Shown here: piece by piece, positions 1 through 45,081 of the stretch
How the letters are laid out: each line of letters starts with the position of its first letter
Position numbering within the stretch: position 1 is the stretch's first letter
NCBI RefSeq assembly: GCF_003788585.1
Contig: NZ_AYKG01000022.1
Coordinates: forward strand, 1-45,081
Reading direction: 5' to 3'
Origin: Salinisphaera japonica YTM-1
GTDB taxonomy: Bacteria; Pseudomonadota; Gammaproteobacteria; Nevskiales; Salinisphaeraceae
DNA: 45,081 nt
The notes under the pieces: generated by a model
Seen by the model: the letters and a program-made list of their open reading frames with translations, nothing else
What the model was told of the DNA's origin: nothing
Databases searched by the model: none
Program-made: the position numbers and the translations under genes

Positions 1-96
1 AGGGTTGGGCCGCAAATCGCGCCCTGCGGCGTTGCGAGTCTTGATCGTGGCACGCCACGACACGGCGACTCGCGCCTTGCAGGACACGATTTGCGG
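1..96 (-). repeat. Dispersed structured repeat, left copy (cut by window edge)
   Basis: Positions 10-96 fold into one long nested hairpin: an outer stem near 10-27 with 79-96, a middle stem 34-40 with 67-73 (GCGAGTC/GACTCGC), and an inner hairpin 45-60 (TCGTGG, loop CACG, CCACGA). On the reverse strand the core 18-80 aligns with 44972-45033 at the other end of the window, about 53 of 63 positions by hand. The stems are kept by paired changes rather than by identical sequence. No coding sequence is seen here. It looks like a REP/MITE-type dispersed element; the family name is unknown to me. Confidence 0.75.
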
Positions 97-159
97 ACGC
101 CAACGCGGGCTCGCATGAAACGGCAACAGGCCCTAATACCGCCCGACAGACTCTCCGCA

Positions 160-221
160 CCTGGACGCCGGTGTCCAGGCGCGGGTGTCCAGACTGTCCA
201 CCGTGAACGTTCGCGTGGACA
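160..221 (+). promoter_or_regulatory. Upstream activating sequence, five TGTCCA/TGGAC(A) half-sites
   Basis: TGTCCA occurs at 172-177, 186-191 and 195-200. The inverted form TGGAC(A) occurs at 162-166 and 216-221. They form two dyads, CCTGGAC-N6-GTCCAGG (160-179) and TGTCCAC-N13-GTGGACA (195-221). They lie about 80-140 bp upstream of a sigma-54 promoter, the usual distance for an enhancer-binding activator. The likely ligand is the Fis-HTH activator encoded at 5407-7257. That assignment is inference from linkage. Confidence 0.75.
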
Positions 222-257
222 CCGGATGAACAGCCTGCTGCGTCCGGCGTTCAATTA

Positions 258-270
258 AATCAAAGACTTA
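258..270 (+). promoter_or_regulatory. IHF binding site
   Basis: AATCAA-AGAC-TTA matches the IHF consensus WATCAR-N4-TTR at every fixed position. It lies in an AT-rich patch between the half-site cluster and the -24/-12 promoter, where IHF bends DNA to bring an activator to sigma-54 RNA polymerase. Confidence 0.7.
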
Positions 271-286
271 GATGCTGCCTTAATCC

Positions 287-301
287 TGGCATGTGCCTTG
301 C
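287..301 (+). promoter_or_regulatory. Sigma-54 (-24/-12) promoter of the adh operon
   Basis: TGGCATGTGCCTTGC fits TGGCACG-N4-TTGC with one mismatch, and the GG and GC doublets have the required 10-bp spacing. Transcription would start near 313, just upstream of the AGGAG ribosome site at 324-328 and the GTG start at 335. An earlier in-frame ATG at 293 lies inside the promoter and cannot be the start of this transcript. Confidence 0.8.
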
Positions 302-334
302 GCCTCTTTTCGTACGTTACGAAAGGAGACAGTC

Positions 335-1378
335 GTGAAGGCAGCCGTGCTCAAAACATACGACCCCGAGGTGACCGATAGGCGCTGGGTCGAATATGAA
401 GACGTCGCCGATCCGGCGATCGCGCATCCGCGAGAAGTGATCGTGCGCGTGGGCGGTGCCGGCGTGTGTCGCACCGATCTGCATGTGATCGAAGGTCTCT
501 GGCAGGAAATTTCGGAAGTCCAGCTGCCCTACATCATGGGCCATGAAAACGCGGGCTGGGTCGAGGCGGTCGGCGCCGGCGTCACGGGCTTCAAACCGGG
601 CGACGCGGTGATCTGTCATCCGCTGGTGACCTGTGGCCACGATCTGGCTTGCCGACGCGGTCACGACATGCAGTGCGAGGACCAAGCCTTCCCCGGGCTG
701 ACCCGCGACGGCGGCTACGCCGACTATCTGCGCACGCATGAACGCACGCTCGTGCGCCTGCCCGATACTTTGGCCCCGAAGGACGTGGCCCCGTATTCCG
801 ATGCCGGGCTGACCGCCTATCGCGCGGCCAAGAAAGCGGCCAAGCAGCTCGAGCCCGGTCAGACCGCGGTGATGATCGGCGCCGGCGGGCTGGGCCATAT
901 CGGCATCCAGGTGCTCCGGTCCCTGTGTGCAGCCGACATCATCGTGGTTGATCGTGCCGAAGGGGCACTCAAACACGCCGAGAACTTTGGTGTGGCCCAT
1001 ACCGTTCTGGCCGATGGCAACGAGATCGAGCGCGTGAAGGAGCTCACCAAGGGCTACGGCGCCGAGGCCGTCATCGATTTCGTGGGGGAGGGCAACGCCG
1101 TGGCCAACGGCCTGGCGATGACGCGTGACGCCGGGACGTATTACATCGTGGGCTACGGCGGCCGGCTGGAGATACCCACGATGGAGATGGTCGTCTCGGA
1201 AAAATCCATCGTCGGCAATCTCGTGGGCACTTATCCCGAACTGGTCGAGCTCATGGAGATGGCCGACCGCGGCCTGGTGGATCTCGCAACCCGCGAATAC
1301 AAGCTCTCCGAGGCTAACCAGGCGCTGCACGATCTGGACGCCGGCCAGGTGCCGGGGCGTGCCGTACTCATTCCATAA
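335..1378 (+). CDS. Zinc-dependent NAD(P) alcohol dehydrogenase (MDR family)
   Basis: A 347-residue medium-chain alcohol dehydrogenase, likely oxidising a short primary or secondary alcohol to aldehyde or ketone in the cytoplasm. The catalytic zinc site is visible as Cys45 in GVCRTDLH and His70-Glu71 in GHENAGWVE. The Rossmann loop GAGGLG is at 182-187. The structural zinc lobe (about 100-114) reads CGHDLACRRGHDMQC, so one of the four usual cysteines is Asp. The GTG at 335 is chosen because AGGAG precedes it closely and the upstream ATG at 293 overlaps the promoter. It is first in an operon with the amidohydrolase (79-bp gap). The same gene pairing is known from propane/acetone monooxygenase clusters; the substrate here is inference. 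Confidence 0.88.
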   Translation: MKAAVLKTYDPEVTDRRWVEYEDVADPAIAHPREVIVRVGGAGVCRTDLHVIEGLWQEISEVQLPYIMGHENAGWVEAVGAGVTGFKPGDAVICHPLVTCGHDLACRRGHDMQCEDQAFPGLTRDGGYADYLRTHERTLVRLPDTLAPKDVAPYSDAGLTAYRAAKKAAKQLEPGQTAVMIGAGGLGHIGIQVLRSLCAADIIVVDRAEGALKHAENFGVAHTVLADGNEIERVKELTKGYGAEAVIDFVGEGNAVANGLAMTRDAGTYYIVGYGGRLEIPTMEMVVSEKSIVGNLVGTYPELVELMEMADRGLVDLATREYKLSEANQALHDLDAGQVPGRAVLIP

Positions 1379-1457
1379 CCCAAAACCGACAATCTCAGGG
1401 CCAGAAGCCCATACAACGGATCGGCCGCCAGCGGTCGATCGCGAGCAGGAGGACAAC

Positions 1458-2483
1458 ATGTATACCGCACCCGACGGCGAGCAGTATTTCATCATCGACG
1501 GGCATATCCATTACTGGGATGCCAGCAAAGCCAATCAGAAGAACCGCCACGGCGAGGAGTTCGTCAACTGTTTCCATGATTATCAGAAAGGCCTGAGCCC
1601 GGATGAATACATCTGGGGCGACGAGAAATTCCGCAACTATGGCCGCGAGACGATGCTCGACGATCTGTTCGTCGACGGCTATGACGATATGGCTATCTTT
1701 CAGCCGACCTACCTCAAGGATTTCTATCACGAGGGCTTCAATACCACCGAGCGCTGCGATCTGATCAAGCAGGAGTTTCCCGAGCGCTTCATTCTCAACG
1801 GCTCGTTCGACCCCCGCGACGGCGCGGCCGCGCTGGATTACATCGATTATCTGGTCGATGACTATCAAATCGCCGGCATCAAGCTCTATACCGCCGAGTG
1901 GAAGGGCCAATCACGCGGCTGGAGTCTGAACGACGACTGGTCGTATCGCTGTCTGGAGCATTGTCAGAAGCGTGGCATCAAGAACATCCATATCCACAAG
2001 GGCCCGACGATTCTGCCGCTGGATCGGGACGCTTTCGACGTCAAGGACGTGGATCATGTCGCGACCGATTTTCCCGAGCTGAATTTCATCGTCGAGCATA
2101 TCGGCCTGCCCCGGCTGGATGATTTCTGCTGGATCGCGACCCAGGAGCCCAACGTCTATGGCGGCATGGCGGTGGCGATGCCGTTCGTGCACGCCCGGCC
2201 CAAATACTTCGGCCGCATCATGTCCGAGCTGCTGTTCTGGATCGGCGAGGATCGCATCCTGTTCGGTAGCGACTATGCCATCTGGCACCCGCGCTGGCTG
2301 GTCGAGCAGTTCGTGGATTTCCAGATCCCCACGGAAATGGTCGAAGACACGGGCATCCAGCTCACGCCCGATATCAAACGCAAGGTGCTCGGCGAAAACG
2401 CGGCCCGGCTCTACGGCATCGATATCGAGGCCAAGAAGAAAGCGCTGGCCGGCGATGCCTTCGCCACGGCGGAGGTCGCGTGA
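1458..2483 (+). CDS. Amidohydrolase-2 family metal-dependent hydrolase
   Basis: A 341-residue TIM-barrel hydrolase of the amidohydrolase_2 family. The metal-binding signature starts with His16 and His18 in DGHIHYWD and continues with His178/His180 in NIHIHKG, His214 in VEHIG and Asp272 in FGSDYAIWHP, giving the full set expected for a mononuclear metal site. A strong AGGAGGA site at 1447-1453 selects the ATG at 1458. The stop overlaps the start of the next gene by 4 bp (GTGA), so the two are probably translationally coupled. In mycobacterial propane/acetone monooxygenase clusters a relative sits next to a DUF59 gene and is thought to help the monooxygenase, but its reaction is unknown. Family call firm; role inferred from neighbours. 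Confidence 0.87.
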   Translation: MYTAPDGEQYFIIDGHIHYWDASKANQKNRHGEEFVNCFHDYQKGLSPDEYIWGDEKFRNYGRETMLDDLFVDGYDDMAIFQPTYLKDFYHEGFNTTERCDLIKQEFPERFILNGSFDPRDGAAALDYIDYLVDDYQIAGIKLYTAEWKGQSRGWSLNDDWSYRCLEHCQKRGIKNIHIHKGPTILPLDRDAFDVKDVDHVATDFPELNFIVEHIGLPRLDDFCWIATQEPNVYGGMAVAMPFVHARPKYFGRIMSELLFWIGEDRILFGSDYAIWHPRWLVEQFVDFQIPTEMVEDTGIQLTPDIKRKVLGENAARLYGIDIEAKKKALAGDAFATAEVA

Positions 2484-3253
2484 ACGCGCCCGCGCGGCGG
2501 GCCCAGGCGTGGGCGGCGATCGGCGAGGTCACCGATCCGGAGCTGGATCAATCGGTCACCGAGCTGGGCTTCATCACCGAGTTCGAGGTGGATGCGATCC
2601 GCGGTGACGTGAGCGTGGCCTATCGCCTGCCGACTTATTGGTGTGCCGCCAACTTCGCTTTCATGATGGGCAACGACATGGCCGAGCGGCTGGGCGAGTT
2701 GGCCTGGACGCAGCACGTTAGCGTGCGCCTGCTCGATCATTTCTATGCCGACGAAATCAACCGCGGGCTGGCCGACAACGCCTCGTTTCAGGATACCTGT
2801 GGCCACGAGGCCAGCGGCGGGCTCACCGAGCTGCGGGCGACGTTTCGCTATAAGGCCTTCATGTCGCGCCAGGAACGCCTGATGGGGTGGCTGCTCGCCC
2901 ACGGTGTTTCTCGAGAAACACTCGTGGCCTGGACGGTCGCCGATCTGGCGGCGTACACGCTGACCGATGCCCGAGGCCTGCATCTGCGCGAGCGCTATCT
3001 GGCCATGCGCCGGTCGCATACGCCGGGGGATTTCAGCGGCCAGGGCTATCGCGGCGATGGCCGGGAAATCGCGTTCGTCACCGCCGCCGGCAAGGCCATT
3101 GCCGCCGACGATCTGGATGCCCATCGACGTCATATTCAATCGATTCGTATGAACAGCGAGTTCAACGCGACGTTGTGCAGTCGCGTGCTGGCCGTGCGCC
3201 AACGCGAAGTTGCCAGCACCGACAGCGCCGCGGGCCAGGCATTGGCGCGCTAA
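2480..3253 (+). CDS. DUF59/MIP18-domain protein (iron-sulfur or metallocentre assembly type)
   Basis: A 257-residue protein. The N-terminal third resembles DUF59 (PaaD/MIP18): VTDPELDQSVTELGF at about 17-31, and a conserved cysteine (Cys55) in RLPTYWCAANF where the family has its reactive Cys. The remaining ~150 residues have no motif I recognise; a CGHE at 107-110 could bind metal. The GTG start overlaps the amidohydrolase stop. DUF59 proteins help load or mature metal cofactors, so in this operon it may service the amidohydrolase or a diiron oxygenase encoded elsewhere (inference). The gene contains a perfect 18-bp palindrome at 2904-2921 written in codons unlike the rest of the gene. Confidence 0.75.
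   Translation: MNAPARRAQAWAAIGEVTDPELDQSVTELGFITEFEVDAIRGDVSVAYRLPTYWCAANFAFMMGNDMAERLGELAWTQHVSVRLLDHFYADEINRGLADNASFQDTCGHEASGGLTELRATFRYKAFMSRQERLMGWLLAHGVSRETLVAWTVADLAAYTLTDARGLHLRERYLAMRRSHTPGDFSGQGYRGDGREIAFVTAAGKAIAADDLDAHRRHIQSIRMNSEFNATLCSRVLAVRQREVASTDSAAGQALAR
2904..2921. promoter_or_regulatory. 18-bp perfect palindrome resembling a ParB (parS) site
   Basis: GTGTTTCTCGAGAAACAC is self-complementary over 18 bp. Its core TGTTTC-TCGA-GAAACA has the arms of the parS consensus TGTTTC-ACGT-GAAACA with a different central tetranucleotide. It lies inside the DUF59 reading frame as GTT TCT CGA GAA ACA, AT-rich codons in a gene otherwise ending mostly in G or C, which suggests selection on the DNA. 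Binding by ParB is not shown. Confidence 0.4.
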
Positions 3254-3287
3254 ACCAATCGAAGAAACATAAACCGAGGAGAACAGC

Positions 3288-4064
3288 ATGCAACTCGATA
3301 ACCAAACAGCACTGATCACCGGCGCCGGCCGGGGTATTGGTCAGGGCATTGCGCTGGCCCTGGCACAAGCCGGTGCGAATATCGTGGCCGCGGACGTGGA
3401 TCTCGCGATCGCCGAAGAGACCAGCGAGAAGGTCAAGGCACTCGGGCGCAAGTCGGCCGCCATTGAAGTCGACGTCACCCAGGCCGACTCGATCGAGGCG
3501 ATGGTCAACGAAGCCGAATCCCGTGTTGGGCCGTTGGATATCGCGGTCAATAACGCCGGGGTGATCAGCATCATGGGCGTCGACAAACTTGACGCCGAGA
3601 AATGGGATTCGTTGATGGCAGTGAACGCGCGCGGGGTGTTTCTGTGTACCCAGGCCGAGATCAACGTGATGCGCCCGCGCCGGTTCGGCCGCGTGATCAA
3701 CGTGTCCTCGATCTGCGGCAAGGTGGGCCTGCCCGATCTGTCGCACTACTGTGCCTCCAAGTTCGCCGTGGTCGGCTTTTCCAACGCGGTAGCCAAGGAA
3801 GTGGCCGACGAGGGCATCACCGTCAACGCGCTGTGCCCCGGCATCGTGGGCACCGGCATGTGGCGCGGTGAGCACGGGTTGGCCCATGCCTGGCGAGAAG
3901 AAGGCGAGTCCGAGGAAGACTCCTGGGCACGCCATCAGGCCACGTTCCTGCCGCAGGGCGTAGCCCAGACGCCCGAGGACATGGGCGGGCTGGCCGTCTA
4001 TCTGGCCAGTGCCGAGCACGTGACCGGCCAGGCGATCGCCGTGGATGGCGGTTTCTCGTTGTAA
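3288..4064 (+). CDS. Short-chain dehydrogenase/reductase (classical SDR)
   Basis: A 258-residue classical SDR. The cofactor motif TGAGRGIG is at 11-18, Asp36 at the end of beta-2 favours NAD(H), NNAG is at 88-91, and the catalytic set is Ser141, Tyr154 and Lys158 (YCASK). The C-terminus ends in the typical DGG followed by a short tail. Fold and length match alcohol, diol and acetoin dehydrogenases of this superfamily. The ATG at 3288 follows GAGGAGA. It is 34 bp after the DUF59 gene, in the same operon. With a second alcohol dehydrogenase and GldA nearby, oxidation of a C3-C4 alcohol, diol or ketol is a reasonable guess, but the sequence does not fix the substrate. Confidence 0.87.
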   Translation: MQLDNQTALITGAGRGIGQGIALALAQAGANIVAADVDLAIAEETSEKVKALGRKSAAIEVDVTQADSIEAMVNEAESRVGPLDIAVNNAGVISIMGVDKLDAEKWDSLMAVNARGVFLCTQAEINVMRPRRFGRVINVSSICGKVGLPDLSHYCASKFAVVGFSNAVAKEVADEGITVNALCPGIVGTGMWRGEHGLAHAWREEGESEEDSWARHQATFLPQGVAQTPEDMGGLAVYLASAEHVTGQAIAVDGGFSL

Positions 4065-4076
4065 CGACAGCAGCAG

Positions 4077-4105
4077 ACGGCCGGTCCAACTGCAGGGCCG
4101 GCCGT
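4077..4105 (+). promoter_or_regulatory. Intercistronic hairpin before the gldA ribosome site
   Basis: ACGGCCGG (4077-4084) pairs perfectly with CCGGCCGT (4098-4105) around a 13-nt loop. The next bases are GGAG (4106-4109), the ribosome site for the gene at 4117. There is no U-tract, so it is not a terminator. It may stabilise processed mRNA or tune gldA translation (inference). Confidence 0.5.
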
Positions 4106-4116
4106 GGAGACTCTTC

Positions 4117-5229
4117 ATGCCAGATGCAACCAACGCGCGCCGGCCCATGGTGTTTGCCAGCCCGTCGCGCTATATCCAGGGCGCCGATGCGTTGAATGAG
4201 GCCGGGGCCGCGATCGCGCGTCTCGGCGACAGTATTACGGTCATCGCCGACGATTTCGTTTGGGACATGGCCGGCAAGAAGCTGGCCACCAGTCTGAATA
4301 CTGCGGATGTGACGTATGCCCGTGTCCGTTTCAACGGCGAGGCATCGAGCGCTGAAATCGAGCGTATTGCCGAGGATATCCGCAGTGCGGGCGTCAATAC
4401 CGTGGTTGGCTTTGGCGGCGGCAAGACGATGGATACGGCCAAGGGTGTGGCCAATACGCTGGGGCTGGCGTGCGTGATTCTGCCGACCACGGCATCCACC
4501 GATGCGCCAACCAGCGCGCTATCGGTGATCTATACCGACGACGGGGCGTTCGAGGCGTATCGCTTCTATGAACGCAACCCGGATCTAGTGCTGGTCGACA
4601 CCACGCTCATTGCGGCCGCCCCGACACGCTTTTTGGCCTCCGGTATCGCGGATGCCCTGGCGACCTGGATCGAGGCACGTGCCGTGGCCCAGGCCGGCGC
4701 ACAGAACATGGTGGGTGGTCGGCCTACAATCCTCGGCACGGCCATTGCCGAGCGCTGTGAGGCGGTGTTGTTCGAGCATGCCGAGGCCGCTTTTACGGCC
4801 AATCAGGCCGGGGTCGTCACCCCCGCGCTGGACGCCGTGGTGGAGGCCAATACCCTGCTTTCGGGGCTGGGCTTTGAAAGCGGTGGTCTGGCCGTGGCCC
4901 ATGCCGTGCACAACGGCTTCACCGCACTGCACGGCCCGATACATGAGCTCACACACGGTGAGAAGGTCGCCTACGGCACGCTCGTGCAACTCGTGCTTGA
5001 AGCGGCGCCAAGCGCCGAATTCGCGCGTTATCTCGCGCTCTATAAAACGCTCGATCTGCCGGTCACGCTGGCTGATGCCGGGCTCGAGAACGTCAGCGAC
5101 GACGATCTGTATCGCGTGGCCGAAACCGCGCTTGCCGCGCCCGAGTCCAGCCATAACGTGGCCTATGCGCTTGCGCCGGCCGATATTGTGGCCGCGATCA
5201 AGGCCGTGGATGCGCTGGCCCGAAGATAG
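4117..5229 (+). CDS. gldA: Glycerol dehydrogenase family (GldA), iron/zinc-dependent NAD
   Basis: A 370-residue protein close in length and sequence to E. coli GldA (367 aa). Visible hallmarks are SPSRYIQGAD near the N-terminus, the NAD pocket GGGKTMDTAK at about 100-109, TTASTDAPTSALSVIYT at 124-140, and metal ligands Asp179, His262 and His280. GldA oxidises glycerol to dihydroxyacetone and also interconverts hydroxyacetone and 1,2-propanediol. The latter fits a C3 ketone/diol pathway with the upstream dehydrogenases, but this is inference. The ATG at 4117 is chosen because GGAG precedes it by 7 nt. It follows the SDR gene after a strong hairpin. Family membership is firm; the physiological substrate is open. 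Confidence 0.9.
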   Translation: MPDATNARRPMVFASPSRYIQGADALNEAGAAIARLGDSITVIADDFVWDMAGKKLATSLNTADVTYARVRFNGEASSAEIERIAEDIRSAGVNTVVGFGGGKTMDTAKGVANTLGLACVILPTTASTDAPTSALSVIYTDDGAFEAYRFYERNPDLVLVDTTLIAAAPTRFLASGIADALATWIEARAVAQAGAQNMVGGRPTILGTAIAERCEAVLFEHAEAAFTANQAGVVTPALDAVVEANTLLSGLGFESGGLAVAHAVHNGFTALHGPIHELTHGEKVAYGTLVQLVLEAAPSAEFARYLALYKTLDLPVTLADAGLENVSDDDLYRVAETALAAPESSHNVAYALAPADIVAAIKAVDALARR

Positions 5230-5406
5230 CCCAGGATGGGCAAGGTAGCCGATGGTCGAGTAGACGAGCGTGCTCACGTGACGAAGTCTGGGGTTGAACA
5301 ACAATCATCGGCGCGGGCGGCCGCGCATGCCGTCGTAAAGCGCCGTATTGTCGCAAAGCCAGTGCCCGAGGCGCCGCTGCGGGCAACGGATTACGGTGAG
5401 CCTGTC

Positions 5407-7257
5407 ATGTCACAGACCTTTGTCGCCGATGGCGCCGAGCCGGAACAGTTGCTGGCGGCCTACCAGCCGTTGCTGCAACAGAACGTTCGTGCCATTCGAG
5501 ACTCCTGGCGCCGCTGTCGCTCGGCGGGGCTGGGTTGTGATGAGCGCCCGCGTGCACGGCGTGTTTCGGCGCGGCGTCTCGAGCGGCTCTATGCGGCAAC
5601 GGCCGATGTGCGTTCGCTGGCGCTCGCCGAGATGCGGCTGTTGCATGATCAGCTGGGCGCGCGCGGCTTCACACTTACGCTGGCTGATCCGGACAGTGTG
5701 ATCCTCGATTGCCTGCCCAGCGATGATCACTCGGTCAGCAGCGCCGGTGAGCTGGCGCCGGGTTACTGCTGGCTGGAGGACACCCACGGCACCAATGCGG
5801 TCGGCACCGCCGCGGCCGCCGGTCGTGTCGTGGTCGTTGCCGGCGCCGACCACTATCTTGAAACCTATCGTGGCCTGGTCTGTATCGCCACGCCGATCTT
5901 CGGCGCGGACGGCGAGCTGCGCGCGATCATCGATGCCACGGCTGAAACGGCCGTGGACTCGCACGCGCTGGCTTATACGCTGGGCCTGATGCAGATGGCC
6001 GGCGGGCATGTCCAGACCGAGCTGTTTCGGCAACGCCATCACGACGCGCACGTGGTGATGCTCGATATGAAGGTCGGCCCGGCAACACAGTCGGCCATCG
6101 CCCTGGCTTTCGAACCGGATGGGCGGCTGCGCGCGACGAGTGCCGGGGCGCGCCAGCTGTTTGCGCATGCCCTGATGGTGCCGGGTACCGATTTTTCGGC
6201 GCTGTTTCGTCAATCGCTCGACACGCTCGTCGATACGATTCGCCCGCCGGCCGGTTTTGTGGAGCTGGTCGATCACGACGGCCATTGGCTGACGGCCACG
6301 CTTTATCTCTGCCAGTCGCCGGCACCCGCCGATAGCCCCGCGGCGGGGGCGGGGCAGGCGCGCTATATCGCTGATGATGCCGACATCAAGGCCGCGCTGG
6401 ATTTGGCGGGGCGGGCAAGCCGCTATCGCGTGCCCGTGCTTATCGAGGGCGAAACCGGAACTGGCAAGGAGCAGGCCGCGCGACACGTGCACTCGGCCAG
6501 CCAGCGCGTCGGCGAGTTCGTGGCCGTGAACTGTGCCGGCTTGGCGGCGGAGCTGATCGAGGCCGAACTGTTCGGCCATGCGCCGGGCGCTTATACCGGC
6601 GCCCGCGCCGAGGGCGGGCGCGGCCTGGTGCGCCAGGCCGACGGTGGCACGCTGTTTCTCGATGAAATCGGCGATATGCCGCATCGCCTACAGGCGCATC
6701 TGTTACGCCTGATCGATACCTGGGACGTACGCCCGGTGGGCAGCGATGTTTCGCAAACCGTGGATGTACAGCTCGTCACTGCGACCTATCGTGATCTCGA
6801 TGCCGCGGTCGAGGCGGGCAGCTTTCGCGCTGATCTGTTGCATCGGATACGCGTGGCGCGTGTGTCGCTGGCCCCGCTGCGTGCGCGTTCGGATTGCCGC
6901 GCTATCGCGCAGGCGCTGCTGACCGGCGTGGATGAAAGCAAAACGTTGTCCGCCGATGCGCTGGCGGCCTTGGCCGCCCACGACTGGCCGGGCAATATTC
7001 GAGAACTGCGCAACGTGATCACACAGCTGGTGCTGGCCACGCCGGCACAGACGATCCCGGCCGATGCCGTGCACGCCTGCTTGCACCCGCGTGCCCCATG
7101 TAGCGCCACTGGCAGCCGCGCAAGCGCGGGTCAGGCGGTCGGCGATGACGATGTGCGCGAGGCCGTGGCCGCCGAGGCCGGCAACATCGCGGCGGCCGCT
7201 CGGCGACTCGGCGTATCGCGTACCACCGTGTACAAGCATTTGTCGGCAACACCATGA
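5407..7257 (+). CDS. Sigma-54-dependent transcriptional activator, AcoR/MimR-like
   Basis: A 616-residue enhancer-binding protein. An N-terminal region with [12 protein letters not shown] and a GAF-type sensor (about 120-180, with [12 protein letters not shown] and [17 protein letters not shown]) is typical of AcoR-like regulators. The AAA+ domain has Walker A GETGTGKE (348-355), the sigma-54 contact loop as GAYTGA (394-399; Tyr replaces the usual Phe) and Walker [11 protein letters not shown] (414-423). A Fis-type [24 protein letters not shown]-like, ends the protein. The open frame extends to 5236, but ATG 5407 has a GGTGAG site and the domain begins right after it. It probably senses a small alcohol or ketone and activates the sigma-54 promoter at 287-301. 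Confidence 0.9.
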
Positions 7258-7309
7258 ATTGTCGCGACAGCTTGCGGTAGCTGTGGCCCGACGGTTAACG
7301 TTCGCAGCG

Positions 7310-7324
7310 CCGACACACTGTCGG
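7310..7324. promoter_or_regulatory. Short dyad upstream of parC
   Basis: CCGACA-CAC-TGTCGG is a perfect 6-bp dyad 32 bp before the parC start. It could be an operator or a weak hairpin in the leader. No known regulator is implied, and a short dyad like this may be chance. Confidence 0.25.
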
Positions 7325-7355
7325 TTTCTGCCAACCGATCCGTCTGCGAGACCCG

Positions 7356-9578
7356 ATGGCCACCACGCACGATCAGGACAGTGAACGCCTGCCGCTCAAT
7401 GCCTTTGCCGAGAAGGCGTATCTCGACTATGCGATGTACGTCATCCTTGACCGGGCGCTGCCGCACGTCGGCGACGGCTTGAAGCCGGTCCAGCGGCGTA
7501 TCGTCTATGCCATGAGCGAGCTGGGCCTGTCGGCGGCCTCCAAGCCCAAGAAGGCGGCGCGCACGGTGGGTGACGTGATCGGCAAGTTCCACCCGCACGG
7601 CGATTCGGCCTGCTACGAGGCCATGGTGATCATGGCCCAGCCTTTCACCTATCGCTATCCGCTGGTCGACGGGCAGGGCAACTGGGGCACGGCGGATGAT
7701 CCGAAATCGTTCGCGGCCATGCGCTACACCGAGTCGCGCCTGACCGGCTATGCCGCCACGCTGCTGGCCGAGCTGGGCCAGGGCACCGTCGATTGGCAGC
7801 CCAACTTCGACGGCACGCTGGACGAGCCGGCCACGTTGCCCGCGCGCCTGCCCAACGTGCTTTTGAACGGCGGCACGGGCATCGCCGTGGGCATGGCCAC
7901 CGATATTCCGCCGCACAACCTGCGCGAGGTGGCCGCCGCGACGATTCATCTGTTGGCGCATCCGGAGGCCGATCTCGACGCCCTGATGACCCACATGCCG
8001 GCCCCGGATTTCCCGACCGGCGCAGAAATCATCACCCCGGCCGCCGAGCTGCGCCGGCTCTATGCCACGGGCAATGGCCAGATCAAGGTACGCGCGACTT
8101 ATCAGATCGAGGCCGGCGAGGTGGTGATCGATGCGCTGCCGTTTCAGACCTCGGGCGCCAAGGTGCTGGAACAGATCGCGGCACAGATGGCGGCCAAGAA
8201 GCTGCCGATGGTCTCGGACCTGCGCGACGAGTCGGATCATGAAAACCCGACCCGCCTGGTGATCGTGCCGCGCAGCAACCGCGTGGATACCGAGGCCATG
8301 ATGGCGCATCTGTTCGCCACCACCGGGCTGGAAAAGAACGTCCGCGCTAATATCAACGTCATCGGCCTGGACGGCGCGCCCCAGGTCAAGAATCTGCGGG
8401 ATCTGCTGGCCGAATGGTTGAGCTATCGTACGGCCACGGTACGCCGGCGCCTGGAATACCGGCTGGATCAGGTCGTCGACCGGCTGCATATCCTCGAAGG
8501 GTTGCTGACGGCGTATCTGAACATCGACGAGGTGATTCATATCATCCGCACCGAAGATGAGCCGCGGGACGTGATGATGGCGCGTTTCGAGATCACTGAC
8601 GTGCAGGCCGATGCGATCCTCAACCTGCGCCTGCGCCACTTGATGAAGCTCGAAGAGTTCAAGATCCGCGGCGAGCAGGACACCCTGGACGCCGAGCGCA
8701 AGAAACTCGAAGCGCTCCTGGGCTCGGAGAAAAAACTCAAGAAACTGATCGCCGACGAGATCACCGCCGACGCCGAGACCTACGGCGACGAGCGCCGCAG
8801 CCGGCTGGTTGCGCGCGAACAGGCCCGTGCCTTGTCCGAGGCGGATCTGTTACCCAGCGAAGCCGTGACCGTCGTGCTCTCGCGCGAAGGCTGGATCCGG
8901 GCGGCCAAGGGCCACGACGTCGACCCCGAGGGCTTGAACTATCGCACGGGCGATGCGTATCTGGCGCATGCGGCGGGCCGTACCAATCAGGCGCTCATCG
9001 TGCTGGATTCGACCGGGCGCAGTTATAGCCTGGCCGCGCACAAGCTGCCCTCGGCCCGCGGCCAGGGCGAGCCCTTGACCGGCTCGCTCAACCCGGCCAA
9101 CGGCGCGCGTTTCGTGGGTGTGGCCATCGGCGACGAGACGCTGACCTGTGTTCTGGCCTCGACCGCCGGTAACGGGTTCGCAACGACGCTGGCCGATATG
9201 GCCAGCCGCCAGAAAGCGGGCAAGGCCACGCTGTCGCCGGGCAAGAACGGGGCATCGCTCGCGCCGACGACCACGGCCGCCGATGAGGCCGAGCTGTGCG
9301 TGGTGACCAGTGCCGGGCATCTGTTGTGCGTGGCCCTGGCCGATCTGCCACAGCTTGCCAAGGGCAAGGGCAACAAGCTGATCGCGCTCAAGACTGGTGA
9401 AAGCATCGTGGCCGTTCAGGCCCTGGCGCGCACGGCCACGCTGATCGTCTACAGCGGCAAGCGCTACAAGAGCCTGAAATCGGCCGAGCGCGAGGCCTAT
9501 CGCGGGGCACGTGCCGCGCGCGGCCAGCAGCTGCCGCGTGGGTTCACCTCGGTGCATGCGCTCGGGGTGGACGGGTAG
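7356..9578 (+). CDS. parC: DNA topoisomerase IV subunit A
   Basis: A 740-residue type IIA topoisomerase A subunit, the DNA-breaking part of the ParC2E2 decatenase. The N-terminal winged-helix block is near identical to E. coli ParC around [12 protein letters not shown] (79-90) and [20 protein letters not shown] (105-124). Tyr124 is the DNA-cleaving tyrosine. The quinolone-resistance positions are Ser84 and Glu88, the susceptible residues. A coiled-coil stretch (about 430-480) and a beta-pinwheel C-terminal domain follow, shorter than in GyrA and without a GyrA box, which separates it from GyrA. The start at 7356 matches the family N-terminus. parE is not adjacent in this window. Confidence 0.96.
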
Positions 9579-9638
9579 CCGAAAACGCTCGAATGTTCTA
9601 GCGTCTGAGCACAAGACACGTGTGGGGGCACGTCGAGC

Positions 9639-11876
9639 GTGCGAGGGCTGGCAGGCGATATACGGCTGATTGCCGCGGCGAGCGTGCTCGTCGTGCTGCT
9701 AATCTATCGCCTGCCCACGCTGGTCTCACCGCTCTGGTGTGTGCCGCTGCTGATCGTCTGTCTGTGGCGCTTCCCCGGGCGCATGCTGGTGGCCACGCTC
9801 GGTTTGATCGCCGCCTGGACGCTCGTGGATGCCCAATGGCGCATGGCCGATCGCCTGCCCGTTGCCCGTGACGGCACGGTCACGCAGGTGCGCGGGCATG
9901 TCGTGACCTTGCCCGAAGTGGAACCCACGCGAACCCGGTTTCGTGTGGCCGGTGACGATGGTCGCCGATATCGTCTGTCCTGGTATCGCGATGCACCGGC
10001 GTTGCAGGCCGGAGACTGTATGGCCGTTCGTGCCAAACTCTCCACGCCGCACGGCTCGGCCAATCCCGGCGGCTTTGATTACACCGCCTGGCTCTGGCGT
10101 GAGGGCATCGATGCCACGGGCTATGTGAAACAGGATCTGGGCTGTAGCGCCGGGCCCGTGTATTCGCTGGACCGGCTGCGCGGGGCGGCCCTGGCCCGTA
10201 TCGCGCCTGTGCTGGAGGCCTCGCCAATGAGGGGCATCGTCGAGGCCTTGAGCCTTGGCGTGCGCCAGCATATCGATGATGACCAGTGGGCGGTGCTGCG
10301 AGCGACCGGCACCTCTCATCTGGTGGCGATTTCCGGGCTGCATATCGGCCTGATCGCCGGGCTGCTTTTCCTTGTGGCGCGTTGGCTGGCGCTGCGTAGC
10401 CCGGCACGGTTTCATGCGCGTGTGATCGCCTGTGGTCTGGCGTTTATCGGCGCCTGTGGCTATGCCGGCCTGGCCGGCTGGGCATTGCCGACACAGCGCG
10501 CTCTGGTCATGGTCAGCGTCGGACTGCTGGCAGTCGCCGTGGAGCGCGAGATCGGTGCATCGCGTGCGTTGGCCGCGGCCGCTCTGGCCGTGATCGTTGT
10601 CGCGCCGCCGTCGGTCACCGCGCCCGGTTTCTGGCTCTCGTTCGGCGCGGTGGCCTGGCTAATCGTGCTGGCCGGCTGGATACGCGGGCCGTGGTGGGCC
10701 CGCTGGATCGGCTATCAGCTGGGGCTGGTGGCCGCTCTGGCCCCGATAACGCTCTGGTTCTTCGGCCAGGCATCGCTCATCGCGCCCTTGATCAACGGGC
10801 TGCTCATTCCGGCTGCGACGGTCTTCGTGCCGGCGGTGCTGCTGGCGGTGTTGGCAGCGCTCGTCGCGCCCGGGCCGGGCGGGCTTGTGCTGGGCTGGGT
10901 CGCACAGGCGCTCGATATCGGCTGGCAAGGCCTGGCGTGGGCCGCCCACTTCGAGCTGGCCGCGCTGGCCAGCGTGCTCTCGGCCCTCGTGGTGCTCGTG
11001 TTGGCGATGACGGGGGTGGGGTGGCTGGCCTTGCCGCTACCGGTACGGCTGCGTGCGCTCGGGCTGTGGCTGTTGTTACCGCTGGTGCTGGGGGTACGGC
11101 CGGGCACGGCGCCGCCGGCCGCCGGGGCGTTCACCGTTGATGTACTCGACGTTGGCCAGGGCTTGTCGACGGTCGTACGCACGGCCGCCCACACGCTGGT
11201 ATTCGATGCCGGGCCGGCCTATCGCAGCGGCTTTGATGCCGGGGCGATGCTCGTGGCACCGTTTCTCAGCCACGTGGGCGTCCGGCGGATCGATGCCTTG
11301 ATGATCAGCCACGGGGATATGGATCATATCGGCGGGGCAGCCGCGCTGGCCGAGCGTTTTCCGATCGGCCGGCGGCTCGGGGCCGAGAGCGCACGGCCCT
11401 GTCGCGCCGGGATGGCCTGGCGCTGGGACGGCGTATCGTTTCATGTGCTGGCCCCGGCGCCAGGGCGCGCCGTGATTGATGATAACGACGCCTCGTGTGT
11501 ACTGCGGGTCAGCGCGCGTGGTCGAAGCGTGTTGCTGACCGGCGATATCGAGAAGGCCGCCGAGCGCGCGCTGGTGGCGGCCTGGCCGAGGGATGCTCTG
11601 GCAAGTGATGTGCTGATCGTGCCGCATCATGGCAGTGCGACATCGTCATCGGGTGTGTTGCTGGACGCCGTGGCGCCACGGGCGGCGGTGATATCCAGCG
11701 GCTGGCACAACCGCTGGGGCTTTCCCAGGCCGGGCGTCATGGCCCGCTACGCGGCGCGCGATATCCGGCTTTACAACACGGCCATGGCCGGGCGGGTTCG
11801 TGTGACCTGGCCATCCGGCGTGCTTCGTATTCAGCGTTGGCGCAGCCAGGCGCCGCGCTTCTGGCAGACACCGTGA
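9639..11876 (+). CDS. comEC: ComEC/Rec2 family DNA-uptake channel protein
   Basis: A 745-residue inner-membrane protein for transport of single-stranded DNA during natural transformation. Hydrophobic segments begin at the N-terminus and cluster again through the competence domain (about 190-480), including LVAISGLHIGLIAGL. The C-terminal metallo-beta-lactamase-like domain has HGDMDHIGG and VPHHGSATSSS, the metal-binding motifs. The likely start is GTG 9639 after a GGGGG stretch. It precedes msbA, as ycaI does in E. coli. Together with the type IV pilus genes in this window it supports a natural-transformation capacity, though comEA and other parts are not here. Confidence 0.92.
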   Translation: MRGLAGDIRLIAAASVLVVLLIYRLPTLVSPLWCVPLLIVCLWRFPGRMLVATLGLIAAWTLVDAQWRMADRLPVARDGTVTQVRGHVVTLPEVEPTRTRFRVAGDDGRRYRLSWYRDAPALQAGDCMAVRAKLSTPHGSANPGGFDYTAWLWREGIDATGYVKQDLGCSAGPVYSLDRLRGAALARIAPVLEASPMRGIVEALSLGVRQHIDDDQWAVLRATGTSHLVAISGLHIGLIAGLLFLVARWLALRSPARFHARVIACGLAFIGACGYAGLAGWALPTQRALVMVSVGLLAVAVEREIGASRALAAAALAVIVVAPPSVTAPGFWLSFGAVAWLIVLAGWIRGPWWARWIGYQLGLVAALAPITLWFFGQASLIAPLINGLLIPAATVFVPAVLLAVLAALVAPGPGGLVLGWVAQALDIGWQGLAWAAHFELAALASVLSALVVLVLAMTGVGWLALPLPVRLRALGLWLLLPLVLGVRPGTAPPAAGAFTVDVLDVGQGLSTVVRTAAHTLVFDAGPAYRSGFDAGAMLVAPFLSHVGVRRIDALMISHGDMDHIGGAAALAERFPIGRRLGAESARPCRAGMAWRWDGVSFHVLAPAPGRAVIDDNDASCVLRVSARGRSVLLTGDIEKAAERALVAAWPRDALASDVLIVPHHGSATSSSGVLLDAVAPRAAVISSGWHNRWGFPRPGVMARYAARDIRLYNTAMAGRVRVTWPSGVLRIQRWRSQAPRFWQTP

Positions 11877-11895
11877 TGTCGTATCGTCCAGATGC

Positions 11896-11927
11896 ACGCG
11901 CGCCGGCTGGCCCCGGGCCGGGCGCGT
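11896..11927 (+). terminator. Possible weak terminator/attenuator between comEC and msbA
   Basis: ACGCGCGCCGG (11896-11906) pairs with CCGGGCGCGT (11918-11927) with one bulge, followed by CTTTAT. The U-tract is short, so termination would be partial at best. It lies in the 121-bp gap before msbA. Confidence 0.3.
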
Positions 11928-11997
11928 CTTTATCATGCAACGTCCATCGGCACGTCGAGGCCCGTCCGCAGGCGATCGACGACAGGGAGCGCGGCAC

Positions 11998-13770
11998 GTG
12001 GCCAGCAAGAAAAAGATCCATACCGATATGCCGCTGGGCGAGATCTATCCGCGGCTGTTGCGCTATAGCTTTCGCTACAAGGGCTGGTTGGGTCTGGCGG
12101 GGCTCGGCATGGCGCTCTATGCCGGTGCCGACACGGCGCTGATCTATATCCTCAAGCCGCTGCTGGACGGCAGCATCGTGGATCGCGATCCGTGGATGAT
12201 CCACTGGATTCCGTTTTTCATGCTGGGGCTGTTCATCGGTCGAGGCATTGCCGGCTTTCTATCGAGCTACGGCATGAGCTGGGTGGCCAATCGGGTCGTC
12301 TATAACGTACGCACCGACGTGTTCGACAAGTTTCTGAAGCTGCCGGCGGCGTTTTTCGACAAGAACGCCACCGGTCGCACCACGGCGATGTTGACCTACT
12401 ACACCAGCCAGATTTCAGGCGCGGCGACGAGTGCGATCACCATCATGGTTCAGGACTCGCTGCGCGTGGTGGGCTTCACCCTGCTGATGTTCTGGGTGAA
12501 CTGGTCGCTGGCACTGATCACGCTGCTGGTCGGGCCGGTCATTGCCCTCGTGGTCAATCTCGTGTCCAAGCGTTTTCGGCGTTACAGCGTGAGCATCCAG
12601 CAATCGATGGGCGATATCACGCACATCAGTGAAGAGGTGCTGATCGGCCAGCGCGTGGTCAAGGTCTTCGGCGGCGAGGGCCACGAGCGCGAGGCCTTCG
12701 AGCGGGTCAACGGCAAGAACCAGCGCATGGCCATGCGCAAGGCCACCACGAGTGCCGCCAGCGTGCCGGTGATTCAGTTCATTGCCGCGATCGCCATTGC
12801 CTTCGTGGTCGGCATCGCCGTACGCGATACCGGCGGTGGGGTGATGACGCCGGGGGATCTGGCCACGTTCTTCGGCGCGATGATGGGCATGATGGGCCCG
12901 ATCAAGCGCCTGACCAGCGTCAACGCCACCATCCAGTCCGGCATGGCCGCGGCCGGGGCGATCTTCGAGCTGATTGATGAACCGGGCGAGCCCGATGACG
13001 GCGACCGGTCGATTGCGCGCGCACGCGGCTCGATCGTGTTCGATGATGTCTCGTTTGCCTATCCGTCGAGCGAGCATGACGTGTTGCGCGGTATCGGCTT
13101 TTCGGTCGAGCCGGGTCAGACCGTGGCGTTTGTCGGGCGCTCGGGCAGCGGCAAGTCGACGTTGTTATCACTGTTGCCGCGATTCTATGATTATGACCGC
13201 GGCGAGATTCGTCTGGATACGCATGCGATCACTGACTATCGACTGGCCGATCTTCGCCGCCAGATCAGCCTGGTTGACCAGAACGTGGTGCTTTTCAACG
13301 ACACCATCGCCGGCAATATCGCCTATGGCTCGCTGGGCGGCATCGAGCGGGCTCAGGTCGAGGATGCCGCACGCCGGGCCTACGCCGCGGACTTCATCGA
13401 GGCATTGCCCAAGGGCTACGACACCAAGGTGGGCCAGAACGGCATCATGCTCTCCGGCGGCCAGCGCCAGCGTATCGCCATTGCCCGGGCCTTGCTCAAG
13501 GACGCGCCGATCCTGATTCTCGACGAGGCCACCTCGGCGCTGGATACCGAGTCCGAGCGTGCGATTCAGCAAGGCCTGGATAATCTCATGCGCGACCGAA
13601 CCACGCTGGTCATCGCGCATCGGCTGTCCACGATTCAGGACGCCGATCGTATCGTGGTCATGCACGACGGCGCGCTGGTCGAGCAGGGCGATCACGCCAC
13701 GCTCATGGCCCACGGCGGGCACTATCGCAGCCTGCACGATATCCAGTTCTCCCGGCCCGACGCGCTATAG
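11998..13770 (+). CDS. msbA: Lipid A export ATP-binding/permease protein MsbA
   Basis: A 590-residue half-size ABC exporter (E. coli MsbA has 582). The N-terminal half has six hydrophobic segments of the ABC type-1 permease. The nucleotide-binding domain shows Walker A GRSGSGKST near 378-387, the signature LSGGQRQR near 484, Walker B ILILDEATSALD and the H-loop IAHRLST. It flips core-lipid A across the inner membrane. The GTG at 11998 is chosen: GGGAG lies shortly upstream and the protein then begins MASKKKIH, close to family length; the frame is open further up. Its position directly before lpxK and kdsB supports MsbA over other ABC exporters. Confidence 0.94.
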   Translation: MASKKKIHTDMPLGEIYPRLLRYSFRYKGWLGLAGLGMALYAGADTALIYILKPLLDGSIVDRDPWMIHWIPFFMLGLFIGRGIAGFLSSYGMSWVANRVVYNVRTDVFDKFLKLPAAFFDKNATGRTTAMLTYYTSQISGAATSAITIMVQDSLRVVGFTLLMFWVNWSLALITLLVGPVIALVVNLVSKRFRRYSVSIQQSMGDITHISEEVLIGQRVVKVFGGEGHEREAFERVNGKNQRMAMRKATTSAASVPVIQFIAAIAIAFVVGIAVRDTGGGVMTPGDLATFFGAMMGMMGPIKRLTSVNATIQSGMAAAGAIFELIDEPGEPDDGDRSIARARGSIVFDDVSFAYPSSEHDVLRGIGFSVEPGQTVAFVGRSGSGKSTLLSLLPRFYDYDRGEIRLDTHAITDYRLADLRRQISLVDQNVVLFNDTIAGNIAYGSLGGIERAQVEDAARRAYAADFIEALPKGYDTKVGQNGIMLSGGQRQRIAIARALLKDAPILILDEATSALDTESERAIQQGLDNLMRDRTTLVIAHRLSTIQDADRIVVMHDGALVEQGDHATLMAHGGHYRSLHDIQFSRPDAL

Positions 13771-13812
13771 AACGTGTCGTCACGACGTTCTAGCGCCGGC
13801 GTGTGGCAAGCG
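13769..13812 (+). repeat. Possible remnant of the dispersed repeat at the lpxK 5' end
   Basis: In order, this stretch shares the words CGTGTCGTCA, GACGT, GCGCCGG, CGTGT and GGCAAG with 44923-44976 of the right-end repeat, with gaps between them. It also forms AGAACGT/ACGTTCT (13769-13775 with 13785-13791). The match is short and gapped, so this is tentative. Confidence 0.3.
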
Positions 13813-14802
13813 TTGGCGCAGCGTATCCAGGCGCGATGGTATGCCCGATCAGCCTATATGGCGCTGATGCCGTTGGCGTGCCTGTATGGCGCGTTGGTCT
13901 GGCTACGCCGAAAAGCCTATGAAAACGGGGTGTTCAAGACCCGGCGCGTCGCGCGACCGGTGATCGTGGTGGGCAATATCACCGTCGGCGGCAGCGGGAA
14001 GACGCCGTTGGTGATTGCCCTGGTCACGCGCCTGGCGGCTCGTGGCGTGCGGGCTGGCGTGGTGTCGCGCGGTTACGGCGGGCGCGCGGCAACGTATCCG
14101 CTGGCCGTGGATGCGAATACCGCGCCGGCCCAGGCCGGCGATGAGCCGGTACTGATCGCCACGCGCACGGGTGCGCCGGTTGTTGTGGCACCCGACCGCG
14201 TGGCGGCCGCGCAGGCGCTGTGCGCAGCCCACCCGGATATCGACGTGATCGTGGCCGATGACGGTCTGCAGCACTACCGGCTGGCCCGCCAGGCCGAGAT
14301 CGCCGTGCGCGACGCCGCCCGCGGTTATGGCAACGGCTGGCTGTTGCCCGCGGGACCGCTGCGTGAGCCTTTGGCGCGCTTGGCGCGGGTGGATCTGGAA
14401 GCCGCACACGGCGCCGGCGGTGATTATCAACTGACCGTTCGCGCGGCACGGCGACTGGTCGACGACGCACGCTGCGCCCTGGATGATTTTGCCTGCCAGA
14501 CGGTGCATGCCGTGGCCGGTATCGGGGATCCGGCCCGTTTTTTCGCGGCACTGACGGCCCACGGGCTCGATGTGAAAGCACACCCCATGCCCGATCATCA
14601 CCGCTATACGCCAGCCGATCTGGTTTTTGGCGACGACCGGCCCGTGTTGATGACCGAAAAGGATGCCATCAAGTGTCGCGACATGACGGATTCACGGCTC
14701 TGGGCCGTACCGGCCGATGCGGTCCTGAGTGATGACTTCGCTGCCCGCCTTGACGGCTTGATCGCGCCGTTTTTCGAACCGACCCACAAAGAGAATCGCT
14801 GA
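13774..14802 (+). CDS. lpxK: Tetraacyldisaccharide 4'-kinase
   Basis: A 342-residue inner-membrane kinase that phosphorylates the 4' position of the lipid A disaccharide. An N-terminal hydrophobic anchor (AYMALMPLACLYGALVW) precedes VVGNITVGGSGKTP, the LpxK P-loop, then VVSRGYGG and a VADDGLQHYRLAR motif typical of the family. The frame begins with GTG 13774, 4 bp after msbA, but no good ribosome site is seen. GTG 13801 would give a protein starting at WQALAQRIQ, closer to E. coli LpxK length (328). The first nine codons may derive from a repeat remnant. The stop overlaps the kdsB start by one base (TGATG). Confidence 0.93.
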   Translation: MSSRRSSAGVWQALAQRIQARWYARSAYMALMPLACLYGALVWLRRKAYENGVFKTRRVARPVIVVGNITVGGSGKTPLVIALVTRLAARGVRAGVVSRGYGGRAATYPLAVDANTAPAQAGDEPVLIATRTGAPVVVAPDRVAAAQALCAAHPDIDVIVADDGLQHYRLARQAEIAVRDAARGYGNGWLLPAGPLREPLARLARVDLEAAHGAGGDYQLTVRAARRLVDDARCALDDFACQTVHAVAGIGDPARFFAALTAHGLDVKAHPMPDHHRYTPADLVFGDDRPVLMTEKDAIKCRDMTDSRLWAVPADAVLSDDFAARLDGLIAPFFEPTHKENR

Positions 14803-15542
14803 TGTCTTTCCATGTCGTTATCCCGGCCCGGCTGGCCAGTACGCGGCTGCCGGGCAAGGTTCTGCGTCCGATCGCCGGTCGCCCGATGATCGCCCATGTC
14901 TGTGCCGCGGCACGGGCCAGCCGGGCGGCCTCGGTCTGGGTGGCCACCGACGATGAGGACGTGGCCGCTGTGGCCCGTGAGGCCGGCGCCAGTGTGGCCA
15001 TGACCCGTGCCGATCACTTATGTGGCAGTGATCGTATCGCCGAGGCGGTGTCGGCCATGGGCCTGGCCCCGGAAGCGATTGTGGTCAACGTACAGGCCGA
15101 CGAGCCGATGATGCCGCCGGCCTTGATCGACCAGGTCGGCATCGCCCTGGTCCAGGACACCGAGGCCCAGATCGCCACCGCGGCCACGCCGATCACAAGC
15201 CATGAGGAATGGGCCAACCCCAACGTGGTCAAGGCCGTGGGCGCCGGCGGCCGGGCGCTGTATTTCTCACGCGCGCCGATACCGTTTCATCGCGACAGCG
15301 CCAATACCGATTTCTCGGCCGGCCGGCGGCATCTGGGCATCTATGCGTATCGCGTGGGGGCATTGGTCCGTTTTGCGGCCGCGCCGCCGGGTGTACTGGA
15401 ACAGATCGAGTCACTGGAGCAGCTGCGCGCTTTCGAGCTCGGGTTTCAGCTGAGCCTGGTGGATGCGATCGCCTTGCCGGGCCCGGGCGTGGATACCGAG
15501 GCCGATTTGATTGAAGTCGAACAGAGGATGACCAACCCATGA
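14802..15542 (+). CDS. kdsB: 3-deoxy-manno-octulosonate cytidylyltransferase
   Basis: A 246-residue CMP-Kdo synthetase (E. coli 248), activating Kdo for lipopolysaccharide inner core. The N-terminal nucleotide-binding motif VIPARLASTRLPGK (5-18) is characteristic. VATDDEDV, CGSDRIAEA, VNVQADEPM and YFSRAPIPF follow in family order. It is translationally linked to lpxK (1-bp overlap) and to the phosphatase gene (4-bp overlap). No small YcaR-like gene lies between lpxK and kdsB, unlike in E. coli and Pseudomonas. Confidence 0.95.
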   Translation: MSFHVVIPARLASTRLPGKVLRPIAGRPMIAHVCAAARASRAASVWVATDDEDVAAVAREAGASVAMTRADHLCGSDRIAEAVSAMGLAPEAIVVNVQADEPMMPPALIDQVGIALVQDTEAQIATAATPITSHEEWANPNVVKAVGAGGRALYFSRAPIPFHRDSANTDFSAGRRHLGIYAYRVGALVRFAAAPPGVLEQIESLEQLRAFELGFQLSLVDAIALPGPGVDTEADLIEVEQRMTNP

Positions 15543-16051
15543 ACCAGAATAATGCCCGTCTGTCAGTGATGATGGTCTGCCTGGGCAATATCTGTCGCTC
15601 GCCGACCGCGCACGGTCTGCTGCGCCAGCGACTGGCCGAGGCCGGGCTCGCGGATGCGGTTCACGTGGCGTCTTCGGGCACGGGCACCTGGCATATCGGT
15701 TCGGCGCCGGATGCGCGTGCCCGCGCCGAGGCGGCGGCCCACGGTATCGATATTGCCGATCTGCGAGCCCAGAAGATTGAGCCGGGCGATCTGGATCGTT
15801 TCGATTATGTGATTGCCATGGATCATGACAATCAGGCGGATCTGCTGGCGCTGGCCGGTAACGATACATCACGGCGTAACCGTGTCCATCTGCTGGGCGA
15901 TTTCAGCGCGCAATACGCCGGCCAACCCGTGGGTGATCCGTATTATGGCGGGGATGCGGGTTTTGCCCAGGTCTTTGCGATGATCGATACCTGCGTTACC
16001 GCCCTGACCGAGCGGCTGGCCGACGAACTCGGCCGCGCCGGCAAAGGCTGA
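15539..16051 (+). CDS. Low molecular weight protein-tyrosine phosphatase
   Basis: A 170-residue LMW-PTP. The phosphate loop CLGNICRS holds Cys14 and Arg20, and the general acid is Asp133 in GDPYYGG. Length and motifs match the standalone PtpA-like enzymes found after kdsB in Pseudomonas, rather than the Wzb enzymes of capsule operons. The ATG overlaps the kdsB stop (ATGA). The natural substrate is unknown. In related genomes murB follows next; here the operon ends and rne is encoded convergently. Confidence 0.9.
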   Translation: MNQNNARLSVMMVCLGNICRSPTAHGLLRQRLAEAGLADAVHVASSGTGTWHIGSAPDARARAEAAAHGIDIADLRAQKIEPGDLDRFDYVIAMDHDNQADLLALAGNDTSRRNRVHLLGDFSAQYAGQPVGDPYYGGDAGFAQVFAMIDTCVTALTERLADELGRAGKG

Positions 16052-16053
16052 CG

Positions 16054-16071
16054 GCGCGGCTTTCGCCGCGC
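16054..16071. terminator. Hairpin after the phosphatase gene
   Basis: GCGCGGC-TTTC-GCCGCGC lies three bases after the phosphatase stop. It has no U-tract on the forward strand, so it may protect the 3' end or act with the neighbouring hairpin. Confidence 0.45.
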
Positions 16072-16073
16072 AT

Positions 16074-16098
16074 AAAAAAGGCCGCTCGAAAGCGGCCT
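16074..16098 (-). terminator. Rho-independent terminator of rne
   Basis: On the reverse strand AGGCCGCT-TTCG-AGCGGCCT is followed by TTTTTT (complement of 16074-16079). It sits 22 bp after the rne stop. A perfect 8-bp GC-rich stem and U-tract make this a strong intrinsic terminator. Confidence 0.85.
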
Positions 16099-16120
16099 GT
16101 TCTATCCGAGCATACCGCGC

Positions 16121-19100
16121 TTAACGCGCCGAGCCCGTTTCGTCGTCGTTGTCGTCCAGCGGGTCGTCCGTACCGTCAGCGGCGTTATCGTCGGTCGCCT
16201 CAGTTTCATCAGCCGGCGTATCGGCGGATGAATCGGCCGGCGACGTATCCGGCTCGGCCGGGCGTTGCGCAGCGGGCCGGGTTTCGACCTGGACGGGATC
16301 CGGGGTTTCATCGGTCGTCGCCTGACTGGCGGCCTCGTCGGCCTGATCGGGCTCAGACGCTGCTACGGGCTCATCAGACGCACGCTCCGGCGTGGCTTCG
16401 TCGGTAGTGCTTACCGGTGCGGGCTCGGCGGCCGGGCTCGAGTCGTCTTCAGCGACTGGCGATTCGGCAACGGCTTTGGCCGGCTGCTGATCGCTCTCGA
16501 TTTCCGGAGTCGGTGCAGGGGCATCGGCTACGGTCTCGTTGGCCTCGGTGTCGCCGCTCGTATCGGTCTCTGCCTCGGTGGCAGCGGCGCTGTTCTTGCG
16601 CTTGCGCGGGCGACGCGGCCGGGTCTTTTTCGGCGTGGCGGCAGGCGCGTCGTCGGTTGTCGGCGTGTTGTCGTCGGCCTCGGCTGCCGGGGTCGCCGGC
16701 TCGGCCGCCGGGGCCACGGCCGGCTTGTCGACCGTCGAGGCGCCGGCTGCGTTCGAGGCACGCCGGGCGTTGTCGCTGGCGGTCACCGCCGACCAGGGCT
16801 CGTCCTTGGGCTCGGGTTTTTTCTTGCCCGAGGCCGGCTTGGCCGCGGCTTGCGGCGCGTCAGCTTCGGTGGCCTTGTCTGCGCCCGGTGATTCATCAGA
16901 CGGCTGTTCGGCCGTCTCGGCTGGGCGCGGCTTGTTCTTGCCACCACGGTCACGGCCGTTCGATGCGTTCTGATCGGCATCGTTGTTCGACGAGGCCGCG
17001 TCTTTGTCGTCCGCCGCGTCGTTGGCCGTATTCGGCTTGTCTGACGTATCCGGCGCGGGGGCCTCGGCCGTGCTGTCATTGGCTTGACCGGGCCGGTGCT
17101 GTTGGGCCGCCCGGCGCGCCGAGGCTTTCTCGATGTTGTGACGCGCCCGGCTCTTGTCGTCCAGCGTATCGGCAGGCGCGATCAGGTCGGCCTCTGGCTC
17201 GGGTGTGGCCGGAGCAGGCTTGTTTTTCTGTGCATTGCCCGGGTTGGCCGGCTTGTTATTGCCCGGTGCGTTGTTTTTCTTGTTCTGGCCGCCTTGCCCG
17301 CCGGGTGTGTTGTCCGGCTTGTCGGCCTCGTCTGACACCGGCTGAGCGTCTGTCTCGGCGTTGTTGTCGTTGGCGTTGTCGTCGTTCTGACGCCGATTGC
17401 GCCCGCGCCCGCCGCGACGTCGGCCGCCACGACGGCCTTGGTTACGACGATTGTTGTCGTCGCTGTCGTCGTCGGTTTCGTTTGATTGCGCCGTGTCTGC
17501 TTTTGCCGGTTTGGCGCCACCGTTGTTCTTGTCGTGGTTCTTGCCGTTGTCCTGGCCATTGTTCTGACCGTCTTTTTGGCCGTCTTTCTGGCCGTTATCT
17601 TTTTTCGACTTGTCGTTGTTACCGCGATTCTTGGCCGGTGCGGCTTTCTGTTTCGGCTGCGAGGGTTCGGCCGGCGCGGGTTGTTGGGTGTCGTGGGGCA
17701 GGGCGTCGCGTTGTTGGTCCTGACCCATTTCGCCTTCGCCGCCGAAGATACGACGGAAGGCATCCCAGAGCTGTTGCCAGGCGGTCGGCGGGTTGTTCAT
17801 CTGCCCGGCGGTCATGCCGGTGACCTCGGCCGGGGCCCGTTGATCGACCACCGGCGCATCCGGGCGCGCCACGCGTTTGACGGCCGGCTCTTCGCGTTTG
17901 GCGCGCAGGGCCGCGTGGTCGGGCTCGGCCGGTTTCTCGATATCCACCTGCGTATCCAGCTTGTGGCTGGCCACGCCGTTTTCGTCTTCTTCGAGCTGGT
18001 CGGCACGAATACGCTTGATCTCGTAATGCGGGGTTTCCAGCTCGACGTTGGGCACGAGCGTGACCCGCGTCTTGGCCCGGTTTTCCACGCTTTCCAGATC
18101 GGCGCGTTTTTCGTTGAGCAGAAAGCTGGCTACGGGAACAGGCAGTTGCACGACGACACGACCGGTCCCCGGCTTCATGGCCTCTTCTTCGAGCAGGCGC
18201 AGGATCGACAGCGACAACGACTCCACGCTACGGATCGAGCCGCGGCCCAAGCAGCGCGGGCAGACGTGGCTGGAGTATTCGGACAGGCTCGGTTTCAAGC
18301 GCTGGCGCGACATTTCCAGCAGGCCAAAGCGTGAGATCCGCCCGATCTGTACCCGGGCGCGATCGGATTTGGCGGCCTGCTTGAGCCGGTTCTCGACCTC
18401 GCGCTGGTTCTTGGCGTTCTCCATGTCGATGAAGTCGATGACCACCAGGCCACCGAGATCCCGAATCCGCAGCTGGCGGGCGACCTCTTCGGCGGCCTCC
18501 ACGTTGGTATTGAACGCGGTCTCCTCGATGCCGCCGCCCTTGGTGGCCCGCGCCGAGTTGATATCGACCGAGGTCATGGCCTCGGTGTGATCGATCACGA
18601 TCGAGCCGCCGGAGGGCAGGGTGACCTCGCGCTCGAAGGCCGACTCGATCTGGGATTCGACCTGAAAGCGCGTGAACAGCGGGGTGTTGTCGGTGTAGTG
18701 CTTGAGCTTGTTCAGGGCATGCGGCATGACCTGTTTCATGAACTCTTCGCCGGTCTCGTAGACCTCGGGCTGATCGATGAGCACTTCACCGATGTCATCA
18801 CGCAGGTAGTCACGCAGCGCGCGGATGATGACGTTGGATTCCTGATAGACCAGGAACGGCGCCTTGTCGGCCTCGGCGGCCTCGTTGATGGCGTTCCAGA
18901 CGTTGACCAGGTAATCCAGATCCCATTGCAGCTCTTCCGAGCCGCGGCCGACACCGGCGGTGCGCACGATCACGCCCATGCCGTTGGGCACCATGACCTG
19001 ATTGAGCGCTTCGCGCAGCTCGTTGCGCTCTTCGCCCTCGATACGACGCGACACGCCCCCGGCCTTGGGATTGTTGGGCATCAGGACGAGATAGCGTCCG

Positions 19101-19456
19101 GCCAGGCTCACGTAGGTGGTGAGGGCGGCGCCCTTGTTGCCGCGCTCTTCTTTTTCCACCTGCACGATGATTTCCTGGCCCTCGGCCAGCATGTGCTTGG
19201 TGTTGTTCTCGCCGGCGCTTTGAACATAGCCCTTGGCGACTTCCTTCAGGGGCAGGAAACCGTGGCGATTGCCGCCGTAGTCGATGAAAGCGGCTTCCAG
19301 CGACGGCTCGACGCGGGTTACGCGTCCTTTATAGACGTTGGCCTTGCGTTGTTCGCGGGAGCCGACTTCGATATCCAGATCATGCAGTTTCTGTCCATCG
19401 ACGATCGCCACGCGCAGCTCTTCGGGCTGGGTGGCGTTGACCAAAATACGTTTCAT
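16121..19456 (-). CDS. rne: Ribonuclease E
   Basis: A 1111-residue endoribonuclease, the scaffold of the RNA degradosome. The catalytic half (1-~510) includes the S1 domain, the DNase-I-like domain with Asp298 (TSVDINS) and Asp341 (VVIDFIDM) as metal ligands, and the zinc-link cysteines Cys399/Cys402 in CPRCLGRG. At 557-573 [17 protein letters not shown] forms an amphipathic helix at the position of the E. coli membrane-anchoring segment A. The rest (~540 residues) is low-complexity and disordered: Asp/Asn/Lys-rich, then an Arg/Gly-rich RNA-binding patch near 690, then an Ala/Pro/Glu/Thr-rich acidic tail. It is divergent from rluC, as in E. coli, and ends at a strong terminator. Confidence 0.97.
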
Positions 19457-19775
19457 TGTGGGGTATCCGGTAACGCGCTCGACTGGCTGGCCGCCTCGCG
19501 CCTGCGATTAAATATCCGCGGCGCGTATCCGCGACATCGGCCGTCTTGCGCGTCGCTTGAATCAGCACGAGCAGCAGCGAGATGAAGGCGTTCAGACAGG
19601 AGCGCATGGTGTAAAAATTCGAGACGATTGACTCGGCGAAGGAAATCGCCGCGTGTGGTGGCGTGATATCTTTTGCCACCTGGCCGCGGATTTCCGAAAA
19701 AGACTGTCGGTCGACGCTCGCAGGCCGGCTCGTGTTGTCGAGTGGCCGCGCTCAGCGCGACCTTTGGAGTGTAAT
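19457..19775. other. Divergent rne/rluC intergenic region
   Basis: About 320 bp between rne and the likely rluC start, expected to hold both promoters and the long rne 5' leader that in E. coli mediates feedback by RNase E. I found no convincing -35/-10 pair on either strand. Short open frames cross it but lack good starts or recognisable motifs. Confidence 0.5.
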
Positions 19776-20720
19776 CTGACCTTCGAACGCCCTCAAGTCC
19801 GCTATGTTCAGATCGCGCCCGACGACGACGGCATGCGCCTGGACAATTATCTGCTGCGTGTCTTCAAGGACGTGCCGAAATCGCGTATCTACAAGATCAT
19901 TCGCAGCGGCGAAGTGCGCATCAACAAGGGCCGGGCCAAGCCGGCCACGCGGATCGCAGTCGATGACACCGTGCGTCTGCCGCCGGTCAAGCAAAAGCCC
20001 AGGCGCGCGCTGGAGCGTCCGCCGGACGCGTTAATGACGCGCGTCACCGAGGCGATCATGACCGAGACACCCGATTATCTCGTGTTCAACAAGCCGCCCG
20101 GGCTGGCCGTGCACGCGGGTACCGGCCAGCGGTTCGGCCTGATCGAGGTGCTGCGCGCCGCACGCCCGGATGAATACTTCGAGCTGGTGCATCGGATCGA
20201 CCGCCAGACCAGCGGGGTCCTGATCGTGGCGCGCTCGCGCGCGGCACTCGACGCGCTGCGCGACGCTCTGAACGATGTCGCCACCCAGAAGCGCTATCTC
20301 GCGCTGGTGGAAGGCGCCTGGCGCCACGGTATCCGCGAAGTCGACGCGCCCCTGTCGCGTGACGTCGAGCGGGCCGGCGAGCGCGTGGTCACGGTCGATC
20401 ATGTTCAGGGCAAGACCAGCCTGTCGATCTTTTCGCCCAAACAGGCTTATCGCGGGGCCACACTCATGTCGGTGGCTATTCGAACCGGTCGCACGCACCA
20501 GATTCGGGTACACGCCGCACACTGTGGTCATCCGGTCGCCGGCGATGACAAATACGCCGCCAACGCGGCCACCGCGCGCTGGAAAGCCAACGGTCTGGCG
20601 CGGATGTTTCTGCACGCCGAAGAAATACAGCTGGATTTCAACGGCCAGCGGCGTGTGTTCAAGGCACCGCTGGCCCGAGATCTCGAAACCGCCCTGCGCG
20701 GGCTGGAGCCGATCGAATGA
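19776..20720 (+). CDS. rluC: 23S rRNA pseudouridine(955/2504/2580) synthase
   Basis: A 314-residue RluA-family pseudouridine synthase acting on helices of 23S rRNA. An N-terminal S4 RNA-binding domain (RLDNYLLRVFKDVPKSRIYK and RSGEVRINKGRAKP) precedes the catalytic domain with HRIDRQTSGVLIVARS, whose Asp is the nucleophile, and GRTHQIRVHAAHCGHPVAGD. The start is unusual. The homologous region begins at VRYVQIAPDDDG, and the only well-placed ribosome site (GGAG, 19766-19769) points to a CTG at 19776, which gives the same N-terminal length as E. coli RluC. A TTG at 19764 and a GTG at 19653 are in frame but poorly supported. The stop overlaps the next ATG by 4 bp. Confidence 0.92.
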   Translation: MTFERPQVRYVQIAPDDDGMRLDNYLLRVFKDVPKSRIYKIIRSGEVRINKGRAKPATRIAVDDTVRLPPVKQKPRRALERPPDALMTRVTEAIMTETPDYLVFNKPPGLAVHAGTGQRFGLIEVLRAARPDEYFELVHRIDRQTSGVLIVARSRAALDALRDALNDVATQKRYLALVEGAWRHGIREVDAPLSRDVERAGERVVTVDHVQGKTSLSIFSPKQAYRGATLMSVAIRTGRTHQIRVHAAHCGHPVAGDDKYAANAATARWKANGLARMFLHAEEIQLDFNGQRRVFKAPLARDLETALRGLEPIE

Positions 20721-21385
20721 GCGGGCCTTATGACCTCATCATCTTCGATTGGGACGGTACGCTGGCAGATTCAGCCGGTGACCTGGTGGGCTCGCTACAG
20801 CAGGCGATCCAGGATACCGGCCTGCCGGAACGTACCCCCGCCCAGATGCGTGAGCTGATCGGCATGAGCATCCAGGATATTCTCGGTCGGCTCTGGCCGG
20901 AGCTGGATCCCGCAAAGGTCCGGGCACGCCTGGCCAGTTATCGAGCGCGCTACGGCTGGCCCAAGACCCGGGCGCGATTATTCGATGACGTGCTCGACAG
21001 CCTGGAAGCACTCAAGGCCGCCGGCTATACGCTGGCGATTGCAACCGGTAAATCACGACGCGGGCTTGACCGTGCGCTGGCCGACACGAATGCCCGCGAG
21101 TGGTTTCATATCACCCGCTGTGCTGACGAATCGGCGCCCAAACCCGCGCCCAATCTGGTCGAAGATCTGTTGCTGCGCACCGCCACCGAGCCCTCGAAAG
21201 CGCTGGTCGTTGGCGATACCGAATACGATATGTTCATGGCCCGCGCAGCCGGCGTGGACGCCGTGGCCGTGGGCAGCGGCGTCCACGACCGGGCCCGCCT
21301 GACGCGCGCCGGGGCGATCGCCGTATTGCCCAGCGTAGGCAGTCTGCCGGCCTGGCTTGCCGGTCTGGCGGGCGGGGCTGAATAG
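20717..21385 (+). CDS. HAD-superfamily phosphatase (phosphoglycolate phosphatase-like)
   Basis: A 222-residue HAD hydrolase. Motif I is DWDGT with the nucleophile Asp11 and Asp13, motif II is ATGKSRRG, motif III the Lys in APKPAPN, and motif IV VGDTEYDM. The cap is the helical type of Gph/YjjG-like enzymes. It overlaps rluC by 4 bp (ATGA), the pairing seen in Pseudomonas. The substrate is unknown; a small phosphorylated metabolite is likely. In Pseudomonas sppA follows; here a repeat array follows instead. Confidence 0.88.
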   Translation: MSGPYDLIIFDWDGTLADSAGDLVGSLQQAIQDTGLPERTPAQMRELIGMSIQDILGRLWPELDPAKVRARLASYRARYGWPKTRARLFDDVLDSLEALKAAGYTLAIATGKSRRGLDRALADTNAREWFHITRCADESAPKPAPNLVEDLLLRTATEPSKALVVGDTEYDMFMARAAGVDAVAVGSGVHDRARLTRAGAIAVLPSVGSLPAWLAGLAGGAE

Positions 21386-21394
21386 ATCGGTCGT

Positions 21395-21883
21395 GAATGA
21401 ATACAGGCGGGAAGACAATCCGCCGATGAACGCCGATGGCCGCAGATTAAGACGATGATGATCTCGATCTGCGGCTGATCCTGAAAAACATTCATCCGCA
21501 GATTACGCAGATTAAGAAATTTGGCTCTTTTTAGGATCGATTGGCCTCGTGCGTTCGATGACTCGAAGCCTGTGACATCGACCGACCAATCTGCGTCATC
21601 TGCGCAATCGGCGGATTGTCTTTCCTGTATGAACGTCAATAAAAGCCCATGGAAAGAAGACAATCCGCCGATGTACGCCGATGGCCGCAGATTAAGACGA
21701 TGATGATCTGGATCTGCGGCTGATCCTGAAAAACATTCATCCGCAGATTTCACAGATTAAAAGATTCTGCTTCTTAGGGATCGACTGCTCTCGTGCCTTC
21801 GATGACTCAAGGCTCGTGACAGCGGCCAGCCAATCTGCGTCATCTGCGCAATCTGCGGATTGTCTTCCCGCCTGTATTCATTC
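21395..21883. repeat. Tandem MITE-like repeat with perfect 29-bp inverted ends
   Basis: Positions 21395-21423 are the exact reverse complement of 21855-21883. Inside are two direct copies of a ~215-bp unit offset by 245 bp: unit A from 21411 and unit B from 21656, each with imperfect ~38-bp inverted termini (left AGACAATCCGCCGATG, right mirror). Internal words such as CGCAGAT recur at 9-bp spacing. No open frame with recognisable protein is present. The array fills the convergent gap between the HAD gene and yceF. It has the look of a non-autonomous element that inserted beside or into a copy of itself. Confidence 0.85.
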
Positions 21884-21917
21884 GCTTTTATTGGCGTTCA
21901 TTTGCGGACGGGCCCAC

Positions 21918-22520
21918 TCAAGGCAGGGCCACGCCGGCCTCGGCCAGCAGTCGCCGTACGGCGATCAGGGGCAGGCCGACCAAGGCGCTTGGGTCGGCGG
22001 ATTCGATGGCCTCGACCAGCGTGATGCCAAGCCCCTCGCTTTTCATGCTGCCGGCCGTGGCGGTGACGTCTTCGGCGGCGACATAGCGCGCGATTTCGAT
22101 ATCGCTGAGGTGGCGAAACGTGGTGTGCACGGTTTCCAGATGCACGCGCGGGGTGTCGAAGGCCGGGGCGATGACACATACACCGGTATGAAAAGCCACC
22201 GTGCGCCCGGATTGAAAGGCCAGCTGTTCACGAGCCTTGGCCGGCGTGCCGGGTTTGCCCAGAATACGCCCGTTGACGTGGGCCACCTGATCCGAGCCGA
22301 TGACGATCGCCTCGGGGTGCTCTCGCGCGATCTTCGCGGCCTTGCCCTCGGCCAGGCGACAGGCCAGGGCATCGGCGGGCTCGTCGTCTCGGGCGGATTC
22401 ATCGATATCCGGCGATGCGGTGGTGAAGGCCAGGCCGATCTGTTCGAGCAGGCCCGCCCGAAATACCGAGCTGGAGGCCAGGATGATGGGCGGCGTATCG
22501 ACTTGTGTAGTTGCGCTCAT
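21918..22520 (-). CDS. yceF: Maf-family nucleotide pyrophosphatase (YceF-type, 7-methyl-GTP)
   Basis: A 200-residue Maf-fold pyrophosphatase. It matches the YceF branch rather than YhdE: ILASSSVFRAGLLEQIG at the N-terminus, IGSDQVAHVNG, RHLSDIEIARYV, and the late block AGSMKSEGLGITLVEAIE followed by SALVGLPLIA. The catalytic Asp is in IGSDQV. YceF hydrolyses 7-methyl-GTP, probably as house-cleaning. The ATG at 22520 is chosen because the homologous N-terminus begins a few residues later; the open frame continues upstream without similarity. It is divergent from yceD, while in most relatives these genes run the same way. Its 3' end meets the repeat array. Confidence 0.92.
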   Translation of the reverse strand: MSATTQVDTPPIILASSSVFRAGLLEQIGLAFTTASPDIDESARDDEPADALACRLAEGKAAKIAREHPEAIVIGSDQVAHVNGRILGKPGTPAKAREQLAFQSGRTVAFHTGVCVIAPAFDTPRVHLETVHTTFRHLSDIEIARYVAAEDVTATAGSMKSEGLGITLVEAIESADPSALVGLPLIAVRRLLAEAGVALP

Positions 22521-22632
22521 GACGAGTGGCGGTGGATCTGTGGTCTGCGAGCATAAACGAGGCGGGCGACAGGCCGAACCCGGCCAACCCATTTTTTGAC
22601 TCGTTGGCCGCACGCGCCTATCATCGCGCGCC

Positions 22633-23187
22633 ATGTCGAAGACAGGCACGATTCCAAGACGTATCGATTATCGGCGTGCCGCTTTCGATAGGGCCGATCT
22701 GACCGGCGTACTGGCGTTATCCGCGTTGCCGCGTACCCAAGCGGTCTGTGTGGAGGCGCATGAAACAGACGTCGCCGTTGAGATGGGTTTTGAAGAAGAC
22801 GCACAACGGCGTGTGATCGTTGAAGGTCGGGCCAGCGCGCATCTCAAGCTGCCCTGTCAGCGGTGTCTCGAGGCGGCTGACGTGGCGCTGGATATACCGA
22901 TCCGCGGCATGGCCGTGGCTGACGACACGGCGGCAGCCAGCGTGCCGCGTGACTGGGAGCCAATGCTGGCCGATGGCCAAACGCTCGATCTGCATGCGCT
23001 GGTCGACGACGAGCTGCTGTTGGCGCTGCCGATCACGGTGCGCTGTGATCGCCAGAGCTGTCGGACAGCTTATGAACAAAACAAGGAACAGGGCGCACCG
23101 ATCGAGGACGTGCCCGATTCGGAAAAACTCAACCCGTTCGCGGCGTTGTCGGCGTTGAAAGCCGGCAACAGCAACGAGACAGACTGA
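22633..23187 (+). CDS. yceD: YceD/DUF177 23S rRNA accumulation protein
   Basis: A 184-residue DUF177 protein. The hallmark LPCQRCLEA (with CxxC) lies mid-protein, followed by the acidic DLHALVDDELLLALP block and the DSEKLNPFAALSALK terminus that leads into rpmF in most Proteobacteria. The family is tied genetically to 23S rRNA accumulation and is almost always directly upstream of rpmF, as here (21 bp). The likely start is ATG 22633. Confidence 0.92.
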   Translation: MSKTGTIPRRIDYRRAAFDRADLTGVLALSALPRTQAVCVEAHETDVAVEMGFEEDAQRRVIVEGRASAHLKLPCQRCLEAADVALDIPIRGMAVADDTAAASVPRDWEPMLADGQTLDLHALVDDELLLALPITVRCDRQSCRTAYEQNKEQGAPIEDVPDSEKLNPFAALSALKAGNSNETD

Positions 23188-23208
23188 ACACAACCCAAGG
23201 GCAAGGCT

Positions 23209-23394
23209 ATGGCCGTTCAACAGAACCGTAAATCCCGTTCCAAGCGTGACAAGCGTCGTAACACGCATGCCAGCATGAACCCGCCGACCCTGTCGGTGGA
23301 TGCCACCACGGGCGAGACGCATCGTCGTCATCATGTCACGCGTGACGGTTTCTATCGCGGTCGTCAGGTCATCGAGACCCAGGACGACGCGTAG
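23209..23394 (+). CDS. rpmF: 50S ribosomal protein L32
   Basis: A 61-residue L32. It begins [17 protein letters not shown] and has the conserved [13 protein letters not shown] block near the C-terminus. It lacks the zinc-binding cysteines of the C+ type, as does E. coli L32. It is co-transcribed with yceD. A strong terminator follows at 23444-23478, so rpmF is cut off from the plsX-fab genes that usually come next. Confidence 0.96.
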
Positions 23395-23443
23395 CAAGCG
23401 ACAACGGCCTGCCGTTCACGGCGGCAGGCTAGCGCTAGGTAAT

Positions 23444-23478
23444 AAAAGCGCGGGTCGATTGTTTCGGCCCGCGCTTTT
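23444..23478 (+). terminator. Rho-independent terminator after rpmF
   Basis: AAAAGCGCGGG (23444-23454) pairs perfectly with CCCGCGCTTTT (23468-23478). The stem is symmetric with A-run and T-run, so it can work on both strands. A second GC hairpin without U-tract (GCCTGCCG/CGGCAGGC, 23407-23429) lies just before it. Confidence 0.85.
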
Positions 23479-23516
23479 GTTGTGGGCGGTATTTATATCT
23501 CGTGCTCGAATCGGCT

Positions 23517-23544
23517 TTGATTCGGCGGCGATCGTCCTTATATC
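23517..23544 (+). promoter_or_regulatory. Candidate sigma-70 promoter of clpS
   Basis: TTGATT (23517-23522), a 16-bp spacer and TATATC (23539-23544) form a plausible promoter about 110 bp before clpS. It lies in the AT-richer gap after the rpmF terminator. Confidence 0.4.
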
Positions 23545-23655
23545 TGAGGCCAGTAGATCGCTTGAACGCGCATCCAAACAAGCGGGTTTGAACGAATCTT
23601 GTAAGTGAATACAGCGACGTGGTCATTTTATTTCCGCGGTTTTCCAGAGGTCGCG

Positions 23656-23997
23656 ATGACGGATACCGATAAACCCGATACCCGCCAAGGTGACGGCCAA
23701 GGCGATGACGATCTCGCCGTTGCCCCGGCCAAACCGAAAACCAAGAAGCCGCCTTTGTACAAGGTGATCATGCATAACGACGACTTCACGCCGATGGAGT
23801 TCGTCGTTGAATGCCTGATGACGTACTTCACCCGTGATCGGGAACAGGCGGTACAGATCATGCTGACCGTGCATACACGCGGCAAGGCCGTGGCCGGCAC
23901 GTATACGGCACAGATTGCCGAAACGAAGGTCACCCAGGTCAACGACCATGCCCGCGCACACCAGCACCCGCTGTTGTGTACTATGGAACAGGCCTAA
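23656..23997 (+). CDS. clpS: ATP-dependent Clp protease adaptor ClpS
   Basis: A 113-residue N-degron adaptor that delivers N-end-rule substrates to ClpAP. After a disordered, charged N-terminal ~40 residues comes the ClpS core [20 protein letters not shown], whose Asn-Asp-Asp binds the N-terminal residue. The C-terminal part has [16 protein letters not shown] and the [10 protein letters not shown] end. ATG 23656 is preferred (GAGG upstream); the frame is open further up but shows no similarity. It is 59 bp before clpA, its partner. Confidence 0.95.
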
Positions 23998-24056
23998 ATA
24001 CGACGCGCCCGCGCGCGTGGTTGGTCTTAAACGAACGTCAAGTTCGGGGACGCATA

Positions 24057-26318
24057 ATGCTCAGCCAAGAACTGCAGACTGCACTGGATGCCGCCTTCAT
24101 GGTGGCACGCCGTCAACACCATGAGATGCTCACGGTCGAGCATCTGCTGGTGTCGTTGCTCGACAATCCCGCGGTCGTCGAGGTGCTGGAAGCCGTCAGC
24201 ACCGATATCCCGCGGCTCGAGCAGGAGCTCAAGGACTATATCGATACCCACGTGCCGGTCGTGCCGGCCGGTGAAGACCATGAGGTACAGCCCACGCTGG
24301 GTTTCCAGCGGGTGCTTCAGCGCGCGGTCTATCACGTCCAGTCCTCGGGCAAGAAAGAGGTCACGGCCGTCAACGTGCTCATCGCGATCTTCTCCGAGCA
24401 GGAGTCGCACGCGGTGTATCTGCTGGGCGAGCAGGACGTGACCCGGCTGGATGTCGTGAACTATGTCTCGCACGGCGTGGGCAAGGCCGAGGACGGCGCC
24501 GGGGAAGCCAGCGACGCCGCGGCGGCCCAGGGCGAGGACGGCGAGTCCAACCAGTCGCCGTTGCAGCAATTCGCCACCAACCTGAATCGCAAGGCCGCCG
24601 AAGGTGATATCGACCCGCTGATCGGGCGCGATCACGAGCTCGAGCGCGTCATCCAGACGCTATGCCGGCGACGCAAGAACAACCCGCTGCTCGTGGGCGA
24701 GGCCGGTGTCGGTAAAACTGCGATCGCCGAAGGCCTGGCGCGCATGATCGTGGAAGAGCGCGTGCCGGATATTCTGGCGCATAGTGTGATTTATTCGCTG
24801 GACCTGGGCGCGCTGATTGCGGGCACCAAATATCGCGGCGATTTCGAAAAACGCCTGAAGGGCGTGCTGGCCGAGTTGGGCAAGCAGGACGGCGCGGTGC
24901 TGTTCATCGACGAGATCCATACCGTGATCGGCGCCGGTGCAGCATCGGGCGGCGTGATGGATGCGTCCAATCTCTTGAAGCCCAAGCTCTCCTCGGGCGA
25001 GCTGCGCTGCATGGGCGCGACCACGTATCAGGAGTTCCGCAATATCTTCGAAAAAGACCGCGCTCTGGCACGGCGTTTTCAGAAGGTTGATGTGCCGGAG
25101 CCGAGCGTGGCCGATACGGTCAAGATTCTGTCCGGGCTGAAGGAGCGTTTTGAAGAACACCACCAGGTGCGCTTCACCCAGCCCGCACTCGAAGCCGCGG
25201 CTGAGCTGGCAGCGCGCCATATCAACGATCGACATCTGCCCGACAAGGCGATCGATCTGATCGACGAGGCCGGTGCCCGGCTGCGTCTGCGGCCGTCGAC
25301 CAAGAAGCGCAAGACCGTTCAGGTGCGCGATATCGAAGAGATGGTCTCGCGGATCGCGCGTATTCCGTCCAAGAGCGTGTCGCGCGACGACCGCTCGGTG
25401 CTGGAAACGCTCGAGCGTGATCTCAAGCTCGTCATCTTTGGCCAGGACGAGGCCGTCGGCTCGTTGGCCAGTGCCATCAAGATGTCGCGCAGCGGCCTGG
25501 ACAATCGCGACAAGCCGATCGGCTCGTTCCTGTTCGCCGGGCCGACCGGTGTCGGCAAGACCGAGGTCACGCGTCAGCTGGCGCTGCACCTGGGCGTGGA
25601 GCTCACGCGCTTCGATATGTCGGAGTACATGGAGCGTCATACCGTATCGCGCCTGATCGGCGCGCCGCCGGGCTATGTCGGCTATGACCAGGGCGGCCTG
25701 CTGACCGAGGCGGTGAACAAGCAGCCGCATTCGGTGGTGCTGCTCGACGAGATCGAGAAGGCGCATCCGGATATTTTCAATCTGCTCCTGCAGGTCATGG
25801 ATCACGGGACGCTGACCGACAACAACGGCCGCAAGGCGGATTTCCGTAACGTTATCCTCGTGATGACGACCAACGCGGGTGCCGAACAAATGGCAAGCCG
25901 TGGCATCGGCTTCAATCCGTCGGATAATACCTCTGACGGCATGGAAGCGATTCGTCGTGGCTTCACGCCGGAGTTCCGCAACCGTCTGGACGCCACGATC
26001 CAGTTCGCGCCGCTCAAGGGCGACGTCATCGAGCGGGTGGTCGACAAGTTCGTGTTGGAGCTCGAAGCCCAGCTCGAAGCGCGCCACGTAGAGCTCGTGG
26101 TCGAGCCCGAGGCCCGCACCTGGCTGGCCGAGAAAGGCTACGACGCCAACATGGGCGCACGGCCCATGGGCCGCACAATCCAGGAGCACATCAAGAAGCC
26201 CCTGGCCGATGAGTTGCTCTTCGGCGAACTGGCCAACGGCGGCCGCGTCGTCGTCCGAGTAGCTGGCGACACACTCGATCTCGATATTACATCGAGCGAG
26301 ACCGCCGAACAGGCCTAG
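24057..26318 (+). CDS. clpA: ATP-dependent Clp protease ATP-binding subunit ClpA
   Basis: A 753-residue AAA+ unfoldase (E. coli 758). The Clp N-domain (1-~145), which binds ClpS, begins [15 protein letters not shown] charged linker is followed by D1 with GEAGVGKT near 216 and D2 with GPTGVGKT near 496. The [15 protein letters not shown] pore-loop block is in D2. ATG 24057 follows GGGGAC at good distance and matches the family N-terminus. It forms a two-gene unit with clpS, and a terminator closes it at 26345-26373. Confidence 0.96.
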
Positions 26319-26344
26319 CGCTGTTATCCAGTGCTAGCGGATCG

Positions 26345-26373
26345 AAGCCTGGGTTTAGCGCCCGGGCTTTTTT
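26345..26373 (+). terminator. Rho-independent terminator after clpA
   Basis: AAGCCTGGG pairs with CCCGGGCTT (one G-U) around a 7-nt loop and is followed by TTTTTT. It lies 26 bp after the clpA stop. Confidence 0.85.
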
Positions 26374-26396
26374 GTGGGCCGCGAACGAGCGCGAAT

Positions 26397-27007
26397 GAAA
26401 GAAGGCAATCCGCAGATGAACGCTGATGGGCGCAGATGAAGACAATCAATGTGGCTCTTGATTGTGTACGAGACGCGCTCGGTCCTGCTCAAGAGAAAAT
26501 CTTGTCTGCGAATAAAGGCGAATAAAAAAAGACAATCCGCAGATTGCGCAGATGACGCAGATTGGGTTACGGGCGCGGCAGCCCAGGCGTCATCGCGGCT
26601 CACCGGGTGATTCGTGTCGAGGTTCTGAATTCAGGAAATCCGCGGATAGCCGCCTGCCTGATTGCATACGAGGCTCAGTCGCTGCCCGAAAAGACAATCC
26701 TGTCCGCAAATGAACGCGAATAAACGCGAATAAAAAGAAGACAATCCGCAGATGACGCAGATTGGCCCGACGGCGCGCTAGCTCACGAGTGATCGTAGCT
26801 CACCCGCGAGTTTATTTAGCGGCTTTTAATCTGTGAAATCTGCGTGATCTGCGGATCCCTGCCTGTATTCATTCGCGCTCATTGGCGGACGGTTTCACAA
26901 AGAAGCGATCTCGTGGCGCAGATTGCGCTCGGGGTTTTCTTTCTATCCGTGAAATCTGCGGATACCTGCTTTGTATTCATTCGCGCTCATTCGCGTCTAT
27001 TGGCAGA
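26397..27007. repeat. Second dispersed-repeat array between clpA and pilB
   Basis: About 600 bp with no gene, made of fragments using the same words as 21395-21883. Positions 26529-26565 are the exact reverse complement of 21830-21866 (37 nt). A third, shortened copy is at 26738-26765. TGTATTCATTCGCGCTCATT occurs identically at 26864-26883 and 26972-26991. CGCAGAT repeats at 9-bp spacing (three times in 26539-26565), and AACGCGAATA repeats at 10-bp spacing near 26713-26732. The array is more decayed than the first. Confidence 0.8.
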
Positions 27008-27039
27008 CCGGATAAAACAGCGCAGGCAAGCGTGCGACG

Positions 27040-28764
27040 TTACTCGACGGTTACACGGTTGAGTTCGGCCATGCCGATGACGCCGGCGCGGACCTTGTCC
27101 AAGCCGGCGGCGCGCAGGTCCAGAACGTTTTCCTTGGCGGCCTGGCGCTCGATATCCAGGGCGGTGCCGCCGTTCATGATGATCTGGCCGATCGCTTCGG
27201 TCACGGGCATGACCTGAAAGATACCGATGCGCCCGCGATAGCCGGCAGTGCAATGATCACAGCCTTCCGGGTTGGCCTCGAACAGCTGCAGCGCGTCAAT
27301 TTCGTCGGCAGCAAAGCCTTCGGCGATCAAGGCCTCGCGCGGGATGTCGGCGGGGTGTCGACAGTGCGCACACAGCCGACGCGCCAGGCGCTGCGCGATG
27401 ATCAGCGTGACCGAGGCGGCGATGTTGTAGGCCGGAACGCCCATGTTGACCAGACGCGTAAGGGTTTGAGGCGCATCGTTGGTGTGCAGCGTCGAGAGCA
27501 CCATATGGCCGGTCTGTGCGGCCTTGATCGCAATTTCCGCGGTTTCCAGATCGCGTATCTCGCCGACCATGATCACATCGGGATCCTGGCGCAGGAAGGC
27601 GCGCAGGCAGGTGGCAAAGCTCAGCCCCACGCGGGGCTGAATGCTGACCTGATTGACCCCGGGTAGATTGATTTCGGCCGGGTGCTCGGCGGTCGATATG
27701 TTGCGATCGCTGGTGTTGAGAATATTGAGCGCGGTATACAGCGACACGGTCTTGCCACTGCCCGTTGGCCCGGTGACCAGTACCATGCCGTAGGGCTTGT
27801 GGACCGTGGTTTCGAAGATCTCGCGCTGGCGCGCGTCATAGCCCAGAGACTCGATGCCAAGGCGGGCGGTACTCGGATCGAGAATACGCATGACGATCTT
27901 TTCGCCGTGCAACGTCGGGCAGGTCGAAACACGAAAATCCACCGCGCGATTCTTGCCGGCCTTGAGCTTGATACGGCCGTCCTGTGGCACGCGTCGCTCG
28001 GCCAGGTCCAGGCGTGCCATCACCTTGATACGCGCGGCCAGACGCATGCCGATCGCCGGCGGCGGATGGGCGACCTCGCGCAGCACGCCGTCCTGGCGCA
28101 GCCGTACGCGGTAGGCGTTCTCGTAAGGCTCGAAATGGATATCCGAGGCGCCGCGATTGATCGCGTCCAGCAGAACCTTGTTGACAAAACGAACCACCGG
28201 CGCATCGTTGGCATCCGTGGCGGATACATCCATGCCGAGCGCATCGGCTGCTGCCGTGCCATCATCGACGGCGATATCGTCAAGGCCCGCCACGGCGCTG
28301 TCCAGGGCGCTGAAGTGGGTCTCGATCGCGCGTTCCAGCTTGTCCTGCTCGACCAGCATGGCCTCGACCTGCAGGCCCGTGAGAAAGCGTAGTTCGTCGA
28401 TCGCTGCCAGATTGGTGGGATCAGCCAGTGCCACATAAAGCGTGCGGCCCTGCTGAAACAACGGAATGGCCTGATGTTTGCGTACGACCGGCTCCGGCAC
28501 GATATCAATCGGCGCCTGGCTGAAGTCGACGTCTTTCAGGTCGATCAACGGTACGCTGAACGCCTCGGACAGGGCTTTGGCAAGCACGCTGGCGCTCAAC
28601 ACCCCCTGTGCCACGACGCGGGCGACAAACGGCTCACCGTCGCGCTCAGCCTCGTGCAGCAGGCGGTGCGCTGTCTCGGCATCGATGAGCTTGTCGGCGA
28701 CCAGTTGGCGTGCCGGCCCGGTCAAGCCGTTCGAATGAGAAGATGTTGCGTGGTGTTGCGACAT
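27040..28764 (-). CDS. pilB: Type IV pilus assembly ATPase PilB
   Basis: A 574-residue hexameric ATPase that powers pilus extension. A GspE-N domain (about 1-150) precedes the secretion-ATPase core with Walker A GPTGSGKT (about 329-336), Walker B VIMVGEIRDLE, and the His box GHMVLSTLHTNDAPQTL. Four cysteines in two CxxC pairs (CAHC and CDHC) form the zinc site. The block from AFLRQDPDVIMVGEIRDL onward is near identical to Pseudomonas PilB, which favours PilB over GspE. The Asp box reads STAEHPAEI with His361 where PilB usually has Asp. pilC and pilD, its usual neighbours, are not here. It is downstream of ispB and tRNA-Pro on the same strand. Confidence 0.92.
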   Translation of the reverse strand: MSQHHATSSHSNGLTGPARQLVADKLIDAETAHRLLHEAERDGEPFVARVVAQGVLSASVLAKALSEAFSVPLIDLKDVDFSQAPIDIVPEPVVRKHQAIPLFQQGRTLYVALADPTNLAAIDELRFLTGLQVEAMLVEQDKLERAIETHFSALDSAVAGLDDIAVDDGTAAADALGMDVSATDANDAPVVRFVNKVLLDAINRGASDIHFEPYENAYRVRLRQDGVLREVAHPPPAIGMRLAARIKVMARLDLAERRVPQDGRIKLKAGKNRAVDFRVSTCPTLHGEKIVMRILDPSTARLGIESLGYDARQREIFETTVHKPYGMVLVTGPTGSGKTVSLYTALNILNTSDRNISTAEHPAEINLPGVNQVSIQPRVGLSFATCLRAFLRQDPDVIMVGEIRDLETAEIAIKAAQTGHMVLSTLHTNDAPQTLTRLVNMGVPAYNIAASVTLIIAQRLARRLCAHCRHPADIPREALIAEGFAADEIDALQLFEANPEGCDHCTAGYRGRIGIFQVMPVTEAIGQIIMNGGTALDIERQAAKENVLDLRAAGLDKVRAGVIGMAELNRVTVE

Positions 28765-28937
28765 TGCGCCCCCGATTTAGACCACACACGATCGAGTCGC
28801 AGAGCGCGATCGTTCATGTTCTTGAGTCTAAAGGGTATGTCCGGCGACGACCATGCGCGCTCCGGCAGAGCGGCAAGCTTGAAGCATCACCCGCAAGCGA
28901 GCAGCAGGAAATACATGCTGAAGAGGGCGGGAAAACA

Positions 28938-29014
28938 TGGTCGGAGTAGCAGGATTTGAACCTACGACCTCCACCTCCCGAAGGTGGCGCTCTACCAAGC
29001 TGAGCTATACTCCG
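28938..29014 (-). tRNA. tRNA-Pro (CGG)
   Basis: On the reverse strand a 77-nt cloverleaf with acceptor CGGAGTA/TACTCCG, discriminator A and encoded CCA. The anticodon stem CCACC/GGTGG holds loop TTCGGGA, anticodon CGG. The T-arm has GGTTCAAAT. It begins 7 bp after the ispB stop, so it is likely processed from the ispB transcript. Confidence 0.96.
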
Positions 29015-29021
29015 ATGTCTT

Positions 29022-29990
29022 CTAGGACCGCCGTTGCACCGAGAACTCGGCGAGGGAGATCAACGCGGTCTTGGCCTCCGATTCAGGAAATCCGGCCAGA
29101 CAATTGATGGCGGATTGTGCTTCCTCGTTGGCGCGGCCAAAAGTGTAAGTCATCGCGTCGGTCGATTCAATGGATTTCTTTATCGAATCCAGCGCGGTGA
29201 GATCGCCGTCACGAATGGCGGTCTTCAAGGGAGCGCTTTCGGCCTCACCCAGGCGCGACAGGGCACAGATCAGGGGCAGGGTGGTCTTGCCTTCGGCCAG
29301 ATCATCGCCGAGATTCTTGCCATAGGTTTCATCCCCGTGACCATAATCCAGCGCGTCGTCGGTGACCTGAAACGCCACACCCAGATGACGACCGAAATCA
29401 GCCATTGCCTGGCACTGCTGACTGGTGCAGCCCGCCAGACCGGCGGCCAGGCGACAGCCGGCCGAGAACAGGCTGGCTGTCTTTCGATCCACGACCTCCA
29501 TGTAGTCGTGTTCGGTCAGATCCGGATCGTGGCTGTGCATCAGTTGCAGCACTTCGCCCTCGGCGATGCGGTTGGTGGCATCGGCCAACACCTTCATCAC
29601 CTCGAACGAGTCGAGTTCGACCATCAACTGAAACGCGCGCGAATACAGAAAATCACCGGTCAGCACGCTGGCATCGTTACCCCAGACGCTGTTGGCGGTC
29701 TGCTGCCCACGGCGCAGCGTGGATTCATCGACCACGTCATCGTGCAGCAGCGTGGCGGTATGGATGAACTCGATGATGACGGCCAACAGGTGATGCGCCT
29801 CACCTTCATAGCCGGCCGCGCGTGCCGCCAGCAGCACGAGGGCCGGGCGCATGCGCTTGCCGCCGCTGGCGATGATGTATTCGCCTAGCGTGTTGATGAG
29901 GACGACATCGGAGTTCAGCCGCCTGCGAATCAGCGCATCGACTGCACGCATGTCGTCCGCAACCGGCTGGAACAGCGGCTGAATAGTCAT
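29022..29990 (-). CDS. ispB: Octaprenyl (polyprenyl) diphosphate synthase
   Basis: A 322-residue trans-prenyltransferase making the ubiquinone side chain. The first Asp-rich motif is LLHDDVVDE (Asp84, Asp85, Asp88) and the second is VTDDALDY near 212. GGKRMRPAL, EGEVLQL and KTASLF are in family positions. Length matches E. coli IspB (323). It is divergent from rplU with a shared promoter region, the arrangement seen across gammaproteobacteria. Chain length (C40 or C45) cannot be set from what I see. Confidence 0.95.
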   Translation of the reverse strand: MTIQPLFQPVADDMRAVDALIRRRLNSDVVLINTLGEYIIASGGKRMRPALVLLAARAAGYEGEAHHLLAVIIEFIHTATLLHDDVVDESTLRRGQQTANSVWGNDASVLTGDFLYSRAFQLMVELDSFEVMKVLADATNRIAEGEVLQLMHSHDPDLTEHDYMEVVDRKTASLFSAGCRLAAGLAGCTSQQCQAMADFGRHLGVAFQVTDDALDYGHGDETYGKNLGDDLAEGKTTLPLICALSRLGEAESAPLKTAIRDGDLTALDSIKKSIESTDAMTYTFGRANEEAQSAINCLAGFPESEAKTALISLAEFSVQRRS

Positions 29991-30017
29991 GGGCCCGGGA
30001 TCGGTAAAACAGCGGCA

Positions 30018-30046
30018 AAAGTAGGCGGGCGGCCGCGACCTGTCAA
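30018..30046 (-). promoter_or_regulatory. Sigma-70 promoter of ispB
   Basis: On the reverse strand TTGACA (complement of 30041-30046), a 17-bp spacer and TACTTT (complement of 30018-30023). The consensus -35 and spacing make it convincing. It points at ispB, starting about 28 bp downstream. Confidence 0.7.
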
Positions 30047-30070
30047 GATGACGTGTCGTTTACGCAATGA

Positions 30071-30099
30071 TTGACCGCGCGCCGGCCAGTCCGTATGAT
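30071..30099 (+). promoter_or_regulatory. Sigma-70 promoter of rplU-rpmA
   Basis: TTGACC (30071-30076), 17-bp spacer and TATGAT (30094-30099), one mismatch per hexamer. It points at rplU, with a leader of about 47 nt. It lies back to back with the ispB promoter. Confidence 0.8.
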
Positions 30100-30152
30100 T
30101 CGCCGACTTTGGACGGGGCCTTCCCGCCACACGTTGCGTATTTGGAGTGGTC

Positions 30153-30470
30153 ATGCACGCGGTGATTCGAACCGGCGGTAAACAGTATAGAGTCGCACAA
30201 GGCGATGTGTTGCGCGTTGAGAAGCTTGACGTCGAGGCCGGCAGCACGATCGACCTGTCGGATGTCCTGCTCGTCTCGGACGGCGGCGACAACATCGAGA
30301 TCGGCACGCCCCTGCTCGAGGGCAAGACAGTGTCGGCAGAGGTGCAGCAGCATGCACGTGCCGATAAGATCGAGGTTGTGAAGTTCAAGCGGCGCAAGAA
30401 GTATCGTCGTCGTCATGGACATCGTCAGCACTATACGCAACTCAAGATCACCTCGATTCCGGGCGTTTGA
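30153..30470 (+). CDS. rplU: 50S ribosomal protein L21
   Basis: A 105-residue L21 (E. coli 103). It starts MHAVIRTGGKQYRV and ends with the basic KFKRRKKYRRRHGHRQHYT block that binds 23S rRNA. ATG 30153 is chosen over GTG 30147 because GGAG (30144-30147) overlaps the GTG and sits at correct distance from the ATG. It is first in rplU-rpmA, 33 bp before rpmA. Confidence 0.97.
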   Translation: MHAVIRTGGKQYRVAQGDVLRVEKLDVEAGSTIDLSDVLLVSDGGDNIEIGTPLLEGKTVSAEVQQHARADKIEVVKFKRRKKYRRRHGHRQHYTQLKITSIPGV

Positions 30471-30503
30471 TCGCACCGCGAACCCAATTGGAGGACAGTA
30501 TCC

Positions 30504-30764
30504 ATGGCACATAAAAAGGCAGGCGGCTCAACGCGTAACGGTCGCGATTCCGAGTCAAAACGGCTTGGTGTGAAAAAATTCGGCGGTGAGGCCGTGAAGG
30601 CGGGCAACATCATCGTTCGTCAGCGCGGCACGCACTGGCATGCTGGCGACAACGTTGGCATCGGCAAGGATCACACCCTGTATTCGTTCGTCGAAGGCAA
30701 GGTGGATTTTGCGGTCAAGGGCCCGCGCAACCGTAAGTTCGTTTCGGTTGTTCCGGCTGAATAA
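30504..30764 (+). CDS. rpmA: 50S ribosomal protein L27
   Basis: An 86-residue L27 whose N-terminal [16 protein letters not shown] tail reaches the peptidyl-transferase centre. There is no N-terminal extension needing cleavage, as in other Proteobacteria. GVKKFGGE and [10 protein letters not shown] are family blocks. A strong GGAGG ribosome site precedes the ATG. A terminator follows at 30788-30814. Confidence 0.97.
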
Positions 30765-30780
30765 ACGCGTTTCACGTTAA

Positions 30781-33031
<2,251 letters not shown>

Positions 33032-33050
33032 TACCACGATCGACATGCAT

Positions 33051-33087
33051 AAAAAAATCCGACCGCGCGAGGCGCTGGCCGGATTTT
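33051..33087. terminator. Bidirectional terminator between proB and rpsT
   Basis: AAATCCGACC and GGCCGGATTT form a 9-10 bp stem with one mismatch, with an A-run on the left and T-run on the right. It serves rpsT on the reverse strand (T7 tract) and probably proB. A second perfect hairpin (TGATCGCC/GGCGATCA, 33093-33113) lies between it and the rpsT stop. Confidence 0.75.
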
Positions 33088-33124
33088 CAGCTTGATCGCC
33101 GAAGCGGCGATCAGCCCGCCGTGA

Positions 33125-33397
33125 TCAGCTGGCCTCGGCCATATGCTTGATCTGGGCGTTCATGCGCGACTTGTGACGCGCGGCCTTGTTGCGATGGATC
33201 TGACCCTTGCCGGCCATGCGATCGATCACCGGCACCGCAACCTTGAAGGCTTCCTGCGCGCCGTTCAGATCGTTGGCGGCGATGGCCTTCTGGACTTTCT
33301 TGATATGGGTACGCACGAGCGAACGCTGCGCCACGTTACGCTGGCGGCGTTCGGTGGCCTGACGGACGCGCTTGCGTGCTTGCACAGTATTCGCCAC
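33125..33397 (-). CDS. rpsT: 30S ribosomal protein S20
   Basis: A 90-residue S20, a helical basic protein binding 16S rRNA early in assembly. It starts MANTVQARKRVRQATERR and has HRNKAARHKSRMNAQIK near the C-terminus. It is a single-gene unit with its own promoter at 33451-33479 and terminator pair downstream, divergent from murJ as in E. coli. Confidence 0.97.
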   Translation of the reverse strand: MANTVQARKRVRQATERRQRNVAQRSLVRTHIKKVQKAIAANDLNGAQEAFKVAVPVIDRMAGKGQIHRNKAARHKSRMNAQIKHMAEAS

Positions 33398-33450
33398 TTA
33401 GGTGCTCCTGAAGATGATGTTGTGAGGGCGGAACCGGAATAGGCGCGCGA

Positions 33451-33479
33451 TTATCGGGACTGGCGCCTGACTTGTCAAT
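33451..33479 (-). promoter_or_regulatory. Sigma-70 promoter of rpsT
   Basis: On the reverse strand TTGACA (complement of 33474-33479), 17-bp spacer and GATAAT (complement of 33451-33456). This is nearly consensus, as expected for a ribosomal protein gene. The start point is near 33444, about 47 nt before the ATG. Confidence 0.85.
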
Positions 33480-33552
33480 CATGACGCCGGGTAGGCGCGA
33501 CACGACACAGCGGCTATAGTGCGGCGGCGTTGCCCACGGCCGACTTGTAAAC

Positions 33553-35133
33553 ATGGCGTCATCACTGGTCCGATCGACCACCGTCGTTTCCGGCATGACC
33601 TTCATCTCTCGTATTCTGGGCTTCGGCCGGGACGTGGTGCTGGCGGTGATGTTCGGCGCCGGTCCGGCGATGGATGCGTTCCTGGTCGCCTTCAAGATCC
33701 CGAACTTCCTGCGACGCCTGTTTGCCGAGGGCGCGTTCGCACAATCGTTCGTGCCGGTGCTCTCGGCTACGCGTGATCAGGAAAGCGGCGACGAGGTCAA
33801 AGCCCTGGTCTCGGTCGTTGCCGGCACGCTGGGCGTGATCCTGATGGCGCTGACCGTGATCGGGGTCATCGCGGCGCCGCTGTTGATCTATCTGTTTGCG
33901 CCGGGGTTTGCTGAAAACGCGGCCCAGTTTGATCTGGCTGTCGATCTGCTGCGGCTGACGTTTCCGTATCTGTTCTTCATCTCGTTGACCGCGTTGGCGG
34001 GTGGCGTGCTCAACACTTACGGGCATTTTGCCGTGCCCGCGGTCACGCCGGTGCTGCTCAATATCTGTCTGATCGGTGCCGCGGCACTGCTGTCGCCTTA
34101 TTTTGCCGAACCCACGATCGGATTGGCCATCGGGGTGTTCTTGGCCGGTGTCGCACAGCTTGTGTTTCAGGTGCCGTTTCTCATCCGTCTGGACCGGCTA
34201 CCGCGTCCGCGCTGGGGCTGGGCCAACGAGAAGGTCCGCCGGATTCTGAAGCTGATGCTACCGATCATGTTCGGCTCATCGATCGCTCAGATCATGTTGT
34301 TGCTGGACACGATCGTGGCTTCGTTTCTGGCCAGCGGCAGTGTGAGCTGGCTGTATTACGCCGATCGTTTGATGGAGTTCCCGCTTGGCGTGTTCTCGAT
34401 CGCGATCGCCACCGTGATTCTGCCGAGCCTGTCGGCCCGGCATGCGGCCAAATCCACCGAGGCTTTTTCGGCCACCCTGGATTGGGCGCTCAAGGTGTTG
34501 ATGGTGCTGGGCCTGCCGGCCATGGTCGGTCTGTTCATCCTGGCGGGGCCGCTGGTGATCACGCTGTTCAACTATCGCTCGTTCACCACGCACGATGTGT
34601 GGATGAGCCAGTATGCGTTGATGGCTTACTCGCTGGGCTTCATGGGATTTTCGATCGTCAAGGTGCTGGTCACCGGTTTCTTCTCCCGAGAAGACTCCCG
34701 CACGCCGGTCAAGTGCGGTGTGATTTCCATGCTGAGCGCGATGGCGATGAATCTGATCTTCGTGGGCCTGTTCATCTGGCAGGGATGGTCAGCGCCGCAC
34801 GCCGGTCTGGCACTGGCGGGTTCGCTGGGCGCGTTCGTCAACGCCGGGCTGTTGTATCTTTATCTCCGGCGCTCGGCGGCTTATGCACCCGGTGCGGGAT
34901 GGGTGGCCCTGTATCTGCGTATCGTGCTCGGCTGTGTGATCATGGCGGTGGTGCTCCATTTCGGGGCCGCGGACGCGACGACCTGGATGGGTCGCGAAGC
35001 CTGGATACGAGCGGCCTGGCTGGCGCTTTGGATCGTGGCGGGTATGGCCATCTATTTCGTGACGCTCGCAGCCACGGGGCTGCGGCCGCATCATTTACGC
35101 ATGGCGACAACGGCCGACGAAACAGCACAATAA
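33553..35133 (+). CDS. murJ: Lipid II flippase MurJ
   Basis: A 526-residue polytopic inner-membrane MOP-family protein that flips lipid II for peptidoglycan synthesis. The N-terminus has the family block SRILGFGRDVVLA, then GPAMDAFLVAFKIPNFLRRL and FAEGAFAQSFVPVL with the functional Arg/Asp residues. About 14 hydrophobic segments can be traced. ATG 33553 matches the family start. It is upstream of ribF and divergent from rpsT, the usual arrangement. Confidence 0.95.
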   Translation: MASSLVRSTTVVSGMTFISRILGFGRDVVLAVMFGAGPAMDAFLVAFKIPNFLRRLFAEGAFAQSFVPVLSATRDQESGDEVKALVSVVAGTLGVILMALTVIGVIAAPLLIYLFAPGFAENAAQFDLAVDLLRLTFPYLFFISLTALAGGVLNTYGHFAVPAVTPVLLNICLIGAAALLSPYFAEPTIGLAIGVFLAGVAQLVFQVPFLIRLDRLPRPRWGWANEKVRRILKLMLPIMFGSSIAQIMLLLDTIVASFLASGSVSWLYYADRLMEFPLGVFSIAIATVILPSLSARHAAKSTEAFSATLDWALKVLMVLGLPAMVGLFILAGPLVITLFNYRSFTTHDVWMSQYALMAYSLGFMGFSIVKVLVTGFFSREDSRTPVKCGVISMLSAMAMNLIFVGLFIWQGWSAPHAGLALAGSLGAFVNAGLLYLYLRRSAAYAPGAGWVALYLRIVLGCVIMAVVLHFGAADATTWMGREAWIRAAWLALWIVAGMAIYFVTLAATGLRPHHLRMATTADETAQ

Positions 35134-35191
35134 CGATCGCTGGCCACGGCGCGCGATAGCGACCGGCCACCCACCACGAGTCGAAGGCATC

Positions 35192-36130
35192 ATGCAGATC
35201 ATCCGCTCGATACGACGTCATCCCGGCCTGGCCGGCGGCTGCGTGCTCACCGTGGGCAATTTTGACGGGCTGCATCTGGGCCATCAGGCGATCATCGAGC
35301 GGGTGCGTGCCCGGGCTGCCGAGCTGTCCCTGCCCGCGGTGATGATGAGCTTTGACCCCATGCCAGGCGCGTTCTTTCGCCCCGATGCGCCACCGGCGCG
35401 GCTGACTTCACTGCGCGAGAAACTGGAAGACGCCGCGGCCCTGGGTATCGATTGCTTCGTGCGCGCCCGGTTCGATGCGGCATTCGCCGCCATGTCGCCG
35501 CAGACCTTTCTCGAGGCCCTGATCGCCAAGCGCCTGGGCGCACGGGCGATTCTGGTCGGCGACGATTTTCGTTTCGGGCATCGACGCGCCGGCGATGTGG
35601 CCACGCTCGATGCGTTTGCCGCGCACCACGGCATCGAGCGCATGGGCCTGCCCGATGTCTGTATCGACAACGAGCGGGTCTCCTCGACCGCCGTGCGCCA
35701 GGCGCTTGCCAACGGCCAGGTTCGCCAAGCGGGCCGGCTGCTGGGCCGGGCCTATCGCATCAGCGAGCGGGTTGTCGGCGGCCAGCGCCTGGGGCGCACG
35801 CTGGGCTTTCCCACGGCCAACCTGTGTTTGAAACGCCCGGCGGCCCTGCGTTACGGCGTGTATGCCGTGCGCGTGCGCCTGGCCGATGGCTCGGTGCGCG
35901 CCGGGGCGGCCAGCTTCGGCGTGCGGCCTGTGGTCGACGGCAAGGATGAGCTGCTGGAAATCTATCTGCTGGATTTCGCCGCCGATATCTACGGCATGCG
36001 CCTGGACGTCGAGTTCGTGGATTTCGTGCGCGGTGAAGAAAACTACGACTCGCTGGATCTTTTGATAGAGCAGATGAACCGCGATGTCGACGATGTTCGT
36101 CGGATCCTCGACCCCACAGAAACGTTATGA
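35192..36130 (+). CDS. ribF: Bifunctional riboflavin kinase/FMN adenylyltransferase
   Basis: A 312-residue enzyme making FMN and FAD. The N-terminal nucleotidyltransferase has VGNFDGLHLGH (21-31) and VGDDFRFGHRRAGD. The C-terminal riboflavin kinase begins after VSSTAVRQAL and has GRTLGFPTANL and YGVYAVRV. It follows murJ by 58 bp. Its stop overlaps the lspA start by 4 bp (ATGA). In most relatives ileS lies between ribF and lspA; here it does not. Confidence 0.96.
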   Translation: MQIIRSIRRHPGLAGGCVLTVGNFDGLHLGHQAIIERVRARAAELSLPAVMMSFDPMPGAFFRPDAPPARLTSLREKLEDAAALGIDCFVRARFDAAFAAMSPQTFLEALIAKRLGARAILVGDDFRFGHRRAGDVATLDAFAAHHGIERMGLPDVCIDNERVSSTAVRQALANGQVRQAGRLLGRAYRISERVVGGQRLGRTLGFPTANLCLKRPAALRYGVYAVRVRLADGSVRAGAASFGVRPVVDGKDELLEIYLLDFAADIYGMRLDVEFVDFVRGEENYDSLDLLIEQMNRDVDDVRRILDPTETL

Positions 36131-36636
36131 CGCACTCCACATCTTCCACCGCCGACGCGCGCCAGCGCCGCGGTATCGCCAACGCCCACTGGCTGTGGCT
36201 GTCTGCTCTCGTGATCGGCCTCGATCAATTCACCAAGCAGCTGGTCGTCAATCACTACGGGCTGTATGAGTCCACGCCGTTGTTCGCCTGGCTGAACCTG
36301 ACGCGCGTACACAACACGGGGGCGGCGTTTTCCATGCTGGCCGGGGCCACACCCTGGCTGTTCGTGGGGCTGTCCGTGGTGGTCACGATCGGGGTGATGG
36401 TCTGGCTACGCCGCCACCCCTACACCAATCGTCTGTTCGGTCTGTGCCTGGCGTTGATCGCCGGCGGCGCGCTGGGCAACGCCATCGATCGTGCCCTGCG
36501 CGGGCACGTAATCGATTTCGTGGATTTTCATATCGGTGCCTGGCACTACCCGGCATTCAACGTCGCGGACTGCGCGATCGTCGTGGGGGCGATACTGATC
36601 TTCGTGGATATGCTGTTTGTATCCAGGCGGCGCTGA
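36127..36636 (+). CDS. lspA: Lipoprotein signal peptidase (signal peptidase II)
   Basis: A 169-residue inner-membrane aspartyl protease that cleaves prolipoprotein signal peptides. Four hydrophobic segments are visible. The family blocks are DQFTKQLV, NTGAAFSML, GNAIDRALRGHVIDFVDFH and FNVADCAI; the last two carry the catalytic aspartates. It is coupled to ribF. fkpB and ispH, which usually follow, are absent. The stop (36634-36636) abuts the convergent pilE stop (36637-36639) with no gap. Confidence 0.95.
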   Translation: MTHSTSSTADARQRRGIANAHWLWLSALVIGLDQFTKQLVVNHYGLYESTPLFAWLNLTRVHNTGAAFSMLAGATPWLFVGLSVVVTIGVMVWLRRHPYTNRLFGLCLALIAGGALGNAIDRALRGHVIDFVDFHIGAWHYPAFNVADCAIVVGAILIFVDMLFVSRRR

Positions 36637-37068
36637 TCACCAGCAGGTCTGGCTCACGTCGGCACCGTCTTCGTCGTAGGCTTGGCGTGCGCCGGTATCG
36701 TCCACCACGAAGCGCTGACATAGGTCTGCGGTCTGTGCGTTTTGGGCCGTGGCCGTGATGCGATAGCGCTGATCGTTGTTATCGGGATACACCGTCGACA
36801 GCCTGTAAAGATCGTTGTCGGTCGTCCTGGCCATGCCCAGCGCGGGCATCGTATCCATATAGTGATGGCCATTGGCGCTATAGAGCTGCTCTTGGCGCGC
36901 GGCCGCGCGCAGCACGGCCTGCTTGGCCTCGGTACGCTGCGCCTGGCGGACCTTATCGGTATACATCGGATAGGCAATGGCCGCCAGAATGCCGATGATC
37001 GCCACCACGATCATCAGCTCGATAAGCGTAAAACCGGTGTGTCTTGGTATGCCTGTGCGCAACATCAT
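36637..37068 (-). CDS. pilE: Type IV minor pilin PilE
   Basis: A 143-residue prepilin. A short leader ends in Gly before FTLIELMIVVAIIGILAAIA, with Glu5 and the long hydrophobic helix. PilD would cleave after the Gly. Two cysteines near the C-terminus (DLCQRF and QTCW) can form the usual disulfide loop. It is last of the minor-pilin operon and its ATG overlaps the pilY1 stop (ATGA). Position and features match PilE of Pseudomonas, which primes pilus assembly with the FimU-PilVWX complex. Confidence 0.9.
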   Translation of the reverse strand: MMLRTGIPRHTGFTLIELMIVVAIIGILAAIAYPMYTDKVRQAQRTEAKQAVLRAAARQEQLYSANGHHYMDTMPALGMARTTDNDLYRLSTVYPDNNDQRYRITATAQNAQTADLCQRFVVDDTGARQAYDEDGADVSQTCW

Positions 37069-40000
37069 TCTCGAATCTCGTGCCAGGTGCGTCGCCCGGT
37101 GTACGCGCCGTTGGCCAGGGTGAGGGTGGCGGTCTGTCCGCTGGTCAGTGGCAGTTTATAGACGCGGGTGCCATTATCGGAATCGATGAAACGCGCGCCG
37201 GCACCGGCCGAGCCGCGGCTGGCGTAGCCAATGCCCACGATTCGCGTGCCGTCGATCGTATCGGCCTCGTTGACGAGCCCATCGGCGTTCAGATCGAAGA
37301 CGTTTCGCGCGGGCTCGCCGCCGCTTGCCCGGTCGACAACGGTGAAAAAGCCGCTGCTGGTCAACTGACAGCTTTCAGCGTTGAGCACCACGGATTCGAA
37401 CTCCAGCGTGTCGCCCACGACGCGCGGGGCGCGGACCACGGCTTCGGTCGTAGTGGCGTCAAAATCGATCACCCAGCCGCGATCATTGATCCGTGGGTCG
37501 CCTGTCGCTGTGCGCGTGACGAAATTGACCGGCCTATCGGTGACGCTTCGAAAGCTCAAGGCCGTATTGCCGGCCGCGCCCGTATTCTGTAACTGCTGGC
37601 TGATCAGCGCGCTGCGCGTAATCGGCGTATTGCCCGGGCGCGGCGGCACGTCGCCGTTTTCGGTATATGAAAAGACCTGGGTATCCCACAGACCGTAGAC
37701 CGAGTTGGCCGGCGTCTGTCGATCGGCGGCGACCGGCGTGATGTTCTGGCCGGTGCCGACATAGACCATGACACCGTAGCTTGGCCCCAGGGGATGAAGG
37801 GCGACCGCCGGGGCGCTGGTGATGGGCTGGGGCTGACCGTCACGACTGGCCTGAAACAGGCGGCTCTGTGTCCATGCGCCGGCCGAGCGTGCGGAGAGAT
37901 CGAAGCGCCAGACGTTGCCATAAAGATCCCCGGCATAGACATAATCCACGATTCGATCGCCGTCGACGTCAACCGGGGTCGGGCTGGCCAGCCCGTTGCC
38001 GGATTGGCCCGTCACCGGGACGGCGCCCGTGTCCAGACGTCTGATGAGCTCGCCGGTTTCCACGTCGACCACGAACAGAGAGGCGCCGAACCCGTCGCTG
38101 TTGTAACCGTTGCCGAATATCGCGGCCCACCGGCCGGTATGCAGCCGCACGATGCTGGGCGTGCCGAACGTACGACCCAGCTGCGGGTCGCGAAATTCCC
38201 AGCGTACGAGCGACGCCGCTCGGGCCTCTGCCTGGCCGGGCGCGGGCGGGTCGGTGACATCCAGGGCATAGATCGTGCGTCCGCCGTTTCGCAGGCCGCC
38301 GACCAGCACGCTGTGCCAGGCGTTATCGTAAAAGGCCGGATCGACGGCGACCTGACCATCGACGTAGGCCCGGTGGCGATAGGCCGGATCGGTCAGGCGA
38401 GCCGTGCCGGCCAATTCGCCGAGCACGTCATTGGGCACATAAGCGAATCGCTCGCGCCCGGAATCGGCATCAAAGGCATGCAGCATGCCATCGTTGGCGC
38501 CGACATAGACCAGCGGGGTGCGAGCGGCCGTGTTGGCGACGAACCCGCTGGCGCCACTGTAGGGCCGGGCCCCGGCCGTGTTTTCTGGCGGCGTGACCGT
38601 GGGAAAACGCCGATCCAGCCAGAGGCCTGCATAGCGCAGGGGATCGGCCGTGCCAACGAATACCGGCACGGCATTGATGATGTCGCCCAGCACCGTATCG
38701 GCCCGGTTCCGGAAGCCGCCGATCGTGTTCTGGGCCACGCTCTGTCGCTCGCGCGATCGATCTCCTCGCAGATAAGCCACGGCCGGGCCGTCGAGTGTGG
38801 GGAACCGGCCGGTCAGCGCTGTATCCGCCCGGAAGCCGCGGCCGCTTACCGCACCGCCGGTGAGCGCGTTCGGCTGGTTGCGTAAGGCGGTGATGATCTG
38901 TCGTGTGTCGTTGGCTGCCGTGCCGTTGTAACCGGGCAGCGTGTCCGAGGCGCGCCAGAACACGGTTTCGTTTTCGGTGCCGGCATCCAGCGCCCGTTTT
39001 TTGATTAGATCTCCTGACCAGCGACGCGTGTCGTAGCGTGTCTGATAAAGCACGGCGTCGCTACGAAAGTCGGTGCCGCTGCCGGTCGCGTTGCGGCTGG
39101 TTTCGCTGCGCGCCAGAATATCGCCGATCAGTGCCGTGAAGCCGCTCAGCAGCGCCTGTGGTGAATCCGCGTTGACCAGCCGGCCGCGCGTGTTGAGCGT
39201 GGCATGCCAGAGATCGTCAATCTCCGAGGCAGCGCCCACGGACAATGAAGGGGCGGGTTCCCGCTCAGCTGGCGCGGCGCGGCGCAGATACCAGGGCGGC
39301 GGATTCAGATACGGCGTGCGGTTGACATCGGCGAAGGCGTCGTTGCCGAAAATCACGCCGTCAATGCCCAGCGTGACCCCGTAGGTGCTGACATGGGGCC
39401 GGGCCAGGCAATCCTGTCGCTCGTCGCCCGGGCAGCCGTCCGGCACGGGCAAAACCGGCTGATTGGGTATGCCGGGCGGTGGCTCGAACTCGGCGTAATA
39501 TTTCATCGCAACATCGGCGATCGTATTGCTGTAGGCGTCCGGTATCGGCGAGTTTGGGCCGCCGAATCCGCCATCGACGTTGCCGATACCGCTGACCTGG
39601 CTGCTGTTGAAACCGTCGGTGAACAACAGCGAATAGTTGCGCTGGCAGGCGGCCTGTATGACGCGCGTATCGTTTTCAAAGATCTCGCCCAGATTGAGCA
39701 GTGCCTGGCGATTGGGCGTGCCCCGCGCCACAGCGAAATCCATCTGGTAGATCGAATTATAGAAAGCGGTGCGTGTCGTCGTTGTGCCGGTCGTCAACGC
39801 CGTCATGTTTTGGCTGTCGCGCAAGCACGTGGCCGAGCCGTTGATGGTGCAGGCATGGACACGTATGTCGTTGACAGGCTCGAAGGCACGGGTGGCCGCG
39901 CCGCGGATCGCCAGGCTTCGCTTGCGGTAATACACGAACCAGTTGGCGAAATTCTGGATCGCGTTTCGATAAGCCGTGCCCTCGGCGCCGCCGACAAAGT

Positions 40001-40964
40001 TCTGTGGCTGAATCTGATAGCCCATTAACGCTTCGCCGTTCGGGCCCGTGCCCGTCAATGGGGTGGCGGACGCACTCCAGCCGAAGCCCGGCGGCAGGGG
40101 GCTGGATCCGTCGGCTGGTTTTTTCAGATAGAACGTGGCCGGCACGTAGGCAATGCCCAGTTCCCGGCCATCCTGGATCGTCGCGGGCTCGGCGGCGGGG
40201 AAGAACCCGGTTTGGCTGCCGGTCTGCAGGGTAAGCGTTGCGCGAAACTCGTAGCCGAAAAGCGCCAGTAAGCCACAGCCACCCAACCGACTGGGCTGGG
40301 CCACCGCATTGAGCAACGGGCTGTAACAAACGTTCGTGTACGTGGTCGAGCTGGGCACGGTGTGGTGATACACCGTGCCTTCGGGAATAGTGGTGCCGCT
40401 CGGCACGAAGAATTGATACCCCGGCTCGTTGCTTGCCATATTACCGCGCAAGTCGAGCGTGCCGTTGCCATGAGCCGGATCGTAGCGCGCCGCCGAAGGA
40501 TCGGCGTTGTCGTAACCGATCCACGGGCTATACACAGTGGCCGGATCAAAATACGCGCGATTGAATTCCGGATCGCGGGCATAGGCGAACGACGGCAGGG
40601 GCGGAATCGCGTAAAACCGGTCATAGATCCGCCGATCGCGCGCCTGGCAGTTCGTGCCGGCGGTGTTGCAGTTGTTGAAGCCGTTGGGAAACAGATACCC
40701 GTAGGTCTCGCTGTCCTTGGTGAGCAGCCGGTCCGGGGTCAGTGACAGGCCCGGTGCAGGGTTGAACAATGTTTCCAGATCCATCGATCCCGAGTCGTCG
40801 ATCGCCACGAGAATATTGGGCGGTCGGGCGGTGGTTGCTGCGCTGGGCTGATCGGTCAGTGACAGTGCCGGCGTGCTCTGGGCAACAGCCGCGCCGCCGA
40901 AAAGCGATGCGCCGATCAACGCACAGGTCGCCAGTGCCAGCCGTGTCGTAATCCCCAACTTCAT
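37065..40964 (-). CDS. pilY1: PilY1-type pilus tip adhesin
   Basis: A 1299-residue secreted/tip-associated protein. A signal peptide (1-28, ending AVA-QS) is followed by a von Willebrand-like region with the MIDAS start DDSGS (56-60). The C-terminal half is the PilY1 beta-propeller, with VYVGANDGMLHAFDADSG and a calcium-type loop DVDGDRIVDYVYAGD near 998. A second Asp-rich EF-like loop DLNADGLVNEAD lies near 1221. ATG 40964 is chosen by its GAGGTG site and signal peptide; the open frame extends further upstream. PilY1 regulates pilus extension and retraction and promotes adhesion. It overlaps both neighbours by 4 bp. Confidence 0.93.
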   Translation of the reverse strand: MKLGITTRLALATCALIGASLFGGAAVAQSTPALSLTDQPSAATTARPPNILVAIDDSGSMDLETLFNPAPGLSLTPDRLLTKDSETYGYLFPNGFNNCNTAGTNCQARDRRIYDRFYAIPPLPSFAYARDPEFNRAYFDPATVYSPWIGYDNADPSAARYDPAHGNGTLDLRGNMASNEPGYQFFVPSGTTIPEGTVYHHTVPSSTTYTNVCYSPLLNAVAQPSRLGGCGLLALFGYEFRATLTLQTGSQTGFFPAAEPATIQDGRELGIAYVPATFYLKKPADGSSPLPPGFGWSASATPLTGTGPNGEALMGYQIQPQNFVGGAEGTAYRNAIQNFANWFVYYRKRSLAIRGAATRAFEPVNDIRVHACTINGSATCLRDSQNMTALTTGTTTTRTAFYNSIYQMDFAVARGTPNRQALLNLGEIFENDTRVIQAACQRNYSLLFTDGFNSSQVSGIGNVDGGFGGPNSPIPDAYSNTIADVAMKYYAEFEPPPGIPNQPVLPVPDGCPGDERQDCLARPHVSTYGVTLGIDGVIFGNDAFADVNRTPYLNPPPWYLRRAAPAEREPAPSLSVGAASEIDDLWHATLNTRGRLVNADSPQALLSGFTALIGDILARSETSRNATGSGTDFRSDAVLYQTRYDTRRWSGDLIKKRALDAGTENETVFWRASDTLPGYNGTAANDTRQIITALRNQPNALTGGAVSGRGFRADTALTGRFPTLDGPAVAYLRGDRSRERQSVAQNTIGGFRNRADTVLGDIINAVPVFVGTADPLRYAGLWLDRRFPTVTPPENTAGARPYSGASGFVANTAARTPLVYVGANDGMLHAFDADSGRERFAYVPNDVLGELAGTARLTDPAYRHRAYVDGQVAVDPAFYDNAWHSVLVGGLRNGGRTIYALDVTDPPAPGQAEARAASLVRWEFRDPQLGRTFGTPSIVRLHTGRWAAIFGNGYNSDGFGASLFVVDVETGELIRRLDTGAVPVTGQSGNGLASPTPVDVDGDRIVDYVYAGDLYGNVWRFDLSARSAGAWTQSRLFQASRDGQPQPITSAPAVALHPLGPSYGVMVYVGTGQNITPVAADRQTPANSVYGLWDTQVFSYTENGDVPPRPGNTPITRSALISQQLQNTGAAGNTALSFRSVTDRPVNFVTRTATGDPRINDRGWVIDFDATTTEAVVRAPRVVGDTLEFESVVLNAESCQLTSSGFFTVVDRASGGEPARNVFDLNADGLVNEADTIDGTRIVGIGYASRGSAGAGARFIDSDNGTRVYKLPLTSGQTATLTLANGAYTGRRTWHEIRE

Positions 40965-41515
40965 CGCGCCACCTCGAAGATCATCTGGGCCACCGCACGG
41001 CCCGCGCGACCGCCGCCGCCGCCCGTACGTGCCGTGACGCGGAAACGCCAGCGATCCGGCCGGGCGTTGAGCACGGTCATTTCGCCAGGCAGGGCCTCGA
41101 CAACATAATCGGTTCGGGCGTTGCTTCCAGGTGCGGCGTATTGAGCCGTGGGGCCGGCGCTCCAGAACGCATCGCCCAGATATCGTGCGGGCGTATCCGG
41201 TGTTTGCGGGCCGGCCAGTCGAATCGGCAGATTCGGTAATACCTGGGGGCAGTCGGCCGCCGAGCCGGCCGCGGCGCCGAGTGCGGCGTGACACGAGCCA
41301 AGACGCTTGTCGCGCAGAAGATGCCCGACATAGGCCAGTGCCGAATTGGCACGGTCCAGTGCTTCGGCCTTGTCTTGCTGATTGGCGGCCATGCGTTGTT
41401 GCAGCGTGGCCGAAGAGATAGCTGTGACGGCCAGTAGGGTGAGTACCACCAGAAAAATCAGGCTCGTGACTAGAATGAAGCCGCGCTGGGTATGTGGTGC
41501 GGGGCAGTGGTTCAT
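40961..41515 (-). CDS. pilX: Type IV minor pilin PilX
   Basis: A 184-residue minor pilin. The leader ends in Gly before FILVTSLIFLVVLTLLAVTA; residue 5 is Thr instead of Glu, a known trait of the PilX/GspK type that caps the pilus tip. The PilX N-terminal family block continues with TLQQRMAANQQDKAEALDRA. It overlaps pilW by 4 bp and pilY1 by 4 bp. It likely links PilY1 to the priming complex. Confidence 0.88.
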   Translation of the reverse strand: MNHCPAPHTQRGFILVTSLIFLVVLTLLAVTAISSATLQQRMAANQQDKAEALDRANSALAYVGHLLRDKRLGSCHAALGAAAGSAADCPQVLPNLPIRLAGPQTPDTPARYLGDAFWSAGPTAQYAAPGSNARTDYVVEALPGEMTVLNARPDRWRFRVTARTGGGGGRAGRAVAQMIFEVAR

Positions 41516-42276
41516 GGCAAACGATTCTTGAGCGCGATCGTGCGATCGATCAGCAGTCGTGCCCGTCGGTCGGTGATCTCGAACACCGAGCCGTCCATCA
41601 GGTCGTAGCGTTGGGCCGTGGGCACAGGTAGTGCCCGATCACCGCTTTCCGGATCACTGTGCAACAAGAGCTGGATACGTACGCTCTTGATACGAGTACG
41701 GGCATCGGCGCTCGGCTCGGCGGTGTAATAGACAACGCCATCGGCGCGATTCGGCCCGCCGATACCGTAGCGCACCTCGAACCGATCCACGTTGTCGATC
41801 ACCGGTTGTCGATCGCTGCCTGCCTGATGACAGAGAAGCGCGTTTTGATCTGATATATAAAACTCGAAATCCGCCATTGCCGGCGCGCCGGGCGTGCCGA
41901 TGTCCTGGCCGCGGCAGTTTTTCACGCCGCCGGCAGCCTGAAACCGGATGCGTAGCTGATCGTTATGGTTCTGGACATTGGCCTGGCCGCCGATGACAGC
42001 GTCCTGGGCCAGCGTCGGCGCCAGCGCGTTGCTGGCCGTGAAAGGCTGGCTATCCAGGGTGACGTGATAGCCGGCGTGGGCGATGCCGTGTTCGAGCACG
42101 AACACAGCCAGCCGTGCGTTTTCTTCTAGATGTGCCGTACCGCGTTGAGCCTCGAAACTCTCGCGATTGGCCTGCAGTATCTGTAGTACCCCCACGAGCA
42201 GAAACAGGCCCACCGCCAGCGTGACCATCAGCTCGACCAGTGAGAACCCGTGCTGGGCGGCGTGGGGCGAGCTCAT
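41512..42276 (-). CDS. pilW: Type IV minor pilin PilW
   Basis: A 254-residue prepilin with Gly before FSLVELMVTLAVGLFLLVG and Glu5, typical of PilW, whose helix leads into ILQANRESFEAQRGTAHLEENAR. The size fits PilW. It overlaps pilV by 4 bp and pilX by 4 bp in the same operon. It belongs to the PilV-PilW-PilX-FimU priming complex. Confidence 0.88.
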   Translation of the reverse strand: MSSPHAAQHGFSLVELMVTLAVGLFLLVGVLQILQANRESFEAQRGTAHLEENARLAVFVLEHGIAHAGYHVTLDSQPFTASNALAPTLAQDAVIGGQANVQNHNDQLRIRFQAAGGVKNCRGQDIGTPGAPAMADFEFYISDQNALLCHQAGSDRQPVIDNVDRFEVRYGIGGPNRADGVVYYTAEPSADARTRIKSVRIQLLLHSDPESGDRALPVPTAQRYDLMDGSVFEITDRRARLLIDRTIALKNRLP

Positions 42277-42809
42277 GGGCGAACCTGAGTGACAATACAG
42301 GGGCCGTCGATAGCTGCCGCGTGGGTTTGGCTCGCGCAGCGCACAAGCCCGGGCGGCGCGGTGGTGTTTGGCTGTTCGCGTTCACGCCAGCCCACCGTGA
42401 CCTCCAGCAGCGGGCAGGGTTGATCATTGACCGCGCAATCCACGAAACCTTGGCCCTGGGGCAGGCTGCGCGCCACGATCATCTGCCATTCGCGGCTGTC
42501 CTGACGGGCCATCTCGCCGGGCGTGCAGGGGTTAGCTGCGCCGATACAGCTTGTATTTGAGCTGGCGACGGCGCTGGTCGGGCTGACCGCGGCATAAACC
42601 GAGCGCGCGGCCGGCGCAGGATTGGCTCGGATACGATCGGCCATGCCACTACCGGCGATCCGAGCGAGCGAAACATGGCCGGCGCTATCGGTGGCAATGA
42701 TCGCCGCGCTCTGTAGACCCAGCAGCCCCAAAAGCCCCACGGCGATGATCACGAGCGCGACCAGCGCTTCGATGAGCGTGAAACCGGCGGCGGACGAGAC
42801 ATGACGCAT
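42273..42809 (-). CDS. pilV: Type IV minor pilin PilV
   Basis: A 178-residue prepilin with Gly before FTLIEALVALVIIAVGLLGL and Glu5, followed by LQSAAI, the PilV hallmark. ATG 42809 gives the short leader MRHVSSAAG; the open frame runs further upstream within fimU but has no similarity. Start and fimU stop overlap by one base. Four cysteines in the C-terminal half may form disulfides. Confidence 0.88.
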   Translation of the reverse strand: MRHVSSAAGFTLIEALVALVIIAVGLLGLLGLQSAAIIATDSAGHVSLARIAGSGMADRIRANPAPAARSVYAAVSPTSAVASSNTSCIGAANPCTPGEMARQDSREWQMIVARSLPQGQGFVDCAVNDQPCPLLEVTVGWREREQPNTTAPPGLVRCASQTHAAAIDGPCIVTQVRP

Positions 42810-43336
42810 CAGCAGCCATCCGCGTTGACGGTCGCCACGCGCCCCGTGGCGGCGATGCATACGGTCTGTGTGGCCGATGCGTCTTCGGCGCGGGCTTCTA
42901 TGCTGTGGCCGGACATTGCGAAACCGCTGGAGTTGAAATCGATCGATTGCTCGGTGCTGGCGGTCAGCGTAATACCACCGGCCAGCGCGCGATGAACCCG
43001 CAGAATCTCGGCGCCGTTGCCCGGCGTGGCGCTCGCGCCGCCCGTGTAGACGAGCCAGCCCACGCTCCAGTCCGAGTCGTTGCGACACGTGAGCTGATCG
43101 GCACTGCTGCACAGCGTAACCGTGGTGCCGCGGGCCACCGCCGTGGCCCGCGCATAGTTCAGGGCGCCGACCAGTTCGTTGGTTTGTGTGGTCAAGCCGT
43201 TGCCTTGAACGAGTGAGCGATAGGAGGGGATCGCGATCGTCGCCAGAATCGCAGCCACGGAAAGCGTGACGATCAGCTCGAACAGGGAAAAGCCGCAGGC
43301 ATGCGCACAGGCTGCCTTCACGCCGGCTTCCGCCAT
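42809..43336 (-). CDS. fimU: Type IV minor pilin FimU/FimT (GspH-like)
   Basis: A 175-residue prepilin with Gly before FSLFELIVTLSVAAILATIA and the GspH/FimT-type region after it (NELVGALNYARATAVARG). ATG 43336 is chosen because GGAG precedes it by four bases; an upstream ATG at 43372 has none. It is the first gene of fimU-pilV-pilW-pilX-pilY1-pilE, the order seen in Pseudomonas but lacking pilY2. The choice between FimU and FimT rests on operon position. Confidence 0.82.
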   Translation of the reverse strand: MAEAGVKAACAHACGFSLFELIVTLSVAAILATIAIPSYRSLVQGNGLTTQTNELVGALNYARATAVARGTTVTLCSSADQLTCRNDSDWSVGWLVYTGGASATPGNGAEILRVHRALAGGITLTASTEQSIDFNSSGFAMSGHSIEARAEDASATQTVCIAATGRVATVNADGC

Positions 43337-43454
43337 CTCGCTCCGTGTTCGGCCATGCCGAGAACGTATCATTCGGCGTGCTCCCCCGAGCGCATCCCTG
43401 TGAGGCCAGTATGCACGAGCGGCGTCACAAAACGAGCGGGGTGGCTTCCGACAA

Positions 43455-43483
43455 TAAAAAAGCCCGCCGGAGAACCGACGGGC
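43455..43483 (-). terminator. Rho-independent terminator of tRNA-Thr
   Basis: On the reverse strand GCCCGTCGG-TTCT-CCGGCGGGC (one mismatch) is followed by TTTTTTATT. It lies 8 bp downstream of tRNA-Thr and separates it from fimU. Confidence 0.85.
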
Positions 43484-43490
43484 CTTGATC

Positions 43491-43566
43491 TGGTGCCGAG
43501 GAGAGGAATCGAACCTCCGACCTACTAATTACGAATCAGTTGCTCTACCGACTGAGCTACCTCGGC
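43491..43566 (-). tRNA. tRNA-Thr (CGT)
   Basis: A 76-nt reverse-strand cloverleaf with acceptor GCCGAGG/CCTCGGC, discriminator A and encoded CCA. The anticodon loop TTCGTAA gives CGT, reading ACG. The D-arm AGCTCAGTCGGTAGAGC and T-arm GGTTCGATT are canonical. Confidence 0.97.
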
Positions 43567-43585
43567 GGGAATCGCGAAGGCGCGG

Positions 43586-43614
43586 AGTATAAACAAAGGT
43601 TGGCGCCGCGACAA
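43586..43614 (-). promoter_or_regulatory. Sigma-70 promoter of tRNA-Thr
   Basis: On the reverse strand TTGTCG (complement of 43609-43614), 17-bp spacer and TATACT (complement of 43586-43591). The mature tRNA begins about 20 bp downstream. Confidence 0.65.
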
Positions 43615-43736
43615 CGCCTGTCCGACGAATACGACAAAAGGCTTGCATTCTGTCGGGCAGGCCGACGAAAATAAGGAGATAACAAAACGATGTTGTACGT
43701 CCCGGGCCGCTCGGGACGCATCAAACTAGCGCAAAC

Positions 43737-43826
43737 GGAGAGGTGGCAGAGCGGTTGATTGCACCGGTCTTGAAAACCGGCAGGGGGTCATTCCCCTCGT
43801 GGGTTCGAATCCCACCCTCTCCGCCA
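43737..43826 (+). tRNA. tRNA-Ser (TGA)
   Basis: A 90-nt class II tRNA with acceptor GGAGAGG/CCTCTCC, discriminator G and encoded CCA. The anticodon stem CCGGT/ACCGG holds loop CTTGAAA, anticodon TGA reading UCA/UCG. The long variable arm (AGGGGGTCATTCCCCT) fits Ser. No clear terminator separates it from fba 70 bp downstream; only a short hairpin TCAGGC/GCCTGA (43849-43868) lies between. Confidence 0.97.
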
Positions 43827-43895
43827 TCTTCCCCACGGTTTATAGATTTCAGGCACCAAGGCGCCTGACGTGCACTATCTTGGAGGGGATGACGC

Positions 43896-44915
43896 ATGAA
43901 CCCTGAAACGCTGAAGAACACCGCCCACGAGATCATGTCGCCCGGCAAGGGTATTCTCGCGGCCGATGAATCCACGGGAACGATCGCCAAGCGCTTGGCC
44001 AGCATCGACGTGGAATCCACCGAAGCCAATCGACAGGCCTATCGCAACCTGTTGTTCACTACCGACGGTGTAGAGAACTACATCAGCGGCGTGATTCTGT
44101 TCGAAGAAACCCTGTTTCAGTCGGCCGATGACGGTACGCCGTTCGCAAAAGTACTGGCTGACAAGGGCGTGGTGCCGGGCATCAAGGTCGACAAGGGCGC
44201 AAAGCCGTTGGCGCTCGCAAGCGACGAGAAAATCACCGAAGGCCTCGACGGCCTGCGCGAGCGCCTGGCGGAGTACGCCAAGGCCGGTGCGCGTTTCGCG
44301 AAATGGCGCGGCGTGATCGACATCACCGATGAGCAGCCCAGCGATTACTGCATCGACACCAACGCGCATGCGCTGGCGCGTTATGCCGCGCTCTGCCAGG
44401 AAGCCGATATCGTGCCGATCGTGGAGCCGGAAGTGCTCATGGACGGCGAGCATGATATTGCCACCTGTGAGCGCGTGACCGGGCGTGTGCTCAAGAAAGT
44501 GTTTGAAGCGCTGGATGGCCAGAACGTGCTGCTGGAAGGCATGTTGCTGAAGCCGAACATGGTGATTGCCGGCAAGAAGAGCCAGAAACAGGCCAGCGTT
44601 GATGAAGTCGCCGATGCCACCCTGCGTTGCCTGCGCCGCCATGTGCCGGCCGCCGTGCCGGGCATCGTATTCTTGTCCGGCGGCCAGAGCGATGAGCTGG
44701 CCACCGCGCATCTGAACGCCATGAATCAGCGCGGCGAGCAGCCGTGGGGTCTGTCGTTCTCTTATGGCCGTGCATTGCAGGCGCCGGCGCTGGCAGCCTG
44801 GCAGGGCAAGCCGGAAAACGTGGAGGTCGCACAGAAGGCTTACCACAAGCGGGCCAAGAACAACGGCGCGGCCGCGCAGGGCAGCTATTCTTCGGATATG
44901 GAAAGCGCGGCTTGA
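43896..44915 (+). CDS. Class I fructose-bisphosphate aldolase
   Basis: A 339-residue Schiff-base aldolase of the eukaryote-like class I type, not the zinc class II or the DhnA type. Visible blocks are GILAADESTGT (19-29), GIKVDKG, FAKWRGVI, EPEVL and LLKPNMV, where Lys219 is the Schiff-base lysine, then FLSGGQSDELAT. It cleaves fructose 1,6-bisphosphate or makes it in gluconeogenesis, in the cytoplasm. GGAGGGG precedes the ATG. The C-terminus keeps the alanine-rich tail of the family but ends without the terminal Tyr of vertebrate enzymes. A dispersed repeat follows directly. Confidence 0.94.
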   Translation: MNPETLKNTAHEIMSPGKGILAADESTGTIAKRLASIDVESTEANRQAYRNLLFTTDGVENYISGVILFEETLFQSADDGTPFAKVLADKGVVPGIKVDKGAKPLALASDEKITEGLDGLRERLAEYAKAGARFAKWRGVIDITDEQPSDYCIDTNAHALARYAALCQEADIVPIVEPEVLMDGEHDIATCERVTGRVLKKVFEALDGQNVLLEGMLLKPNMVIAGKKSQKQASVDEVADATLRCLRRHVPAAVPGIVFLSGGQSDELATAHLNAMNQRGEQPWGLSFSYGRALQAPALAAWQGKPENVEVAQKAYHKRAKNNGAAAQGSYSSDMESAA

Positions 44916-44920
44916 ACTAG

Positions 44921-45081
44921 GGCGTGTCGTCATAAGATATGACGTCGCATTGCCCGCGCCGGGCGTGTCAGGCAAGGCGCGGGCCGCCGTGCGTGGCCAG
45001 CCACGGTCAAGGCCCGTAACGCCGCATGGCGCGTCCGGCGCGAGCAACCCGAATGGGCCGGTGGCCAAGCCCCGGCAATCC
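44921..45081 (+). repeat. Dispersed structured repeat, right copy (cut by window edge)
   Basis: Begins five bases after the aldolase stop with GGCGTGTCGTCAT and a hairpin CGTCAT/ATGACG (44928-44944). The core 44972-45033 matches the reverse complement of 18-80. Inner hairpin CGTGGCCAGCCACG (44992-45005), middle stem GCGGGCC/GGCCCGT and outer stem GCGCCGG/CCGGCGC keep the structure of the left copy with different sequence. No gene is seen. Confidence 0.8.

Follow-up and report, generated by a model that had tools for sequence, protein, structure and literature searches.

Activation of a sigma-54 promoter from UAS elements, with an IHF site placed ahead of the -24/-12 element, is in itself textbook knowledge. 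Activators of the MimR type stand beside operons that we take to be MimABCD/propane-monooxygenase operons; the records themselves speak of alkene or methane monooxygenase. In the sections cited here, AdhR of Clostridium beijerinckii is described as a GAF-containing sigma-54 activator of alcohol-dehydrogenase (adh) genes that needs all three UAS upstream of the -24/-12 element (PMC7017808), and the clostridial AdhR-type motif as TGT and ACA inverted repeats with a 10-12 bp spacer (PMC6615313). BmoR/PBMO of Thauera butanivorans is presented, likewise in the parts cited, as a system with an alcohol-responsive sigma-54 activator, a distant UAS and an IHF-like region that is important for activity (PMC8899819), and Bacillus subtilis AcoR as having a palindromic operator of ~30 bp with two half-site pairs (PMC10018347).

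Here we analysed the control region of an adh operon in a stretch of 45,081 nucleotides, called the window throughout, which forms the start of contig 22 (strand +) of the 3.26-Mb genome G000. We consider it quite probable that positions 186-301 serve as an enhancer-dependent promoter of this operon, bound by the activator encoded in its last gene at TGNNCA half-sites arranged in N5 dyads, and working through IHF-assisted looping and sigma-54.

The control region and its counterpart in G008

Upstream of the operon lies what looks like a genuine sigma-54 control region, and the sequence supports the original prediction that UAS, IHF site and -24/-12 promoter follow each other in the correct order, with a linked activator. 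The promoter element, TGGCATGTGCCTTGC at 287-301 on the + strand (GG 288-289, GC 300-301; predicted start near 313), is near-consensus as had been claimed: under a home-made consensus score, with GG-N10-GC close to TGGCAC-N5-TTGC as the criterion, it is the joint best in the window on both strands at 13.7 of 15.2, the site at 4733 that ties with it at this score being located within a gene. The genome also carries rpoN (PF04552, 216 bits, contig 15). At -55, the IHF-type site AATCAAAGACTTA (258-270, +) agrees with 9/9 fixed positions of WATCARNNNNTTR, which confirms the perfect consensus seen before; such a match was equalled in 1% of 200 shuffles of the stretch from -85 to -30.

The cluster of TGTCCA/TGGAC half-sites was recovered by direct reading as well, with TGGAC at 162-166, TGTCCA at 172-177, 186-191 and 195-200, and TGGACA at 216-221. 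Five GTCCA/TGGAC with starts inside a 57-bp span occur only this once in 45 kb, and among 60 simulated first-order Markov sequences of 45,081 bases each, the maximum per 57-bp span was 2 (39 runs), 3 (20) or 4 (1), and reached 5 in none (0/60). A further TGNNCA box (TGAACA, 227-232) and a near-box (TGAACG, 204-209) were absent from the original prediction. Downstream, a perfect inverted repeat, TTTCGTA-CGT-TACGAAA at 308-324, spans the predicted start and extends into the Shine-Dalgarno. It is possibly a second operator; as a leader hairpin it was rejected, since it could not fold if transcription begins near 313.

The upstream limit of the control region is set by a dispersed repeat outside it, at the contig edge (1-135). 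Besides the window copy, this repeat has at least 40 matches of at least 60 bp in G000 (40 scored of 163 candidates) and 27 shorter ones, nearly all to 104-135. A match of 104-135 lies inverted ~100 bp away in 7/7 opened copies, a pattern that resembles a small element with terminal inverted repeats, inside which the contig begins.

Among 16 other family genomes searched, only G008 holds a close homolog of the activator (98%), and G008 is the single other species found with this operon. In this species the block 185-224 keeps 37/40 bases (P 1e-5, taking 0.62 as the neutral identity), 303-328 is identical (26/26, P 4e-6), and the -24/-12 stretch keeps 15/18 (P 0.05; the element there is TGGCACAGGCCTTGC) and the IHF stretch 12/15 (P 0.12, alone not significant), while the spacers keep 25/45, near the 57-64% expected from the neutral divergence of two genes further down. 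These P values should be taken as indicative, since the blocks were drawn with the alignment in view and since identity has already risen to 87-95% in the adh immediately downstream, which also renders the exact neutral level at the promoter uncertain.

This comparison bears on how the half-sites are paired. The original prediction had grouped them in two dyads, understood here as 161-178 (CTGGAC-N6-GTCCAG, half-sites 162 and 172) and 195-221, and such an operator could be bound as two dimers or as a ring. All five half-sites are indeed present and cluster beyond chance, and both dyads are detected as inverted repeats. In G008, the only same-operon ortholog, however, both dyads are lost: half-sites 162 and 172 are missing, and the extra half-site at 195-200 (-118), which forms the left arm of the second dyad, reads TGTTAA, with the neighbouring bases kept. 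The conservation of half-sites that had been anticipated for orthologous promoters therefore holds in G008 for 186 and 216, which are intact, and not for 162, 172 and 195. Furthermore, the gap of 15 in the second dyad is found in 0/15 related adh promoters, against 14/15 for a gap of 5, in a scoring of inward pairs that leaves aside the outward arrangement of the first dyad. We regard an operator made of these two dyads as unlikely.

Between G000 and G008, four-fold sites show a corrected divergence of 0.51 in msbA and of 0.64 in comEC (whose alignment is heavily gapped), compared with 0.01-0.04 from the amidohydrolase through the activator; the values for adh and parC are 0.13 and 0.11. Given 0.01-0.04 against 0.5-0.6 in msbA and comEC, a recent exchange of the operon body between the two species seems likely, and the promoter spacers have diverged as far as the background. 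In G008 (contig 61), the operon lies between parE, whose end is ~75 bp ahead of the conserved block, and parC; in 12 other family loci showing both genes, parE and parC are neighbours without the operon, 20 to 620 bp apart as read from the coordinates. The names parC (after the operon), parE (before it in G008), comEC and msbA, given from the protein sequences, presumably apply.

The operon and the clade of its activator

The operon (335-7257, +) opens with a Zn-dependent alcohol dehydrogenase (335-1378; PF08240/PF00107), followed by an amidohydrolase (1461-2483; PF04909), a DUF59/FeS-assembly protein (2480-3253) that accompanies the amidohydrolase in monooxygenase operons, a short-chain dehydrogenase (SDR; 3288-4064), a glycerol-dehydrogenase-like Fe-ADH (4117-5229; PF00465; NF006941 at 481 bits, cut-off 336) and the sigma-54 enhancer-binding protein that we propose as its activator. 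The latter had correctly been placed as the last gene of the operon; its ORF, 5236-7257 with an uncertain start (put at 5407 in the original prediction), lies directly before the gene called parC. A simple scan of 7258-7355 on the + strand found no terminator-like site between operon and parC, so that read-through into parC is possible.

Orthologs of the Zn-Adh are 59-69% identical in 11 plasmid records, and those of the amidohydrolase 57-64% identical in the best 15 plasmid records. With the DUF59 protein as bait, G000 stood alone among the 369 genomes of a class sample, as it did among the 398 genomes of a phylum sample with adh as bait. In 6/8 plasmid loci opened for the amidohydrolase (Caballeronia zhejiangensis, Aminobacter, Bradyrhizobium, Paracoccus, Ponticoccus and Gemmobacter), the amidohydrolase-DUF59 pair is located beside soluble diiron monooxygenase genes; among the eight, Caballeronia SBC1 comes without annotation. 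We equate the monooxygenase operons of these plasmid loci with MimABCD/propane-monooxygenase operons. The window operon (335-7257) contains no monooxygenase or GroEL gene, and a PF02332 search of the whole genome gave zero matches, with a control that likewise matched nowhere, so that monooxygenase genes may still lie elsewhere in the genome. In Peribacillus (L124) and Rhizobium N324 (L176), the pair occurs without a monooxygenase in the stretches seen, which suggests that the amidohydrolase-DUF59 pair has a function of its own. Three further stretches, from G007, G013 and G014 (L108-L110), were chosen for an SDR adjoining an activator. In other relatives, ABC transporters annotated as sugar type adjoin adh, with NCBIfam matches that are all below cut-off. 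Together with the enzymes of the operon and the aquaporin/MIP channels in two related operons, these sugar-type transporters point to a small alcohol or polyol as the inducer.

The activator combines an AAA+ domain (PF00158, E 3.5e-55), including Walker A/B and a GAFTGA-type loop (GAYTGA), with a Fis-type HTH (PF02954, 26.2 bits, cut-off 22). A search for a GAF sensor at E up to 1 gave no match in the window activator; among the relatives, PF01590 was found in L184, L181, L188 and L199, and not in L186. The closest relatives found belong to Aminobacter, two Rhizobium and Ensifer (E 2e-95 to 1e-100). The MimR-type proteins gave 4e-65 to 4e-51 and Peribacillus 2e-48; Ponticoccus (3e-49) and Tabrizicola (7e-45) have BLAST scores below the MimR-type ones. 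In Aminobacter, two Rhizobium plasmids, Ensifer, Tabrizicola and Ponticoccus, the activator is divergent from an adh ortholog. In a tree of 45 rows (without L091, L105 and L179), the window and G008 activators group with those of Aminobacter, Rhizobium, Ensifer, Tabrizicola and Ponticoccus at 100/99 (five adh-divergent activators), the join of Tabrizicola and Ponticoccus being flagged by the tree tool as a long-branch meeting. Nine MimR-type rows come together at 100/100, apart from this clade, and the earlier description of the activator as MimR-like is not supported by its place outside them. The window activator itself has a long branch (1.72).

A regular expression for SRxTVYxH-like recognition helices (window: SRTTVYKH) matched 11/20 rows of the clade, 13 of these 20 being assigned by similarity and not by the tree, and 0/105 others; in L197 the helix has diverged to SRNTVYRII. 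With the Rhizobium activator as query, 12 members at E up to 1e-110 were retrieved from 397 genomes of one order, and 11/12 have, divergent from the activator, an adh ortholog 60-68% identical to that of the window; an alphaproteobacterial class sample of 367 genomes added one locus, L212. Taken together, the sequences suggest that this regulator clade and the Zn-alcohol dehydrogenase travel together. Among the matches listed in the open-access literature (titles and abstract openings), there was no account of this adh-activator pair or its operator.

A dyad in the adh promoters of the clade

We compared 15 adh control regions, from 11 of the order members and from Aminobacter, Rhizobium, Ensifer and Shinella. 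Shinella (L182) was kept among them with no activator within 13 kb, L191 was left out for having no adh in its flank and later scored as L203, and L181 and L186 were left out and later scored without a -12 reference. Inward pairs of YGTYCA half-sites were scored at gaps of 0 to 25, with a threshold of 14 of 16. At gap 5 (YGTYCA-N5-TGRACR, 17 bp), 14/15 regions reach at least 14, and every other gap stays at or below 5/15; the reversed sequences gave 1/15 at gap 5, and dinucleotide shuffles (200 bp per region, 300 shuffles) a mean of 0.53 of 15 with a maximum of 5. As a contrast we took adh promoters of Bradyrhizobium (L119) and Caballeronia, which no clade activator adjoins: 0/4 of these (three Caballeronia, one Bradyrhizobium) reach 14, and neither do any of seven monooxygenase or amidohydrolase promoters. 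Since 0/11 contrast promoters carry it, the N5 dyad goes with the activator, and not with adh or with sigma-54 promoters as such. Four loci scored later all reach at least 14, over 480 bp each; it should be noted that the scoring rule was written after most of the relatives' promoters had been seen, that only L203 and L212 of these four were unseen, and that L203 is not beside adh. The DNA word of the clade, and with that its predicted operator, is probably YGTYCA-N5-TGRACR.

The register of these dyads is narrow. Relative to -12, dyads of at least 13 lie at -96/-97 in 10/14 regions, at -128 to -130 in 7/14 and at -151/-152 in two, where L199 is left out of the 14 for want of a -12, and L197, whose element is weak and which has no dyad of at least 13, is entered as a miss. 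The intervals of 32 and 22 bp between these positions amount to about three and two helical turns.

The two best N5 sites of the window's control region fall at -97 and -127. The first, TGGACA-N5-TGAACA at 216-232 (TGGACACCGGATGAACA), is the candidate UAS2 and at 14/16 the region's best match to YGTYCA-N5-TGRACR, with TGGACA instead of YGTYCA as its left arm. N5 sites of at least 14 number 12 in the 45 kb, and by a matrix built from the relatives 216-232 ranks third there; it is its position at -97, in the relatives' register, that makes it credible as an operator. The candidate UAS1 at 186-202 (TGTCCAGACTGTCCACC), a TGTCCA with a poor right arm, scores 12/16, which is equalled at 151, and is 1-3 bp off the relatives' site at -128 to -130. 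In G008 the dyads at -97 and -127 score 13 each. None of the window's TGTCCA half-sites takes part in an N5 dyad of at least 13, and the long branch of its activator makes a drift of the operator plausible. Three of the window's TGNNCA boxes have counterparts at the same positions in Aminobacter, as a box at -118 and as near-boxes at -97 and -86.

As such, the half-site of the original prediction is right in kind, with a different pairing and with the arm at 227-232 overlooked. TGTCCA is one spelling of the half-site in the activator's own clade, and half-site type, N5 spacing and position recur in alphaproteobacterial adh promoters; the five sites as such do not recur, and TGTCCA fails as an operator of the wider AcoR/MimR family, where the upstream regions of 35 activators contain 5, for an expectation of 4.2 (a count without L091, the other family counts being without L089, L090 and L092). 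Another word, TGTC-N9-GACA, was rejected as a general MimR operator: 12 loci yielded 7, and promoters of one species, Caballeronia zhejiangensis, account for three of these. In this species (L117), it occurs at 600-616 and 643-659 upstream of adh and at 3546-3562 upstream of the monooxygenase alpha gene, and these dyads are a candidate operator of the MimR-type activator there. Outside the adh clade, a perfect TGTCCA-N5-TGGACA is present in Pseudoduganella (L011, 8844-8860), flanked by an AcoR-family activator gene on one side and by a divergent -24/-12 element, GTGGCACGCGCATTGCG, on the other. A 27-bp TGTCTAG...CTAGACA repeat of Arenimonas (L012) was set aside, the downstream stretch examined having no sigma-54 site above the cut.

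Could the conserved block at 185-224 belong to a different protein altogether, for instance a repressor binding CGTGAACGTTCGCG at 202-215, with the linked activator acting elsewhere? This imperfect palindrome is unchanged in G008, and there is an unexplained conserved repeat over the predicted start (308-324) as well. The positions of the boxes, however, agree with those in promoters adjoining the activator's own clade, and a search of 17 family genomes for TGTCCA-N15-24-TGGACA, with hits in 14, gave a core-like one, judged by eye, only at this operon in G000 and G008. A different regulator at this block strikes us as very improbable.

The role of IHF is less clear-cut. The best IHF-like match of the relatives starts at -57 on the minus strand, in the orientation opposite to the window's, in 10/14 regions, 8 of these at 8 or 9 of 9 positions, and in the remaining 4/14 it is weak and elsewhere. 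The relatives' matches are mostly weak, with shuffle frequencies of up to 0.6 at -57 and up to 0.97 elsewhere. Most of them are no better than many shuffles. The consensus in the window may be fortuitous too, and looping may proceed through other bending or through flexible DNA; the BmoR promoter, said in the part of the source cited to be without the E. coli IHF consensus, is reported to be active in E. coli (PMC8899819). Conversely, the best match recurs at -57, and the consensus is 9/9 in both G000 and G008 despite the divergence of the spacers, the differences being confined to degenerate positions; a fortuitous site seems to us doubtful.

The elements, their order, their conservation and their register can be read from the DNA, and from these we infer binding, bending, an inducer and dependence on sigma-54 in the cell along the following lines. 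The product of the last gene (AAA+, Fis-type HTH) would bind 17-bp YGTYCA-N5-TGRACR dyads built of TGNNCA half-sites. In the window it would occupy a near-canonical dyad, 216-232 at -97, together with additional half-sites that extend to roughly -150 and include the conserved one at 186-191 (-127). With the DNA bent by IHF at -55, the activator ring would be brought to the sigma-54 RNA polymerase at -24/-12. The ATPase would be turned on once the N-terminal region senses an inducer, which is probably one of the alcohols, aldehydes, ketones or diols that the operon handles, and activation would be self-reinforcing because the activator gene closes the operon.

Further information on this link comes from relatives that depart from it. 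The regulators in L181, L186 and L199 are without a recognisable GAFTGA-type loop; Sigma54_activat is still matched by L181 (E 1e-11) and L199 (2e-21), and L186 gave no match at E up to 0.01. The best -24/-12 scores of their adh promoters are 10.0, 11 and 10.5, so that 0/3 reach 12.7. Where the loop is present (GAFTGA, GAFTNA or GAYTNA), 13/14 adh promoters score at least 12.7 and L197 scores 12.2 (Fisher P 0.006, for a cut-off of 12.7 chosen after the scores were seen and a table without L182, which has no activator, L191, which has no adh, the window and G008). The dyad is kept in all three loop-less loci (L199 16, L181 16 and L186 15 points). The loss of the loop may be one event, given that L181 and L186 pair as sisters in the tree and that the sequence of L199 is similar to that of L181; the joint loss of loop and promoter still links the activator to the promoter. 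We give roughly even weight to a broader proposal, in which a two-gene module of the Zn-Adh and its own activator clade would travel among alpha- and gammaproteobacteria and carry along a rigid enhancer layout, with dyads at -97 and -129 (plus -151 in two loci), an IHF-like match at -57 and the -24/-12 element; its neighbours would be monooxygenase operons, operons for sugar-type ABC transporters, or others. The branch of L181, L186 and L199 would then have lost the sigma-54 contact loop and the -24/-12 element, kept the operator, and become a sigma-54-independent regulator at the same site.

Relation to known systems

The analysis assigns a partner gene to a sigma-54 activator clade of which we found no description, and predicts for it an operator in a fixed geometry. 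The joint loss of loop and promoter is a naturally occurring case in which to test the rewiring of such an activator, and the adh module would be an alcohol-sensing module for comparison with BmoR.

With the MimR-type activators, the window activator shares the broad AcoR-like family, and the amidohydrolase-DUF59 pair, often along with adh, recurs in their operons. In contrast, the MimR-type recognition helix is SRxTLYRK where the window has SRTTVYKH, these activators form a separate clade (9 rows, 100/100), and the window operon is without monooxygenase and GroEL. AcoR is the namesake of the family, but a regulator of acetoin in the account cited (PMC10018347). For BmoR, the UAS is placed, in the part of the source cited, 193 bp upstream of the promoter boxes (PMC8899819), and the likeness drawn here is one of regulation. 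AdhR resembles the present system in that adh is activated from UAS elements; moreover, the dyad of the clade, written as TGTYCA-N5-TGRACA, equals TGT-N11-ACA and as such falls within the clostridial motif, as given in the parts of the papers cited (PMC7017808, PMC6615313). AdhR differs, according to the same source, in being a Firmicute protein with an extra PAS domain that is tied to solvent formation, and in that HU, not IHF, is proposed as its helper (PMC7017808). Judged by regulation and motif, C. beijerinckii AdhR would be the closest working analogue that we found.
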